Assembly (NCBI RefSeq): GCF_006717145.1
Contig: NZ_VFQF01000001.1
Coordinates: forward strand, 1,302,001 to 1,366,000
Origin: Humibacillus xanthopallidus
Lineage (GTDB): Bacteria; Actinomycetota; Actinomycetes; Actinomycetales; Dermatophilaceae
Direction of reading: 5' to 3'
Length of the DNA stretch: 64,000 bases
The notes beneath the pieces were generated by a model, which was not told the origin of the DNA, ran no database searches, and saw only the letters and a list, made by a program, of their open reading frames with translations. Below, one piece after another: positions 1 to 64,000 of the stretch (within the stretch, counting starts at the first letter, position 1; each line of letters opens with the position of its first letter). Both the position numbers and the translations under genes were made by a program.

Positions 1-1
1 C

Positions 2-1831
2 CAGCGGCGTCAGCGCGGGCTCTTCGACCCCGACGCGAAGCCCGGCACGAGCCCGTTCGACCACCACGTCTACGTCATCGCCTCCGACGGCGACATGCAG
101 GAGGGCGTGACCCACGAGGCGTGCGCGCTCGCCGGCCACCAGGAGCTCGGCAACCTCACCGTCGTCTACGACGCCAACCAGATCTCGATCGAGGACGACA
201 CCGACATCGCCTTCAGCGAGGACGTCGCGGCCCGCTTCGCGGCATACGGCTGGCACGTCGTCGACGTCGACTGGCGCCAGGACGCCGACGGCGCGACCTA
301 CGTCGAGGACGTGGACGCCCTGCTCGCAGCGATCCGCTCGGGCGAGAAGGTCACCGACAAGCCGACCCTCGTCGTGCTGCACACGATCATCGCCTGGCCG
401 GCCCCGACCAAGCAGAACACCGGCAAGTCGCACGGCTCCGCCCTCGGCGAGGAGGAGATCGGCGCGACGAAGGGGCTGCTCGGCTTCGACCCGAAGAAGT
501 CCTTCGTCGTCGAGCCCGCCGTCCTCAAGCACGCGCGCGACGTCGTCAAGCGGGGCAAGGCGGCCCACCGCGAGTGGGACAAGGGCTTCAAGGCGTGGCG
601 CAAGGCCAACCCCGACCGCGCGAGCCTGCTCGACCGCATCCTCGACGGCACGCCCCCTGCAGGTCTCGCCAAGGCGCTGCCGACCTTCCCCGCCGACGAC
701 AAGGGTCTCGCGACCCGCGCGGCGAGCGGCAAGATCCTCACGGCGATCGCCGACGTCATGCCCGAGCTCTGGGGCGGCTCGGCCGACCTCGCCGAGTCCA
801 ACAACACGACGATGGAGGGCCAACCCTCCTTCATCCCGAGCTCGAAGCAGACGTCGACGTGGAAGGGCGACCCGTTCGGCCGCACGCTGCACTTCGGCAT
901 CCGTGAGAACGGCATGGGCATGATCCTCAACGGGATCGCGCTCGAGGGCCTCACCCGCCCCTACGGCGGCACGTTCCTCGTGTTCTCCGACTACATGCGG
1001 CCGGCGGTGCGCCTCGCGGCGATCCAGCAGGCCCCCGTCACCTACGTCTGGACGCACGACTCCATCGGCCTCGGCGAGGACGGTCCGACGCACCAGCCGA
1101 TCGAGCACCTCGCCGCGCTGCGCGCCATGCCAGGCCTCGACGTCGTGCGTCCTGCCGACGCCAACGAGACGGCCGTGGCGTGGCAGCAGATCCTCACGGC
1201 CGGCAACGGCCCGGCGGCGCTCTGCCTCACCCGCCAGAACGTCCCCACGTGGGACCGCACGAAGTACGGCAAGGCGAGCGGCGTCGCGAAGGGCGCCTAC
1301 GTCCTCGTCGAGGAGTCCCGAAAGGGCGAGCCGGACGTCATCCTCGTCGCCACCGGCTCCGAGGTGCAGCTCGCCGTCCAGGCGGCCGAGCGGCTCGAGA
1401 AGTCGAAGATCTCGACGCGCGTCGTGTCGATGCCCTGCCGGGAATGGTTCGAGAAGCAGACCCGTTCCTACCAGGACAAGGTGCTGCCGCCCGCGGTGCG
1501 CGCCAGGGTCAGCGTCGAGGCCGCGGTCTCGATGGGTTGGCACGACATCGTCGGCGACGCCGGACGCAGTGTCAGCATCGAGCACTTCGGTGCCTCGGCC
1601 GACCAGGCGACCCTCTACCGCGAGTTCGGCATCACTGCCGACGCCGTCGTCAAGGCCGCCAAGGACTCCCTCAAGGCCGCCGGCGCTGCGGCGCGGACGG
1701 CCCCGCGGGTCACCGAGACCAACCCGAGCCGAGCCGCCCAGAGCGCCTCGACCGATGTCATGGGCTCCGACGTGGAGGCCAGTGACCAGGCTTCGCAGTC
1801 GGCAGCATCCGCCACGAGCAAGGGGAAGTGA
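2..1831 (+). CDS. tkt: Transketolase (5' end outside window)
   Basis: Thiamine-diphosphate enzyme moving two-carbon ketol units between sugar phosphates in the cytosolic pentose phosphate pathway. The frame is open from base 2, so about 100 N-terminal residues are missing; 609 residues are visible. The ThDP motif reads SDGDMQEG followed by VVYDANQIS, and the pyrimidine-domain signature LHFGIREN and the C-terminal LYREFGI are present. After the normal family end (about [10 protein letters not shown]) there is an extra Ala/Ser/Thr-rich tail of some 50 residues of unknown use. It is the first visible gene of a six-gene operon; tal begins 5 bases after its stop. Confidence 0.95.
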
Positions 1832-1836
1832 ACAGC

Positions 1837-2949
1837 ATGTCCAACCCGAACACCCAGGCCCTGTCCGACGCCGGCGTCTCGATCTGGCTCGACGACCTGT
1901 CGCGCGAGCTGCTCGAGACCGGCAAGATCGCCGACCTCGTCAAGGAGCGCAACGTCGTCGGCCTCACCTCCAACCCGTCGATCTTCCAGGCCGCACTGTC
2001 CAAGGGCGACCGCTACAACAAGGACCTCGCGGCCCTGACGGCTGACGGCAAGGACGTCGAGGAGGTCGTCTTCGAGCTGACGACCTCAGACGTTCGGGAG
2101 GCCTGCGACATCTTCCTGCCCGTCTACGAGTCGACGAAGGGTGTCGACGGGCGCGTCTCGCTCGAGGTCGACCCCCGCCTCGCGCACGACACCGACAAGA
2201 CGATCGCGCAGGCCAAGCAGCTGCACGACGCGGTCGGCCGCGAGAACGTCCTCATCAAGATCCCCGCGACCAAGGCGGGCCTGCCGGCCATCACGGCAGC
2301 GATCGCCGAGGGCATCAGCGTCAACGTGACCCTGATCTTCTCGCTCGAGCGCTACCGCGCGGTCATGAACGCCTACCTCGAGGGCCTCGAGAAGGCCCAC
2401 TCCGCCGGCAAGGACCTCTCCAAGATCCACTCGGTCGCGTCCTTCTTCGTCTCCCGCGTCGACACCGAGATCGACAAGCGTCTCGACGCCATCGGCACGA
2501 GCGAGGCCCGCGGCCTCAAAGGCAAGGCCGGCCTCGCCAACGCGCGGCTCGCCTACCAGGCCTTCGAGGAAGTCTTCTCCACGCCGCGCTGGGGATCGCT
2601 CGCCGACGAGGGCGCCAACCCGCAGCGTCCGCTGTGGGCGTCGACCGGGGTCAAGGACCCGGCCTACCCCGACACGCTCTACGTCACCGAGCTCGTGGCC
2701 GCCGACGTCGTCAACACGATGCCCGAGAAGACGCTCGAGGCGACCGCCGACCACGGCGACATCCACGGCGACACCGTGACCGGGGGCTACGAGCTCGCGA
2801 GCAATCTGCTCGACGACCTCGAGCGCATCGGCGTCTCCTACACCGAGGTCGTCGACCTGCTCGAGGAGGAGGGCGTCGACAAGTTCGAGAAGGCCTGGGG
2901 CGAGCTCCTCGACGGCGTCAAGGACGAGATGGCGAAGGTCTCCGCATGA
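1837..2949 (+). CDS. tal: Transaldolase
   Basis: Transfers the dihydroxyacetone unit of sedoheptulose-7-phosphate to glyceraldehyde-3-phosphate in the non-oxidative pentose phosphate branch. The protein is 370 residues, the size of actinobacterial Tal. The Schiff-base lysine is K141 in [11 protein letters not shown], followed by the barrel strand [10 protein letters not shown] prefer ATG 1837, ten bases after AGGGGA; a GTG at 1828 overlapping the tkt stop is possible but would sit directly against the ribosome site. The stop overlaps the pgi start as ATGA, indicating translational coupling. Confidence 0.95.
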
Positions 2950-4571
2950 GCTCGCTGTCGGTGAGCGCCTCCGGCGCGGCCGCCGATGCCATCGCGGCCC
3001 ACGTCCCCGAGCTCGTCGCCGACCAGGTCGCGAGCAAGCTCTTCGCGCAGGACGCGACGCTGTGGGGGCCTGAGGCCGAGTCCGAGTCTCGCATCCGCCT
3101 CTCGTGGGTGGGCCTGCCGCGCTCGTCCCGGCCGCTCGTCGGCGAGATCGAGGCCCTGCGTGACGACTTCGCGTCCCGTGGCCTGACCCACGTCGTCCTC
3201 TGTGGCATGGGCGGGTCCTCGCTCGCCCCCGAGGTCATCTGCGCGACGGCCGGCAAGGACCTCGTCGTGCTCGACTCGTCCGACCCCGACTACGTGCGCC
3301 GGGCGCTCGGCGACGACCTCGAGCACACCGTCGTCGTCGTGTCGAGCAAGTCCGGCTCCACCGTCGAGACCGACTCGCAGCGCCGTGCCTACGAGGGCGC
3401 CTTCACCGACGCCGGCATCGACCCTGCGACCCGCATCGTCATCGTCACCGACCCGGGCAGCCCGCTCGACCAGGAGTCGCGGGCCAAGGGCTACCGCGTC
3501 GTCAACGCCGACCCCGACGTGGGCGGCCGCTACAGCGCGCTGACGGCCTTCGGTCTCGTGCCGAGCGGCCTCGCGGGCGTCGACGTCGGCGCCCTCCTCG
3601 ACGAGGCGGAGTCGGTGGCCGACCTGCTCGCCGAGGACGACGAGGCCAACCCCGCGCTGCGCCTCGGCGCTGCGATGGGTGGCACCGCTCCGCTGCGCGA
3701 CAAGCTCGTCCTCGTCGACGAGGGCTCGGGCATCGTCGGGTTCGCCGACTGGGCCGAGCAGCTCATCGCCGAGTCGACCGGCAAGGACGGCACGGGCGTG
3801 CTGCCCGTCGTCGTCGAGGGTGACGACGCCCCCGAGGTGCGCTCCCCCGCCGCCGACGTGCTCGTGGCCCGGCTCGTGCCGGTCGACGACGACACCGTCG
3901 CGTCGGGCGACGACGTACGCGTGAGCGGCGCCCTCGGTGCCCAGCTGCTCCTCTGGGAGGCCGCGACCGCCGTCGCCGGGCGCCTGCTCGGCATCAACCC
4001 CTTCGACCAGCCCGACGTCGAGTCGGCCAAGAAGGCCGCCCGCGCGCTCCTCGACCAAGGCACGGCCGCGAGCGAGGACCCCGCGGCGACCGATGGTGCC
4101 GTCGAGATCCGAGCCATGGGCGGCGACTGGCTGGGCTCCGCCTCGACCGTCGCCGAGGCGGTCGACGCGCTGCTCGGTCAGCTCGACGCCGAGCACGGCT
4201 ACGTCGCCGTCATGGCCTACCTCGACCGTCTCGGCGACGCCGACCTCGCCGAGGTGCGGGCCCGGATCGCCGAGCGCACCGGCCGCCCGACGACCTTCGG
4301 CTGGGGGCCACGCTTCCTGCACTCGACGGGGCAGTTCCACAAGGGCGGCCCCGGCGTGGGCGTCTACGTGCAGATCACGACGGCCCCCGGTCAGGACCTC
4401 TCGATCCCCGGACGCGAGTTCACCTTCGGCGACTTCATCGCCTCGCAGGCAGGCGGTGACGCACAAGTGCTCGCCGACCACGACCGTCCGGTCCTGCGTC
4501 TCCACCTGACCGACCACGACGCCGGCCTCGCCCAGGTCACGGCCGCGCTGTCGCAGGGAGGGCGTGCATGA
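2946..4571 (+). CDS. pgi: Glucose-6-phosphate isomerase
   Basis: Interconverts glucose-6-phosphate and fructose-6-phosphate, linking glycolysis to the pentose phosphate pathway. The 541-residue protein shows SIS-type sugar-phosphate motifs: [24 protein letters not shown] and, near the C-terminus, the [18 protein letters not shown] region. It belongs to the divergent Pgi type that travels with tal and zwf in actinobacteria rather than the classical E. coli type. ATG 2946 overlaps the tal stop and the stop overlaps zwf as ATGA, so the start is well fixed. Confidence 0.93.
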
Positions 4572-6109
4572 CCCCGGCGCGAATCGCCCACGGGGAGAAC
4601 CCGCTTCGCACCGCGCAGGACAAGCGGCTCCCCCGCATCGCCGGCCCCTGCGGCCTCGTGCTCTTCGGCGTGACGGGCGACCTCGCCCGCAAGAAGCTCA
4701 TGCCGGCGATCTACGACCTCGCGAACCGTGGCCTCCTGCCGCCGGGCTTCTCGCTCGTCGGCTTCGCCCGGCGCGACTGGGCCACCCAGGACTTCGGCAA
4801 GGTCGTGCATGACGCCGTCAAGGAGCACGCCCGCACGCCGTTCAGCGAAGACGTGTGGCGCAACCTCTCCGAGGGCTTCCGCTTCGTGCCCGGCACGTTC
4901 GACGACCCCGCGGCCTTCGACCTGCTCGCCAAGACCGTCGAGGAGCTCGACCGCGACCGCGGCACAGGTGGCAACCACGCCTTCTACCTCTCCATCCCCC
5001 CGGGCTTCTTCGCGACGGTCTGCGAGCAGCTCGAGCGGTGCGGGCTCACGACGGCCGAGGGTGACAGCTGGCGACGGGTCATCATCGAGAAGCCGTTCGG
5101 CCACGACCTCAAGAGCGCCCAAACGCTCAACGCCATCGTCGAGGGGGTCTTCCCGCCCGACTCGGTATTCCGCATCGACCACTACCTCGGCAAGGAGACG
5201 GTGCAGAACCTCCTTGCACTGCGCTTCGCCAACCAGCTCTTCGAGCCGGTCTGGAACGCCAACTACGTCGACCACGTGCAGATCACGATGGCCGAGGACA
5301 TCGGCATCGCCGGCCGCGCCGGCTACTACGACGGCATCGGCGCCGCCCGCGACGTCATCCAGAACCACCTCCTCCAGCTGCTCGCCCTCACCGCCATGGA
5401 GGAGCCGGTCTCCTTCGACGCGAAGGACCTGCGAGCCGAGAAGGAGAAGGTGCTCTCGGCCGTCCGCCTGCCGGCAGACCTCGACAAGCGCGCGGCCCGG
5501 GGGCAGTATGCCGCCGGCTGGCAGGGCGCCGAGGAGGTCGTCGGCTACCTCGAGGAGGACGGCGTCGACCCCGCGTCGACCACCGAGACCTTCGCCGCGG
5601 TCACCCTCGAGGTCGACACCCGGCGCTGGGCCGGCGTGCCGTTCTACCTGCGCACGGGCAAGCGGCTCGGCAAGCGGGTCACCGAGATCGCTGTCGTCTT
5701 CAAGCGCGCTCCCCACCTGCCCTTCGAGCACACCGCCACCGAGGAGCTCGGGCAGAACGCCATCGTCATCCGGGTCCAGCCCGACGAGGGCGTGACCATC
5801 CGCTTCGGCTCGAAGGTGCCGGGTGCGCAGATGGAGGTGCGTGACGTGACGATGGACTTCGGCTACGGGTCGTCGTTCACCGAAGCCTCCCCCGAGGCCT
5901 ACGAGCGCCTCATCCTCGACGTCCTGCTCGGCGAGCCCCCGCTCTTCCCCCGGCACGAGGAGGTCGAGTCCTCGTGGAGGATCCTCGACCCGCTCATGAG
6001 GCACTGGGCCAAGGGCGGCAAGCCGGAGCAGTACGTCGCCGGCACCTGGGGCCCCGCCTCGGCCGACCGAATGCTCGAACGCGACGGACGCACGTGGAGG
6101 ATGCCGTGA
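4568..6109 (+). CDS. zwf: Glucose-6-phosphate 1-dehydrogenase
   Basis: NADP-linked oxidation of glucose-6-phosphate to 6-phosphogluconolactone, the entry step of the oxidative pentose phosphate pathway. The 513-residue protein has the nucleotide-binding GVTGDLARKKLMPAIYDL near residues 36-53 and the active-site signature RIDHYLGKETVQN around residue 202. It is coupled to pgi upstream (ATGA) and to opcA downstream (GTGA overlap). The next two genes encode its assembly factor and the following enzyme, so flux into the branch is probably set for the whole operon together. Confidence 0.96.
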   Translation: MTPARIAHGENPLRTAQDKRLPRIAGPCGLVLFGVTGDLARKKLMPAIYDLANRGLLPPGFSLVGFARRDWATQDFGKVVHDAVKEHARTPFSEDVWRNLSEGFRFVPGTFDDPAAFDLLAKTVEELDRDRGTGGNHAFYLSIPPGFFATVCEQLERCGLTTAEGDSWRRVIIEKPFGHDLKSAQTLNAIVEGVFPPDSVFRIDHYLGKETVQNLLALRFANQLFEPVWNANYVDHVQITMAEDIGIAGRAGYYDGIGAARDVIQNHLLQLLALTAMEEPVSFDAKDLRAEKEKVLSAVRLPADLDKRAARGQYAAGWQGAEEVVGYLEEDGVDPASTTETFAAVTLEVDTRRWAGVPFYLRTGKRLGKRVTEIAVVFKRAPHLPFEHTATEELGQNAIVIRVQPDEGVTIRFGSKVPGAQMEVRDVTMDFGYGSSFTEASPEAYERLILDVLLGEPPLFPRHEEVESSWRILDPLMRHWAKGGKPEQYVAGTWGPASADRMLERDGRTWRMP

Positions 6110-7527
6110 TCCGCGACCTGACCGACACCACGACGACCGGCATCAGCAAGACACTGGTCCGCCTGCGCAACGAGGTCGGCGCCATGGCGCTCGGCCGCGT
6201 GCTGACGCTGGTCATCGTCGTCGAGGACACCGACGCCGGCCACGCGATCGACGTGGCGAACCAGGCAAGCAGGCAGCACCCGTGCCGCATCATCGTCGTC
6301 ATCCCCGGCGACCGTCGCGGCAAGAACCGCCTCGACGCCCAGATCCGCCTCGGCGGCGACGCCGGCGCGAGCGAGATCGTCGTGCTGCGCCTCTACGGGG
6401 CCCTCGCCAACCACGGTCCGAGCGTCGTCGTGCCGCTGCTGCTGCCCGACTCGCCCATCGTGGCGTGGTGGCCCGGCGAGGCGCCCGCCGACGTGGGCAA
6501 GGACCCCATCGGGGCGATGGCCCAGCGCCGCATCACCGACGTGGCCGAGCACCGCAACCCGCGGCTCATGCTCAAGAAGCGAGTCGCGACCTACGCACCG
6601 GGCGACACCGACCTCGCCTGGACGCGTGTCACCCACTGGCGCGGCCTGCTCGCCGCAGCCCTCGACCAACCGCCCTACGAGCCGATCACGAGCGCCGTCG
6701 TCAGTGGCGCGCCCGACTCCCCCTCGTCGGACCTGCTGGCCGCGTGGCTGCAGCGCCGGCTCAAGGTGCCGGTGCACCGCGTCTCGACCCCCCGCGGGTC
6801 GGGCATCAGCTCGGTGCGGCTCGACCGCAAGAGCGGCCCGATCGACCTCGTGCGCCCGGGCGACGTCGTGGCCACCCTGTCGCAGCCCGGTCAGCCCGAC
6901 CGGCGGATCAGCCTGCCCCGCCGCGACCTGCCCGAGTGTCTCGCCGACGAGCTGCGTCGACTCGACCCCGACGACGCCTACGAGGACGCGCTGCTGCACG
7001 GCCTCGAGGCCCTGCAGCCGGTGCGCCTCACGGCGGCCGCGGCAGCCAAGGCCGGCAAGGCGCCAGACCCGGCCGAGTCACGCCGTCTCGCGGCGCGACT
7101 GGGCCGCGACGAGTCGGCGCAGGAGGCGAGCGCGATGATCTCGGCCCCGCCCGCGCCCGAGCACGCCGAGACCGAGCAGGTGCGTGCCGCCACGGTGCGC
7201 AAGCTCGCCGGAAAGCGCACGCCGCGCGAGAAGCAGGCCGAGAAGGCCCGCAAGCAGGCGAGCGCGGCGTCGGCGAAGACCTCGACGGCGTCCAGCGCTC
7301 CGTCTGCCGAGTCGAAGCCGAACACCACGCCGACGACGCGGACGACGAAGAAGGCTGCCGCCACGAAGGCGACGGCCGCGAAGGCGGCCACCGCCAAGGC
7401 TGCCGGCACGAAGACGGCGACGAAGAAGACGGCGACGAAGAAGGCAGCCGCCGGGACGTCGGCGACGACGAAGCGGACCGCCAAGGCCCCGACGACAAAG
7501 GCGGCCACGACGAAGGCCACCTCGTGA
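6106..7527 (+). CDS. opcA: Glucose-6-phosphate dehydrogenase assembly protein OpcA with a long Lys/Ala/Thr tail
   Basis: OpcA family protein needed for active G6PD oligomer in actinobacteria and cyanobacteria. GTG 6106 overlaps the zwf stop and gives the family N-terminus IRDLTDTTTTGISK. Residues 1 to about 310 look typical, including PLLLPDSPIVAWWPGEAP. From about residue 360 the sequence becomes an Ala/Lys/Thr-rich repeat (AKAATAKAAGTK-type units) reminiscent of histone-H1-like or mycobacterial HU tails. That tail is well beyond the usual family length of roughly 300-370. The pgl start overlaps its stop. Confidence 0.93.
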   Translation: MIRDLTDTTTTGISKTLVRLRNEVGAMALGRVLTLVIVVEDTDAGHAIDVANQASRQHPCRIIVVIPGDRRGKNRLDAQIRLGGDAGASEIVVLRLYGALANHGPSVVVPLLLPDSPIVAWWPGEAPADVGKDPIGAMAQRRITDVAEHRNPRLMLKKRVATYAPGDTDLAWTRVTHWRGLLAAALDQPPYEPITSAVVSGAPDSPSSDLLAAWLQRRLKVPVHRVSTPRGSGISSVRLDRKSGPIDLVRPGDVVATLSQPGQPDRRISLPRRDLPECLADELRRLDPDDAYEDALLHGLEALQPVRLTAAAAAKAGKAPDPAESRRLAARLGRDESAQEASAMISAPPAPEHAETEQVRAATVRKLAGKRTPREKQAEKARKQASAASAKTSTASSAPSAESKPNTTPTTRTTKKAAATKATAAKAATAKAAGTKTATKKTATKKAAAGTSATTKRTAKAPTTKAATTKATS

Positions 7528-8258
7528 CGGCTGACCCTCGCGTCGTCGTCCACCCGGACAAGCAGTCCCTGGCCGATGCCGCCGCGGCTCGGCTCGTGAC
7601 CGCGCTGCTCGACGCGCAGACCCGCAACCCGGAGGCCCAGGTCGCCCTGACCGGTGGCTCGATGGGCTCGGCGATCATCGCGTCGGTGCTGCGCACACCG
7701 GGGCGCTCCGCCGTGGACTGGTCGAGGGTGCGGGTCTGGTGGGGCGACGAGCGCTACCTGCCCGCGGGTGACCCGGATCGCAACGACACCCAGAACGACG
7801 AGGCCGGCCTCAGCGCACTGGGGCTCGACCCCGCGAAGGTGCACCGGGTGGCCGGCCCCGACGCGTCCGACACCGCCGAAGCCAGTGCGCAGGCCTACGG
7901 CGAGTCGATCAGGGAGCACGGCCAGAAGGCCTGGGACGTCGTGCTCTTCGGCGTGGGTCCCGACGGGCACGTGGCCTCGCTCTTCCCGCACCACCCGGCC
8001 CAGCGCGAGGCCGACGCCATCGCCGTGGCCGTGCACGACTCACCCAAGCCGCCACCGGACCGCGTGAGCCTCACCTTCGAGTGCTTTGAGCGCAGTCACG
8101 AGGTGTGGTTCCTCGTCGCAGGCAGCGACAAGGCGGAGGCGGTCGCAGCCGCCCTCGCCCCCGGAGCCCACCGTTGGGACGTGCCGGCAGCGGGGCCGAG
8201 GGGCACCGACGCCACCCTGTGGCTCGTCGACGCCGACGCAGCCTCGGCCCTGGGCTGA
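7524..8258 (+). CDS. pgl: 6-phosphogluconolactonase
   Basis: Hydrolyses 6-phosphogluconolactone to 6-phosphogluconate. The protein is 244 residues, of the glucosamine-6-phosphate isomerase/DevB fold, with VALTGGSMG near the N-terminus, the RVWWGDERYLP signature and the phosphate-loop stretch FGVGPDGHVASLFPHH. GTG 7524 overlaps the opcA stop. It is the last gene of the pentose phosphate operon; a strong terminator follows about 60 bases downstream. Confidence 0.94.
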   Translation: MTADPRVVVHPDKQSLADAAAARLVTALLDAQTRNPEAQVALTGGSMGSAIIASVLRTPGRSAVDWSRVRVWWGDERYLPAGDPDRNDTQNDEAGLSALGLDPAKVHRVAGPDASDTAEASAQAYGESIREHGQKAWDVVLFGVGPDGHVASLFPHHPAQREADAIAVAVHDSPKPPPDRVSLTFECFERSHEVWFLVAGSDKAEAVAAALAPGAHRWDVPAAGPRGTDATLWLVDADAASALG

Positions 8259-8318
8259 CGACGCCGCCACACGGCATACGCCATCGGCTCGCCCAGCGCG
8301 GACAGCACGGACGAGCAG

Positions 8319-8362
8319 GCACGACGAAGGGCCCGGGAATCCTCCCGGGCCCTTCGTCGTGC
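8319..8362. terminator. Bidirectional terminator between pgl and rbpA
   Basis: A perfect 20-bp inverted repeat (8319-8338 and 8343-8362) with a four-base loop lies between two convergent operons. The arms begin GCACGACGAAGGGCCCGGGA. The A-rich flank on one arm and T-rich flank on the other suit termination in both directions. Confidence 0.85.
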
Positions 8363-8386
8363 GGTCGCCGTCGGCGACCGCCGAGG

Positions 8387-8737
8387 TCACTGGATGAGGC
8401 CGCGCTCACGCAGGGAGCTGAGGGCTTCGTCGAGGATGGCAGCGCCGTCGGCGTCGCTGCGCCGCTCCTTCACGTAGGCCAGGTGCGTCTTGTAGGGCTC
8501 GACCTTCGGCGGAGCGGGAGGGTTCTCCTTGTCCTGGCCGGCGGGGTAGCCGCAGCGCGGGCAGTCCCACGTCTCGGGCAGCACCATGCCGGGCTCCTGC
8601 GCGAAGCTCGGGCGCGTCTCGTGCCCGTTGGAGCACCAGTAGGAGATGTGGACGCGGGGAGCGGCGTCGCCGCGCTCCGCCTCGCCCATGGGGCCCGCGC
8701 CGACCCGGCTTCCGCGAATCGCGTTACCACTCGCCAT
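8387..8737 (-). CDS. rbpA: RNA polymerase-binding protein RbpA
   Basis: Small actinobacterial factor that binds the housekeeping sigma factor and RNA polymerase and stabilises open promoter complexes. The 116-residue protein has a basic N-terminal tail (ASGNAIRGSRVG), the core domain with YWCSNGHE and WDCPRCGYPAG zinc-ligand pairs, and the C-terminal sigma-interacting helix. ATG 8737 is preceded by AGAGGA. It lies 13 bases after secG and ends the glycolytic operon, next to a bidirectional terminator. Confidence 0.95.
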   Translation of the reverse strand: MASGNAIRGSRVGAGPMGEAERGDAAPRVHISYWCSNGHETRPSFAQEPGMVLPETWDCPRCGYPAGQDKENPPAPPKVEPYKTHLAYVKERRSDADGAAILDEALSSLRERGLIQ

Positions 8738-8750
8738 GGTTGTCGTCCTC

Positions 8751-8996
8751 TCAGCTCGCGAACCGGGCCAGCAGGCCCAGTCCGATGATGGCCGTCGCCC
8801 ACACCGCGGCGACGGCCACGGTGAAACGGTCCAGGTTGCGCTCGGCAACCGACGACCCGCCGAGCGAGGTCGACATGCCGCCGCCAAACATGTCGGACAG
8901 GCCACCACCCTTGCCCTTGTGCAGCAGGATGAAGAGGGTCAGGACCAGGCTGGACAGCACCAGCAGGACCTGAAGGGCGATGCGGACCGCATCCAC
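8751..8996 (-). CDS. secG: Preprotein translocase subunit SecG
   Basis: Membrane subunit of the SecYEG protein export channel. The 81-residue protein has two membrane helices (about 3-24 and 54-74) around the diagnostic loop HKGKGGGLSDMFGG. I choose GTG 8996 because TTGGAG lies eight bases upstream and the product then starts DAVRIALQ as in relatives; a GTG at 9032 would add 12 residues without a good ribosome site. It lies downstream of tpiA, as in most actinobacteria. Confidence 0.93.
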   Translation of the reverse strand: MDAVRIALQVLLVLSSLVLTLFILLHKGKGGGLSDMFGGGMSTSLGGSSVAERNLDRFTVAVAAVWATAIIGLGLLARFAS

Positions 8997-9104
8997 GTGG
9001 TCACTCCAAATCGTCGGGACGTCGTCAGCCACGGCGTCAGCACCGCGGCTCGATCAAGGGCTCGGGCAAGGATACCTTCCCCCCACCCGATCGACCGAAC
9101 GCTG

Positions 9105-9131
9105 CGCCGTGGCCGGGGCCGGCGGCGCAAC
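9105..9131 (-). other. GC-rich hairpin between tpiA and secG
   Basis: A seven-base stem (TGCGCCG with CGGCGCA) around a GC-rich partly self-complementary centre lies in the 164-base gap between tpiA and the chosen secG start. It could attenuate read-through or protect the upstream mRNA. No T-run follows, so it is a weak call. Confidence 0.3.
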
Positions 9132-9160
9132 GTGGTCGACGGGGCGGTCGTCGGAAGGGC

Positions 9161-9979
9161 TCAGCTCGTAGCGAGGTGGTCGCGGTAGCGGCAGATCGAC
9201 GCGAACTCGGCCGGGTCGATCGACGCTCCTCCGACGAGGGCGCCGTCGACGTCCTCCTGGGACATGATCGCCGCGACGTTGCCCGCCTTGACGCTGCCGC
9301 CGTAGAGCACGCGTATGCCGTCCGCGACGTCGCCGCTGTAGAGCTCGGCGAGCAGGGTGCGGATGGCCGCGCAGACCTCTTGCGCGTCGTCGGGGGTCGC
9401 GACCTCGCCGGTGCCGATGGCCCAGATGGGCTCGTAGGCGATGACGATCGAGGCGACCTGCTCCTTGGAGACGCCGTCGAGCGCTGCCCGCAGCTGGGCG
9501 ACGACGTGCTCGACCTGACGGCCCTCCTTGCGCACGTCGAGGGCCTCGCCGCAGCAGAGGATCGGCGTGAGGTCGTGCTGGTAGGCCGCCTTGACCTTGG
9601 CGGCGACGACCTCGTCGGTCTCGCCGTGGCCCTCGCGGCGCTCACTGTGGCCGATGCACACGTAGGTGCAGCCGAGCTTCTTGAGGAAGGCGCCGGAGAT
9701 GTCGCCCGTGTAGGCGCCCGAGGTGTGCGGCGAGAGGTCCTGCGCGCCGTACCTGAGGTCGAGCTTGTCGCCCTCGACGAGCGTCTGCACGGACCGCAGG
9801 TCGGTGAAGGGCGGCAGGACCGCGACCTCGACGGCGGAGTAGTCGTGCTTCGCGTCGCGCAGGGTCCAGTCGAGCTTCTGCACGAGGTGCGTGCCCTGCA
9901 GGTGGTCGAGGTTCATCTTCCAGTTGCCTGCCATGAGCGGCACGCGGCCGCTCTGCGGGGCAGCAGTGTTCTTCGCCAT
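9161..9979 (-). CDS. tpiA: Triosephosphate isomerase
   Basis: Interconverts dihydroxyacetone phosphate and glyceraldehyde-3-phosphate. The protein is 272 residues with all catalytic motifs: GNWKMN (K21), CIGHSERR (electrophilic His), [11 protein letters not shown] (catalytic Glu) and the phosphate loop [12 protein letters not shown] 9979 overlaps the pgk stop as ATGA. One Ile here uses the very rare codon ATA, inside a copy of the window-wide octamer (9313). Confidence 0.96.
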
Positions 9980-11187
9980 CAGGCGTCACCCTCCTCGAGG
10001 ACCGTGAGACCGGGCAGCTCCTTGCCTTCGAGGTACTCGAGGCTCGCCCCGCCACCGGTCGAGATGTGGCCGAAGTCGGAGTCCTCGAAACCGAGCTGCC
10101 GCACGGCCGCGGCGGAGTCGCCTCCACCCACCACCGTCAGCGCGCCGGCGGACGTCACGTCGACGAGCGCCTGGGCGAGCGCCTTGGTGCCCGCGGCATA
10201 TGGCGCCATCTCGAACGCGCCCATGGGGCCGTTCCAGAAGACGGTGCGGCAGTCGGCGAGCTTCTCGGCGAAGAGGCGGCTCGACTCGGGGCCGATGTCG
10301 AGGCCCATGCGGTCGGCGGGGATGGCGTCGGCAGCGACGACGTCGTGCGCGGCGTCCGCACTGAACGCGTCGGCGGCCACGACGTCGACGGGCAGCACGA
10401 TCTCGACGCCCTCCTTCTCGGCGCGCTCGAGGTAGCCCTTGACCGTGTCGATCTGGTCGGCCTCGAGCAGGCTCTTGCCCACCTCGTGGCCCTGCGCGGC
10501 GAGGAAGGTGAAGACCATGCCACCACCGATGAGGAGCCGGTCGGCCGTGCCGAGCAGGTTGCCGATGACGCCGAGCTTGTCGGACACCTTGGCACCGCCG
10601 AGCACGACGGCATACGGCCGCTCGGGGTCCTTGGTGAGCCGGCGCAGCACGTCTACCTCGGCCGACACGAGGTCACCGGTGGCATGCGGCAGGAGGCGGG
10701 CGATGTCGTAGACCGAGGCCTGCTTGCGGTGCACGACACCGAAGCCGTCGGAGACGAAGACGTCTGCGAGAGAAGCGAGCTCGCCGGCGAAGGCAGCCCG
10801 CTCGTCGTCTGTCTTGGCGGTCTCGCCGGCGTTGAAGCGGAGGTTCTCGAGGAGCAGGACCTGGCCGTCCTCGAGCGCGGCCGCCTTGGCCTTGGCGTCG
10901 TCTCCGACGGTGTCGTCGGCGAAGACGACGTCGGTGCCGAGCACCTCGCCGAGACGCTCGGCGACGGGGGCCAGGGAGTACTTCGCCTCCGGGGCGCCCT
11001 TGGGGCGGCCGAGGTGGGCACAGACGATGACACGCGCCCCGGCGTCGGCCAGGCCCTTGATCGTCGGTGCCGACGCGCGGATGCGGCCGTCGTCGGTGAT
11101 GGTCGTGCCGTCGAGCGGCACGTTGAGGTCGGAGCGGACGAGGACGCGCTTGCCGCGCAGGTCCCCGAGGTCACCGGTCGTCTTCAC
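9979..11187 (-). CDS. pgk: Phosphoglycerate kinase
   Basis: Transfers phosphate from 1,3-bisphosphoglycerate to ADP. The 402-residue protein shows [37 protein letters not shown] and the nucleotide-binding [12 protein letters not shown] 11187 is chosen because GGAAGAGG lies just upstream and the product begins [16 protein letters not shown]; the longer in-frame extension would read through the palindrome between gap and pgk. It is translationally coupled to tpiA. Confidence 0.95.
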
Positions 11188-11242
11188 GCGGTCTGCCTCT
11201 TCCGGTAGCGGTGGGTCGGTGATGTGGGCGAGATATGGCTGC

Positions 11243-11276
11243 GGCCACCGCCCCGGCACGTGCCGGGGCGGTGGCC
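11243..11276 (-). terminator. 34-bp perfect palindrome between gap and pgk
   Basis: The whole 34-base stretch reads the same on both strands (first arm GGCCACCGCCCCGGCAC). It sits 7 bases after the gap stop and 55 bases before pgk. As RNA it forms a very stable hairpin, so it probably acts as an attenuator or mRNA-stabilising element that gives gap more transcript than pgk-tpiA. No T-run follows. Confidence 0.6.
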
Positions 11277-11283
11277 GGGTGCG

Positions 11284-12411
<1,128 letters not shown>

Positions 12412-12418
12412 TCAGGTG

Positions 12419-12440
12419 ATGGTGAGCGATCGCTCACCAT
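12419..12440. promoter_or_regulatory. 22-bp perfect palindrome in the whiA-gap interval
   Basis: A perfect palindrome with half-site ATGGTGAGCGA lies 84 bases beyond the whiA stop and about 130 bases upstream of gap. Its symmetry, lack of loop and length resemble a dimeric regulator operator more than a terminator. Control of gap by a TetR- or similar-family protein is an inference. The rest of the 236-base interval shows no gene. Confidence 0.45.
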
Positions 12441-12524
12441 GCCCGGTCGCTGCCCGCCCGCTGCCTGGCCGCCGCCCGGGCGGTGCCCGCCCGCTCCTCG
12501 TCGGCTGCTCCCCCGCCGCCCGGG

Positions 12525-13505
12525 TCAGGACTCGAGCATGTCCTGGGTGAGGCTCGACTCCGTGCCGGGCACGCCGAGCTCCTCGGCGCGCTTGTCGGCC
12601 ATGGCGAGCAGCCGGCGGATGCGGCCGGCCACGGCATCCTTCGTCATCGGCGGCTGGGCCAGCTGGCCGAGCTCCTCGAGGCTCGCCTGCTTGTGCTCGA
12701 GCCGCAGCGTGCCGGCCTCGCGCAGGTGGTCGGGGATCTCGTCGCCGAGGATCTCCATGGCGCGCTCGACCCGGGCGCCGGCCGCCACCGCGGCACGCGC
12801 CGAGCGCCGCAGGTTGGCGTCGTCGAAGTTGGCGAGACGGTTCGCGGTCGCGCGAACCTCGCGGCGCATCCGGCGCTCCTCCCAGGCCATGACGGCGTCG
12901 TGGGCACCGAGGCGGGTGAGGAGCGCGCCGATGGCGTCGCCGTCGCGGATGACGACGCGGTCGACGCCGCGCACCTCGCGCGCCTTGGCCTGGATGCCGA
13001 GGCGCCGGGCCGCGCCGACGAGGGCGAGGGCGGCCTCAGGACCGGGGCAGGTGACCTCGAGGGCCGACGAGCGGCCGGGCTCGGTGAGCGACCCGTGCGC
13101 GAGGAAGGCTCCCCGCCAGGCGGCCTCGGAGTCGCACGTCGACGCGCTGACGACCTTCGGCGGCAGGCCGCGGACCGGGCGCCCGCGACCGTCGACGAGG
13201 CCGGTCTGGCGGGCCAGCGTCGAGCCGTCCTCGACGACCCGCACGACGTAGCGGGACCCTCGGCGCAACCCGCCGGCGGCGAGCACGAGGACGTCGCTGC
13301 GGTGGCCGTAGACCTCGGTGATGTTGCGGCGCAGGCGTCGGGCGGCGTTCGCGGTGTCGAGCTCGGCCTCGACGACGATCTGGCCGCCGATCATGTGCAG
13401 CCCACCGGCGAAACGCAGCATCGTCGACACCTCGGCCTTGCGACAACAGGGCTTGGTGACCTCGAGTCTCGAGAGCTCGTCCTTCACCTTCGCTGTCATC
13501 GCCAT
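12525..13505 (-). CDS. whiA: DNA-binding regulator WhiA
   Basis: WhiA combines a degenerate LAGLIDADG homing-endonuclease fold with a C-terminal helix-turn-helix. It is a developmental transcription factor in Streptomyces and is conserved in non-sporulating Gram-positives with roles in division or growth. The 326-residue protein begins [13 protein letters not shown] and contains [19 protein letters not shown] 13505 is chosen over ATG 13514 because AGGA then lies eight bases upstream. It follows yvcK in the conserved rapZ-yvcK-whiA order. Confidence 0.94.
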
Positions 13506-13562
13506 GCGGTTCATCCTGCCACCCCGATCAAGCAGCCTCGCGCCGAGCCGGGCGAGCGCCCG

Positions 13563-14543
13563 TCAGGCGATGATGTCGCGCAGCGCCGCGGCCAGTCGGA
13601 GGGGGTCGTGGACGCCGGGCTGGCGCCGCGCCTCGACGGGGGCGACGACGAGCTCGGCCCCGAGCTCGGCGGCGGCCGCCCGAAGGGTCGGCACGTCGGG
13701 CACGACGCTGGGGTCGGCGAGGACGTAGTCGAGGCGCAGGTCGGGTGCGTTGGACGCGAACGAGGTGAGGTGGTCCTCGGCCCGGAAGTCGCGGGTCTCG
13801 CCCTTGTGCACCTCGAGGTTGAGGTTGAGCAGGCGCCGGGCCGGAGTGGCGACGAGCGCGTCGGCGAGGTCGGGCACGAGCAGGTGCGGCATGACCGACG
13901 TGAACCAGGACCCCGGCCCGAGCATCACCCAGTCAGCCCGGGCGACCGCCTCGATGGCCTCGTGGCACGGGGTCGGGCACGTGGGCAGGATGCCGATCGA
14001 GGAGACGATGCCCGGGGAGGACGCGACGCGGTGCTGGCCGCGCACCTCGACGGTCTCGTCGGGACGGTCGGGGTCGTGCCCTCGGATCTCGGCGACGATC
14101 TGCAGCGGCTCCCCCGCCATCGGCAGCACGCGGCCCCGGGCACCGAGCAGCCGGCCGACGAGGTCGAGGCCCTGCACGGTGTCGCCGAGCAGCTCCCAGA
14201 TCGAGACGATCATGAGGTTGCCGAGGGCATGCCCGGCGAGGTCGCCGGTGCCCGAGAAGCGGTGCTGGAGGACGTCGCGCCACGTGTGCCCCCAGTCGCT
14301 GTCGTCGCACAGCGCCGACAGCGCCATGCGCAGGTCACCGGGCGGCAGCACGTCGAACTCCTCGCGCAGCCTGCCGCTCGATCCACCGTCGTCGGCGACC
14401 GTGACGACGGCGGTCACGCTGTCGGTGAGCAGCCGCAACGCGGTGAGTGCGGCCGACAGGCCGTGGCCACCACCGAGGGCGACGATGCTGCGGTGGTGGA
14501 CGGGGACCAGGGGCCCCGGCGGAGGTGGAGGTGGTGGCGTCAC
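13563..14543 (-). CDS. yvcK: YvcK/CofD-like protein (putative gluconeogenesis factor)
   Basis: Family of nucleotide-sugar-binding proteins needed for growth on gluconeogenic carbon and for cell shape in Bacillus and Mycobacterium. The 326-residue protein has the N-terminal glycine loop IVALGGGHGLSAAL, VTVADDGGSSGRLR and the stretch DWVMLGPGSWFTSV. A GTG start at 14543 gives a proline-rich leader of about 15 residues before conserved sequence, so the true start may be a little downstream. It lies 18 bases after rapZ. Confidence 0.9.
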   Translation of the reverse strand: MTPPPPPPPGPLVPVHHRSIVALGGGHGLSAALTALRLLTDSVTAVVTVADDGGSSGRLREEFDVLPPGDLRMALSALCDDSDWGHTWRDVLQHRFSGTGDLAGHALGNLMIVSIWELLGDTVQGLDLVGRLLGARGRVLPMAGEPLQIVAEIRGHDPDRPDETVEVRGQHRVASSPGIVSSIGILPTCPTPCHEAIEAVARADWVMLGPGSWFTSVMPHLLVPDLADALVATPARRLLNLNLEVHKGETRDFRAEDHLTSFASNAPDLRLDYVLADPSVVPDVPTLRAAAAELGAELVVAPVEARRQPGVHDPLRLAAALRDIIA

Positions 14544-14561
14544 GGTCGCTGCGATCCGGTG

Positions 14562-15479
14562 TCACTCACGCCCGAGGTCGCGGTGCACGACGAAGGTGTC
14601 GACCCCGTCGATCTGCCCGAGACGGGTGCTGAGCGCCTCGGCGGTGGCGACCGAGCGGTGCTTGCCGCCCGTGCAGCCCACGGCGACCGTGACGTAGCGG
14701 CGTCCTTCGCGCACGTAGCCTTCGATCATCGTCGTCAGCAGACCGGAGGCGCGGTCGATGAACTCCTCGGCGCCGGGCTGGGCCATGACGAACTCGGCCA
14801 CCGGGGCGTCGCGGCCGGTCAGCGGCCGCAGCTCGGGCACCCAGAACGGGTTGGGCAGGAAGCGCATGTCGAAGACGACGTCGGCGTCGAGGGGCAGGCC
14901 GTACTTGAAGCCGAACGACATGACGGCGATGCGCAGCTGCGCCCGGCGGTCGCCGGCGAAGAGCGACGACAGCTTGGCCGTCAGCTGGTGCACGTTGAGG
15001 CCCGAGGTGTCGATGACGACGTCGGCGCTCGAGCGCAGGTCGACGAGCATCGTGCGCTCGAGCTGGATGCCGTCGAGCAGGCGACCGTCGGCCTGGAGCG
15101 GGTGCGGCCGGCGCACGCTCTCGAAGCGGCGCACGAGCGCCTCGTCGGTCGCGTCGAGGAAGACGAGGCTCGGGTGCTCACCACGCTCGCGGGCGGCGGC
15201 GATGGCCTCGGAGAGCATGCCGAACCAGCCGCGCGACCGCACGTCGACGACGACGGCGACCTGCTGCATCGAGGCCTCGGGGTTGCGCTCGCGCGCCTCG
15301 TCGCGCAGGTCGGCGAGGGCCGAGAGCAGCTGCGGCGGCAGGTTGTCGACGACGAGCCAGCCGAGGTCCTCGAGGACGTTGGCGGCCGTCGAGCGGCCCG
15401 CACCGCTCATCCCGGTGACGATGACGATCGGCGCGTCGGCCAGCGACCTGCCTGGCGTGGGGTTGGGGTCGGCGGTCAT
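14562..15479 (-). CDS. rapZ: RNase adapter / nucleotide-binding protein RapZ
   Basis: P-loop protein that in E. coli binds the GlmZ RNA and glucosamine-6-phosphate; the actinobacterial role is less defined. The 305-residue protein has the Walker [15 protein letters not shown], the usual actinobacterial variant with Arg in place of the Lys, and the C-terminal domain motif [13 protein letters not shown]. Its ATG overlaps the uvrC stop (AATGA), so it is translationally coupled. Confidence 0.93.
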
Positions 15480-17620
15480 TCGAGGACTTCTCCCGTCGTG
15501 AGGTTCACGGCTGGCTCCGGCGCTGCACCCTCAGCCAAGTGGGTGACGATGGCGCTGGCAAGCGAAGGTCCGATTCCGGGTACCGCGACGAGGTCGTCGG
15601 CGCTCGCCTGGCGCAGGCGCTTGACCGACCCGAAGTGCCGCAGGATCGCCTTCTGCCGGCTCGCTCCGAGACCGGGTATGCCGTCGAGCTGGCTCGTCGT
15701 CATCGCCTTGGACCGCCGCTGGCGGTGGAAGGTGATGGCGAAGCGGTGCGCCTCGTCGCGCAGGCGCTGGAGCAGGTAGAGCCCCTCGCTCGTGCGCGGC
15801 AGGATGACCGGGTGCTCGAGACCGGGCAGCCAGACCTCCTCGAGCCGCTTGGCGAGCCCGACGAGCGCGACCTCCTCGATGCCGAGCTCGTCGAGCACGG
15901 CCTGGGCGGCGTTGACCTGGGGCAGGCCACCGTCGACGACGACGAGGCTCGGCGGGTAGGCGAAGCGGCGGGGTCGTCCGGTCTCGGGGTCGATCGGGCC
16001 GGAGGCCGATCGGTCGTCGTCGCCCGCACCGGAGTCGTCGGCTGAGTCGTCGGCTGAGTTGTCGGCCGAGTCGTCGGCTGAGCCGGCATCGCTGCCGGCT
16101 GCACGGGCCCCATCGGCTGCGCCCGAGGCGCCCGCGACCGACGATGCGGCGCCGTCGCTGACGACGCCGGTCGACAGGTCGAGGTCGCCGGCGCCCTCGG
16201 CGTCCTCGAGGTAGCGGCGGAAGCGCCGGGTCAGCACCTCGCGCATCGCGGCCGTGTCGTCGACGGTCACGGACTCGTCGGTGACGCCGCCCTGGGTCGC
16301 GCCGCGGACGATGAAGCGGCGGTACTCGCTCTTGCGGGCGAGCCCGTCCTCGAAGACCACCATCGAGGCCACGACGTTGGTGCCCTGCACGTGGCTGACG
16401 TCGTAGCACTCGATGCGCAGCGGCGCCTCGTCGAGCTCGAGGTAGTCCTGCAGCTCCTGAAGGGCACGGCTGCGCAGGGTGAGGTCACCGGCGCGGGCCA
16501 CCTTGTGCCGGGCCAGGGACTGCTCGGCGTTGCGGCGCACCGTCTCCATGAGGGTGCGCTTGTCGCCGCGCTGCGGCACCCGCACGCTGACGGACGACCC
16601 CCGCACCGACGACAGCCACTCGGTGACCGCCTCGAGGTCGGCGGGCTCTGCAGGCACGAGCACCTCTCGCGGGACCCCCTCGCGCTCTGCGTCGCCGTAG
16701 ACCTGCAGCAGCAGGTGCTCGACGAGGGAGGGGATGTCCTCGCTCTCCTTCTCGACGACCCAGCCGCGCTGGCCGCGGATGCGACCGCCGCGCACGTGGA
16801 ATACCTGCACCGCGGCCTCGAGGTCGTCGTCGGCGAGGGCGAACACGTCGGCGTCGGTGGCGTCTCCGAGCACGACGGCCTGCTTCTCGAGGGCCTTGCT
16901 CAGCGCCCCGATGTCGTCACGCAGCCGGGCCGCCTGCTCGAAGTCGAGCTCGGCCGCCGCCTCGCGCATGCGGGTCTCGAGGCGCTTGACGAAGCGGCTC
17001 GTGTTGCCGGTCATGAAGTCGCAGAAGTCCTCGGCGATGGCCCGGTGCTCCTCGGCCGTCACCCGGCCGACGCACGGCGCCGAGCACTTGTCGATGTAGC
17101 CGAGCAGGCACGGCCGACCGCTCGCGCCGGCGCGCTTGAAGACGCCGGACGAGCAGGTGCGCACCGGGAAGACGCGCAGCAACAGGTCGAGGGTCTCGCG
17201 GATCGCCCACGCGTGGCCGTAGGGGCCGAAGTAGCGGGTGCCCTTGCGCTTGGCGCCGCGCATGACCTGGGCGCGGGGGAACTGCTCCCCCATCGTCACG
17301 GCGAGGAAGGGGTAGGACTTGTCGTCGCGGTACTTGACGTTGAAGCGTGGGTCGAACTCCTTGATCCAGGAGTACTCGAGCTGGAGCGCCTCGACCTCGG
17401 TGCGCACCACCGTCCACTCGACCGACGCGGCCGTCGTGACCATCGTCGCGGTGCGCGGGTGGAGCGCGGTGATGTCCTGGAAGTACGAGGACAACCGTGG
17501 CCGAAGGGATTTCGCCTTGCCGACGTAGATGACCCGCCCGTGACCGTCACGGAAGCGATAGACCCCCGGATCGGTCGGGATCTCCCCCGGCTTGGGGCGA
17601 TAGGTCCTCGGGTCGGCCAC
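15476..17620 (-). CDS. uvrC: Excinuclease ABC subunit C
   Basis: Makes both incisions in nucleotide excision repair. The 714-residue protein has the N-terminal GIY-YIG nuclease ([21 protein letters not shown]), a UvrB-binding UVR motif ([14 protein letters not shown]), the RNase H-like C-terminal nuclease and tandem helix-hairpin-helices ([28 protein letters not shown]). An Ala/Ser/Asp-rich insertion of about 60 residues, partly built from 12-bp tandem repeats, interrupts the RNase H-like half before [18 protein letters not shown] 17620 lies six bases after TAGGGT, suggesting a leaderless mRNA. Confidence 0.95.
16032..16079. repeat. Four 12-bp tandem repeats inside uvrC
   Basis: The unit GAGTCGTCGGCT occurs four times head to tail, one copy with two substitutions. 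It encodes the Ser-Ala-Asp-Asp units of the UvrC insertion. Slippage would change the protein in four-residue steps and keep frame. Confidence 0.8.
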
Positions 17621-17626
17621 GGCAAC

Positions 17627-17632
17627 ACCCTA
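17627..17632 (-). promoter_or_regulatory. -10 box of uvrC (leaderless type)
   Basis: TAGGGT lies exactly six bases before the uvrC GTG, so the transcript would begin at or next to the start codon. No convincing -35 hexamer is visible. Confidence 0.55.
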
Positions 17633-17714
17633 TGTCGGCACACCGACACCCCGACGACGCCCCTCGGCACACGGCATCCGTCCGCGTTGGTGAGGGCTGG
17701 TGAGGGCTGGTGGG

Positions 17715-17733
17715 GGCCGCGGGGCCAGCGGCC
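17715..17733 (-). terminator. Small hairpin just after the Rieske gene
   Basis: A six-base GGCCGC/GCGGCC stem with a seven-base loop directly abuts the stop codon of the Rieske gene. It may be a weak terminator. Two direct copies of GGTGAGGGCT lie next to it. Confidence 0.35.
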
Positions 17734-18246
17734 TCAGCTGACGGTCAGCGTGCTCCCCGAGACGGTCACCGTCTTGGGGGTGAGCCCCGTCGCCGCCGGG
17801 CCCGAGACCGGGTCGCCGGTCGTGCTGTCGAAGTGGCTCTGGTGGCACGGGCACACGATCTGGTTGCCCTCGAACGAGGCGACCGTGCAGCCCTGGTGGG
17901 GGCAGATCGCGTCGAAGGCCTTGAAGGTGCCCGCGGTCGGCTGCGTGATGACCGTCTGGGTGTCGGCGAAGATCTTGCCGCTGCCGACGGGGATCTCGGA
18001 CGTGGGGATGCCTCCGGCCGCGGCCGACGACTCGCCGCCCGCGCCCGGGGAGGAGGTGGCCCCCGCGGCGCTCGAGGACGGGGCCGGCGCCTCGGGCACG
18101 GGCGGGCTGCTGCACGCCGCGAGCGCCCCGACGCCGGCGACGACGACGGCTGCCCGCAGCACGCCGCGCCGATCGGTCAGCTCCGCGATCCGCTCGGAGA
18201 TGCCGGTCGTCGGCTCGGTCGGGTGGGAGAACGTGCCCTGGCTCAT
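17734..18246 (-). CDS. Rieske 2Fe-2S lipoprotein
   Basis: A 170-residue secreted electron-transfer protein. The N-terminus has a twin-arginine motif ([10 protein letters not shown]), a hydrophobic stretch and a lipobox ending LAAC at about residue 45, so export is predicted through Tat with lipid anchoring. A Ser/Ala/Gly-rich linker leads to a Rieske domain with both ligand sets, CPHQGC and CPCHQSHFD, for a 2Fe-2S cluster with two Cys and two His. The partner oxidoreductase is not evident. The start overlaps the uvrA stop as ATGA, so it is co-translated with a DNA repair gene, which is functionally odd. Confidence 0.88.
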
Positions 18247-21200
18247 GCGTTCCTCTTCCGGGTCGTCGTGCTCGGGGCGGATCTCGTCTTGCTGACGGTC
18301 GTGCTCGACGTGGTCTTCTTCGCGGCGGCCGTCGTGGCTCCTCCGCGCGCACGGCTGGGCGCCTTGGTGCCGGCGCCGGGCGTGCTCGCCGTGGCCGTGC
18401 TGCTCGTCCCGGCCTTCCGGGTGATCTTCGTGCCGTTGGTTGTGGGCGCGCCACCGGTTCGCTGGGAGCTCGCTGTGGCGCCGCGACCGGAGGGCTTGCG
18501 GGCCGGCGTGCGCGTCGTCGTGCGTGCCGTGCGCTCGAGGATCGGCTTGAGGAAGCGCCCGGTGTGGCTCGCCTCGACGTCGGCGACGTGCTCGGGGGTG
18601 CCCTCGGCGATGACCATGCCGCCGCGCGAGCCACCCTCGGGACCCATGTCGATGATCCAGTCGGCGTTCTTGATGACATCGAGGTTGTGCTCGATGACGA
18701 TGACGGTGTTGCCCTTCTCGACGAGGCCCTGGAGCACGTCGAGCAGCTTGCGGATGTCCTCGAAGTGCAGACCGGTCGTCGGCTCGTCGAGGACGTAGAT
18801 GGTGCGTCCGGTGGACCGCTTCTGCAGCTCGCTCGCGAGCTTGACGCGCTGCGCCTCGCCTCCGGAGAGGGTCGGCGCGGGCTGGCCGAGGCGCACGTAG
18901 CCGAGGCCGACGTCGTTGAGGGTCTTGAGGTGGCGTGCGATCGCCGGCACCGCCTCGAAGAACGTGGCGGCCTCCTCGATCGGCATGTCGAGCACGTCGG
19001 CGATCGTCTTGCCCTTGAAGTGGACCTCGAGCGTCTCGCGGTTGTAGCGCGCGCCGTGGCACACCTCGCACGGGACGTAGACGTCCGGCAGGAAGTTCAT
19101 CTCGATCTTGATGGTGCCGTCGCCGGAGCACGCGTCGCAGCGCCCGCCCTTGACATTGAAGGAGAAGCGGCCCGGCTGGTAGCCGCGCACCTTCGCCTCC
19201 GTCGTCTCGGCGAAGAGCTTGCGCATGTTGTCGAAGACGCCGGTGTAGGTCGCGGGGTTCGACCGTGGCGTGCGCCCGATCGGGCTCTGGTCGACGTGGA
19301 CGACCTTGTCGAGCTGGTCGAGGCCGGTGACCGTCTTGTGCCGGCCCGGCACGTGGCGCGCCCCGTTGAGCTTGTTGGCGAGGACGTTGTAGAGGATGTC
19401 GTTGACGAGCGTCGACTTGCCTGAGCCCGAGACACCGGTCACCGCCACGAGGTTGCCGAGCGGGAAGTCGACCGAGACGTTCTGGAGGTTGTTCTCGCGT
19501 GCCCCGGAGACGGTGATCTGGCGCCCGTCGTGGCCCCGCCGGACGACGGGTGTCGGGATCTCGCGACGGCCGGAGAGATACATGCCGGTGAGCGAGTCGG
19601 GGTGCTCGAGCAGACCCTTGACCGGACCGGAGTGCACGACGCGGCCGCCGTGCTCGCCGGCGCCGGGGCCGATGTCGACGACCCAGTCGGCCGTCGCGAT
19701 GGTGTCCTCGTCGTGCTCGACGACGATGAGCGTGTTGCCGAGGTCGCGCAGGCGCGTCAGCGTCTCGATGAGGCGGTGGTTGTCGCGCTGGTGCAGGCCG
19801 ATCGACGGCTCGTCGAGGACGTAGAGTACGCCGACGAGCCCCGAGCCGATCTGCGTCGCGAGGCGGATGCGCTGGGCCTCGCCACCGGAGAGCGTGCCTG
19901 CGGGGCGGTCGAGCGAGAGGTAGTCGAGACCGACGTCGAGCAGGAAGCCGAGCCGCGCGTCGATCTCCTTGATGACCCGCTCGGCGATCTGCTTCTCGCG
20001 CGATGTGAAGTCGACGGTGTCGAGGAAGCCCGCGGCCTCGTTGATGGCGAGGCCACACACCTCGGAGATGTTCTTGCCGCCGAGCAGGACGGCGAGCGAC
20101 TCGGGCTTGAGGCGGGCGCCCTTGCACACGGGGCAGGGCACCTGGCGCATGTAGCCCTCGTAGCGCTCACGGCTCCACTCGGAGTCGGTCTCGCCGTGGC
20201 GCCGCTTGATGAAGGGCACGACCCCCTCGAAGCCGGTCGTGTAGGACCGGTCGCGGCCGTAGCGGTTCTTGTACTTGACGTGGACCTTGTAGTTCTGGCC
20301 GTGGAGCAGGGCCTCCTTGGCGCGCGCCGGGAGCGACCGGAAGGGCGCCTCCATCGAGAACCTCATGTCCTCGGCGAGGGCCGTCATGACCCGCTGGAAG
20401 TACTCGGCCGAGCCCGAGCCCTGGGCCCAGGGCTGGATGGCGCCCTCGGCGAGGCTGAGGTCGTCGTCGGGCACGACGAGCTCGGGGTCGACCTCCAGCT
20501 CGGTGCCGATGCCGGTGCACTCGGGGCACGCGCCGAAGGGCGAGTTGAAGGAGAACGACCGCGGCTGGATCTCGTCCATGCCGAGGGGGTGGTTGTTGGG
20601 GCACGCCATCTTCTCGGAGAAGCGGCGCTCGCGGTCCTTCGCCTTGGCGTCGCGGTCGACGAAGTCGATGATGACGATGCCCCCGGCGAGGCCGAGAGCG
20701 GTCTCGACGGAGTCGGTGAGCCGGCGCTTCGCGCTCGTGTCGTCGCCCTTGGCGACGAGGCGGTCGACGACGACCTCGATCGTGTGCTTGCGCTGCTTCT
20801 CGAGGGCGGGGGGCTCGGCGAGCGACACGACCTCGCCGTCGACCCTCGCGCGGGAGAAGCCCTTGGTCTGGAGCTCGGCGAAGAGGTCGACGAACTCGCC
20901 CTTGCGGCCCTGCACCACCGGTGCGAGCACCTGGAAGCGGGTGCGGTCCTCGAGCGTCAGCAGCTGGTCGACGATCTGCTGCGGCGACTGCCGGGTGACC
21001 GGCTCGCCGCACACCGGGCAGTGCGGGCGGCCCGCGCGCGCGAAGAGGAGGCGGAGGTAGTCGTAGACCTCGGTGATGGTGCCGACCGTGGAGCGCGGGT
21101 TGCGGTTGGTCGACTTCTGGTCGATCGAGACCGCGGGCGAGAGGCCCTCGATGAAGTCGACGTCGGGCTTGTCCATCTGGCCGAGGAACTGCCGGGCGTA

Positions 21201-21401
21201 GGCCGACAGGGACTCGACGTAGCGCCGCTGGCCCTCGGCGAAGATCGTGTCGAACGCGAGGCTCGACTTGCCCGAGCCCGAGAGGCCGGTGAAGACGATG
21301 AGGCTGTCGCGGGGCAGGTCGACCGAGATGTCGCGCAGGTTGTGCTCGCGAGCGCCGCGGACGACGAGTGAGTGGGAGGAGCCGGTGGGCGTAACAGTCA
21401 C
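18243..21401 (-). CDS. uvrA: Excinuclease ABC subunit A with a basic C-terminal tail
   Basis: Damage-recognition ATPase of nucleotide excision repair. The 1052-residue protein has two ABC ATPase halves with Walker A motifs [14 protein letters not shown] and [13 protein letters not shown], signature motifs LSGGEAQR in each half, and zinc-finger cysteines ([16 protein letters not shown] with CEVCHG). After the normal family end near LKPILER, about 95 Thr/Ala/Lys/Arg-rich residues follow; these could bind nucleic acid non-specifically. The start is 177 bases from the divergently transcribed GH15 gene. Confidence 0.95.
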
Positions 21402-21564
21402 CCCGACATGCTAGGTGGGACCTCCGACAGTCCTGTCACCCTCGACAGCGGGCGGACCGGGCGACCGGCCCACGGCCCCTCCCAGCCCGGTCACAGCCCC
21501 GCCCGACGCGCGCGCGGCGCCCGCCCGGCGCCCGCTCAGCCGCCTCCTGGGACGCACCGGACGG

Positions 21565-21570
21565 CATACT
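21565..21570 (+). promoter_or_regulatory. Possible -10 box of the GH15 gene
   Basis: CATACT lies seven bases before the ATG at 21578, close to the leaderless spacing seen elsewhere in the window. It overlaps a copy of the repeated octamer (21562-21569). No -35 box is clear. Confidence 0.35.
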
Positions 21571-21577
21571 CGGGCGC

Positions 21578-23452
21578 ATGAGCCCCGAGCCCACGCACGA
21601 GCCCACGCACGAGCCCGCGCGCGCGCCCACGCCGATCGAGGAGTATGCCGTCCTCGGCGACCTCGGCACGGCCGCCCTCGTCAGCCGGCGCGGCTCGATC
21701 GACTGGCTGTGCCTGCCGCGCTTCGACTCGCACGCCTGCTTCGCCGCCCTGCTCGGCACCCCGGAGCACGGCCGGTGGCTGCTCGGCCCGGTCGACGAGG
21801 AGGCCGTCTCCACGCGCAGCTATGTTGACGGCTCCTTCGTCCTCGAGACGGTGCACCGCACCGCGACGGGCTCGGTGCGGGTGACCGACCTCATGCCGAT
21901 CGCCGACGGCCGCGCCGACGTGCTGCGCCGGGTCGAAGGCCTCGACGGCACCGTGCGGATGGTCCACGAGTGGGTCGTGCGCTTCGGCTACGGCGCGACG
22001 CGCCCCTGGGTCAGCCGCCGCTCCGACGACCGCGAGGGCCGCACCGACACGATCATCACCGCCGTGGCGGGGCCCGACATGCTCGTGCTGCGCGGCCAGC
22101 GGCTCCCCCGCTCGAGCGACGGGCGCCACATCGACGAGTTCGACGTCGCCGCCGGCGAGGTGCTCACCTTCTCGACGACGTGGTTCCCGAGCAACGAGCC
22201 GGTGCCACCGCCGCTCGAGGTGGGGGCACGCATCGAGCACACCCTGCGCCTCAGCCAGACGTGGACGGCGATGAGCGACTACGAGGGTCCCTACCTCGAC
22301 GCGGTGACCCGTTCGCTGCTCGTGCTGCGCATCCTCAGCCACGGCGTGACCGGCGGCATCGTCGCCGCCCCGACGACGAGCCTGCCCGAGGACCTCGGGG
22401 GGGTGCGCAACTGGGACTACCGCTTCTGCTGGCTGCGCGACGCCGCGCTCACCCTCGAGGCGCTGCTCGGCTGCGGCTACCTCCACGAGGTCCAGTCGTG
22501 GCGTGGCTGGCTGCTGCGCGCGGTCGCCGGCGACCCGGAGGACATGCAGATCCTCTACTGCGTCGACGGCGCGCGCGACATCGTCGAGCGCGAGCTCCCT
22601 CACCTGCCGGGGTATGCCGCCTCGTCGCCCGTGCGCATCGGCAACGGTGCCGTGTCCCAGCGTCAGACCGACGTGCTCGGCGAGGTGATGATCTCGCTCG
22701 AGCACGCGCGCTCGCGGGGCCTCAAGGAGTCGGCCGACTCGTGGAACCTCCAGTGCGCCCTCGTCGACAACCTCGCCGACCACTGGGAGCAACCCGACAA
22801 CGGGCTCTGGGAGATCCGCGGCCCGCTGCGCCACTTCACTCACTCGCGGGCCATGGTGTGGGCCGCCTTCGACCGCGCCGTGCGCGGTGTCGAGGAGCAC
22901 GGTCTCCCCGGCCCGGTCGAGCGGTGGCGGGCGCTGCGCGAGCAGGTGCGCGAGGAGGTGCTGACCCGGGGTTTCGACGCCGAGCGCAACACCTTCGTCC
23001 AGCACTACGACACGACGGAGGTCGACGCGTCGCTGCTCACCCTCGGCTCGATCGGCATCGTCGACGGCGACGACCCCCGCATGCTGGGCACCATCCGCGC
23101 GGTCGAGCGGGACCTGCTGCGCGACGGCCTCGTCCTGCGCTACCGCACCCAGAGCGGGGTCGACGGGCTGCCGGGCGACGAGCACCCGTTCCTCGCCTGC
23201 TCCTTCTGGCTCGTCACGGCATACGCCAAGGCGGGTATGACCCCGGAGGCGACGGCGCTCATGGACCGGCTCGTCGACCTCCCCAACGACCTCGGCCTCC
23301 TCTCGGAGGAGTACGACCCGGTCGGAGGCCGGATGGTCGGCAACTACCCGCAGGCGTTCTCGCACCTGGCTCTCGTCGGCGCGGCCCTGTCGCTCGCCGA
23401 GGCGAGCGGAGACCGGGCGACCGCCCGGCGCACCCGGGGAGGTTCGTTGTGA
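21578..23452 (+). CDS. Glycoside hydrolase family 15 protein (glucoamylase/trehalase-like)
   Basis: Cytosolic GH15 enzyme hydrolysing alpha-glucosides; actinobacterial homologues are often trehalases or glucan 1,4/1,6-glucosidases, and the substrate cannot be told here. The 624-residue protein has an N-terminal beta domain and an (alpha/alpha)6 barrel with VRNWDYRFCWLRDA. The likely acid and base lie in NGLWEIRG and LLSEEYDPVGG. No signal peptide is seen; the first 20 residues are a Glu-Pro-Thr-His repeat encoded by short direct repeats. The following MDMPI gene starts inside its stop codon (GTGA). Confidence 0.88.
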   Translation: MSPEPTHEPTHEPARAPTPIEEYAVLGDLGTAALVSRRGSIDWLCLPRFDSHACFAALLGTPEHGRWLLGPVDEEAVSTRSYVDGSFVLETVHRTATGSVRVTDLMPIADGRADVLRRVEGLDGTVRMVHEWVVRFGYGATRPWVSRRSDDREGRTDTIITAVAGPDMLVLRGQRLPRSSDGRHIDEFDVAAGEVLTFSTTWFPSNEPVPPPLEVGARIEHTLRLSQTWTAMSDYEGPYLDAVTRSLLVLRILSHGVTGGIVAAPTTSLPEDLGGVRNWDYRFCWLRDAALTLEALLGCGYLHEVQSWRGWLLRAVAGDPEDMQILYCVDGARDIVERELPHLPGYAASSPVRIGNGAVSQRQTDVLGEVMISLEHARSRGLKESADSWNLQCALVDNLADHWEQPDNGLWEIRGPLRHFTHSRAMVWAAFDRAVRGVEEHGLPGPVERWRALREQVREEVLTRGFDAERNTFVQHYDTTEVDASLLTLGSIGIVDGDDPRMLGTIRAVERDLLRDGLVLRYRTQSGVDGLPGDEHPFLACSFWLVTAYAKAGMTPEATALMDRLVDLPNDLGLLSEEYDPVGGRMVGNYPQAFSHLALVGAALSLAEASGDRATARRTRGGSL

Positions 23453-24150
23453 GGGACACCGACGTCAGCGTCGAGCACATCGCGGTCGAGACCGAGCGGG
23501 TCGTCGCGACCGCCGCCTCGCTGCGCAACGACGCGGTGCTCGCACCGTCGCTCTGCGCCGGCTGGTCGCGGGGGCACGTGCTGTCGCACCTGGCGCGCAA
23601 CGCCGACGCCCTCGGGCGGGTGTGCACCGTCGCGCTGACCGGCGAACCCGCCACGATGTATGCGTCGCAGGAGGCTCGCGACGCCGAGGTCGAGGCGGGT
23701 GCCCGACGCCCGGCCGCCGCGCAGGCCGCTGACATCCTCGAGTCGGCCGAACGGCTCGAGGCCCTGCTCGGAGCGCTGCACCCGGAGCACGCCGACATCG
23801 AGGTCGAGCGGGTGCCCGGCGGGCCCCGCATCGCCGTCGGATGGGTGCCTTTCATGCGGCTGCGCGAGCTCGCCTTCCACCACGTCGACCTCGACGCGTG
23901 CTTCCGCTTCGACCGCATGGCACCGGAGGTCGTCGACCTCCTGCTCACCGACTCCGTCGAGCGGCTGGGTCGCCACGCCGACGCGCCGTCGGTGCGCCTG
24001 GCCACGCCGGAGGGTGGGTCCTGGGTCGTCGGCGACGGTCGTACCCTCGTCACGGGGACCCCGGCAGGCCTGCTGCTGTGGGTCGCTCGCGGTCTCACCG
24101 ACGACGTGACGATCGACGGACCCCCACCCACCCTTCCCTTCGGAGGCTGA
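23449..24150 (+). CDS. Maleylpyruvate isomerase family mycothiol-dependent enzyme
   Basis: A 233-residue protein of the MDMPI_N/DinB-like family, which uses mycothiol as cofactor in characterised members. The N-terminal helical bundle contains LCAGWSRGHVLSHLARNADAL and later LAFHHVDLDA, the expected metal-ligand His pattern, and a small C-terminal domain follows. The substrate is unknown and gentisate degradation is not supported by neighbours. GTG 23449 overlaps the GH15 stop and follows GGGGAGG. Confidence 0.85.
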   Translation: MRDTDVSVEHIAVETERVVATAASLRNDAVLAPSLCAGWSRGHVLSHLARNADALGRVCTVALTGEPATMYASQEARDAEVEAGARRPAAAQAADILESAERLEALLGALHPEHADIEVERVPGGPRIAVGWVPFMRLRELAFHHVDLDACFRFDRMAPEVVDLLLTDSVERLGRHADAPSVRLATPEGGSWVVGDGRTLVTGTPAGLLLWVARGLTDDVTIDGPPPTLPFGG

Positions 24151-24152
24151 GC

Positions 24153-24908
24153 ATGACCGACCACGGATCGACCCCGGAGCACGCGCCGGACGACGCCTCG
24201 CACGATGCCCCGCGCGACGGCGAGGGCGCGGGCGTCGACGGCTACACCGGCGCGGTGAAGCCCGGCGGGCCCGCCGACGTGCGCGAGCTGCCGAGGCTGA
24301 CGATCCGCAAGCTCGCGGTCTCGGAGATGTCGAACAACGCCTACCTGCTGACCTGCCGCACGACGGGGAGCCAGCTGCTCATCGACGCCGCCGACGACGC
24401 CCCCACCCTGCTCGGCCTCGTGCGCTCGGGCGGCGAGGGCCTCGACGCGGTCGTGACGACCCACCAGCACTGGGACCACGTGCGCGCCCTCGCCGACGTC
24501 GTCGCGGCCACCGGCGCGCGCACCATCGCCGGCACCGACGACGCGGCCGCCCTGCCCGTGACCGTCGACGAGACCGTGGGGCAGGGCGACACGGTGGGCT
24601 TCGGCGACGTGACCCTCTCGGTCGTGCACCTGCGCGGGCACACGCCGGGGTCGATCGCGCTCGCCTACCGCGACCCGGACGACGCCGGTGGCCGCACTCA
24701 CCTCTTCACGGGCGACAGCCTCTTCCCCGGGGGCATCGGCAACACGAAGCAGCCCGGCCAGAGCTTCGGCTCCCTCATCGAGGACGTGACGACCCGCGTC
24801 TTCGACGTCTACGACGACGACACGTGGTTCTATCCCGGCCACGGCGACGACAGCACGCTCGGCGTCGAGCGACCGCACCTGCAGGAGTGGCGCGCTCGCG
24901 GCTGGTAG
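24153..24908 (+). CDS. Metallo-beta-lactamase-fold hydrolase (glyoxalase II-like)
   Basis: A 251-residue MBL-fold protein. The metal motif THQHWDH gives the HxHxDH pattern, with further ligands in HLRGHTPGS, FTGDSLF and YPGHGDDS. The first 40 residues are acidic and disordered-looking. Next to a mycothiol-dependent enzyme it may act on a mycothiol thioester, but that is an inference. ATG 24153 follows CGGAGG; the gene ends the three-gene group. Confidence 0.86.
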   Translation: MTDHGSTPEHAPDDASHDAPRDGEGAGVDGYTGAVKPGGPADVRELPRLTIRKLAVSEMSNNAYLLTCRTTGSQLLIDAADDAPTLLGLVRSGGEGLDAVVTTHQHWDHVRALADVVAATGARTIAGTDDAAALPVTVDETVGQGDTVGFGDVTLSVVHLRGHTPGSIALAYRDPDDAGGRTHLFTGDSLFPGGIGNTKQPGQSFGSLIEDVTTRVFDVYDDDTWFYPGHGDDSTLGVERPHLQEWRARGW

Positions 24909-24955
24909 CCGGCCGAACGCATACCGCGTGGGCGCCGTCTGAGGAGTCTGGGATG

Positions 24956-24972
24956 GCCGGCGTCTCGCCGGC
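24956..24972. terminator. Hairpin between convergent MBL and histidine-kinase genes
   Basis: A seven-base stem GCCGGCG/CGCCGGC with loop TCT lies midway between two convergent stop codons. It may terminate in both directions, although the stem is short. Confidence 0.45.
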
Positions 24973-24981
24973 GTGCGGGGC

Positions 24982-26364
24982 TCAGGGGTGGCGGATCGGC
25001 AGCCGGACGCGCAGCACGGTGCGACCCGGCTCGGAGTCGACCTCGATGGCGCCGCCGTGGCGGTCGACGACGATCCGGCGGGCGATGTCGAGGCCGAGGC
25101 CGGTGCCCTTGCCGACCGGCTTCGTCGTGTAGAACGCCTCGAACGCGCGCTCGACCACCTCGGGTGGCATGCCCTCGCCCGTGTCGGCGACCTCGACGAC
25201 GACGGCGTCACCGTCGCGACGGGTCGAGACGCGCAGGGTGCCCGACCCCTCCATCGCGTCGACGGCGTTGTCGACGAGGTTGGTCCACACCTGGTTGAGC
25301 TCACCCTCGTAGGCCGCGATGGGCGGGATGTCACCGAGTTCGCGCTCGACGACGACGCCGCCACGCAGCTTCGGCGCGAGGATGACGAGCGTGCTCTCGA
25401 TGCCCTGACGCACGTCGACGCTCTGCAGCGAGCCCCGGTCCATCTGCGAGTAGGACTTGATCGCGGCGACGAGCTCCGACACGCGTCGGGTCGACTCCCT
25501 CACCTCGGACAGGAGGGTCGTGGCGCGGATCGTGCTCGCGACCCACCGGAGGGAGGGGCCGAGCACGTCGGGGCCCAGCTCGGCCGCGGCGCGGTCGCAC
25601 CAGTCGCGGCCCACCCCGGCGGCGGCGAGGTCGGAGGCGACGTCCCACGGCTGCTCGACCCCGTGCTCGACGAGCCAGTCGGCGAGCTCCTCCTCGCGGT
25701 CGGCGGCCTCGAGGGGATCCTGGAGGGTGGTCGGTGCGTCGACCTCCTGACGGAGCCGGTCGAGGCTGCTGAACTGCTCTGGTGTCATCCCCCGGCCGGC
25801 CATGCTCCCCAGGGACGTGAGGAGGCGCCCGCTCACCGACGTGAGGTCGTCGGCGGCGCGTGCGGCGGCTGCGGCCGGGTTGTTGATCTCGTGGGCGAGC
25901 CCGGCCGCGAGGGTGCCCAGCGTGACGAGCGCGCCGCGCTGCCGCGCCGTGGACTCGATGGACCGGGCCGTGCCGTAGAGGCCGGCGATGAGGTGCTCGG
26001 CCATCGGCAGCCACGTGTGGGTCAGTTCGCGCAGCTCGCCGGCCGGCACGCGCAGCAGCCGTCCGCGCTCGACGCCGCGGGCGGTGGCGAGGTAGACGCC
26101 GTGCTCGTCCCAGGCCCGGAACCCGCCCGCCCACCGGCCCGGCTCGTCCATCCTGCCGACGACGACGTCCTCGCGGCCGATGTGGCGGACCAGCTCGAGC
26201 GCCCCGTCGACGAGGACCCACCAGTCGTCGGCGTGCTCGCCCTCACGGAAGAGCTCCTCGCCCGGCTGGATCTCGACCTCGGAGCCGGCGGCGAGCAGCG
26301 ACCCGAGCTGCTCGTCGTCGAGGCCGCCGAAGATCGGCAGGCCGCGGAGGTCGTCGGTGCGCAT
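24982..26364 (-). CDS. Histidine kinase with N-terminal cyclic-nucleotide-binding domain
   Basis: A 460-residue soluble sensor kinase. Residues about 10-125 form a cNMP-binding/CRP-like beta barrel (FGGLDDEQLGSLL, PGEELFREGEHADDWWVLVDG). A dimerisation helix carries phospho-acceptor H158 in GLAHEINNPAAAAA, and the ATPase has N box TNLVDNAVDAM, G1 ADTGEGMP and G2 GKGTGLGLDIA. There is no transmembrane segment. Its ATG overlaps the stop of the upstream receiver-domain oxidoreductase (ATGA), so the two very likely form a cognate pair. The ligand may be a cyclic nucleotide or another small molecule. Confidence 0.9.
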   Translation of the reverse strand: MRTDDLRGLPIFGGLDDEQLGSLLAAGSEVEIQPGEELFREGEHADDWWVLVDGALELVRHIGREDVVVGRMDEPGRWAGGFRAWDEHGVYLATARGVERGRLLRVPAGELRELTHTWLPMAEHLIAGLYGTARSIESTARQRGALVTLGTLAAGLAHEINNPAAAAARAADDLTSVSGRLLTSLGSMAGRGMTPEQFSSLDRLRQEVDAPTTLQDPLEAADREEELADWLVEHGVEQPWDVASDLAAAGVGRDWCDRAAAELGPDVLGPSLRWVASTIRATTLLSEVRESTRRVSELVAAIKSYSQMDRGSLQSVDVRQGIESTLVILAPKLRGGVVVERELGDIPPIAAYEGELNQVWTNLVDNAVDAMEGSGTLRVSTRRDGDAVVVEVADTGEGMPPEVVERAFEAFYTTKPVGKGTGLGLDIARRIVVDRHGGAIEVDSEPGRTVLRVRLPIRHP

Positions 26365-28091
26365 CAGATCGTCGCCAAATAGCGGTGGACGAAGTAGACC
26401 GACATGGCACCCTCGCCGACGGCCGACGCCACCCGCTTCATCGAGTCCAGCCGCACGTCACCGGCGGCGAAGACGCCGGGCAGGCTCGTCTCGAGGGCGA
26501 ACGGCGCCCGGGGCGCCGCGCCACCCGGAGCGGAGCCCGATGCGGAGGGTGGCGAGGAGGTCGACGCGGACGTCGCCGGAGACGTCGATGCGGCGACCGG
26601 AGCGGTGTCCATGGCCTTGAGGTCGTTGCCCGTGACGACGAATCCCTTGTCGTCCCTGCGGATCTCGTCGCCCAGCCAGTCGGTCCGAGGCGAGGCACCG
26701 ATGAAGATGAAGAGCCAGCCCGCCTCGACCTCGACCCGCTCGCCCGTGTCACGGTCGGCCAGCGTGAGACGCTCGAGATGCCCGTCACCGGCCGCCGCCA
26801 CGACCTCTGCGCGCAGGTGGACCTCGATCGTCTCCGAGGCGAGGATCCGCTCCACGAGGTACTCCGACATGGTCTCCTCGATCGTGGCCCCCCGGACGAC
26901 GAGGTGGACCCGCTTGGCGAAGCGAGCGAGGTTGAGGGCCGCCTGGCCGGCCGAGTTGGCCGCGCCGACCACGTAGACCTCATCACCCTGGCACTGCGCG
27001 GCCTCGCTCGCGTTGGCGCCGTAGTAGACGCCGCGCCCGATGAGCTCGGGCAGGCCCTCCGCCTCGAGGGTCCGGTAGGAGACCCCCGTCGCGATGATGA
27101 CGGCCCGGGCCTCGATGTCGCCCCCGTCGAAGCGGACCGCGCGCACGGGCCCTCGCGCCTCGAGGGCGACGACGTCCCGGGCCAGCACGAGCTCGGCCCC
27201 GAAGCGCCGCGCCTGGGCGAGGGCACGACCGGCGAGGTCCGCACCCGAGAGACCTCGCGGGAAGCCGAGGTAGTTCTCGATCGACGCGCTCTGCCCGGCC
27301 TGGCCCCCGGGGGCCGACTGCTCGACGACGACGGTGCTCAGACCCTCCGAGGCGGCATACACCGCGGCGGCGAGCCCCGCAGGACCGCCACCGACGATGC
27401 ACACGTCGTAGAGCTCGCGCTCGGCGGTGGTCCGCAGGCCAAGGGCCGCGGCGAGCTCGAGGATCGTCGGCGCGCGGAGGACCTCGCCGTCCGGCACGAG
27501 GACGAGCGGGAGGTCGGCGGTCGCCGCGTCAGCCAGGTCGACGAGGCGGGATCCCTCCTCGTCGCGCTCGACGTCGAACCACCGGTAGGGCACGTGGTTG
27601 CGCGCGAGGAAGGTCTTGAGGTCGTGGCTTCGCTCGGACCAGCGGTGACCGACGATGCGCACGTCGGAGGTGTGCTCGGGGTGGGCACGGCGCCAGTCGC
27701 CGAGCAGGTCGTCGACCACGGGGTAGAGCCGCTCGTCCGGCGGGTCCCACGGCTTGAGCAGGTAGTGGTCGAGGCCGATCTCGTTGATCGCCGTGATGGC
27801 GACGTCGGTGTCGGCGTAGGCCGTCAGCAGCAGGAGCTTGGCGTCGGGCACCTGCTCACGCACGTGGGCGAGCAGCTCGATGCCCGACATCCCGGGCATC
27901 CGCTGGTCCGCGCACACGAGGGCGATCGGCTCGTCACGCAGCAACAGGCGGCGCATCGCCTCGAGGGCCTCGGCGCCCGAGGACGCGCGGACGACCCGGT
28001 AGTCGGCGCCGTAGCGCGACCGGAAGTCGCGGGCGATGGCAGCGGACACCATCGGGTCGTCGTCGACCGTCACGATCGTGGCCCTGCTCAT
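26364..28091 (-). CDS. Receiver domain fused to a thioredoxin-reductase-like flavoprotein lacking CxxC
   Basis: A 575-residue fusion. Residues 1-130 are a response-regulator receiver with acidic D10-D12, phospho-acceptor D62, T90 and K113 intact. Residues 145-220 look like a glutaredoxin/thioredoxin-fold module without cysteines (VPYRWFDVE). From about 228 there is a TrxR-like FAD/NAD(P)H domain (CIVGGGPAGLAA; EQSAPGGQAG; AANSAGQAALNL). Where TrxR has CATC this protein has GANA (358-361), so it cannot reduce thioredoxin in the usual way. A Ser/Pro/Ala-rich insertion precedes the final FAD motif GVFAAGDVR. ATG 28091 lies six bases after TAGGGT; the GTG at 28097 would touch the -10 box. Confidence 0.9.
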   Translation of the reverse strand: MSRATIVTVDDDPMVSAAIARDFRSRYGADYRVVRASSGAEALEAMRRLLLRDEPIALVCADQRMPGMSGIELLAHVREQVPDAKLLLLTAYADTDVAITAINEIGLDHYLLKPWDPPDERLYPVVDDLLGDWRRAHPEHTSDVRIVGHRWSERSHDLKTFLARNHVPYRWFDVERDEEGSRLVDLADAATADLPLVLVPDGEVLRAPTILELAAALGLRTTAERELYDVCIVGGGPAGLAAAVYAASEGLSTVVVEQSAPGGQAGQSASIENYLGFPRGLSGADLAGRALAQARRFGAELVLARDVVALEARGPVRAVRFDGGDIEARAVIIATGVSYRTLEAEGLPELIGRGVYYGANASEAAQCQGDEVYVVGAANSAGQAALNLARFAKRVHLVVRGATIEETMSEYLVERILASETIEVHLRAEVVAAAGDGHLERLTLADRDTGERVEVEAGWLFIFIGASPRTDWLGDEIRRDDKGFVVTGNDLKAMDTAPVAASTSPATSASTSSPPSASGSAPGGAAPRAPFALETSLPGVFAAGDVRLDSMKRVASAVGEGAMSVYFVHRYLATI

Positions 28092-28097
28092 GCGCAC

Positions 28098-28103
28098 ACC
28101 CTA
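28098..28103 (-). promoter_or_regulatory. -10 box of the receiver/TrxR-like gene (leaderless type)
   Basis: TAGGGT lies exactly six bases before ATG 28091, the pattern for leaderless transcripts. It also argues against the GTG start at 28097. Confidence 0.55.
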
Positions 28104-28165
28104 GGAGCCAAACCCCGCGAGAGCGCGCGGTTTCACCGCGATCGAGAGGGCTCTCTCGATCAGGC

Positions 28166-28486
28166 TCAGGTGGTGGGCTCGGAGGCGTGGTCTCCGCCCG
28201 CCGCGATGTCCTCCGCGATCAGCGTCTCCAGCTCCGAGCGGAGGAAGTCGACGTCGTGGCTCACGTTCGTCAGCAGGATGTGGCGACGCGGGTTGTTCGC
28301 GACAGCGAGGCCGACGCCCAGGCGCGACCGTCCGTGCTTCTCCCGCCAGGCCCGCTCGAGGCGGGGTCCGCCCTCCCAGTCGACGGGGGCGTGGATCCAG
28401 CCCTGCACGTCGACCAGGTCGCCGTCGGGTCCGTGTCGTCTGTTCTTCGGGGGATCGAATCCCTCGACGGTGATTCGCTCGTCCAT
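28166..28486 (-). CDS. Small conserved-looking protein of unknown function
   Basis: A 106-residue protein (MDERITVEGFDPP start) with no motif I recognise, no signal peptide and no membrane helix. It is acidic, with an aromatic patch DVQGWIHAPVDWEGG and a C-terminal helix LRSELETLIAEDIAAG. Support for this reading comes from high GC at its third codon positions and a TACGGT box exactly six bases before its ATG. No operon partner is evident. Confidence 0.65.
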   Translation of the reverse strand: MDERITVEGFDPPKNRRHGPDGDLVDVQGWIHAPVDWEGGPRLERAWREKHGRSRLGVGLAVANNPRRHILLTNVSHDVDFLRSELETLIAEDIAAGGDHASEPTT

Positions 28487-28492
28487 GCTTCG

Positions 28493-28498
28493 ACCGTA
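28493..28498 (-). promoter_or_regulatory. -10 box of the 106-residue protein gene (leaderless type)
   Basis: TACGGT lies exactly six bases before ATG 28486, which supports this small gene being real and leaderless. Confidence 0.5.
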
Positions 28499-28601
28499 TC
28501 GGCTGCACGGCTCCGCGGGCCAGAGGTTGCCCGGATCAGTTGGTCACACGTCGGCAGCGACGCCCGCCCCCGACGGCCGCACCCGGGGCGTCGTCCTCGG
28601 G

Positions 28602-28617
28602 TTGCACCGGGGTGCAA
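28602..28617. promoter_or_regulatory. Palindrome upstream of the NlpC/P60 gene
   Basis: TTGCACC, two G residues, GGTGCAA form a perfect inverted repeat ending ten bases before the GTG start and touching the AAGGA ribosome site. It could be an operator or a hairpin that hides the ribosome site. Confidence 0.4.
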
Positions 28618-28627
28618 GGATGCTCGC

Positions 28628-29455
28628 GTGAGCGTTGCCAGCACCGATCTGCCCGAAGACGACCGCCCCACCACCGCGACCCACACGGTGAGCGTTGCCG
28701 TGACGACGCTGTGGATCGGACCCGACAGCCCTCGCCCGGTCGATGCTCCCATCACAGCCGACCAGCCCGACGCCGTGGCCTGGCTCGCCGCCCTCGACGA
28801 GAACGACGCCGACGACGAGTCGGGTGACGGCCGCCTCGGCCTGCACGGCCGCGTCGAGTCGCAGCTGCTCGCGGGTGAGCCGGTCGTCGTCGTCGGGTCG
28901 GACGAGTCCGGGCGCTGGGCCGAGGTCGTTGCCCCGTGGCAGCGCTCCCCCAAGGACGAGCGCGGCTACCCCGGATGGGTGCCGGCGGCGCACCTCTCTC
29001 CCGCGGCCGGGCAGGTGCCCACCGCGCAGCCCGGTCGCGCCCCCGACCTCTCGGACCTCCTCGGCGACGTCGGGCAGCCGGACGACGGCGACCACCCCGC
29101 CGTCGTCCTCGCGCGGCAGCACCTCGGGCTGCGCTACCTCTGGTGCGGCATCTCCCCCCTCGGCTTCGACTGCTCCGGACTCGTGCTGCACACGTGGCGC
29201 CAGCTCGGTCACGTCGTCGCTCGCGACGCCTATGCCCAGGCCGAGGTGGCCGAGCCGGTCGCGCTCGACGACGTCCGGTCCGGGGACCTCTACTTCTTCG
29301 CGCACCCCGGCCGGCGCATCCACCACGTCGGCATCGTCGTGCGCCCGGGTCGCATGGTGCACGCCTCCGAGACCGGCGGCGTGCTCGTCGAGGAGGACCT
29401 GCCTCCCGAGCGCGTCGCGACCCTCGTCGCGGCGGGCCGACTGCCGTACCCGTGA
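28628..29455 (+). CDS. NlpC/P60 family cell-wall peptidase
   Basis: Cysteine peptidase of 275 residues. The N-terminal half resembles bacterial SH3 domains (GRWAEVVAPW, GYPGWVPAAHL). The C-terminal NlpC/P60 domain has catalytic C182 in GFDCSGLVLHTW and the His in RRIHHVGIVV near residue 233. No signal peptide is visible, so it resembles cytosolic peptidases that recycle murein peptides (YkfC-like) more than secreted hydrolases; that is an inference. GTG 28628 follows AAGGA with seven bases between. The next gene overlaps its stop. Confidence 0.87.
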   Translation: MSVASTDLPEDDRPTTATHTVSVAVTTLWIGPDSPRPVDAPITADQPDAVAWLAALDENDADDESGDGRLGLHGRVESQLLAGEPVVVVGSDESGRWAEVVAPWQRSPKDERGYPGWVPAAHLSPAAGQVPTAQPGRAPDLSDLLGDVGQPDDGDHPAVVLARQHLGLRYLWCGISPLGFDCSGLVLHTWRQLGHVVARDAYAQAEVAEPVALDDVRSGDLYFFAHPGRRIHHVGIVVRPGRMVHASETGGVLVEEDLPPERVATLVAAGRLPYP

Positions 29456-30363
29456 GGGTCGACCACCGCACCGCGCCCCTGCTCGTCCTCGTCGGCGTGG
29501 TCTCAGTGCAGTTCGGCGGCGCCTTCGCCGCGACGCTCGTGCCGCGCATCGGCGCCACCGGCTCGGTGCTGCTGCGCCTGCTCTTCGCCACGCTGATCCT
29601 GTATGCCGCCGCCCGCCCGTCGTGGCGCGGACGCTCCCGCTCGGACTGGGTGACGGTCGGGCTCTTCGGCCTGGCCCTGGCCGCGATGAACACCAGCTTC
29701 TACGCCTCGCTCGCCCACCTGCCGATCGGCGTGGCGGTCACGATCGAGTTCCTCGGGCCCCTCACGCTGGCGGCCGTGCTCTCCCGCCGCCCGCGTGACC
29801 TCGTCGCGGTGCTGGCCGCCGGGCTCGGGGTCGCGCTCGTGTCCGGCGCCTTCGACAACGCCTGGGACCGGTTCGACAAGGTCGGCATCGCCTTCGCGGC
29901 GATCGCTGGGGCGATGTGGGCGGCATACATCGTGCTGAGCCAGCGCACGGGGCGCGCCTTCGCGGGTCTCGACGGGCTGGCCCTGGCGCTCGTCGTGTCG
30001 ACGGTGCTCGTGGCGCCGCTCGGCCTGACGACGGTCGACCGCTGGACGTGGCAGGACGTCGCCCTCGGGCTCGGCATCGCCGTCCTGTCGTCCGTGCTCC
30101 CCTACTCCCTCGAGCTCGTCGCGCTGCGCCACCTCGCGCAGCGCGTCTTCGGGGTGCTGCTGAGCCTCGAGCCCGCGGTTGCGGCACTCGCCGGCTTCGT
30201 CGTCCTCAGCCAGGTGCTCGACGCGACACAGGTCGTGGGGATGGCCCTCGTCGTGACCGCGAGCGTCATCGTGCTCGGCTCGCAGCGCGGGGCGGCGGGC
30301 GGGCCGGGAGGTTCTGGGCCCACCGGTCCGACGGCCCCGGACCCGACGATCGCCCCCGGTTGA
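29452..30363 (+). CDS. EamA-family (DMT) transporter, RhtA-like
   Basis: A 303-residue integral membrane protein with about ten predicted helices arranged as two EamA repeats (ATGSVLLRLLFATLILY and SSVLPYSLELVALRHLA fit the family). Members such as RhtA export amino acids or homoserine; the substrate here is unknown. A Gly/Pro/Thr-rich cytoplasmic tail closes the protein. GTG 29452 overlaps the NlpC/P60 stop, so the two are co-translated; export of a murein-derived peptide or amino acid is a possible link. Confidence 0.85.
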   Translation: MRVDHRTAPLLVLVGVVSVQFGGAFAATLVPRIGATGSVLLRLLFATLILYAAARPSWRGRSRSDWVTVGLFGLALAAMNTSFYASLAHLPIGVAVTIEFLGPLTLAAVLSRRPRDLVAVLAAGLGVALVSGAFDNAWDRFDKVGIAFAAIAGAMWAAYIVLSQRTGRAFAGLDGLALALVVSTVLVAPLGLTTVDRWTWQDVALGLGIAVLSSVLPYSLELVALRHLAQRVFGVLLSLEPAVAALAGFVVLSQVLDATQVVGMALVVTASVIVLGSQRGAAGGPGGSGPTGPTAPDPTIAPG

Positions 30364-30439
30364 CCTCGGGCTGAACCCAGGCTGCGCGCGGGGCCCACGC
30401 GCCGAGAAACCCGTTTGAGGTCAAGTCCACCTGAAGTCC

Positions 30440-30445
30440 TAGCCT
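30440..30445 (+). promoter_or_regulatory. -10 box of the MFS gene (leaderless type)
   Basis: TAGCCT lies exactly six bases before ATG 30452. A TTGAGG about 19 bases upstream may be the -35 box. Confidence 0.55.
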
Positions 30446-30451
30446 GTGGGC

Positions 30452-31909
30452 ATGACGACTCCCAGCGCCGCCCCCGGACGCGACGTCTCCGCCCAGGAGG
30501 AGCAGGCCGGGGTGGCCGACGCGCTCGCGCACGACCCGTCGGGAGACGCCCGGATGCCTGCCGCGTCCACCGGTGAGGGGGGCCTGCTGTCACCCGCCCT
30601 GCGCGCCACGACGATCGGCGCGCTCGCACTCGTCTCGCTGCACGCCTTCGAGGCGCTCGCCCTGACGACGGTGATGCCGACGATCGCTCGCGACCTGGAC
30701 GGCGAGTCGCTCTACGCGATGGCCTTCACCGCGACGCTCGCGGCCGGCATCGTCAGCATCGTCTGGTCGGGAAACCTCGCCGACCGCAGGGGCCCCCGTC
30801 CGCCGCTCCTGCTCGGCCTCCTCCTCTTCGCCCTCGGGCTCGTGGGTGCCGGGCTCGCACCGACGATGCCCGTGCTCGTCGCGGCCCGCATCGTGCAGGG
30901 CCTCGGCGCCGGCATGACGAGCACCGCCCTCTACGTGCTCGTCACCCGGATCTACCCGCCGCGGCTGCACACCGCGATCCTCGCCGGCTTCTCGGCCGCG
31001 TGGGTCGTGCCCTCCATCGCCGGGCCGTTCGTCGCGGGCGTCATCGCCCAGACGATCGGGTGGCGGTGGGTCTTCGGCCTCGCGATCGTCGTCCTCGTGG
31101 GGGCGGCCCTGCTCCTCTCCCGCATCGTGCGCGGGCTGGGCCAGGAGGTCGTCGCCGTGCCGTGGCGGTGGCGCGCCCTCGCCGCCTCGACCGTGCTCGC
31201 GGTTGCGGTCCTCGTGCTCAACCTCGTCGCGGAGCGCCTCGACGCCCTGCCCGTCGGCGTCACCGTGCTGCTCGCCGTGGCGGCGCTCGGGGTCGTCGTG
31301 GCGGCGCTGCTGCCGCTGCTCCCCCGTCGCACCCTTCTCGCGGGCCGGGGCCTTCCGACCGACGTGCTGCTGCGCGCGCTCGCCTTCGCCGCCTTCACCG
31401 GTGCCGAGGTCTACCTGCCACGACTGCTCACCGACCGCGACGGCTTCTCACCGAGCGTCGCCGGCGTGGCTCTCACGCTGACGGGCGTCTCGTGGTTCGC
31501 CGGGTCGTGGATCCAGGGCGCGTGGGACACCCGCTTCGAGATCGGGCGCACCGCCGCCGCCTCGCTCGGGCTGATGACCGTGACCCTGGCGGCCCTAGCG
31601 ACCTCTCTCTGGCTGGCGGCCCCCGCTTGGGTCGTCATCGGGCTGTTCCCGCTTCTCGGCTTCGGCATCGGAACCCTCTATCCGCGCGTCACGGCACAGG
31701 CGCTCGGCCGCGCCGGCGCCACCGAGCAGGGCTTCGTCAGCTCGGCGCTGCAGATCGGGGACTCGGCGGGTGCGGCGACCGCCCTCGCGCTGTCGGCCAT
31801 CGTCTTCGCCGCCGCGGGGTCCGGCGTTCCGGCCGCGTATGTCGCCGTGCTGGGTGCCATGGCCGTGCCCGCCCTCGTCGGCTGGCTCGTCTCACACCGC
31901 GTGCGCTGA
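30452..31909 (+). CDS. MFS transporter (drug/proton antiporter type)
   Basis: A 485-residue protein with a 40-residue acidic N-terminal tail and about 14 predicted membrane helices. Major-facilitator signatures are visible: TTVMPTIARDL in helix 1, NLADRRGPRPPLL in the 2-3 loop and RIVQGLGAGM. The first helices resemble DHA2-type multidrug exporters. The substrate is unknown. The gene has its own leaderless-type promoter and no evident ribosome site. Confidence 0.85.
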   Translation: MTTPSAAPGRDVSAQEEQAGVADALAHDPSGDARMPAASTGEGGLLSPALRATTIGALALVSLHAFEALALTTVMPTIARDLDGESLYAMAFTATLAAGIVSIVWSGNLADRRGPRPPLLLGLLLFALGLVGAGLAPTMPVLVAARIVQGLGAGMTSTALYVLVTRIYPPRLHTAILAGFSAAWVVPSIAGPFVAGVIAQTIGWRWVFGLAIVVLVGAALLLSRIVRGLGQEVVAVPWRWRALAASTVLAVAVLVLNLVAERLDALPVGVTVLLAVAALGVVVAALLPLLPRRTLLAGRGLPTDVLLRALAFAAFTGAEVYLPRLLTDRDGFSPSVAGVALTLTGVSWFAGSWIQGAWDTRFEIGRTAAASLGLMTVTLAALATSLWLAAPAWVVIGLFPLLGFGIGTLYPRVTAQALGRAGATEQGFVSSALQIGDSAGAATALALSAIVFAAAGSGVPAAYVAVLGAMAVPALVGWLVSHRVR

Positions 31910-31941
31910 GGAGGAACCACGGCTCCCCCACGTCAACGGCC

Positions 31942-31947
31942 TAGGTT
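31942..31947 (+). promoter_or_regulatory. -10 box of the MOSC gene (leaderless type)
   Basis: TAGGTT lies exactly six bases before GTG 31954; no Shine-Dalgarno sequence is present in between. Confidence 0.55.
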
Positions 31948-31953
31948 GGTCAG

Positions 31954-32394
31954 GTGAAGGCCACCGTGCTCTCGATCCACATCGCTCCCGGACGGCGCCT
32001 GCCGACCCGGTCGGTCCCGCAGGTCGTCGCCGAGGCGGGTGCCGGGCTCGTCGGGGACCGCTACCACGGCAGCAAGCACCGGCACGTGACGGTCCAGGCG
32101 ATCGAGGCGCTGGAGGCTGCAGCCGACGAGCTCGGTCGCCCGGTCGACCCCGGGCTGACCCGCCGCAACATCACCGTGTCGGGCGGGTCGGTGCCGACGA
32201 AGCCGGGCACCCGGGTGACCATCGGTGACGTCGAGCTCGAGGTGGTCCGCATCGCTGCCCCGTGCCGGCTGCTCGACGACACGCTCGGCCCGGGCGCCGC
32301 CCGCGCGCTGCACGACCGTGGCGGGGCCGTGCTGCGCCTCCTCGGCTCCGGCACCATCAGCGTGGGCGATGCGGTGACCGCCGACGAGCACTGA
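31954..32394 (+). CDS. MOSC domain-containing protein
   Basis: A 146-residue stand-alone MOSC domain, related to the C-terminal part of molybdenum-cofactor sulfurases and to YiiM-type reductases. Family motifs are GLVGDRYHG, the TRRNITVSG segment and the conserved Cys in RIAAPCRLLDD. Members bind molybdenum cofactor or transfer sulfur to metals; the partner is not known here. GTG start with a TAGGTT box six bases upstream. It converges with terC across a 70-base gap with no clear terminator. Confidence 0.87.
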   Translation: MKATVLSIHIAPGRRLPTRSVPQVVAEAGAGLVGDRYHGSKHRHVTVQAIEALEAAADELGRPVDPGLTRRNITVSGGSVPTKPGTRVTIGDVELEVVRIAAPCRLLDDTLGPGAARALHDRGGAVLRLLGSGTISVGDAVTADEH

Positions 32395-32464
32395 CGAAAC
32401 GCCACCAGCACCGAAGAGTGCCGACGCCTGACGGACAGCGAGCCAGCCGGCGTCGACCGCTCGG

Positions 32465-33547
32465 TCAGGCCTTGGGTGTGTGCTCCGGGGTGGCATCGGG
32501 CACCGCCGACTCATCCGTCGCGCTCGTCTCGATGACGGCGCCGTCGGAATCGCGGGTGATGCCGTCAGCGGCGTCCTTCTTGTTGTCGCTGCGGGTCTTG
32601 AGCAGGCTCGCGACAGTCGTGACCCCGAGGATGAGCACGATCGCGCCGAGCGAGACGAGGATCGGAATGTCGGGCACGTCGAAGGGCTGGCCGCCGTTGA
32701 TGAACGGCAGGTTGTTCTCGTGGAGCGCGTGCAGGAAGAGCTTGACGCCGATGAAGCCGAGCAGCACGGCCAGCCCGATGCTGAGGTAGACGAGGCGCTT
32801 GAGCAGGCCACCGATGAGGAAGTAGAGCTGGCGCAGACCCATGAGGGCGAAGATGTTCGCCGTCAGGACGAGGTAGGGCTCCTTCGTCAACCCGTAGATC
32901 GCGGGGATGGAGTCGAGGGCGAAGAGCAGGTCGGTCGTGCCGAGCGCGAGGATCACGATGAGCATCGGCGTGATGAGGCGCTTGCCGTTCTCGACGATCG
33001 TCAGGTGCGTGCCGTGCCACTCCTTCGTGGCGGGGAAGCGCTTCTCGACCCAGAGCAGGAAGCGGTTCTCGTGGTACTCGTCGTCGTCGGTCTCGCCGCC
33101 CCGGGCCAGCTTGACGGCCGTGTAGATGAGGAAAGCGCCGAAGATGTAGAACACCCAGGCGTAGGCGTTGATGACGACCGCACCGAGCGCGATGAAGACG
33201 CCGCGCAGGACGATCGCGATGATGATGCCGACCATGAGGGCCGACTGCTGGAGCTTCGGCGGCACCTTGAAGCTACCCATGATGAGCAGGAAGACGAAGA
33301 GGTTGTCGACCGACAGGGAGTACTCGGTCAGCCACCCGGCATAGAACTCACCGGCATACTGACCGCCCCACTGCCACCACACGAAGAGGCCGAAGAGCAG
33401 AGCGCAGGCCACGAAGAAGGCGAGGTGGCGTCCTGCCTCACGCATCGACGGGACGTGGGGTCGACGAGCGATGACGAAGACGTCGACGGCGAGGAAGACC
33501 GCCATCAGACCGATCGTCAGGATCCAGCCCCAGGTGGGCACGTTCAT
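32465..33547 (-). CDS. TerC-family integral membrane protein (likely manganese exporter)
   Basis: A 360-residue membrane protein with eight to nine helices and the TerC/Alx signatures LSVDNLFVFLLIMGSF and ALGTTDLLFALDSIPAI, which carry conserved acidic residues. Family members (E. coli Alx, Bacillus YceF/YkoY) export Mn2+. The C-terminal 40 residues are polar. ATG 33547 follows GGAAGG by eight bases and is preferred over GTG 33553. A yybP-ykoY riboswitch in the leader supports manganese control and function. Confidence 0.9.
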   Translation of the reverse strand: MNVPTWGWILTIGLMAVFLAVDVFVIARRPHVPSMREAGRHLAFFVACALLFGLFVWWQWGGQYAGEFYAGWLTEYSLSVDNLFVFLLIMGSFKVPPKLQQSALMVGIIIAIVLRGVFIALGAVVINAYAWVFYIFGAFLIYTAVKLARGGETDDDEYHENRFLLWVEKRFPATKEWHGTHLTIVENGKRLITPMLIVILALGTTDLLFALDSIPAIYGLTKEPYLVLTANIFALMGLRQLYFLIGGLLKRLVYLSIGLAVLLGFIGVKLFLHALHENNLPFINGGQPFDVPDIPILVSLGAIVLILGVTTVASLLKTRSDNKKDAADGITRDSDGAVIETSATDESAVPDATPEHTPKA

Positions 33548-33579
33548 GGGCACAACCTTCCGGTCACCGAACGAATGAC

Positions 33580-33684
33580 CGGAGGTCTCTCCCGCCCACC
33601 GACTGGTGGGCCGACGGGCCCGGGAGCGGCGGTGAAGACCGATCCGTGATGACGAGCGCGTCGCAGCAGGGATACTCCCCTCCG
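33580..33684 (-). promoter_or_regulatory. yybP-ykoY (manganese) riboswitch upstream of terC
   Basis: On the minus strand the leader starts CGGAGGGGAGTATCC and ends GGGAGAGACCTCCGG. The ends pair (CGGAGG with CCTCCG) as helix P1, and GGGGAGTA and AGAGACC match the conserved 5' and 3' segments of the yybP-ykoY class, with CGTCATCACGG between them. This class senses Mn2+ and commonly precedes TerC-type exporters. Just downstream, CCGGTCA/TGACCGG can form a hairpin sharing bases with P1 and bordering the GGAAGG ribosome site, a plausible expression switch. Confidence 0.82.
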
Positions 33685-33694
33685 TGAACGCTTG

Positions 33695-33723
33695 ATCCTC
33701 TCACCGGGGTGTCGACCACTCAA
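33695..33723 (-). promoter_or_regulatory. Promoter of the terC riboswitch transcript
   Basis: TTGAGT (33718-33723) and GAGGAT (33695-33700) are 17 bases apart on the minus strand. The predicted transcript would begin just before the riboswitch P1 helix. Confidence 0.6.
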
Positions 33724-33743
33724 CTCGGGACCGAGGGGTGGGC

Positions 33744-33781
33744 GCGTGACTCTGGTCACGCCCGCCAGACCCGCGGCGGGC
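33744..33781 (-). terminator. Twin hairpins downstream of uvrB
   Basis: GCGTGAC/GTCACGC (loop TCTG) and GCCCGCC/GGCGGGC overlap by two bases and occupy the gap between the uvrB stop and the terC promoter. They may end uvrB transcription before the riboswitch. Neither is followed by a clear T-run. Confidence 0.4.
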
Positions 33782-33820
33782 TCTGTCGCCGACCGTGTCA
33801 TCGCTCCATCATCGCGCCGG

Positions 33821-35944
33821 TCATCGCGTCGCCGCACTCATCTGGCGCAGCTCCTTCTTGAGGTCGCCGATCTCGTCGCGCAGCCGCGCCGCGAGCTCGA
33901 AGTGGAGCTCGGCCGCGGCCTGGTGCATCTGAGTCGTCAGCTCCTGGATGAGTCCTGCGAGCTCGGACGCCGCCATGTCGGCCGGCCGGTCGGTGCGGCC
34001 ACCGGCCGACACCCCGACATCGGCCGCCATGGCGCCCCGCCCGCCTCCGCTCTTGCCGCGCGACTGCATGCGCCCGGAGCCGATGAGCTCCTGGGTGTCG
34101 GCGTCCTCGCGCTCGAGCAGGTCGGTGATGTCGGCGATCTTCTTGCGCAGCGGGGTCGGGTCGATGCCGTGCTCGGTGTTGTAGGCGATCTGCTTCTCGC
34201 GGCGCCGGTTGGTCTCGTCGAGCGCCTGCTCCATCGAGGGGGTCATCTTGTCGGCGTACATGTGCACCTGACCCGACACGTTGCGGGCGGCACGGCCGAT
34301 CGTCTGGATGAGGCTGCGCGCCGAGCGGAGGAAGCCCTCCTTGTCGGCGTCGAGGATCGACACGAGCGAGACCTCGGGCAGGTCGAGACCCTCGCGGAGC
34401 AGGTTGATGCCGACGAGGACGTCGTAGACACCCTGCCGCAGCTCGCGGAGCAGCTCGACGCGGCGCAACGTGTCGATGTCGCTGTGGAGGTAACGGACCC
34501 GGATGCCCTTGTCGAGGAGGTAGTCGGTGAGGTCCTCGGCCATCTTCTTCGTCAGGGTGGTGACGAGGACGCGCTCGTTGCGCTTCGTGCGCTCCTGGAT
34601 CTCGTGCATGAGGTCGTCGATCTGGCCCTTCGTGGGCTTGAGCACGACCTCGGGGTCGACGAGCCCGGTGGGGCGGATGATCTGCTCGACGGGGGGGCCG
34701 CCGGCGGCCGACTTGGCGAGCTCGTACTCCCCCGGGGTCGCGGAGAGGTAGATCGTCTGCCCGATCCGCTCGAGGAACTCCTCCCACTTCAGGGGCCGGT
34801 TGTCCATGGCGCTCGGCAGCCGGAAGCCGTGCTCGACGAGCATCCGCTTTCGCGACATGTCGCCTTCGTACATCGCGCCGATCTGGGGCACCGTCTGGTG
34901 CGACTCGTCGAGGACGAGGAGGAAGTCCTCGGGGAAGTAGTCGAGCAGGCAGTTCGGCGCCGAGCCCGCCGTGCGGCCGTCGATGTGACGGCTGTAGTTC
35001 TCGATGCCGTTGCAGAAGCCGACCTGGCGCATCATCTCGAGGTCGTAGGTCGTGCGCATGCGCAGCCGCTGGGCCTCGAGCAGCTTGCCCTGCTTCTCGA
35101 AGAGCGCGAGCTGGTCCTCGAGCTCGAGCTCGATGCCGCGGATCGCCCGCTCCATCCGCTGCGGTCCGGCGACGTAGTGCGACGCCGGGAAGACATACAT
35201 CTCCTGCTCCTCGTTGACGACCTCGCCGGTCACCGGGTGCAGGGTGTAGATGCGCTCGATCTCGTCGCCGAAGAACTCGATGCGGATCGCGAGCTCCTCG
35301 TAGACCGGGATGATCTCGACGGTGTCGCCGCGCACGCGGAAGGTGCCGCGCGTGAAGGCGAGGTCGTTGCGGGTGTACTGCATCTCGACGAACCGCCGCA
35401 GCAGCTGGTCGCGCTCGATCTCGAGGCCGACGCGCAAGCGGGCCATCCGGTCGACGTACTCCTGCGGGGTGCCGAGGCCGTAGATGCACGACACCGAGGC
35501 GACGACGATCACGTCGCGCCTCGTGAGGAGCGAGTTGGTGGCCGAGTGACGCAGGCGCTCGACCTCGTCGTTGACCGAGCTGTCCTTCTCGATGTAGGTG
35601 TCGGTCTGCGGGATGTACGCCTCGGGCTGGTAGTAGTCGTAGTAGCTGACGAAGTACTCGACGGCGTTGTTGGGCAGCAGCTCACGGAACTCGTTGGCGA
35701 GCTGGGCCGCGAGCGTCTTGTTGGGCGCCATGACGAGGGTCGGCCGCTGCACCTGCTCGATGAGCCAGGCCGTCGTCGCCGACTTGCCGGTGCCGGTGGC
35801 GCCGAGCAGGACGGTGTCCTGCTCACCCGCCCGGACCCGTCGCGCGAGCTCGGCGATGGCCGTCGGCTGGTCACCGCTCGGGGTGTACTCCGAGATGACC
35901 TCGAAGGGTGCCACCGTGCGCTGCAGGTCGGTCGTGGGACGCAT
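33821..35944 (-). CDS. uvrB: Excinuclease ABC subunit B
   Basis: Helicase-like DNA damage verification subunit. The 707-residue protein has Walker [16 protein letters not shown], the damage-probing beta-hairpin [24 protein letters not shown] box VLDESHQT, helicase motifs [14 protein letters not shown] and GRAARN, and a C-terminal UVR motif ([14 protein letters not shown]) that binds UvrC. A Gly/Arg-rich linker precedes UVR. ATG 35944 lies six bases after TACGGT, so the mRNA may be leaderless. Confidence 0.96.
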
Positions 35945-35950
35945 GCGTCA

Positions 35951-35956
35951 ACCGTA
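35951..35956 (-). promoter_or_regulatory. -10 box of uvrB (leaderless type)
   Basis: TACGGT lies exactly six bases before the uvrB ATG. No SOS box (LexA palindrome) is apparent here. Confidence 0.5.
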
Positions 35957-36022
35957 CGTCCGACCACCGACAACACCCATTCCGCGGGCGCTGCGCTCCC
36001 CCTGACCGAGGAGGTATGCCGT

Positions 36023-37261
36023 TCAGCCGGGTCGCGCGGTGAGCCCGGCGCAGCGCCTGGCGGCGTCCCATCCCGCGAGGAGCCGGTCGCGGGTCGCACC
36101 CGGCGCCGCCGCCCGCGGCACACCGTCGGACCCGATGACCATCGGAGACCAGGTGCCGCTGCTGACGACCGACCGCGTGTGGGGTCTGCTGCGCGCGGCC
36201 GCGACGTCGACGCTGACGGTGAGCACCCCGGTGTCGGCGGCCGGACCGTCGTTGTTGTACCAGACGAAGTTGCCCAGGCCGTAGGCCACGTAGGACCGGC
36301 CCGACCACCCCGAGCCCTGGGGCCGGTGGGCGTGTCCGCCGACGATGACGTCTGCGCCGTCGGCCGCGAGCAGCCGTGCGGTCTCACGCTGCAGGTCGTC
36401 GGCGCAGCTCGTGTACTGCGCGCCCCAGTGCAGCATGACGACGACCACGTCACTGGTCGCCGCGGCAGCGCGCACGGCCCGGCGCAGCGGTCCCGGGTCG
36501 AGGTTGGTGGCGATCCCGGGCGAGCCCGGTCGCGCGGCATGCTCCTTCGACGTGACGTCACGGATCTGCGAGGAGGCGAGCACCGCGACCGACACCCCGT
36601 GGACGTCGACGCGCAGCGGCGTGAATGCCTCCGCCTCGTCGCGCCCGATCCCGACGATCGGGATGGGCGCGTCACGGCGGGCGGCGAGGGTCTGGGCGAA
36701 GACGGCGTCGCCGAAGTCGGCCGCGTGGTTGTTGGCCATGCTGACGGCGTCGACCCCTGCACCGGCCAGGGTGGCCAGGGTGGTTACCGGTGCGCGGAAG
36801 GTGAAGTCCTTGCCCGGCAAGGGCGCTCCGCCGGTGCCGAGCGCCGTCTCGAGGTTGACCATGGCGAAGTCGGCCCGCCCGAGCGTGTCGCGCACTGCGG
36901 TCGTCAGCGGCTCGGGCCGGTCGAGCAGTCCGCGCACCTGACGCTCGAAGTGGACGTCGCCCGCGAAGGCGAGGGTGATCCGGTCACGGGGGCTCTCGGG
37001 CGCAGCCGTCGGGTTCGGCGCGGTCGGCGCGGTCGTCGGCACCCCGGCCACTGGGCCCCCGGTCGTGGAGGAGCCACGCGCGGATGGCGCGGGAGGTGTC
37101 GGACCGGGCGAGACGGCATACGCCGGGGTGGCTGTGGTGGTGGCGACTGGGGACGGTACGCGACCCTGCGCCTCGGCTCCCGCCCACAACACTGCGACCA
37201 CGTCGGCCGCGAGGCAGCAGCCCAGCAGCAGCGTGGCGAGGCGCCGTCGCGGCTCGACCAT
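36023..37261 (-). CDS. CapA family protein (poly-gamma-glutamate synthesis type)
   Basis: A 412-residue extracytoplasmic protein. An N-terminal hydrophobic segment (LATLLLGCCLAADVVAVLWAG) serves as signal or anchor, followed by a Pro/Thr/Ala linker of about 65 residues. The CapA metallophosphoesterase-like domain has LAFAGDVHFER, MVNLETALGTGG, ANNHAADFG, VVVMLHWGAQYT and IVGGHAHRPQG. CapA proteins attach or handle capsule polymers; here there are no capB/capC genes, so a role in another polymer or phosphoester is possible. ATG 37261 lies six bases after TAGCCT. Confidence 0.88.
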   Translation of the reverse strand: MVEPRRRLATLLLGCCLAADVVAVLWAGAEAQGRVPSPVATTTATPAYAVSPGPTPPAPSARGSSTTGGPVAGVPTTAPTAPNPTAAPESPRDRITLAFAGDVHFERQVRGLLDRPEPLTTAVRDTLGRADFAMVNLETALGTGGAPLPGKDFTFRAPVTTLATLAGAGVDAVSMANNHAADFGDAVFAQTLAARRDAPIPIVGIGRDEAEAFTPLRVDVHGVSVAVLASSQIRDVTSKEHAARPGSPGIATNLDPGPLRRAVRAAAATSDVVVVMLHWGAQYTSCADDLQRETARLLAADGADVIVGGHAHRPQGSGWSGRSYVAYGLGNFVWYNNDGPAADTGVLTVSVDVAAARSRPHTRSVVSSGTWSPMVIGSDGVPRAAAPGATRDRLLAGWDAARRCAGLTARPG

Positions 37262-37267
37262 CCTCCG

Positions 37268-37273
37268 AGGCTA
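37268..37273 (-). promoter_or_regulatory. -10 box of the capA-like gene (leaderless type)
   Basis: TAGCCT lies exactly six bases before ATG 37261. The intervening CGGAGG is too close to the start to serve as a normal Shine-Dalgarno site. Confidence 0.5.
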
Positions 37274-37307
37274 CGGCCGGGCGGCGACAGCGACGCGCAC
37301 CTCGCGC

Positions 37308-37343
37308 CCGTGTCGCCCGTGTCGTCCGTGTCGTCCGTGTCCT
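37308..37343. repeat. Four 9-bp tandem repeats in a gene-free gap
   Basis: CCGTGTCGT-type units occur four times head to tail in the 262-base stretch between the capA-like gene and the alpha-mannosidase remnant. Apart from this repeat and the capA -10 box I see nothing recognisable in that stretch. Confidence 0.7.
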
Positions 37344-37523
37344 TCTCGCCCACCAACACCCGACGGGTGCGACTCGCGCAAGCGGGTCCGTCCAGCGCCG
37401 CGCCGTGTCACCATGAGGCCGGACACCGCCGATGCCGCCAGCACCGAGCGGGCCTGCGGCCGCGTCGCGGGTGGAGCAGCTCATCACGGTGGCCTCCATC
37501 GGCCCACGCACAGAAACCCGTCG

Positions 37524-37727
37524 TGGGTCGTCGTCCGGCTCTACGAGGCGCACGGCGGGCGGGCACGCGCCCGGCTCGTCCCCGGCTTCGAGGCCGACGA
37601 GATCGTCGAGACCGACCTGCTCGAACGACCGCTCGCGCAACCCAAGGCCCTCGTCGACCCGGATGGCACACTGGCGCTACGACCCTTCCAGCTCGTCACC
37701 CTGCGGCTCCGACGGAGGCACCCATGA
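37524..37727 (+). pseudogene. Remnant of an alpha-mannosidase (GH38) C-terminus
   Basis: In one frame the sequence reads WVVVRLYEAHGGRARARL, then a segment like FEADEIVETDLLERP, and ends LALRPFQLVTLRLRRRHP. This matches the end of the C-terminal beta domain of family 38 alpha-mannosidases, proteins of about 1000 residues. Only about 67 residues remain; no upstream frame carries the catalytic domain. Its stop still overlaps the next gene's ATG (ATGA), as expected if the full gene once preceded the isomerase in an operon. It might instead be a small domain protein, but no start codon or ribosome site is convincing. Confidence 0.7.
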
Positions 37728-39001
37728 ACGCCGCGCCCACCCCCGCGGCCGCGTGGCCCGACCAGCCCACGCACCGGGCCTGGCTCGACGACCACTGCCG
37801 GGCGCTGCTCGCCTTCGGAGAGCACTGCGCGGCGCCCGGCGGCGGCGCCTTCTGGCTCGACACGCACGGACGACCCGATCCCGCCCGCGGCATCCACACG
37901 TGGATCACCGCCCGCATGGTTCACGTCTACTCGCTCGGGGCCATGCTCGGAGTGCCGGGCAGCGCGCCGATCGCGGACGCGGCGCTGGCGGGCCTGACCG
38001 GGCCCCTGCGCGACGCCGAGCACGGCGGCTGGTTCCCGGCCGTCGGAGCCGACGGCCGGCCCGCCGACGGGAAGGCCTGTTACGACCACGCGTTCGTCGT
38101 GCTCGCCGCCTCGACGGCGGTCGCCGCGGGACGGCCGGGCGCGACGGACCTGCTCGCGGAGGCGCTGGACGTCTACGACCGCCGCTTCTGGGACGCCGGC
38201 ACCGGACTGCCCGTCGACCTGTGGGACACGGCGTTCGAGCAGCTCGACGGCTACCGCGGGATCAACGCCGCGATGCACTCCACCGAGGCGTTGCTCGCAG
38301 CCGCCGACGTGCTCGCCGAGGTGGGGGGCGACCCCGAGGCCGCCGCGACCTGCAGGCGGCGAGCGCTCGGCATCCTCGAACGCGTGGCCGGATGGGCGAG
38401 CGAGAACGACTGGCGGGTGCCCGAGCACTTCGACGACTCCTGGCAGCCGCAGCTCGAGCACAACGCCGACCGGCCCGACGACCCCTTCAAGCCCTATGGC
38501 GCCACCATCGGCCACGGGCTCGAGTGGGCGCGGCTGCTGCTGCACGGCGAGGCCGCCGCATCCGCCGCCGGCGAGGCGCCTCCCCCCGACGCGCTCGACG
38601 CCGCCCGGTCGCTCTTCGAGAGGGCTGTGGCCGACGGCTGGGACGTCGACGGAAACCCCGGGTTCGTCTACACGACCGACTGGTCGGGTGCCCCGGTCGT
38701 GCGCGACCGCATGCACTGGGTCGCCGCCGAGGCGACGGCGACCGCTGCCGCCCTGCACCAGCGCACGGGCGAGCCGGCCTACGCCGAGCGCTACGCGGCA
38801 TGGTGGGACCACATCCGCCTCGTGCTCCTCGACGACGAGCTCGGCTCGTGGCACCACCAGCTCGACTCGGCCAACGTGCCGACCGACACCGTGTGGCCCG
38901 GCAAGGCCGACCTCTACCACGCGGTCGGCGCCACGCTCGTGCCCCGGCTGCCGCTCGCACCCGCGCTGTCGGTCGCCGTGCGGCAGGCCGCCTGGCGCTG
39001 A
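37724..39001 (+). CDS. AGE-family sugar epimerase/isomerase (mannose isomerase-like)
   Basis: A 425-residue (alpha/alpha)6-barrel protein of the N-acylglucosamine 2-epimerase superfamily, closest in pattern to aldose-ketose isomerases such as D-mannose isomerase/YihS. Motifs include HTWITARMVHVYSL, CYDHAFVVLAAS, NAAMHSTEALLAA and the C-terminal HWVAAEATATAA and WPGKADLYHA, which hold the conserved His/Glu set. ATG 37724 follows GGAGG. The adjacent alpha-mannosidase remnant fits a former mannan-to-mannose-to-fructose route. Confidence 0.83.
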   Translation: MNAAPTPAAAWPDQPTHRAWLDDHCRALLAFGEHCAAPGGGAFWLDTHGRPDPARGIHTWITARMVHVYSLGAMLGVPGSAPIADAALAGLTGPLRDAEHGGWFPAVGADGRPADGKACYDHAFVVLAASTAVAAGRPGATDLLAEALDVYDRRFWDAGTGLPVDLWDTAFEQLDGYRGINAAMHSTEALLAAADVLAEVGGDPEAAATCRRRALGILERVAGWASENDWRVPEHFDDSWQPQLEHNADRPDDPFKPYGATIGHGLEWARLLLHGEAAASAAGEAPPPDALDAARSLFERAVADGWDVDGNPGFVYTTDWSGAPVVRDRMHWVAAEATATAAALHQRTGEPAYAERYAAWWDHIRLVLLDDELGSWHHQLDSANVPTDTVWPGKADLYHAVGATLVPRLPLAPALSVAVRQAAWR

Positions 39002-39020
39002 CGCCCCTCCGGGTGGACCT

Positions 39021-39050
39021 GCCCGTATGCCGGCCAGCCGGCATACGGGC
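39021..39050. terminator. Terminator built from two inverted copies of the octamer
   Basis: GCCCGTATGCCGGC (39021-39034) and its exact complement (39037-39050) form a 14-bp stem between the convergent isomerase and lipoate-ligase genes. Each arm contains one copy of GTATGCCG/CGGCATAC. Confidence 0.75.
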
Positions 39051-39099
39051 ACCCGGCGACCACCGCGCCCACCGCCCTCAGGGGTCGGCGGGCGTCGGC

Positions 39100-40149
39100 T
39101 CACGGAACGCGGTGGGTCCACCCCGGGGTCGAGAACTTCGTGTCGACGAGGCGCTGCGCCTCGGCGAGCTCGGCGTCCGTGTAGTCGGTGAGCCGGGTGC
39201 GGTGCCGTGCCGCGAAGGACGCCGTGAAGGCGTCGAGGATGGCCTCGCGCGACAGGCCGGTCTGCGACCGCATCGGGTCGACCCGCTTGTTGGCCGAGCG
39301 GTGGCCCTTGTCGCTCATCTTCTCGCGCCCGATGCGCAGCACCTCGAGCATCTTGTCGGCGTCGATGTCGTAGCTCATCGTCACGTGGTGCAGCACCGTG
39401 CCGTCGGCATAACGCTTCTGGGCGGCCCCGCCGATCTTGCCCTGGTCGCTCGCGATGTCGTTGAGCGGCACGAAGTGCGCCGCGACGCCGACGTCGGCGA
39501 GCGCCCCGATGACCCAGTCGTCGAGGAAGGAGTAGGACCGCTCGAAGCTCAGCCCCTCGACGAGCGAGCCGGGCACGACGAGGGAGTAGGTGATGCAGTT
39601 GCCCGGCTCCATGAACATCGCGCCGCCGCCCGAGACCCGGCGCACGACGTCGAAGCCGTGGCGCTCGGCGCCCTCGGGGTCGACCTCGTTGCGCACGGAC
39701 TGGAAGGAGCCGATGACGACCAGAGGGCTGTCCCAGTCCCAGAAGCGCAGTGTCGGTGGCCGCTCCCCGGAGCCGACCTCGCGGGCGATGACCTCGTCGA
39801 GCGCGACGTGCACGGCCGGGTGCAGCACCCGCGCCGGGATGACGTCGAAGGCGTGGTCGTGCCAGCCGGTCGCCTTGCCGAGGGCGCGCCGCACGGCGAT
39901 GCCGACCGCCTCGGGAGTGAACCCGATGAGCGCCACCTCGGGGCCAAGCGCCCCCTGGATGGCCGAGGCGAGCTGCTCGACCCCCGCGTCGACGGGCATG
40001 CCGCGCAGGGCGGCGTTGATGTCGCCGAGCGCCTCGTCCGGCTCAAGGAAGAAGTCGCCCGACACGCTGACCTCGCCGAGCCTCCCCCCGTCGACCTCGA
40101 GGTCGACTGCCACGAGCTTGCCTCCGGGAACCTTGTACTCACCACGCAT
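39100..40149 (-). CDS. lplA: Lipoate-protein ligase family protein with swapped domain order
   Basis: Attaches lipoate (or octanoate) to 2-oxoacid dehydrogenase E2 and GcvH subunits. The catalytic domain (about 115-349) has RRVSGGGAMFMEPGNCITYS, GKIGGAAQKRY with the conserved Lys, and HHVTMSYDIDADKM. The first about 90 residues (MRGEYKVPGGKLVAVD, SGDFFLEPDEAL) match the small accessory domain that is C-terminal in E. coli LplA, so the order is reversed. ATG 40149 fits the family start; no clear ribosome site is seen and GTG 40158 is an alternative. Confidence 0.87.
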   Translation of the reverse strand: MRGEYKVPGGKLVAVDLEVDGGRLGEVSVSGDFFLEPDEALGDINAALRGMPVDAGVEQLASAIQGALGPEVALIGFTPEAVGIAVRRALGKATGWHDHAFDVIPARVLHPAVHVALDEVIAREVGSGERPPTLRFWDWDSPLVVIGSFQSVRNEVDPEGAERHGFDVVRRVSGGGAMFMEPGNCITYSLVVPGSLVEGLSFERSYSFLDDWVIGALADVGVAAHFVPLNDIASDQGKIGGAAQKRYADGTVLHHVTMSYDIDADKMLEVLRIGREKMSDKGHRSANKRVDPMRSQTGLSREAILDAFTASFAARHRTRLTDYTDAELAEAQRLVDTKFSTPGWTHRVP

Positions 40150-40202
40150 GCCAACCACAACACGCCACGCGTCTCAGGTATGCCGCGTGGCGGGGCTCGC
40201 CG

Positions 40203-41399
40203 CTATGGCCGCCAGCCCGTCTCGTCGGCCCACGCCTGCGCGCGCAGCCAGGCCTCGTCGAACCACGGCTCCTTCGCCTCGACGTAGGCGTCGGTGTCGT
40301 CGTCGATGGCCAGCAGGCGACGCTTCTCGGCTGCGTAGGCCTCACGCTCCGCCGGAACGTGCACCAGCCAGTCACGGAAGAGCAGCGCGAATCGCCAACC
40401 GGGAGAGCCGAACTCGCGCACGTGGACGTGCACGACCTGGGCGGGGTCGCAGCAGCCGTAGAAGCGCTTGCCCCACGCCGCCGGGTCGGTGCCCGGCTTG
40501 GGGGTGTCACCTGAGTTGCCCTGGGAGAGAATGTAACCCGCATCGCGCATCGACTCGCTGAAATCGTCGCGGTCAGCCTCAGCCAGGTGCCGCACGCCGA
40601 CCTGCACGTCGATGACGTCCTTGGCGAGCAGGCCCGGCACGGCGGTCGACCCGATGTGCGAGACCTCCGTGGCCACCCCGCTCGGCGCGAGCGCCGCCGC
40701 GAGCTTGGCGACGACGCGCTCACCCCGCCGCCCCCAGTCCTCCCTCGGCTCCACGACCGCTCCCCGCCCCGCGCGACGGGTGCGTGTGCCGTCGCGGAGG
40801 TTGGCGGCATACGGCTCGATGCGCTCGCGCCACACGAGGTCGACGCTGCCGGCCAGCTGCTCGGGCGTGCCGCTGTTGTCGATGAGCACGTCGGCGACGG
40901 CCCGCCGCTCGCCGTCGCTCGCCTGGGCGGCGATCCGGGCCCGCGCGTCGCTCTCGGGGAGGCCGCGCTGCTCGACGAGGCGCCGCACCCGGGTGTCGGC
41001 ATCGACGTCGACGACGAGGGTGAGGTGCTCGTGCACCCAGAGCCCGCGCTCGACGAGCAGCGGCATGTCGAAGACGGACACTCCCTCAGCAGGTGCCTGG
41101 CGTCGCAGCGTCGTGACCCGGTCGGTGATGGCCGGCGTCGTGATCGCCTCGAGGGCACGGAGCGCGTCGCGGTCACCGAAGACGATGGCGGCCAGTCGCG
41201 CTCGGTCGAGGGTGCCGTCCTCGCGGATCACGTCCGGGCCGAAATGCTGCCGGATGAGGCGAAGGGCCTCCGTGCCAGGCTCGACGACCTCGCGGGCGAC
41301 GGCGTCGGCATCGACGACGTGGGCGCCGAGGGCACGCAGACGCGCGGCGACGCTCGACTTGCCCGAGCCGATGCCTCCGGTGAGCCCGACGCGCAGCAC
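40203..41399 (-). CDS. coaE: Dephospho-CoA kinase fused to a GrpB-like domain
   Basis: The N-terminal about 200 residues phosphorylate dephospho-CoA to CoA: Walker A LTGGIGSGKSSVA, DADAVAREVVEPG and VFDMPLLVE. The C-terminal about 170 residues are a GrpB/UPF0157 nucleotidyltransferase-like domain (ATEVSHIGSTAVPGLLAKDVIDVQV), as in mycobacterial CoaE where it has been proposed to aid folding. The protein is 398 residues. GTG 41399 gives the family start LRVGLTGG; the preceding gene ends four bases upstream. Confidence 0.92.
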   Translation of the reverse strand: MLRVGLTGGIGSGKSSVAARLRALGAHVVDADAVAREVVEPGTEALRLIRQHFGPDVIREDGTLDRARLAAIVFGDRDALRALEAITTPAITDRVTTLRRQAPAEGVSVFDMPLLVERGLWVHEHLTLVVDVDADTRVRRLVEQRGLPESDARARIAAQASDGERRAVADVLIDNSGTPEQLAGSVDLVWRERIEPYAANLRDGTRTRRAGRGAVVEPREDWGRRGERVVAKLAAALAPSGVATEVSHIGSTAVPGLLAKDVIDVQVGVRHLAEADRDDFSESMRDAGYILSQGNSGDTPKPGTDPAAWGKRFYGCCDPAQVVHVHVREFGSPGWRFALLFRDWLVHVPAEREAYAAEKRRLLAIDDDTDAYVEAKEPWFDEAWLRAQAWADETGWRP

Positions 41400-41403
41400 G
41401 GCG

Positions 41404-41868
41404 TCAGTCGGCCATCCGCGGCGGGAAGCCGCCACGCGCGACAGGGCCCCAGCGGGTGGGCGTGATGCGCAGCAGCGACTTTCCCTGGTCGCGCATCGCC
41501 TGGCGGTACTCGTCCCAGTCCGGGTGCTCGCCCGAGATCGAACGGAAGTAGTCGACGAGCGGCTCGATCGCGTCGGGCAGGTCGATGACCTCGCAGTCGC
41601 CGTCGACCTGGACCCACTCACCGCCGAAGTCGTCGGAGAGCACGAGCACCGACACCTCGGACCGGCGGCGCGCATTCGCCGTCTTGGCGCGCTCGGGGTA
41701 GGTCGAGATGACGATGCGGCCCTGCTCGTCGACGCCACCCGTGACGGGTGAGGCCTGGGGGCGACCGTCGGAGCGAGCTGTCATGAGCACCATCGAGTGA
41801 CGCGGGCGGACGAAGTCGAGCAGCGCTTCGCGGTCGACGCTGGTGGTGGTGGCGATCTGCCGGGGCAC
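41404..41868 (-). CDS. Pyridoxamine 5'-phosphate oxidase-fold (PPOX/FDOR) protein
   Basis: A 154-residue split-barrel flavin or F420-binding protein. The pattern RPRHSMVLMTARSDGRPQASPV and the strand RIVISTYPERAKTANARR are typical of actinobacterial PPOX-class F420/flavin reductases. The exact cofactor and substrate are unknown. It lies between a TetR gene (3-base gap) and coaE (4-base gap), so it is likely under TetR control. Confidence 0.85.
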   Translation of the reverse strand: MPRQIATTTSVDREALLDFVRPRHSMVLMTARSDGRPQASPVTGGVDEQGRIVISTYPERAKTANARRRSEVSVLVLSDDFGGEWVQVDGDCEVIDLPDAIEPLVDYFRSISGEHPDWDEYRQAMRDQGKSLLRITPTRWGPVARGGFPPRMAD

Positions 41869-41871
41869 GGG

Positions 41872-42561
41872 CTACTCCTCGAGATCTGGGCTGACGGAGG
41901 CGGCGGGTGCGGCGCCCGCGCTGGCGCTGCGGAACGTCGCGACGAGCGCCTCGGCCAGCCAAGCGGCATACATCTCGTGTGTCCAGCCGCACCGGCGCAC
42001 GAAGCGGTCGTAGATCTCGGGCGCGGTCACCGCCCAGACGATGTCGATGAAGCGGGCGCGGTCGAGATCGGGAGGGAGGCCGTGGACTCGCTCCATCGCG
42101 GCGAGCACGTTGGAGTTGCCGGTGCGGCGCTCCTGCTCGATCGTCGCGACGAAGTCCTGCAGGCCGGCGTCGTTGCCGGCACCCTGGGCGAGCAGGACGC
42201 CGAGGAGCGGGCCGGTGCGCTCGTAGATGGTGGCGCAGAGGGACGCGTAGGCCCGCAGGAACGCCTCACGGTCGGGTGCGGAGGACATCGCCTTGAACTC
42301 GGGGCGGTCCGGCATCGCGATGGGCTCGTCGTCGCCGACGAGCGTGACGTCGTAGACCGCCTTGACGACGGCCGCCTTGCCGCCGATGGCGTTGTAGACG
42401 GTCTGGGCGCTGACCCCGGCGGCTGCGGCGAGGCCGCTCACCGACGTGGCGTGGTAGCCGTCGCGCAGGAGCATGTCACCGGCCGCGTCGATGATCCGAC
42501 GGCGGGTGGCCTGCGCGGCCTCGGCCCTCGAGCTCATGTCGTACGCCCGATCAGTTGACAT
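41872..42561 (-). CDS. TetR-family transcriptional regulator
   Basis: A 229-residue repressor with an N-terminal helix-turn-helix (RRIIDAAGDMLLRDGYHATSVSGLAAAAGVSA in part, followed by TVYNAIGGKAAVVKAVYD) and a ligand-binding helical domain. ATG 42561 has AAGG seven bases upstream; an internal ATG 42537 is weaker. A perfect 25-bp inverted repeat lies 26-51 bases upstream, so it is probably autoregulated together with the flavin-binding protein and coaE. The effector is unknown. Confidence 0.88.
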   Translation of the reverse strand: MSTDRAYDMSSRAEAAQATRRRIIDAAGDMLLRDGYHATSVSGLAAAAGVSAQTVYNAIGGKAAVVKAVYDVTLVGDDEPIAMPDRPEFKAMSSAPDREAFLRAYASLCATIYERTGPLLGVLLAQGAGNDAGLQDFVATIEQERRTGNSNVLAAMERVHGLPPDLDRARFIDIVWAVTAPEIYDRFVRRCGWTHEMYAAWLAEALVATFRSASAGAAPAASVSPDLEE

Positions 42562-42587
42562 CGGTGCCCTTCGACTGGATGATGACG

Positions 42588-42612
42588 TTCGCTGGAACGG
42601 CGTTCCAGCGAA
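42588..42612. promoter_or_regulatory. TetR-type operator
   Basis: Arms TTCGCTGGAAC and GTTCCAGCGAA form a perfect inverted repeat around a three-base centre. The core GGAACG-n-CGTTCC is a common TetR-family operator in actinobacteria. Its position just upstream of the TetR gene suggests autorepression. Confidence 0.75.
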
Positions 42613-42739
42613 TGGGTGGGCGCAGGGGTTCCCACCCCTTCGCCCCACCCGTCGGTCTCGTCGTCGACAGCGGCGACCTGCCCACCGGACGAGTGTGTCA
42701 CGAACGCCTAACCGGTTCCGCCCGCAGGGGTGCAGGAGG

Positions 42740-42780
42740 GGTGACGAGGGTCCGGACCACGAGTCCGGACCCTCGTCACC
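42740..42780 (-). terminator. Terminator after the glycerophosphodiesterase gene
   Basis: An 18-bp perfect stem with a five-base loop CACGA; the arm begins GGTGACGAGGGTCCGGAC. The stem contains the stop codon of the gene. It separates the sulfur operon/GDPD transcript from the TetR operon. Confidence 0.85.
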
Positions 42781-43714
42781 GGCCACCGTCGCGCGGGTCC
42801 GGCCGTCGCGCGGAACCCACCCGGACCACGTCAGCCAGCGCGGCTGCGGCCCGGTCGGGGTAGTCGGTGACGAGCCCGTCGACCCCCGCCTCGACGAGGG
42901 CACGCATCGTGCCGGGGTCGTTGACCGTCCACGGGAGCACCCCCAGCCCGAGCTCGCGGGCCCGGGACACGAAGGCCTCGTCGACGAGGACGTGCTCGGG
43001 CGAGACGACGTGGGCACCGACGGCAGCCGCACCCGCGCACACGTCGATGTGGGTCTCGCTCACCTGCACGCTGCCGGTCCAGGGACTGCCCGGCACCCAC
43101 GTGACGCCCGCCTCGACGAGGGCCGACCGGGCAACCGAGGGCGCGAGGTCGCGTGAGATCTCGAGCACCGCCCAGTCGAAGGAGTGCACGAAGCTCTGGC
43201 TCTCGAGCCCTGCCTCACGCAGGCACTGGAGCACCTTCTCGACGAGGAGTCGCCGGCTCGCGACCTCCGTCGGCTCGGTGGGGTCGACCTTGAGCTCGAC
43301 CGTCCACCAGACGTCGGACGGGTGCGGGGCCGCCAGCGCCAGCACCTCGGCGAGCGTCGCGATGCGGGCTCCGGTGGCGGGTCGCTGGTCGGGAAACCCC
43401 TCGAGCGTCTGCCTGCCGACGTCGACGGAGCGCAGCTGCTCGAGCGTCAGGTCTGAGACCCGCGACCCGATCAGTCCCGGGGTCTCGGACCACGCCTTGT
43501 GCGGCAGCAGCACCGCGTCGTGCCAGACGACGACCTCACCGTCAGCCGAGAGGCGCACGTCGAGCTCGATCCCCGACACACCGGCCTCGTAGGCCGCCCT
43601 GAAGCTCTCGAGGGTGTTCTCGACGACGAGTCCCTTCGCGCCGCGATGGCCCTGCACGTCGAAGCCTCGAGCGGTCCATCGCCGGATAGGGTCGTCAGCC
43701 GCCGCCGAGTCCAT
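42776..43714 (-). CDS. Glycerophosphodiester phosphodiesterase
   Basis: Hydrolyses glycerophosphodiesters to glycerol-3-phosphate and an alcohol. The 312-residue TIM-barrel protein has QGHRGAKGLVVENTLESF, GIELDVRLSADGEVVVWHD, WWTVELKVDP and the late strand VLPWTVNDPGTM, the full GDPD metal and catalytic set. No signal peptide is visible, so it is cytosolic. ATG 43714 lies one base after the upstream gene's stop, and a TAGGCT box sits exactly six bases before it, so it may be both a leaderless gene and the last cistron of the sulfur operon. Confidence 0.9.
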   Translation of the reverse strand: MDSAAADDPIRRWTARGFDVQGHRGAKGLVVENTLESFRAAYEAGVSGIELDVRLSADGEVVVWHDAVLLPHKAWSETPGLIGSRVSDLTLEQLRSVDVGRQTLEGFPDQRPATGARIATLAEVLALAAPHPSDVWWTVELKVDPTEPTEVASRRLLVEKVLQCLREAGLESQSFVHSFDWAVLEISRDLAPSVARSALVEAGVTWVPGSPWTGSVQVSETHIDVCAGAAAVGAHVVSPEHVLVDEAFVSRARELGLGVLPWTVNDPGTMRALVEAGVDGLVTDYPDRAAAALADVVRVGSARRPDPRDGGR

Positions 43715-43715
43715 G

Positions 43716-44771
43716 TCACGAGCCTACGGCCACCGCCTCTCGACGGTGGGGGTGGGCACGCCGCACGGCCGGTGCCACATCGGTGAAGAAGCGCTCGACG
43801 CTGCGACGTGCGACCGCCTCGGGCAGGCCCGGCACCTCGAGCGAGATGCCGGACAGCTCGTGACCGAAGGCCTCGTGGTAGCGCCCGATCTTGTCGACGA
43901 CCTGCTCCGGTGAGCCGATGAGCGCCGAGCTGTCGAGCGCGTACTCCTCGACCGTCGTGAAGGGCAGCTGGTTGTGCCTGGCGCCCGGCGAGTCGCGGAA
44001 GGCGTCGAAGGCCGGGCGGTAGAGGCGAAGTGCCTCCTGGCTCGTGTCGGCCACGAGGAGGCCGAGGAAGCCCGCCGCCACGACGGCCTCGCCCGGGTCG
44101 CGGCCGTAGGCCTCCCAGCGCTCGCGGTAGTGGCGGACGAGGGCGGCATACCGCTCCATCGGCGCGAACCCGTTGGCCGAGAAGATCAGGTCACCCCAGC
44201 GCGCCGCGAGCTCGGTCGACTCCGTGGAGCTCGCGGAGCCGTGCCAGACGGGAATCGGCTGCTGGAGCGGCCGGGGCTGGGTCGTGGCGCGGACCAGCGG
44301 TGGGCGGAAGCGGCCGCTCCACGTCACCTCCTCGTCGCGCCAGAGACGGCGGAGCAGCTCGTACTTCTCCGCGTTGCGCGCCCACTGACCGTCGAGGTCG
44401 TAGCCGAAGAGGGCGTTCTGGTCAGGGTCGTTGCCCTTGCCGATGACGACGTCGAGGCGTCCGTTGCTCAGGTGGTCGAGCGTGGCGTAGTCCTCCGCCA
44501 CCCGCACAGGGTCGAGGAGCGACAGCACCGTCACCGTCGTCATGAGCCGGATTCGGGTCGTGTGGGCGGCGAGGTGGGCCAGCACGACCGGGGGTGAGGA
44601 GGAGACGAAGCGCTGCGCGTGCCGCTCTCCGACCCCGAAGACGTCGAAGCCGAGCTGCTCGGCCCACCTCACCTGGTCGACGAGGTGGGTGAAGGTCTCG
44701 TGCTGCGACCCGCCCCGACCCGTCACCGGGTCGGGGCTCGTGTCGAGCAGCGTGTAGGTGGCGAACCTCAT
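43716..44771 (-). CDS. LLM-class flavin-dependent oxidoreductase
   Basis: A 351-residue bacterial-luciferase-like (TIM-barrel) monooxygenase using reduced FMN. Family sequence is clear: RFATYTLLD, WAEQLGFDVFGVGERH, LSNGRLDVVIGKG and the C-terminal LIGSPEQVVDKI. It is the last dedicated gene of the SAM-controlled operon, which also supplies an FMN reductase and a second LLM enzyme, so it probably oxidises a sulfur substrate or a product of its partner. The start overlaps the DUF1684 gene's stop. Confidence 0.87.
   Translation of the reverse strand: MRFATYTLLDTSPDPVTGRGGSQHETFTHLVDQVRWAEQLGFDVFGVGERHAQRFVSSSPPVVLAHLAAHTTRIRLMTTVTVLSLLDPVRVAEDYATLDHLSNGRLDVVIGKGNDPDQNALFGYDLDGQWARNAEKYELLRRLWRDEEVTWSGRFRPPLVRATTQPRPLQQPIPVWHGSASSTESTELAARWGDLIFSANGFAPMERYAALVRHYRERWEAYGRDPGEAVVAAGFLGLLVADTSQEALRLYRPAFDAFRDSPGARHNQLPFTTVEEYALDSSALIGSPEQVVDKIGRYHEAFGHELSGISLEVPGLPEAVARRSVERFFTDVAPAVRRAHPHRREAVAVGS
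43721..43726 (-). promoter_or_regulatory. -10 box of the GDPD gene (leaderless type)
   Basis: TAGGCT lies exactly six bases before ATG 43714, inside the end of the upstream monooxygenase gene. It would give the phosphodiesterase SAM-independent expression. Confidence 0.5.
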
Positions 44772-45538
44772 GCAGGTGCCCGCTCCCCCGCCGTGACGGC
44801 GAGGTCGAGCCGGTTGTGCGCCGGTGGGGCCGGGCAGGTGCCGTGGTCCGTGAAGGCGAAGGGGAGGTTGACGGTGCGGTTGAAGTCGACGACGACGTTG
44901 CCGTCGGCGTCCGGCGCCGTCGTGGTGACGGTCCGCCAGCGCGCCGTCGACACACCGTTCGTCGTGTCGTGGAACAGCAGGCCGAGACCCTCGCCGTGGG
45001 ACACGGCATCGAGGCGATGCCGCTCCCCCGCGATGTCGACGTCGACGGCGCCCACGAGACGAGCCTGCTGGACGAGGTCCGCCCGCGCCGTGCGCACGTC
45101 GACGACGCGGGGCGCCGACGCGGGCACGAAACGGCCCGGCCGCACCCACGCCGGGTCGTGCTTGAAGGTCGGCACGCCGGTGAAGTCGCGCAGGGTCGTG
45201 GCGCGCGGGTCCCGCACCCGGACCGCGAGCCGCCCACCCCTGCGGAGCAGCTCGACGACGCGTTCGTCGTGACGGACCCAGAGCAGCGAGGCTCCCTCAG
45301 CCACGTCAGCCGCCACGGATCCGGCGACCGGTTCGTCGTCGACCACGAGGCGATCCTCCGGGTTCGCCGCCACGTGGGCCCCGTCGTCGTCGGCCCACCA
45401 CGTGCCGGGCAGGTCGGCAACGGATGCCGGTCCGTCGGTCAGCCACGCGAAGCCCGTGAGGGAGAGCCAGCCGTGTTCCTGGGCGAGGTCGGCCTCGCGG
45501 GAGGAGCGCCAGGCGAGCCACTCCTCGTGCGTGCTCAT
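44768..45538 (-). CDS. DUF1684 domain-containing protein
   Basis: A 256-residue soluble protein. The start STHEEWLAWRSSREADLAQEHGWLSL, then RFVPASAPRVVDV and the C-terminal DFNRTVNLPFAFTDHGTCPAPP match the DUF1684 family, whose function is unknown. It is translationally coupled on both sides (ATGA overlaps with the two LLM monooxygenase genes), which puts it firmly within the sulfur operon and suggests it handles a substrate or product of those enzymes. Confidence 0.8.
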   Translation of the reverse strand: MSTHEEWLAWRSSREADLAQEHGWLSLTGFAWLTDGPASVADLPGTWWADDDGAHVAANPEDRLVVDDEPVAGSVAADVAEGASLLWVRHDERVVELLRRGGRLAVRVRDPRATTLRDFTGVPTFKHDPAWVRPGRFVPASAPRVVDVRTARADLVQQARLVGAVDVDIAGERHRLDAVSHGEGLGLLFHDTTNGVSTARWRTVTTTAPDADGNVVVDFNRTVNLPFAFTDHGTCPAPPAHNRLDLAVTAGERAPA

Positions 45539-46659
45539 GCGACGGCCTCCCGCTTCTGCGCGTTCGCCCGGGCCTCGCGGCGGGCCACCTCGTCGCGCAC
45601 CAACGGGATGACGTGCCGCCCGAAGTCGACCGCGTCGTCGTAGAGGTCGTAGCCACGCGCGGAGAAGATGCGCACGCCGAGGTCGTAGTAGTCGAGCAGC
45701 GCGGCCGCGATGGTCTCGGGACTGCCGACGAGCGCGGTGGAGTTGCCGCCGCCGCCGGTGGCCGCCGCGGTCGCGGTCCACAGGGCACGGTCGTGCCGCT
45801 CCCCGGACCCGGCCGCGGCGAGGAGCCGCTGGGAGCCGGCGTTCTCAGGCTGCCCGGCCGTGCGGAGGCGGCCTCGCGGCGCCTGCGCCCCCTCGGCCTG
45901 TCGCGCCTCGATCGCCGCCAGGGTGCGCTCCGCCTTGCGCCAGGCGAGCTCGTCGGTCTCGGCGATGATGGGTCGGAAGGCGACCTGGATCGTCGGGAGC
46001 GGGCGCCCCGCGTCAGCCGCGGCGACGCGGATCGTCTCGATCTGCTCCGCCGTGCCGGCGAGGGGCTCGCCCCACAGGGCGAAGACGTCGGCCTCCGCCG
46101 CGCCGACCGCGTATGCCGCCGGGCTCGATCCGCCGAACGAGATCCTCGGGCGCGGGCTCTGCAGCGGCTTGATGTCCGAGAGGAAGCCCTCGAACCGGTA
46201 GTGCTCCCCGGCGAAGTCGAAGGGCTCGTCACTCGTCCAGGCCTGCTTGAGGACCTGGATGAACTCGCGGGTCCGGGCATAGCGGGCGTCCTTGTCGAGG
46301 TGGTCGCCCTCGGCCGCCTGGTCGGCGGTGCTACCACCCGTGATGACGTGCACCTCGAACCGGCCGTTGCTGATGTGGTCGAGGGTCGCGAACGTCTTGG
46401 CCGTCAGGGTCGGGTAGGCCGTGTTGGGTCGGTGGGCGACCACGAGGTTGAGCCGCTCCGTGTGCGCGGCGATGTGGGCCGCCACCTGTGCCGGGTCGGG
46501 CGAGCCCGAGTGGTAGGCGAAGAGGATGCGGTCCCAGCCGTTGTCCTCGTGGGCACGGGCGAGCTTGGTGGCGTAGGCGAGGTCGAGCGGGCCGCCGCTG
46601 CGGGGTCCGGTCTCGGTGCCGTCATGGTTGGCGGCGATGCCCAGGAACTCAACTGACAC
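45535..46659 (-). CDS. LLM-class monooxygenase, alkanesulfonate-monooxygenase (SsuD)-like
   Basis: A 374-residue FMNH2-dependent luciferase-like enzyme. SsuD-type features are DNGWDRILFAYHSGSPDP, HRPNTAYPTLTAKTFATLDHISNGR, HVITGGSTADQ and YARTREFIQVLKQAW. In SsuD, such enzymes release sulfite from alkanesulfonates; related YtnJ/NtaA-type members split C-S bonds of thioethers. GTG 46659 follows AAGGA by eight bases and overlaps the upstream gene by 11 bases. The SsuE-like domain encoded two genes upstream could supply reduced FMN. Confidence 0.87.
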   Translation of the reverse strand: MSVEFLGIAANHDGTETGPRSGGPLDLAYATKLARAHEDNGWDRILFAYHSGSPDPAQVAAHIAAHTERLNLVVAHRPNTAYPTLTAKTFATLDHISNGRFEVHVITGGSTADQAAEGDHLDKDARYARTREFIQVLKQAWTSDEPFDFAGEHYRFEGFLSDIKPLQSPRPRISFGGSSPAAYAVGAAEADVFALWGEPLAGTAEQIETIRVAAADAGRPLPTIQVAFRPIIAETDELAWRKAERTLAAIEARQAEGAQAPRGRLRTAGQPENAGSQRLLAAAGSGERHDRALWTATAAATGGGGNSTALVGSPETIAAALLDYYDLGVRIFSARGYDLYDDAVDFGRHVIPLVRDEVARREARANAQKREAVA

Positions 46660-48664
46660 GTCGGTGGTCCTTGTCTCTCGGAGGGGTCGTGCGGGTGGTC
46701 GTGCGGGTGGTCGTGCTGGTGGTCGTGCGGGAGGGGGGTGCCACGGCGCGCAGGTGTCCGGCGTCACCGGAGCGGGCGAGCGGTGTGCGCAGCAGGTCGG
46801 CGGCCACGGCGTCGTTCTGCCGCAGCCCGGGACCGCCGAAGCCCGGTCGTGAGAAGCCGCCGGCGCCCGCCGAGCCCGACACCGCCGGGCCGAGCAGGAA
46901 GCGGCGCGGGTGCACGCTCCCGTCCGCCCGCACGGCGCGACCGCGTGCGTCGGCGACGAGCTGCCCGCTGCCGAGCGGCGTGCCGTCGGCCGCGACGACC
47001 GGCCGTGACCGCAGCTCGCCGGTCGCGAGCAGTCCGGCGACGAGCGGGTCGTTGACGAGGGCGCTGTCCGGCCGGGGCAGGCGGGCCTCGACGGCGGCTC
47101 GGGCCCGCACGACGCGGTGGCCAGAGCGGGCCACGAAGCGGCCGTCCTCGACCCCGAGCGTCAGGTCCGGGCCGACGAAGCGCACGACGCCGGCGCGGTG
47201 AAGGGCGAGCAGCTCGGCCAGACGGCGCGGAGGCGGGCCGCTCGCGAGGAACGAGAACAACCCGTGGAAGTCACCCTCGACGCGGCGCACACGGTCCTCG
47301 TCGAGGAGGCGCCCCGTGACGACGAGGTCGGCCAGGGCGGCATACACCCCGAGGAGGGTGTCGAAGACCGCCCGGTCGCTCGAGCGGGCGGGGTCGGCAC
47401 GGCGTCGCAGGTCGTGCTCCACGTGCTCGACCACCCGAGCCTCGACCTCGTCAGCCGGTGTCGAGCCACTGACGAGAGGAGCGAGCGGGCGGTCGATGAG
47501 CGCGATGTCGAAGACGTCGGTGGGGTCGAGCAGGTGGGGGGCCGCAGCGTCGACGAGACCACTCCCGGTGACGTCGGTGACGGTCAGGGCACGCTCGAGG
47601 TCCTCGACGGTGCCCCGGGTCCGCTCGGGGTGGGCCTCGAAGAGCCGGCGGTAGTGCGCCACCGCGAGCTCGAGCACGACGAGCGGCCACACCTGGGTGC
47701 GGTAGTCGAGGGCCGACCTGCCGTCCCCGAGGGAGCCGAGCCGCTCACGGGTCAGGTGCCGCAGCGGAGCCGGACCGCTGCCCGAGTCGCGGATCTCGTA
47801 GCCGAGCTTGGCGTGGTAGGGCACGCCGCGGCGTGAGCCGACGTGCAGCACGGGCTCCTTGCCGCTCGGGTGGTAGGTGAGCGCGGCACCGTCGCCGGAG
47901 AAGCGGCCACCCCGGCCCTCACCGAGGAGCACCACGAGGTCGACGAACGCCAGCCCCATGCCCCGCACGAGCACCGGCTCACCGGGCCGGAGCCCGGAGA
48001 GGTCGATGTCGGCGGTGTGCCCCGACGGGAGGTAGGTGAGCCCGGCCTCGTCGGCGGCATCGAGCAGTCGCTGCTCCTCGATGCCCGGCGCCTGCTCGAG
48101 GTAGCCCTGCGCGAGCACGACGAGGTCGGCCTCGACCGAGGAGCCCGTTGCGAGCTCGATGCGCTGGGCCGATCCGGACGAGTCTGCGAGGGAGTCCGCG
48201 GTGGAGTCCACGAGAGCGGTCGCGCGCGTGGCGTGGTGGTGCACCGTCACCCGGTCGGGCAGGCGCGCCGTCGCCCGCTCCCAGGCCCAGGAGAGGTAGC
48301 GCGCCTGGAGCACCCGAGGGGCGAAGGCCCGTGGGCCCGTCAACTCTCCACCGGCCGAGGTGGGGCGCGTCCACTGCGCCCACTCGGCGAGCGAGGGGCC
48401 CGGGTCGAGCGGCCCTTCGCACTGCACCGACTCGTCGGTGAAGACCGTGACGTCCTGCGCCTCGGAGTTCATCCAGAGCAGAGGTGACTGGGCGTCGCGC
48501 CAGATGCGGCCACCGCCCGGTGGGTGGGGGTCGATGACGTGCAGCTCGATCGCCTCACCGGAGGTCTGCTGCCGAAGCCGGCTGGCGAGCCGCTCGACGA
48601 TGCCGAGCGTTCGCGGGCCGGCCCCGACGAAGGCGATCGAGCGCGCGCCGGTGGTGCGCGTCAT
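46649..48664 (-). CDS. FAD/NAD(P)-binding protein of the HI0933/FAD-NAD(P)-binding type
   Basis: A 671-residue cytosolic flavoprotein. The N-terminal dinucleotide fold reads RSIAFVGAGPRTLGIVERLA, with the continuation IDPHPPGGGRIWR and SPLLWMNSEAQDVTVF typical of large FAD-NAD(P)-binding proteins found in actinobacterial sulfur and siderophore-like clusters. The reaction is unknown; N- or S-oxygenation of the imported substrate is a possibility. The last 25 residues are Thr/Arg repeats encoded by four 12-bp repeats. The start overlaps the SsuE-GNAT stop (ATGA). Confidence 0.83.
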   Translation of the reverse strand: MTRTTGARSIAFVGAGPRTLGIVERLASRLRQQTSGEAIELHVIDPHPPGGGRIWRDAQSPLLWMNSEAQDVTVFTDESVQCEGPLDPGPSLAEWAQWTRPTSAGGELTGPRAFAPRVLQARYLSWAWERATARLPDRVTVHHHATRATALVDSTADSLADSSGSAQRIELATGSSVEADLVVLAQGYLEQAPGIEEQRLLDAADEAGLTYLPSGHTADIDLSGLRPGEPVLVRGMGLAFVDLVVLLGEGRGGRFSGDGAALTYHPSGKEPVLHVGSRRGVPYHAKLGYEIRDSGSGPAPLRHLTRERLGSLGDGRSALDYRTQVWPLVVLELAVAHYRRLFEAHPERTRGTVEDLERALTVTDVTGSGLVDAAAPHLLDPTDVFDIALIDRPLAPLVSGSTPADEVEARVVEHVEHDLRRRADPARSSDRAVFDTLLGVYAALADLVVTGRLLDEDRVRRVEGDFHGLFSFLASGPPPRRLAELLALHRAGVVRFVGPDLTLGVEDGRFVARSGHRVVRARAAVEARLPRPDSALVNDPLVAGLLATGELRSRPVVAADGTPLGSGQLVADARGRAVRADGSVHPRRFLLGPAVSGSAGAGGFSRPGFGGPGLRQNDAVAADLLRTPLARSGDAGHLRAVAPPSRTTTSTTTRTTTRTTPPRDKDHRRVS
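46685..46732. repeat. Four 12-bp tandem repeats at the 3' end of the FAD gene
   Basis: GGTCGTGCGGGT-type units occur four times in a row, the third and fourth with one change each. They encode the Thr-Thr-Arg tail of the flavoprotein and could vary by slippage without frameshift. Confidence 0.8.
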
Positions 48665-49752
48665 GCGGCGCCCCAGTCCGCGTAGCGGACCACGTGAGCC
48701 GGCGCGAGGGTGACCGGGCTGCGCGACAGCTCCTTGTCGAAGGCGTGCGGTCCGACAGCCTCCGGGTCGGCATGCAGGTCGAAGGCCGGCAGGTAGCCGG
48801 CTGCGAGGTAGAGCGCCCGCGCCTCCGGCTGCCGGGGCCCGGTCGTGAGGTGGATTCGTCGGTAACCCAACGAGGTCGCGGCGCGCTCGAGCTCGGCCAG
48901 CACCCGACGCGCCAGACCCTGGCGGCGGTACTGGGCGTTGGTCCAGACCCGCTTCACCTCCGCGGTCTCGGCGTCGAGCCGACGGATCGCGCCACCGGCG
49001 ATGGTCTGGCCACCACGGAGCACGACGATGAACGCGCCGTCCGGACCCTCGAAGTCGGCGAGCGGCACCTCGGTGAGCTGGGTGTGTGGTGTGTCGAGCC
49101 CGTAGCGCGTGCCGTACTCGACGACGAGGTCGTCGAGCAGCGGCGCTGCGACGTCGTCGTGCGGAGAGACCCGCAGCACGACGTCGTCGTCCTCGTCGAC
49201 GGGCAGGACGTCCGAGCGGTGCCGGGCGAGGTGGGAGAGGAAGGACTCCGTGACCTGGTGAAGCGCGCGGGCCGCCCCCTCGGCGAGCAGCACTCCCCCG
49301 TCGGTGGGATAGACCGTGATGTCGGACGCGATGACGAACCAGCCCTGGGTGACGTGCTCCGCACCGAGCGAGACGAGCACGGGTCGCAAGGCGTAGTCGA
49401 CGGCGAGCACGTGGGCGTTGCTGCCGCCGGTCGCGACCGGCAGGACCGTCTTGCCCCTCAGCGCGTACTGAGGGAGGAGGTCGAGCAGCAGCTTGAGCAG
49501 GCCCGTGTAGGCCGCCTTGTAGACCGGCGTGGTGACGACGACGGCGTCGGAGGCCTCGATCTGGGCGACGACGTCGGCGATGCGCGGGTCCGACGTGTCT
49601 GCCCGCACGAGGGCGCCGGCGGGCAGGTCGCGCAGCACGATCCGCCTCACCTCGTGGCCGCGGACGGCGAGCCGCCGCTCGATGTGACCGAGCACGGCAT
49701 CGGTGCGCGAGGACGCGGACGGGCTCGAGGAGATGGTGACGATGGTGGCCAT
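48661..49752 (-). CDS. FMN reductase (SsuE-like) fused to a GNAT acetyltransferase
   Basis: A 363-residue two-domain protein. Residues about 1-180 form a flavodoxin-like NAD(P)H:FMN reductase (TISSSPSASSRTDAVLGHI, VVVTTPVYKAAYTGLLKLLLD, VATGGSNAHVLAVDYALRP). Residues about 190-345 form an acetyltransferase with motif A QYRRQGLARRVLAELE and motif B EARALYLAAGY. The two activities match two separate steps of Bacillus S-alkylcysteine salvage, N-acetylation and FMNH2 supply. ATG 49752 follows GAGGAG; the gene starts 9 bases after the binding-protein gene. Confidence 0.9.
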   Translation of the reverse strand: MATIVTISSSPSASSRTDAVLGHIERRLAVRGHEVRRIVLRDLPAGALVRADTSDPRIADVVAQIEASDAVVVTTPVYKAAYTGLLKLLLDLLPQYALRGKTVLPVATGGSNAHVLAVDYALRPVLVSLGAEHVTQGWFVIASDITVYPTDGGVLLAEGAARALHQVTESFLSHLARHRSDVLPVDEDDDVVLRVSPHDDVAAPLLDDLVVEYGTRYGLDTPHTQLTEVPLADFEGPDGAFIVVLRGGQTIAGGAIRRLDAETAEVKRVWTNAQYRRQGLARRVLAELERAATSLGYRRIHLTTGPRQPEARALYLAAGYLPAFDLHADPEAVGPHAFDKELSRSPVTLAPAHVVRYADWGAA

Positions 49753-49761
49753 GTCAGCTCC

Positions 49762-50790
49762 TCACTTGGCTGCCGGCTTGGGCAGTCCGGCGGGGTTGAC
49801 CTCCGACGCCGGCACTGCCTCGGTGGTGAGGCCCCAGCGGGCGAGCACCTTGCCGTAGGTGCCGTCCGCGATGGCGGCGTTGATGGCGGCCGAGATCGGA
49901 CCCGCGAGTCCGCTTCCCTTCTTCGTCAGCACCCCGACCTTGCCCGGGATCGGGTAGCTCGACGAGACCGTGCCGACGATCTGCGTCTTGCCCGCCGTGA
50001 CGACGTGGTAGGTCGCCGTGGGGTTCGGGCCGAGGTAGAGGTCGATGCGTCCCGAGTCGAGGGCGAGGTAGTACTCCGTCGTGCCCTGGTAGTAGACGAG
50101 CTCGGCGGGAGCGCGACCGGCCTTCTCGTTCGCCTCGTTCCAGCGCAGCAGGATCGCCTCCTGCAGGGTGCCGGAACCGACGGCCACCCGCTTGCCCGAG
50201 ATGTCGGCCGGGCCCCGCACGACGAGTGCCGAGCCCTTCTTCGCCTCGAAGGCGTGCAGCCCCAGACGGTAGGTGGCGAAGTCGTACTTCTCCTTGCGCT
50301 CCTCCGAGACGCCGACGTTGGAGATGGCCACCTGGTACTTGCCGGAGTCGATGCCGATGAAGAGGTTCTCCCAGCTCGTCGTCTGCACGTCGGCCTGCAG
50401 GCCCAGGACGTCGGCGACGAGGTGGGCGACGTCGACCTCGACGCCGATCGGGGTCTTGTTGTCGTCTGCGGTGAAGGCGAGCGGGGGTATGCCGCCGCCT
50501 GCACCGCCGCTGCCGATGACGAGCCGGCCGCTCGCGCGGACCGCGGCCGGCAGCGTGGCAGCGATCTCCGGATGCGCGACCCCGGCGACCCGGGTGGCCG
50601 ACGCCGACGTGTCGAACGACACGGGCAGGACCTTCGAGTCGCCGAGCGCCTTCGGGTCGACGGTGGGTGCGGCCGTCGGCCCCGGGTCGGCGCAGGCGCC
50701 GAGCAGTGCAGCCGCGACGATGATGCCGGCCGCGCCGAGCGCGGTGCGCCGGGTCGGGATCCGCGAGGTGCGAGAAGTGCTGGTAGTCAT
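49762..50790 (-). CDS. ABC transporter substrate-binding lipoprotein (family 3), copy 1
   Basis: A 342-residue amino-acid-type solute-binding protein. The signal peptide ends with the lipobox LGAC, so it is anchored on the outer face of the membrane. The SBP_bac_3 domain has IGVEVDVAHLVADVLGL, SWENLFIGIDSGKYQVAISN and TEYYLALDSGRIDLYLGPN. It is clearly related to the next gene upstream but far from identical, so the importer can use two receptors. One Ile codon is the rare ATA inside an octamer copy. Confidence 0.9.
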   Translation of the reverse strand: MTTSTSRTSRIPTRRTALGAAGIIVAAALLGACADPGPTAAPTVDPKALGDSKVLPVSFDTSASATRVAGVAHPEIAATLPAAVRASGRLVIGSGGAGGGIPPLAFTADDNKTPIGVEVDVAHLVADVLGLQADVQTTSWENLFIGIDSGKYQVAISNVGVSEERKEKYDFATYRLGLHAFEAKKGSALVVRGPADISGKRVAVGSGTLQEAILLRWNEANEKAGRAPAELVYYQGTTEYYLALDSGRIDLYLGPNPTATYHVVTAGKTQIVGTVSSSYPIPGKVGVLTKKGSGLAGPISAAINAAIADGTYGKVLARWGLTTEAVPASEVNPAGLPKPAAK

Positions 50791-50847
50791 GATGATTCGT
50801 TCTCCTGGACGGTGCTCAGTGCGGTTGGGGCAGACATCGACTCGTCT

Positions 50848-51849
50848 TCAGCTGGTCTTGGGCAGGCCGGGAGGGTTGACCTCCGAGGTGGTCACGGCCT
50901 CGCTGGAGAGGTTCCAGCGGGCGAGGACCTTGGCATAGCTGCCGTCGGCGATGGCGGAGTTGATGGCCGCGGCATACGGCTTGGCGAGCCCGGAGCCCTT
51001 CTTGGTGAGCACGGCGATGAGGCCCTGAAGCGAGTCGCCGGCGCCGGAGAAGTGGCCGATGGCCTCGGTCTGGCCGGCGGTGCTCACGTGGTAGGCCACG
51101 CTGGGGTTGGGGCCGAAGTAGGCATCGATGCGACGCGACGCCAGCGCGAGGTAGTAGTCGGTCTGGGACTGGAAGTACTTCACCTCTGCCGGCGCGAGCC
51201 CGTCCTTGACGTTGGCCTCGTTCCAGTCGAGGAGGATCTTCTCCTGGTTGGTGCCCGACCCGACGGCGATCGTCTTGCCGGCGATGTCCTTGCGGCCCGT
51301 GACCCGCCAGGTGCCGCCCTTGGGCGCCTCGAACGCGAGGTCGTCCTTGCGGTAGGTCGCGAAGTCGTACTTCTCCTTGCGCTCCTCCGTGACGGTGACG
51401 TTGGTGAGCGCCACGTCGTAGCGACCGGAGTCGATGCCGAGGAAGACGTTCTCCCAGCTCGTCGCCGGGGTCTCGACCTTGAGGCCGAGCTTGTCGGCGA
51501 AGAGGTGCGCGAGGTCGACCTCGACGCCGATGACCGTCTTGTCGTCGTCGGCCGTGAAGACGAGCGGCGGGGTTCCGCCACCCGCGCCGGCGTTCGCTGC
51601 CGTGATGGTGCCGCGCACACGGATCGCCTGGGGCAGCAGGGCGGCCGCTGCCTCGTCCTTCGTCGCCGTGATGCGCTTCTGGTCCGGTGAGGTGTTGACG
51701 ACTGGTGCGGCCGCGGCGGCGGACGGTGCCGCAGCGTTGCTCGCCTCGGCAGCCCCGGAGCAGGCGGTGAGCGCTACTGAGGTCACGAGGGCCAGGACGG
51801 TGACGGCATACGTCGTCGGGCGGCGGAGGGTGTGGGGGCGTGCGGACAT
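50848..51849 (-). CDS. ABC transporter substrate-binding lipoprotein (family 3), copy 2
   Basis: A 333-residue paralogue of the preceding protein with its own lipoprotein signal (LTAC). Matching segments are IGVEVDLAHLFADKLGL, SWENVFLGIDSGRYDVALTN, EERKEKYDFATYR and the C-terminus TSEVNPPGLPK. Like the pair YtmJ/YtmK of Bacillus, two different receptors serve one permease. ATG 51849 follows GAGGAG. It lies 85 bases downstream of the ATPase gene. Confidence 0.9.
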   Translation of the reverse strand: MSARPHTLRRPTTYAVTVLALVTSVALTACSGAAEASNAAAPSAAAAAPVVNTSPDQKRITATKDEAAAALLPQAIRVRGTITAANAGAGGGTPPLVFTADDDKTVIGVEVDLAHLFADKLGLKVETPATSWENVFLGIDSGRYDVALTNVTVTEERKEKYDFATYRKDDLAFEAPKGGTWRVTGRKDIAGKTIAVGSGTNQEKILLDWNEANVKDGLAPAEVKYFQSQTDYYLALASRRIDAYFGPNPSVAYHVSTAGQTEAIGHFSGAGDSLQGLIAVLTKKGSGLAKPYAAAINSAIADGSYAKVLARWNLSSEAVTTSEVNPPGLPKTS

Positions 51850-51934
51850 GGGGACTCCTCTCGGCACCGGAGCGGTGCGAGTCATGGGTGTGGCCGTGCG
51901 GCCTGAGGGGTGGGGGGTGTGGGGTGGTGCTGGG

Positions 51935-52699
51935 TCAGAGGACGCGGTCGATGAAGGCGCGCGTGCGCTCGTGCACCGGGTGGTCGATGACCTGGCTCGG
52001 TGGGCCCTGCTCGACGACCCGGCCGGCGTCGAGGAAGACGACGGTGTCGGCAACCTCTCGGGCGAAACCGACCTCGTGCGTGACGACGACGAGGGTTGCG
52101 CCGTCTCGGGCGAGCTCCTTGATGACAGCGAGCACCTCGCCGACGAGCTCGGGGTCCAGGGCCGACGTCGGCTCGTCGAAGAGGATGACGTCGGGGTGTA
52201 GAGCGAGTGCCCGGGCGATGGCGACGCGCTGCTGCTGGCCACCGGACAGCTGTCGCGGATAGGCAGCGGCCTTGTCTCCCAACCCAACTCGCTCGAGAAG
52301 CTGCCGTGCCTCCGGCTCGACCTCGGACCGCTTGCGGCCCTGCGCCGACAGCGGGGCCTCGATGACGTTGTCGAGCACCGTCAGGTGCGGGAAGAGGTTG
52401 AACTGCTGGAAGACGAAGCCGATGCGGCTGCGCTGGCGAAGGATGTCGCGCTCGGGCAGCTCGTGCAGCCGGTCACCGACCTGGCGGTAGCCGATGAGCG
52501 TGCCACCCACCCTGACCTGGCCGCGGTCGACCTTCTCGAGGTGGTTAATGGTGCGCAGCAGGGTCGACTTGCCCGAGCCCGACGGCCCGAGGATCACCGT
52601 GACGGTGCCCTCCGCCAGCTCGAGGTCGACGCCGTCGAGCACCCGGTGGGGGCCGAACGACTTGGTGACGCCACGAAGGTCGACGACGGCGGTGCTCAT
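51935..52699 (-). CDS. Polar amino acid-type ABC transporter ATP-binding protein
   Basis: A 254-residue ATPase of the importer: Walker [15 protein letters not shown]-loop [13 protein letters not shown], signature [15 protein letters not shown], Walker [13 protein letters not shown] and switch His in VVTHEVG. It most resembles GlnQ/TcyC-type ATPases for polar amino acids and cystine. Start and stop overlaps couple it to the permease gene. Confidence 0.93.
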
Positions 52700-53739
52700 C
52701 GCGCCACCTCCGCAGTCTCGCGGCGGGCTCGCAGCGCCAGACCGGCCCAGCGGGCGCGAACCTTCTGCACGGGGGTCGGCGGGAGGGCCCGGGCACTGCC
52801 CTTCGCGAAGTGCCTCTCGACGTAGTACTGCCCGATCGTCAGGAGCGTCGTGAGGATGATGTACCAGACCGTCGCGACGAGAAGCAGCGGGACGACACGC
52901 GAGTTGCGTCCATAGATCACCTGCACCTGGTAGAAGAGCTCCGGGATCGCGAGGACGGACACGATGGAGGTCCCCTTGAAGAGGCTGATCACCTCGTTCG
53001 CGGCGTTCGGCAGGATCGAGCGCATGGCCTGGGGCAGCACGATGCGGAAGAACTGCCGGTGCCGCGGGATGCCCAGGGCGGCAGCCGCCTCGCGCTGGCC
53101 CTCGTCGACGGAGAGGATGCCGCCGCGGATGATCTCTGCCGCGTAGGCCGCCTGGTGGAGGGCGAGCCCGAGCACTGCGGCACCCAGGGCGCCGAAGAGG
53201 TCGTTGGTCTGCACGCTGCCGAACGACGGACCGAACGGCAGCCCGAACGAGATCGTCTGGTAGAGGTAGGCGATGTTGAACCAGAAGAGCAGCTGCACGA
53301 TGAGCGGGATGGAGCGGAAGGCCCAGATGTAGGCCCATGCCACCGTGCGCAGGAAAGCGTTGTGCGACAGGCGCATTGCGGCGAGCACGACCCCCAGGGC
53401 GAAGCCGGCGATCGTGCCGAGGACGGTGAGCTGGATCGTCGTCCCGAGAGCCCTGATGATCGTCTCGGTGGCGAAGTACTGGGCGAAGGTGGGCCAGTCC
53501 CAGCCGGGGTTGGTCGCGAGGCCGTTGACGAACATCGCCACGAGGATGAGCACGGCGACGACGCCGACCCACGTCCAGGGGTTGCGACGCGGGACGACGG
53601 TGAGTCCGGCGCCGGTGTCGTGCGCAGGGATACCGTGCGGACTGGACGGGTCCTCGCCGGCACGAGGCGTGGCGGCGGGTCCCGCGCCGTCGACCGGCGG
53701 GGAGTCCCCGACCGGTCGTGCGACAGAGGTGGTGGACAC
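52696..53739 (-). CDS. Polar amino acid-type ABC transporter permease
   Basis: A 347-residue inner-membrane permease with five to six helices and the HisM/GlnP EAA loop [21 protein letters not shown]. The 50-residue cytoplasmic N-terminus rich in Pro/Ala/Asp is longer than usual. Only one permease gene exists, so it should homodimerise. GTG 53739 follows AAGGAG. It is the first structural gene of the SAM-regulated operon; the 280-base leader holds a leader peptide and riboswitch. Confidence 0.9.
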
Positions 53740-53818
53740 AGGTGTCTCCTTGGTGGTGGGTGCGTTCGGCGACCCGCCCGCGGGGAAGGTGCGGAACGGG
53801 GCCCGGGGGTCTACGAGG

Positions 53819-53862
53819 AGACCTCCGGAGGAGGGTGCGTGCTGCCCGGCCGTGACGGCCGG
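53819..53862 (-). promoter_or_regulatory. Hairpins between leader peptide and permease (possible attenuator)
   Basis: An eight-base stem CCGGCCGT/ACGGCCGG (53846-53862) begins eight bases after the leader-peptide stop, and a smaller CCTCC/GGAGG hairpin (53822-53834) follows. They could be the switch acted on by leader translation or the riboswitch. No T-run is present, so the mechanism may be Rho-dependent or translational. The remaining bases to the permease start show nothing else. Confidence 0.45.
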
Positions 53863-53870
53863 CGAGATCG

Positions 53871-53954
53871 TCAGGGACGACAGAGCGCGCTGGACACCCG
53901 GAGCAGGTCGACGTGACGACGAAGCACCAGGTGGGTGCCCGTGCTGCGCGTCAT
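53871..53954 (-). CDS. 27-residue Cys-containing leader peptide of the sulfur operon
   Basis: A short reading frame, ATG to TGA, encodes a basic peptide ending [17 protein letters not shown]. It resembles the family of short putative leader peptides seen before sulfur genes in actinobacteria, which share an HVDLxRV-S-x-LCR core. GAGGAG lies about six bases upstream. Near its end is a single Cys codon TGT, then Arg-Pro-stop, so ribosome pausing there could report cysteine supply. It lies between the SAM riboswitch and the permease gene. Confidence 0.75.
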
Positions 53955-54019
53955 GCCCGCTCCTCGGTTCCTGGACCCGAGCACCTCGAGTCCGCGCTTG
54001 CCGGCGCCGAGACGGCGAC

Positions 54020-54106
54020 GGCCAGGTATTCACCCGGAGCACCCCGCCGCGGAGGAGGGTTGCTGTCCAGCGAGCCGGGGCTTGGCACTGGAGCTCTTGA
54101 CCTGTC
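54020..54106 (-). promoter_or_regulatory. SAM-IV-type riboswitch
   Basis: The minus strand contains the core segments GTGCCAAGCCCCGGCTCGC, GGACAGCAACCCTCC, CCGCGGCGGGGTGC and TCCGGGTGAATACCTGG in the order of the actinobacterial SAM-IV (SAM-I-related) consensus. CAGGT at the 5' end pairs with ACCTG at the 3' end as P1, and GCTCG-type arms close the GCCCCGGC loop. It sits about five bases after the predicted transcription start and governs the whole downstream operon, normally switching expression off when S-adenosylmethionine is plentiful. Confidence 0.87.
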
Positions 54107-54110
54107 GGCA

Positions 54111-54139
54111 ACCCTAGAAGCGGCCTCACCGGCGGTCAA
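54111..54139 (-). promoter_or_regulatory. Promoter of the sulfur operon
   Basis: TTGACC (54134-54139) and TAGGGT (54111-54116) are 17 bases apart on the minus strand, a near-ideal housekeeping promoter. Transcription would start near 54104, just before the riboswitch. Confidence 0.75.
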
Positions 54140-54149
54140 ACGACGAAAC

Positions 54150-54180
54150 GGGCCGCGCCGGGCATTGCCCGACGCGACCC
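54150..54180 (-). terminator. Possible second terminator upstream of the sulfur promoter
   Basis: GGGTCGCGTCGGGC and GCCCGGCGCGGCCC pair fully on the minus strand if two G-U pairs are allowed, with a three-base loop and a T-rich flank. It could stop rpsA read-through. On the plus strand the same bases mismatch. The stretch 54181-54318 shows no gene. Confidence 0.45.
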
Positions 54181-54318
54181 GTGCTGTCGCATGATCCGCG
54201 AATCAATCTGTGCCGCAGTGGAATTCGCTGGCACACCGACCCGGGGCCGGAAGTCCAATTCCTATGTTCTGGGTCGGATATTGCCCTTGCGCCTTCTTGC
54301 ATCCTGAGACGGAGAAAG

Positions 54319-54357
54319 CGAAGGAGCCCCGGACCACGAGGGTCCGGGGCTCCTTCG
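54319..54357 (-). terminator. Terminator of rpsA
   Basis: A 17-bp perfect stem (arm CGAAGGAGCCCCGGACC) with loop ACGAG begins 13 bases after the rpsA stop. Its loop-proximal sequence GGACCACGAG is shared with the terminator at 42740. Confidence 0.85.
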
Positions 54358-54369
54358 GAGCGGTGAGGC

Positions 54370-55881
54370 TCAGTTGCCGGTCAGCTTCTCACGGAGCGCG
54401 GCGAGCGCCTCGTCGGAAGCGAGCGTGCCCTCGACGGGGGCCGGCGCGCTGCGCTGGCTCCGGTCGGCACGGTCGGCGTCACCCGAGTCGGCGACGTCAC
54501 CCGTGGCGGAGGAGTACGACGTCGACGTGCTGCCACCGGCAGCCGCCTCGGCGTCGGCCTTCGTCGCGGCGTCGACCTGGGCCTTGTGGGCCTCCCAGCG
54601 GGCGTGGGCCTCGGCGTACTGACGCTCCCACTTCTCGCGCTGGGTCTCGAAGCCCTCGAGCCACTCGTTCGTCTCCGGGTCGAAGCCCTCGGGGTACTTG
54701 TAGTTGCCGGCCTCGTCGTACTCGGCGGCCATGCCGTAGAGGGTCGGGTCGAACTCCGACACCGGCACGGACTGGTCGTTGGCCTGCTTGAGCGACAGCG
54801 AGATGCGACGACGCTCGAGGTCGATGTCGATGACCTTGACGAAGATCTCGTCGCCGACGTTGACGACCTGCTCCGGCAGCTCCACGTGGCGCTCGGCCAG
54901 CTCGGAGATGTGCACGAGGCCCTCGATGCCATCCTCGACGCGCACGAACGCACCGAAGGGGACGAGCTTGGTGACCTTGCCGGGGACGACCTGGCCGATG
55001 GCGTGCGTGCGAGCGAAGTGCTGCCACGGGTCCTCCTGCGTCGCCTTCAGCGACAGGGAGACACGCTCACGGTCCATGTCGACGTCGAGCACCTCGACGG
55101 TGACCTCGGTGCCGACCTCGACGACCTCGGACGGGTGGTCGATGTGCTTCCACGACAGCTCGGAGACGTGGACGAGACCGTCGACGCCGCCGAGGTCCAC
55201 GAACGCACCGAAGTTGACGATGGAGGACACGACGCCCGAACGGACCTGGCCCTTCTGGAGCTCCTTGAGGAACGTCGTGCGCACCTCGGACTGCGTCTGC
55301 TCGAGCCAGGCACGGCGCGACAGGACCACGTTGTTGCGGTTCTTGTCGAGCTCGATGATCTTGGCCTCGATCTCCTTGCCGACGTACGGCTGGAGGTCGC
55401 GGACGCGGCGCATCTCGACGAGCGAGGCGGGCAGGAAGCCGCGCAGGCCGATGTCGAGGATGAGGCCACCCTTGACGACCTCGATGACGGTGCCGGTGAC
55501 GACGCCGTCCTCCTCCTTGACCTTCTCGATCGTGCCCCAGGCGCGCTCGTACTGCGCACGCTTCTTAGACAGGATGAGGCGGCCTTCCTTGTCCTCCTTC
55601 TGGAGGACGAGGGCCTCGACCTCGTCACCGACCTTGACGATCTCGCCGGGGTCGACGTCGTGCTTGATGGACAGCTCGCGCGAGGGGATGACGCCCTCGG
55701 TCTTGTAGCCGATGTCGAGCAGGACCTCGTCCCGGTCGACCTTGACGATCACGCCCTCGACGATGTCGCCATCGTTGAAGTCCTTGATGGTGGCATCGAT
55801 CGCCGCAAGGATGTCTTCCTGAGAGCCGATGTCGTTGATGGCAATCTCAGGCGCGGTCTTCTCGACCGTGTAGGCAGTCAT
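54370..55881 (-). CDS. rpsA: 30S ribosomal protein S1
   Basis: RNA-binding protein that helps the ribosome engage mRNA. The 503-residue protein has four S1/OB domains (GDIVEGVIVKVDRDEVLLDIGYKTEG is split across domain 1; later VVSSIVNFGAFVDLGGVDGLVH and KLVPFGAFVRVEDGIEGLVH in domains 3-4), then a low-complexity acidic/Ala/Ser tail ending REKLTGN. ATG 55881 follows GGAGT and gives the start TAYTVEKTAPEIAIND. A strong promoter lies about 130 bases upstream. Confidence 0.96.
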   Translation of the reverse strand: MTAYTVEKTAPEIAINDIGSQEDILAAIDATIKDFNDGDIVEGVIVKVDRDEVLLDIGYKTEGVIPSRELSIKHDVDPGEIVKVGDEVEALVLQKEDKEGRLILSKKRAQYERAWGTIEKVKEEDGVVTGTVIEVVKGGLILDIGLRGFLPASLVEMRRVRDLQPYVGKEIEAKIIELDKNRNNVVLSRRAWLEQTQSEVRTTFLKELQKGQVRSGVVSSIVNFGAFVDLGGVDGLVHVSELSWKHIDHPSEVVEVGTEVTVEVLDVDMDRERVSLSLKATQEDPWQHFARTHAIGQVVPGKVTKLVPFGAFVRVEDGIEGLVHISELAERHVELPEQVVNVGDEIFVKVIDIDLERRRISLSLKQANDQSVPVSEFDPTLYGMAAEYDEAGNYKYPEGFDPETNEWLEGFETQREKWERQYAEAHARWEAHKAQVDAATKADAEAAAGGSTSTSYSSATGDVADSGDADRADRSQRSAPAPVEGTLASDEALAALREKLTGN

Positions 55882-56004
55882 GTAGTAGGAACTCCGATTG
55901 TGGACGGTTTGATTGGGGACGGCGCGGCGCGCGAGCATGGCTCGGCGCCCCGGCATCTTGTGGACTGGTGCAACAGTGTCGTGCGCACACGGATGTGCCC
56001 GGTA

Positions 56005-56034
56005 ATCCTATCCGCGCTGTCAGCACCCGGTCAA
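56005..56034 (-). promoter_or_regulatory. rpsA promoter
   Basis: TTGACC (56029-56034) and TAGGAT (56005-56010) are 18 bases apart on the minus strand. The long leader of about 115 bases to the rpsA ATG may allow S1 autoregulation, as known for rpsA elsewhere. Confidence 0.7.
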
Positions 56035-56051
56035 AGAGAAGGACGTATGCC

Positions 56052-56861
56052 GTGAGCACGCCACCCGAGGTCACCCGGCGTGCCGCTCCCCCGGCAGAGA
56101 CGGTCACGGCGAACCGCACCTGGTGGGACGACGAGGCAGCGGGCTACTACGTCGAGCACGGAGAGTTCCTCGGCGACACCGACTTCGTCTGGGGCCCGGA
56201 GCGCCTGCGCGAGGAGGAAGCGGCGCTGCTCGGTGATCCGCGCGGTCAGGTCGTGCTCGAGATCGGGGCCGGCTCCGGCCAGTGCTCCCGCTGGCTCGCG
56301 GCCCGTGGCGCGACCGTCGTCGCGACCGACCTGTCGGCCGGCATGGTGCTCGAGGGTCTCGAGGTCAACCAGCGGGTGCCGGCAGCGAACCGGGTGCCGT
56401 TCGTCCAGTGCGACGGCCGCGCCCTCCCCTTCCCCCGCGGCGTCTTCGACACGGTCTGCACGGCATACGGCGTCGTGCCTTTCGTCGGTGACTCCGACGT
56501 CGTGATGGCCGAGGCGGCCCGCGTGCTGCGACCCGGTGGGCAGTTCGTCTTCTCCACGACCCACCCGATGCGGTGGGCCTTCGCCGACGACCCTGGGCCT
56601 GACGGGCTCACGGTGCGACAGTCCTACTTCGACCGGACGCCCTACGTCGAGCAGGACGCCACCGGTGCGGCGACCTACGTCGAGCACCACCGCACCCTCG
56701 GCGACCGGGTGCGCGAGATCAGCGCGGCAGGGCTCGTGCTCGTCGACCTCGTCGAGCCGGAGTGGCCCGAGCACCACGAGGAGACGTGGGGTGCCTGGTC
56801 GCCCCTGCGCGGGCGTCTCTTCCCGGGCACGGCGGTCTACGTCTGCCGCAAACCGGCCTGA
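56052..56861 (+). CDS. Class I SAM-dependent methyltransferase
   Basis: A 269-residue methyltransferase with the SAM-binding motif VLEIGAGSGQCSRWLAARGA, acidic ATDLSAGM, and FDTVCTAYGVVPFVGD. The N-terminus TWWDDEAAGYYVEHGEFLGD and the FVFSTTHPMRW segment fit the family often found beside rpsA in actinobacteria. The substrate is unknown. GTG 56052 follows GAAGGA; one octamer copy overlaps the first base of the start codon. Confidence 0.88.
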   Translation: MSTPPEVTRRAAPPAETVTANRTWWDDEAAGYYVEHGEFLGDTDFVWGPERLREEEAALLGDPRGQVVLEIGAGSGQCSRWLAARGATVVATDLSAGMVLEGLEVNQRVPAANRVPFVQCDGRALPFPRGVFDTVCTAYGVVPFVGDSDVVMAEAARVLRPGGQFVFSTTHPMRWAFADDPGPDGLTVRQSYFDRTPYVEQDATGAATYVEHHRTLGDRVREISAAGLVLVDLVEPEWPEHHEETWGAWSPLRGRLFPGTAVYVCRKPA

Positions 56862-56887
56862 GCGGACCTCAGGGGCCCGGCTCAGGC
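56857..56887. terminator. Hairpin spanning two convergent stop codons
   Basis: GCCTGAG and CTCAGGC, 17 bases apart, contain the stop codons of the methyltransferase and the DUF3068 gene. They may form a compact bidirectional terminator. Confidence 0.45.
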
Positions 56888-57955
56888 GCCGGTGCGCTCG
56901 CGTCGGGTGCCGCCGTCGAGACCGAGACCGTCGACGCCCTCGACGTCGTCGGGGCCCCGCCTGCCGCGCGTGCTGGTCGTGCCGGGGTCCGTCGTCGCCG
57001 GGCGGCGGCCGATGAGCACGGCCCCGAGGACGATGAGCGCGAGCCCGGAGATGATGCCGACCCACATGAACGGACCGCCGATGAAGCCGAGCAGGCGGCC
57101 CTTCGAACCCCAGGTCTCGGCGTTGTCGCGCACGGTCTGGTCGGAGTAGCCGATCGTGCCCTTCGTCGTCGCGACGGTGCCGAGGGTGCTGATGAGCGAC
57201 TTGTCGACCTGCTCCTGGCCCTTGATGATGACGCCGGTGTTGGGCTCGATCCACAGCGTGCGGGTGTTGCCGTAGCTCACCGTCGCCTGCACGTCAGCAC
57301 CCGTGCCGCCGAAGACGGCTGCCGGCACCGTGCGCGCCGGGGGCACCTCGGTCGGCGGGATGACCTGCTGGAAGACATAGGTGTTCGTGCCGTCGATCTC
57401 CTCCTCCTTGACGAAGGAGATGTCGACCGCCTGGGAGAGGTCGCCGTCCCACCAGGGGTAGGTCTTCTTCTCGACCGCGAAGGGGAACTTGAAGAACAGC
57501 CCCTCGTGCTTCACCGGGACCATCTTCGTCGGGTCGTCGAGGTCGCCCGCGGAGCGCTCGTCGCGCGCGGCTCCGGTCGTCAGGCCGGTCCGGCGGTCGA
57601 AGGTCGCGATCTCCTGGCTGTAGGTCAGCGAGCCGACGCCGACGGCCTCGGATCTGACCCCGGTCTGCCAGACGGCCGTGGTGTCGCGCTCGGCCTCGGG
57701 CACGGCGCCCGGGATGCCGATGACCTGGCGCGTGCTGCGGATCGTCGCGTCCGTCAGCTGGTCGAAGTGGGACTTGCCCTGGTCGTCGCTCCAGACACGC
57801 AGCGTCGACATGTTCTTGCCCTCGGACACCGACGTCGAGCGCTGGTCGAGGGAGACCGTCGCGAGCTTGTCGTAGATGAGCGGCCGCGAGACCGCGCCGA
57901 GCACGAGGAGAGTGACGCCGAGGGCGAGGGCAACTGCTCCGAAAACACGACGCAC
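56882..57955 (-). CDS. DUF3068 domain-containing membrane protein
   Basis: A 357-residue protein with an N-terminal membrane helix (residues about 5-24), a large extracytoplasmic domain and a second helix near residues 300-322, then an Arg/Gly-rich cytoplasmic tail. The sequence RRTGLTTGAARDE and the stretch KFPFAVEKKTYPWWD fit DUF3068, a family seen in actinobacteria near cell-envelope genes and of unknown function (porin PorA-like stabilisers in some). GTG 57955 follows GGGAG. Confidence 0.8.
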   Translation of the reverse strand: MRRVFGAVALALGVTLLVLGAVSRPLIYDKLATVSLDQRSTSVSEGKNMSTLRVWSDDQGKSHFDQLTDATIRSTRQVIGIPGAVPEAERDTTAVWQTGVRSEAVGVGSLTYSQEIATFDRRTGLTTGAARDERSAGDLDDPTKMVPVKHEGLFFKFPFAVEKKTYPWWDGDLSQAVDISFVKEEEIDGTNTYVFQQVIPPTEVPPARTVPAAVFGGTGADVQATVSYGNTRTLWIEPNTGVIIKGQEQVDKSLISTLGTVATTKGTIGYSDQTVRDNAETWGSKGRLLGFIGGPFMWVGIISGLALIVLGAVLIGRRPATTDPGTTSTRGRRGPDDVEGVDGLGLDGGTRRERTGA

Positions 57956-58089
57956 GAAGGACTCCCGGTGATGGTGACGACGCTGTCAGATGGCGATGGT
58001 TACGCACGGGTAACCGCCGCTTCGGTGCGGACCCTATCAGCGTGTACGGTGAGCCGTCACCACAAGGGCGTGTCGGAGGATGAACAGGT

Positions 58090-60072
58090 ATGGGGACCGA
58101 AGCAGGGGTGGCCGGCAGGCACCGTGCCGGCGATCTCGCGTCCGCCGGGAACGGCGACCCGGACGCGTCCCACGATCCGGCCCTCGACGAGCCCGGCGAC
58201 GAGACAGGCGACGAGACAGGCGACGGGGCCCTCGACGAGCCCGGCGAGGCGCCGTGGCTGCTGCGTGACCCCCTCCGCGCCGTCGCGATCGTCCTGACCG
58301 TCATCGCCCTCGGCGTCCGCCTCAGCGTCGTCAAGGACAGCTTCTTCATCACCGACGACTTCATGCTGAGCGCCCGGGCGGTCGAGAACACCCTGGGCTG
58401 GGACTACCTCACCCGGGTGCACACGGGTCACTTCGAGCCCATCGGCTTCGCGACGATGTGGCTGCTCGCCCACCTGGCACCGCTCAACTGGACGGTCGCG
58501 GTCATCGTGCTCCTCGTGGGCCAGGTCGTGCTCGCCGCGCTCGTCTGGTCGCTGGTCGTCGAGCTCTTCGGGCGTCGCTGGCTCGTCCTGCTCCCCTACG
58601 GCATCTTCTGCCTCACCCCGCTCACCCTCCCAGCCTTCACGTGGCTGGCCGCCGCGATCATCTGGCTGCCCCTCATGATCGCCATCGCGGGAGGGCTGCG
58701 CTCGCACACCCGCTACGTGCGCCACGGCCGCACCCGCGACGCCGTGCTCGCCGTCGTGTGGCTCGTGGTCGGCCTCGCCAGCTTCGAGAAGATCGTCATC
58801 TTCCTGCCCTACCTCGTCTTCTTCACCCTCGCGATCACCCCGGGTGCGCGGCGCGGGCTGCGCTCGGTCTGGGCGCTCTTCAGGCGGACCGGGCCCGTGT
58901 GGATCGGCTACCTCGCGGCCTTCGCCCTCTACCTGGTGCTCTACCTGCCGGGTGTGCGCAGTGCCGGCAACGACTCCCCGGTCACGCCGCCGCCCGCCGG
59001 ACCGCTCACCGACTTCGTCTACCTCAGCGTCTTCCGCACCTTCATCCCCGGCACCTTCGGCGGACCCTGGGACTGGCAGCCGACGAGCTACGCGCTCGCG
59101 ATCGTCGACTCGCCGAGGGTGTTCGACTGGCTCATGTGGATCCTCGCGGCGGTCGTGCTCTGCGGGTCGCTGCTCGTGCGGCGCCACGTCGGGCGCTTCT
59201 GGCTGGCGCTCGCCGTCTACCTCCTCGGCTCGCTCGCGACCATCGCGGCCGGGCGCGTGGCCTACGGCGGCGCCATCGTGGCGCTCGAGACGCGCTACCT
59301 CGCCGACGCCACCGTGCCGCTCGTCGTGACCCTCGGGGCCTGCCTCATGCCCCTGCGCGACGAGAAGAACCCGTGGACCTCGACCGGCCGTGAGCTGATC
59401 GCTGCCGTGCCCCGCCGGGTCGCGGTGATCGCCGCCCTTGCGCTCGCCGCCCTCGTCACGGGCATCTCCTTCCACGCCATGGGCGGCTACGCGAGGTTCA
59501 GCACCGGCAACCCGGCCCGGGCCTTCGTCACCAACACGGTCTCCTCGCTCGAGCGCCTCCCCGCCGACGCCCGCGTCTGGGACACCGAGGTGCCGGGCGG
59601 CATCATCGGGCCGCTCTTCGCGCAGTACAACCTGACGAGCCGCTACCTCTCTCCGCTGCAGGACGCCCAGACCCGGGCCGACGCCCGCACCCGCCGCGCC
59701 TTCGTCAACCCCTACGTCCTCGCCCAGGACGGGTCGCTCGTCCCGATGGGGATGTCGGAGGTGGCGAGCTCCGTGCCGCGCACGGGCTGCTACACCTCGA
59801 CGGGCAACACGATCGAGGTGCCCCTGACGCAGCGTGTCGCCGAATGGGGGTGGGCCGTCCGGCTCGGCTACCTCGCCGACCAGTCCACCGTCGCGAGCGT
59901 CTCGCTCGGCGACGACACCGTCTCGGTCCCCTTCACCAAGGGCCTCGGCCAGGTCTGGGCCTCCTTCGTCTCTGCCGGCGACCGGATCACGGTGAGCGGC
60001 ATCTCCCCGGGCGTCAACTTCTGCATCGGTGACGCCCAGGTCGGCTTCCCGGCCCCGGCCCCCGCCTCATGA
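58090..60072 (+). CDS. Large polytopic membrane protein, possible GT-C-type transferase
   Basis: A 660-residue protein with an acidic repetitive N-terminus (DETGDETGDGALDEPGE), about ten to eleven membrane helices between residues 65 and 465, and a C-terminal extracytoplasmic domain. FFITDDFMLSARAVEN after helix 1 places paired Asp residues where GT-C glycosyltransferases have a catalytic acidic motif, but I do not recognise the family firmly. It overlaps an acyltransferase gene (ATGA) and lies next to an AftD homologue, so an envelope polysaccharide role is likely. The 134 bases upstream hold no gene. Confidence 0.78.
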   Translation: MGTEAGVAGRHRAGDLASAGNGDPDASHDPALDEPGDETGDETGDGALDEPGEAPWLLRDPLRAVAIVLTVIALGVRLSVVKDSFFITDDFMLSARAVENTLGWDYLTRVHTGHFEPIGFATMWLLAHLAPLNWTVAVIVLLVGQVVLAALVWSLVVELFGRRWLVLLPYGIFCLTPLTLPAFTWLAAAIIWLPLMIAIAGGLRSHTRYVRHGRTRDAVLAVVWLVVGLASFEKIVIFLPYLVFFTLAITPGARRGLRSVWALFRRTGPVWIGYLAAFALYLVLYLPGVRSAGNDSPVTPPPAGPLTDFVYLSVFRTFIPGTFGGPWDWQPTSYALAIVDSPRVFDWLMWILAAVVLCGSLLVRRHVGRFWLALAVYLLGSLATIAAGRVAYGGAIVALETRYLADATVPLVVTLGACLMPLRDEKNPWTSTGRELIAAVPRRVAVIAALALAALVTGISFHAMGGYARFSTGNPARAFVTNTVSSLERLPADARVWDTEVPGGIIGPLFAQYNLTSRYLSPLQDAQTRADARTRRAFVNPYVLAQDGSLVPMGMSEVASSVPRTGCYTSTGNTIEVPLTQRVAEWGWAVRLGYLADQSTVASVSLGDDTVSVPFTKGLGQVWASFVSAGDRITVSGISPGVNFCIGDAQVGFPAPAPAS

Positions 60073-61277
60073 CCCCGCCACCCGGCGCGCACCTCCCGCG
60101 CTTCCGGGCGCTCGACGGGCTGCGCCTCGTCGGAGCGCTGGCCGTGCTGACCACCCACGTCGGGTTCGAGAGCGGCGCAGCGCTGGAGGGCCGCTTCGCC
60201 GGCCTGCTCTCGCGGCTCGACGTCGGCGTCGCGCTCTTCTTCGTCGTCTCCGGCTTCCTGCTCTTCCGGCCGCACGCCATGGCGCACCTCCAGGGGCACC
60301 ACCGACCCCGCCCGGCGGCATACCTCGTGCGGCGGGCTGCACGCATCCTCCCGGTGCTGTGGCTCGTCGTCGCCGCGGCGTGGCTGCTCGTGCGAGAGGA
60401 CGCGCCGGTCGGCGACTACCTCGCCCACGCCTTCCTCGTGCAGATCTACGTCGGCACGCCGCAGACCGTGGGTCTCACCCAGCTGTGGAGCCTCTGCACC
60501 GAGGTCGCCTTCTACCTCGCCCTCCCCGTCGTCGCGGCGCTCGCCTGCCGTGGGCCCCGCGACCGCCGGTGGGTGCGGCGGATGAGCGTGGCCGGCGGCG
60601 TCCTCCTCCTCGTCGGGCCTGCGTGGATGGCTGTCGTCACGGTGCTGGGCCAGAGCCAGGCGCGCCTGTGGCTGCCCGGGTTCGTCGGCTGGTTCGGCCT
60701 CGGCATGCTGCTCGCTGTGTGGCACGCGGCGCGCACGACAGGAGTGCTGCCCGCCGGACGCCTCGACCGGCTCGCGGCCTACCCGGGCACCGTGTGGGGG
60801 CTGGCCGCGGCCCTCTTCGTCCTCGCGTCGACGCCCGTCGCCGGTCCGCTCGACCTCGCCGAGCCGACGCCGCTGCAGGCCGCCACCAAGTCGCTGCTGT
60901 ATGCCGTCATCGGCGCGCTCGTCGTCCTGCCGACGGTGCTCGCCGTGCCTCCTGCCCCGGAGCCCACGGCGGTGCGGGCCCTGTCGGGGCGCGTCGGTGT
61001 GGGCCTCGGCCTCATCTCCTACGGCGTCTTCGCCTACCACGTGGTCATCCTCGAGCTCGTGAGCCGGGGGCTGGGGCTCGCGACCTTCGAAGGCGGCTTC
61101 TGGCAGCGCTGGCTGCTGACGGCGGCTCTCGCCGTCAGCGTCGCTGCGCTCAGCTACGTCGTGGTCGAGCGGCCGGTCATGCGCCGGGTCCGCACCATGC
61201 CCAGCCTCGGCAGGCGGCGTCCGTCGCCGAGCGCCACCCACAGCGACGCCGCGACACCGAGCCACACCCCCGCCTGA
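60069..61277 (+). CDS. Acyltransferase 3 family membrane protein
   Basis: A 402-residue OafA-type O-acyltransferase with about ten helices. The start FRALDGLRLVGALAVLTTHVGF holds the conserved His near residue 30, followed by LFFVVSGFLLFRPHA and LWSLCTEVAFYLALP. Members acetylate or succinylate sugars of surface polymers. It is co-translated with the preceding membrane protein. Its last about 41 codons overlap, tail to tail, the end of the AftD-like gene on the other strand. Confidence 0.88.
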   Translation: MTPPPGAHLPRFRALDGLRLVGALAVLTTHVGFESGAALEGRFAGLLSRLDVGVALFFVVSGFLLFRPHAMAHLQGHHRPRPAAYLVRRAARILPVLWLVVAAAWLLVREDAPVGDYLAHAFLVQIYVGTPQTVGLTQLWSLCTEVAFYLALPVVAALACRGPRDRRWVRRMSVAGGVLLLVGPAWMAVVTVLGQSQARLWLPGFVGWFGLGMLLAVWHAARTTGVLPAGRLDRLAAYPGTVWGLAAALFVLASTPVAGPLDLAEPTPLQAATKSLLYAVIGALVVLPTVLAVPPAPEPTAVRALSGRVGVGLGLISYGVFAYHVVILELVSRGLGLATFEGGFWQRWLLTAALAVSVAALSYVVVERPVMRRVRTMPSLGRRRPSPSATHSDAATPSHTPA

Positions 61278-64000
61278 ACGACGAGCGACTCGATGCCGAG
61301 CCGACCGCCCGGCCAGGGGTCGGTGGCCACGACAACGGCGGCAGCGACCGGGCCGAGCACGGCGAGCACGAGCAGGACCCGTCGCCGACGGCGACCGGCC
61401 GACCACCACACGACGGGGTCGGGCCGCTCATGACGTCCTGCCCCGGGCAGCAGCGCCACGAGCCCGACGACGAGCAGCGCTGCCACGGCCACCGGTCCCC
61501 CGACGACGGCGGCGACCGCAAGGGCTGCGGCGAGCACGCCGGCCGGGCGGGCAGGTGTGACCCGTGACGGTCGTGCGTCCTCGTCGCGACGGGCGAGCGC
61601 GACTGTGAGCACGAGCCCGCTGACGAGCAGGAGGGCACCGAGCAGCAGGGCGAGCTGGTAGGGCACGTCGGGGGCGAAGCGGGCTGCGACCATCGTGGCC
61701 GCGCCGGCCGGCACGAGCCAGCCCTGCTGCCACCCGTTGATGCGCACCGGGGTGAGGGCCTGGCCGTCCGCCGTCGTGGCCTCCCAGCCGGGGTGGAAGT
61801 TCTGGGCGAGCACGAGCGTCGTCGAGCCTGAGCGCTGCGGGAGGGTGGCGACGGCCTGCGCCGGCGTGGGCCGCTCGAGCGAGACCGGCGTCTGCGCTGC
61901 CGCCCGGCGGGGGGCGCCGGCCCCGAGCAGGTCGAGGGTCACCGGGGCGAACTCAGCGGTCGCGCGGGCGCGCACGAGCACCGTCCCCGACGGGGTGTCG
62001 AGGCTCGAGCCGTCGGAGCAGACCTGCCACCGCAGGGGGCGGCCCTCGAGCATGTCGCCGACGCGTCCCGTGACGGAGGTGAGCACCCGCTTGCCGTCCA
62101 CGTCGATCGGCGGGCCGAAGCCGCACGGCACCCCCGTCGACTGGTCCGGCGACAGCGGCCGCACGAGGTCGGTGGCACCGCTCAGCGTCAGCTCGCTGAA
62201 GCCGGTGGGGGCGAAGGTGCGACGACCGGTTGCGGAGTCGATGTTCTCCAGCAGGCGCACGTCTCCGAAGGTGAGCTTCAGGGTGCGGGTTCGCTTGGCC
62301 GGGAAGGAGATACGGCCCTCGGTGTCGGCGCGACGCGTCACCGTGCTGCCGTCGTCGAAAGTGACCCGCACCTCGACCGGGGTCGATGCGGCGAGGTCGA
62401 AGGACTTCGTGATCGTCAGCCCGTCGAGCACCCGAGCCTTCGGAAGGCGCAGGCTGAACCAGGGAGCGGGGTCGACCTCTCCGGCCACCCACCCGGTGCC
62501 GGGGTTGCCGTCGAGGGCGGCCTCGGGCCGGCCCGAGGGAGCATCGACGAGGCGGGAGCTGGCGGTCGCCTCGATGCCCGAGGGGAGGGCGAGGAGGCGC
62601 TCCGCTGCCGGCCCGTCGAGCGCGCGGACGGTGCCCGAGGCGGCATACGTCGCGGGTCGCTCGGCGCTCCACTGCCTCGACCACCCCGTCTCCTCCCACT
62701 CCTGCCCGAGCGTCGGGGAGCAGCGGGCGACCGAGTCCAGGGTGAGGCACTGGCTGCGGCCTCGGGCACCCTCCTGCAGCAGAACGGCGTCCGGGGTGCC
62801 CGTACCGTCCTGGGCGTCCGTGCCGCCGGCGGCGCGCTCGGGAAGGACGGCGGTGGGCCCGGGGTCCACCCCGGGAATGCCGATCTCGTTGATGGAGAAG
62901 CCGTTCGGTGTTCCTTCGCCGACCCGCGCGAGAGTGATGCGGATCCAGCTCGTCCGGCCGGGTGGCGTGAGGAGAGGGAGGATGGGGCCGGGCCGCACCT
63001 CGCTCGTCGTGGCGCCGGCGGCGGTCTCAACCCGCAGCACGGTCGGCTCGGCCGCGACGGGCGTGTTGCCCGACACCGAGATCGTCGTACCCGAGACGTC
63101 GCGTTCGGCATCGAGGTCGACCTGGAGCCACTCCCCCACCGCCGACCCGTAGGTGCCGCTCACCCAACGGGTGCGCAGGTCGGCGTCGAGGGCAGAGGCG
63201 GGGCCGTTGCCCGGGCCGAGACGCAGCGTCGCGGTGGCATCCGACGCCGACGACGACGCGGTGACCGACCGGACCCCCCGCCAGTGCAGCGTCGTCTGGC
63301 CCGCACGTGGGTCGGAGGTGTAGTCGATGACCGCTCGTCCGGACCGGCCGGCGTCGTCGCGCGCCAGCAGCTGCGACGTGTTGTCGGCCGCGGAGCCGAA
63401 GTCGACCTCGCGCCGGCGCTGCCCGTCGGTCAGCACCCAGGGGCTCGCCGGCGAGGTCGGCACGACGAGCGCGTCCGTCCCCGCGAGCACGTCTCGACGA
63501 CCCGTCGCATCGGCGATGCCGAGGAGGTTCTCGGGGCCGCCCGTGACGCGGGCGAGCCGCTCCGTCGACACGAGGCGGGCCGGCTGGGCACCGCCCACGG
63601 CGTAGATCTCGATGGCGGGCCGCTGGACGAGGGTGCGATGGTCGACCGTGAGGGAGTCCGACTCACCGTAGGCGCCGGTCGGCGGCCCGAACGCCGCGAC
63701 CCGGCGCAGCCCCGACTCGACGAGCGACCGCGTCACCGCTGCCGGGGGCGAACCCTGCGCGTCGAGCCGGATCTCGTTGCGGACGAGGACGAATCCGATG
63801 CCGGCACCCGCGAGCACGGTGCGCAGGCCGTCCACGCGCTGCCCTGACCCGAGCCGGTCCTGGAGCGAGTCGAGCAGCCGGGTCGCACCGGCGGACCCGA
63901 GCGGCACGGCGTCGCGCACCACGAAGGGGCGGTGCATGAGCGCCTGCAACGGCTCGTCCTTGGTCGAGCCCCAGGTGAGGTCGCTGAAGCTCGCTGCCGG
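61154..64000 (-). CDS. AftD-like alpha-(1->3)-arabinofuranosyltransferase homologue (DUF3367), 5' end outside window
   Basis: The frame is open to the window edge; 948 residues are visible. The window-edge segment SDLTWGSTKDEPLQAL and AVPLGSAGATRLLDSL match the DUF3367 part of AftD, a membrane-bound transferase that branches arabinan in mycobacteria. Two discoidin-like (F5/8 type C) carbohydrate-binding regions follow (ALDADLRTRWVSG; ALDGNPGTGWVAG), and the C-terminus has six or so membrane helices. The multi-helix catalytic N-terminus lies outside. Whether this organism has arabinogalactan or another branched polymer cannot be told. Confidence 0.85.
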   Translation of the reverse strand, partial: PAASFSDLTWGSTKDEPLQALMHRPFVVRDAVPLGSAGATRLLDSLQDRLGSGQRVDGLRTVLAGAGIGFVLVRNEIRLDAQGSPPAAVTRSLVESGLRRVAAFGPPTGAYGESDSLTVDHRTLVQRPAIEIYAVGGAQPARLVSTERLARVTGGPENLLGIADATGRRDVLAGTDALVVPTSPASPWVLTDGQRRREVDFGSAADNTSQLLARDDAGRSGRAVIDYTSDPRAGQTTLHWRGVRSVTASSSASDATATLRLGPGNGPASALDADLRTRWVSGTYGSAVGEWLQVDLDAERDVSGTTISVSGNTPVAAEPTVLRVETAAGATTSEVRPGPILPLLTPPGRTSWIRITLARVGEGTPNGFSINEIGIPGVDPGPTAVLPERAAGGTDAQDGTGTPDAVLLQEGARGRSQCLTLDSVARCSPTLGQEWEETGWSRQWSAERPATYAASGTVRALDGPAAERLLALPSGIEATASSRLVDAPSGRPEAALDGNPGTGWVAGEVDPAPWFSLRLPKARVLDGLTITKSFDLAASTPVEVRVTFDDGSTVTRRADTEGRISFPAKRTRTLKLTFGDVRLLENIDSATGRRTFAPTGFSELTLSGATDLVRPLSPDQSTGVPCGFGPPIDVDGKRVLTSVTGRVGDMLEGRPLRWQVCSDGSSLDTPSGTVLVRARATAEFAPVTLDLLGAGAPRRAAAQTPVSLERPTPAQAVATLPQRSGSTTLVLAQNFHPGWEATTADGQALTPVRINGWQQGWLVPAGAATMVAARFAPDVPYQLALLLGALLLVSGLVLTVALARRDEDARPSRVTPARPAGVLAAALAVAAVVGGPVAVAALLVVGLVALLPGAGRHERPDPVVWWSAGRRRRRVLLVLAVLGPVAAAVVVATDPWPGGRLGIESLVVQAGVWLGVAASLWVALGDGRRLPRLGMVRTRRMTGRSTTT

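Follow-up and report, generated by a model that had tools for sequence, protein, structure and literature searches.

The minus strand of a 64,000-nucleotide stretch of the genome of the soil actinobacterium Humibacillus xanthopallidus (hereafter the window) carries a full-length SAM-IV aptamer followed directly by a leader peptide with a single Cys codon, and this tandem recurs in the bacterial family to which the organism belongs. What we computed comprises the aptamer, the leader, the recurrence with two SAM aptamer classes, the placement of Shine-Dalgarno (SD) sequences and the conservation of a UGU codon. With some confidence, we favour the interpretation that the two elements form a layered two-signal switch, in which SAM would gate the start of the leader, the leader would sense cysteine, and the downstream operon would be switched on only when both are low.

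The putative promoter consists of a TTGACC -35 box (54139-54134, minus strand as for all elements of the leader region), a 17-nt spacer and a TAGGGT -10 box (54116-54111). A previous reading of the DNA, made from the sequence only, had described this promoter as good; TTGAC and TAGxGT are indeed invariant in a five-sequence alignment with Terrabacter and Terracoccus relatives, although a strict sigma-70 consensus scan called no promoter ahead of the aptamer. The SAM-IV aptamer follows at 54102..53989, where RF00634 matches over its full length (model 1-116) with 102.6 bits against a gathering score of 38 (E 1e-17). It is the sole Rfam match at the gathering threshold in the window, and the proposed SAM-IV-type riboswitch thus passed the covariance-model check, a missing match being the result that would have spoken against it. 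Folding predicts a candidate anti-sequestor hairpin, GGACTCGAG-GTG-CTCGGGTCC, at 53973..53993, the 5' arm of which overlaps the 3' end of the aptamer. The leader open reading frame (ORF) begins 34 nt past the aptamer, 5 nt behind a GAGGAG SD sequence (53965-53960), and runs for 27 codons from an ATG at 53954 to a TGA at 53871. Its only Cys is codon 25, a UGU at 53880..53882 presumed to be regulatory, after which two codons precede the stop. The region singled out by the sequence-only reading, 53871-54139, coincides exactly with the interval from the -35 box through the leader stop, and its description of a 27-codon peptide with one Cys near the end was accurate. These data confirm the arrangement of aptamer and leader in the window.

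Past the leader stop, the evidence for a transcriptional signal is meagre. The strong hairpin previously suggested here does exist as 7 pairs at 53862-53846, but it lacks a U tract. Between the Cys codon and the permease start, a span of 151 nt, the predicted fold is not more stable than those of shuffled sequences (z -1.09; 29 of 200 shuffles matched or exceeded its stability). Intrinsic-terminator-like sites are absent from 53700-54350, and the region does not qualify as a classical terminator-attenuator. In a predicted fold, the AAGGAG SD sequence of the permease (53746..53751) is paired with an upstream CUCC. On the other side of the tandem, a strong inverted repeat, GGAGCCCCGGACC...GGTCCGGGGCTCC, is located at 54320-54358 (minus strand) just behind a gene at 54370-55956, which, by its sequence, presumably encodes a product with S1-like repeats. 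The repeat is probably the terminator of that gene, separating it from the promoter of the tandem.

The leader in the window passes the NCBIfam model NF042934, 'putative leader peptide', with 33.5 bits against a cut-off of 27, while staying below the cut-off of 45 with both Ms4527A (28.0 bits) and Ms5788A (21.6 bits) and matching no Pfam model. Its surroundings are those expected of NF042934, namely a short ORF with an SD sequence before an ABC operon with an SsuE-type reductase, and its relatives show the codon pattern of translation. Across 45 unique family sequences, 79% of the single-base codon differences in the leader motif are synonymous in frame, and the two alternative frames give 19% and 5% (7 of the 54 family leaders were missed by the motif in this count). 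The peptide sequence R-R-H-V-D-L-x-R-V is near-invariant in family leaders and the third codon positions vary. Judging by this codon pattern, the leaders of the family are translated.

Most tandem leaders contain a single Cys codon. Of 49 unique family leaders, 44 (24/26 tandem and 20/23 solo) use UGU as the first Cys codon past the motif, as do 40 of 64 class leaders, all counts being of unique sequences having a Cys; as a background, UGU accounts for 7 of the 81 Cys codons in a set of 25 high-GC3 open frames from the window. The preference for UGU is common to tandem and solo leaders of the family, though this codon is rare in these GC-rich genomes. A single tRNA-Cys with the anticodon GCA usually serves both Cys codons, and UGU is then read by wobble. 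The UGU counts and the counts of start types given below cover 118 of 124 leaders, with L102 left out and L068, L125, L136, L139 and L142 missed. L102 (G141:C13:22588-22638), among the 25 family matches that have no SAM aptamer upstream, is an NF042934 match at the start of a protein, which we take from its sequence to be CysN-like and no leader; the match may be due to chance or to a shared motif.

To describe the recurrence of the tandem, all 54 places in 39 of 186 family genomes that match NF042934 (E<=0.001) were scanned with Rfam. A SAM aptamer was found directly upstream on the same strand at 29 of them, 24 of the SAM-IV and 5 of the SAM-I class (RF00162), and these 29 tandems are spread over 20 of the 186 genomes and 9 genera. 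The same genomes contain 478 SAM-IV matches (in 150 genomes), 24 of which carry a leader match, and 67 SAM-I matches (in 50 genomes), one of them below the cut-off. Therefore, approximately 5% of SAM-IV aptamers and about half of the leaders are part of a tandem. The H. xanthopallidus genome has five SAM-IV matches and two NF042934 matches over the cut-off, both behind SAM-IV aptamers; the second tandem (C2:1208281-1208577; L004, L035, L114) consists of a SAM-IV aptamer, the leader MTHTTDRRTRATCLWSRRHVDLSRVSSALCHS and then a luciferase-like monooxygenase gene. The one other genome of the genus that was examined has three SAM-IV matches and no leader match.

Class-wide, leaders are present in at least 181 of 296 genomes. 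From the class matches listed, 70 leaders were sampled, 30 as given and 40 hand-picked to spread over families, and two were in tandem, L130 with SAM-IV and L165 with SAM-I. A core pattern and our own SAM-IV model were applied to all 70, and Rfam to L130 and L165 only, so that a SAM-I aptamer could be overlooked in the remaining 68. When 84,980 named species were scanned with a narrow pattern, 22 stretches were obtained, 8 with SAM-IV (in Terrabacter, which NCBI taxonomy places in the Intrasporangiaceae, Terracoccus and Luteipulveratus) and 14 that did not have two SAM core words; since at least two of the 8 tandems lie on contigs equal in length to contigs of the genome sets, the 8 were kept out of the recurrence counts. 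Overall, the tandem is uncommon in the class and recurrent within the family. The view of the sequence-only reading that the arrangement is unusual holds at the broad scale, given the 24 of 478 SAM-IV matches of the family and the 2 of 70 class leaders, and among the leaders of the family the tandem recurs. Two peculiarities were seen along the way. At L130, two SAM-IV aptamers lie back to back, at 1095-1212 on the minus and 1314-1430 on the plus strand with ~100 nt between them, and only the plus-strand aptamer is followed by a leader. In L107, L108 and L109, all of one genus, perfect or near-perfect palindromes such as ATTTCCCTAGGGAAAT stand directly past the leader stop, and in L107 and L109 they are repeated.

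Tandem and solo leaders differ in the way in which the leader starts. Of 31 tandem leaders, 26 have an SD sequence ahead of the start codon (19% expected from shuffles), the other 5 having none by the test applied, and a leaderless-type -10 element was found in 0 of 31. Solo class leaders, by comparison, are of the leaderless type in 42 of 64 cases (shuffle expectation 5%) and of the SD type in 10 of 64, and solo family leaders are of these two types in 7/23 and 8/23 cases, respectively. Shuffle backgrounds across the leader sets were 2-9% for the leaderless and 11-19% for the SD type. In SAM-IV tandems the leader starts 24-36 nt past the aptamer, with the exceptions of an upstream ATG in L109 (13 nt) and of L130 (16 nt); in solo SAM-IV leaders the longest downstream frame was placed at 13 nt and more. 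Since the ribosome-binding site of the leader sits where that of the first gene is found in solo SAM-IV leaders, the elements look layered.

The junction is even tighter in the SAM-I tandems. Only 4-10 nt separate the aptamer end from the leader ATG in all six, and a purine-rich SD sequence abuts or overlaps the 3' strand of the aptamer. Three of these junctions read GATGGAGG-4 nt-ATG and three have GATGAG followed by AAAGG or GAAG, as exemplified by GATGAGAA-AGG..ATG. Minimum free energy folds give P1 in just two of the six (L063 and L165).

In the SAM-IV leaders, the last bases of the aptamer pair with a downstream arm, which in the window gives GGACUCGAG-GUG-CUCGGGUCC. Pairing of each aptamer with its own arm exceeded that with permuted arms: 0 of 5000 permutations reached it in 21 SAM-IV tandem sequences (L130 left out and near-identical sequences collapsed), 4 of 20000 in 13 stricter tandem representatives, and 0 of 20000 in 20 solo SAM-IV leaders, the latter two sets being hand-picked. 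Because the sequences are related, these counts are not clean probabilities. The signal is confined to cross-sequence permutations, a per-sequence shuffle test of the anti-sequestor being weak (3 of 23 at p<0.05). For the sequestering helix itself, formed between the arm and the leader SD sequence, covariation gave no support (5664 of 20000 permutations), while in a fold of the window with the pseudoknot strand blocked the leader SD sequence is paired. Behind the leader, C exceeds G in 31/31 tandems and in 23/23 family and 60/64 class solos, a count made without a random control.

The genes downstream of the tandem in the window, all on the minus strand, encode an ABC transporter permease with a GTG start (52696..53739; PF00528, 84.8 bits), an ATP-binding protein (51935..52699; PF00005, 122.7 bits), two family 3 substrate-binding proteins (50848..51849 and 49762..50790; PF00497, 82.1 and 76.6 bits, respectively), an SsuE-type FMN reductase fused to a GNAT domain (48661..49752; TIGR03567, 193.7 against a cut-off of 164.05; PF00583) and an FAD-NAD(P)-binding protein (46649..48664; PF13454, 124.7 bits). 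The reductase gene starts 10 nt after the second binding-protein gene and is overlapped by 4 nt by the FAD-NAD(P)-binding gene; from the shared strand and the short gap and overlap, both probably belong to the operon. A luciferase-like monooxygenase gene is found farther downstream. The top-scoring NCBIfam models for the permease, the ATPase and the nearest binding protein are those for cystine, each of them under its cut-off (for the ATPase, TcyN at 315.9 against 406). Judged by its gene content, the operon would most naturally be read as serving sulfur scavenging.

First genes were scanned at 20 of the 30 other tandem loci as well as in the window. They encode an FMN reductase at L066, L082, L085, L091, L093 and L107, with L091 passing the SsuE cut-off, a sulfonate-type binding protein at L062 (below the SsuA cut-off), a cysteine dioxygenase-like protein at L094 and L103, a luciferase-like monooxygenase at L035 and L130, an ABC permease at L070 and L099, and a binding protein of family 3 at L075 and L097 or of family 5 at L165. 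These first genes fit sulfur scavenging. Solo SAM-IV loci, by their sequences, presumably precede for the most part look-alikes of O-acetylhomoserine sulfhydrylase, MetX or class V aminotransferase. As a separate observation, the SAM-I aptamer with Cys leader (L063, L074, L081, L088, L105; 4/5 scanned) stands before OsmC-family genes, detected as the first gene at L063, L081, L088 and L105, and OsmC is an unexpected target for SAM and cysteine.

We hypothesize that the SAM-IV aptamer, as the first element of the transcript, has the translation start of the leader and not the transporter as its direct output. With SAM bound, the leader SD sequence would be closed; the leader would then go untranslated, there would be no stalled ribosome, and therefore the operon would be off whatever the cysteine level. 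With SAM low, the leader would be translated and the ribosome would probe cysteine at one UGU just before the stop, perhaps aided by the conserved nascent sequence RRHVDLxRVSSAL. A ribosome stalled at the UGU may open the transporter start site by freeing its SD sequence from the CUCC, may keep Rho off the C-rich stretch, or both, and a ribosome that finishes the leader when cysteine suffices, or never starts, would leave the operon off. Control of the leader SD sequence by SAM, stalling at the Cys codon, the AND logic and the role of Rho are thus features of the proposal, and the earlier suggestion that two sulfur signals could be combined in one transcript can be sharpened in that the elements appear layered, not merely adjacent.

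The arrangement could also be one of two independent serial elements, the SAM-IV riboswitch acting on the synthesis or the stability of the operon transcript and the Cys leader attenuating separately, so that the leader start would not be the riboswitch output. We hold this to be rather unlikely, although it agrees with the failure of the pairing between arm and leader SD sequence to gain covariation support and with the occurrence of each element alone in the same genomes. It is at odds with the lack, in the window, of a terminator-like site on either side of the leader ORF, with the replacement of leaderless-type by SD-type starts in the tandems, and with the leader start site adjoining the aptamer end in the SAM-I tandems. 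That the ORF and the aptamer are chance neighbours and the short ORF is not a gene can be given hardly any weight: short ORFs do abound in GC-rich DNA and the other genome of the genus examined (n=1) is without a leader, but at about three SAM aptamers per genome far fewer than 1 in 54 leader matches would be expected within 150 nt of one, as against the 29 found, and the synonymous variation is specific to the leader frame.

If, instead, the riboswitch alone mattered, the peptide would be a passive upstream ORF (uORF) that couples to or shields the downstream gene, with no sensing of cysteine. The single Cys codon of most tandem leaders would suit this explanation, as would the riboswitch-controlled uORFs of Mycobacterium tuberculosis, for which the available portions of the reports give no known amino-acid sensing (PMC12810186, PMC11260477). 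We nevertheless regard it as quite improbable considering the membership in a family of leaders whose C-terminal Cys is conserved, the excess of UGU over background (44/49 vs. 7/81) and the response to cysteine of mycobacterial Cys-containing relatives (Canestrari et al. 2020, as rendered in the accessible parts of PMC9031893 and PMC13236596).

Returning to the layered switch, a broader version of it can be put forward, tentatively and as slightly doubtful: SAM-IV and SAM-I would both have been put before the same kind of Cys leader, such that a normally leaderless, always-translated sensor became SD-led and would report cysteine shortage only when SAM is short too, the sensor itself being a nascent-chain-assisted arrest peptide acting at a single UGU. 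If the gating is true, the output of the riboswitch is itself a sensor, and combinatorial logic would be obtained from two well-understood RNA parts with no protein regulator. It would also explain how these actinobacteria restrict the expense of organosulfur scavenging to a joint shortage of the two end products of sulfur assimilation. How a leader could sense cysteine with a single Cys codon is directly testable by way of the conserved UGU and the nascent-chain motif.

Related systems are known. The enterobacterial mgtA leader with its proline-codon ORF mgtL has an aptamer-like leader and a leader peptide in one 5' region; it differs from the tandem described here in responding to Mg2+ and proline, in belonging to another phylum and in having no SAM aptamer. 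In M. tuberculosis, the Mbox controls uORF2 of pe20 (PMC12810186) and a B12 riboswitch controls uPPE2 (PMC11260477). From the accessible text of these reports, the riboswitch output there is a small upstream ORF, as proposed here, through a translational platform with Rho proposed or shown, but those uORFs are not known amino-acid sensors, whereas the one in the window belongs to a Cys leader family, and two metabolites would therefore be read serially. The SAM-I riboswitch of Xanthomonas, according to the available part of PMC7270179, also senses uncharged initiator tRNA and similarly brings SAM and a further sulfur amino-acid signal together in one leader; its second sensor is a tRNA-binding expression platform, while that of the window would be a translated peptide.

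Both components are known separately in actinobacteria, as the sequence-only reading had stated. Seliverstov et al. 2005 put forward candidate Cys leader peptides ahead of cys genes in actinobacteria (PMC1262725), and the mycobacterial leaderless poly-Cys ORFs Ms5788A and Ms4527A are functional (Canestrari et al. 2020, as cited in excerpts of PMC9031893 and PMC13236596). Streptomyces lividans is reported to have one SAM-IV and eight leader peptides, with no tandem described in the accessible sections (PMC8079986), and the term leader peptide does not occur in the available portion of a survey of contiguous riboswitches (PMC12452182). No paper on a Cys leader behind a SAM riboswitch was found in the open-access literature, outside which most subscription papers lie. 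The tandem is thus a new combination of known kinds. Like other actinobacterial Cys leaders, the one in the window has the conserved R-x-V-D-L-x-R-V, a Cys near the stop and sulfur genes downstream; unlike Ms4527A and Ms5788A, as far as the excerpted sources describe them, it has one UGU in place of a Cys run, is SD-led and not leaderless, and has a SAM aptamer ahead. The aptamer, for its part, resembles solo SAM-IV riboswitches (RF00634) in its full-length match and in the downstream arm, and departs from the usual SAM-IV in having a leader peptide as the first ORF past it, an arrangement shared by 24 of the 478 family matches.
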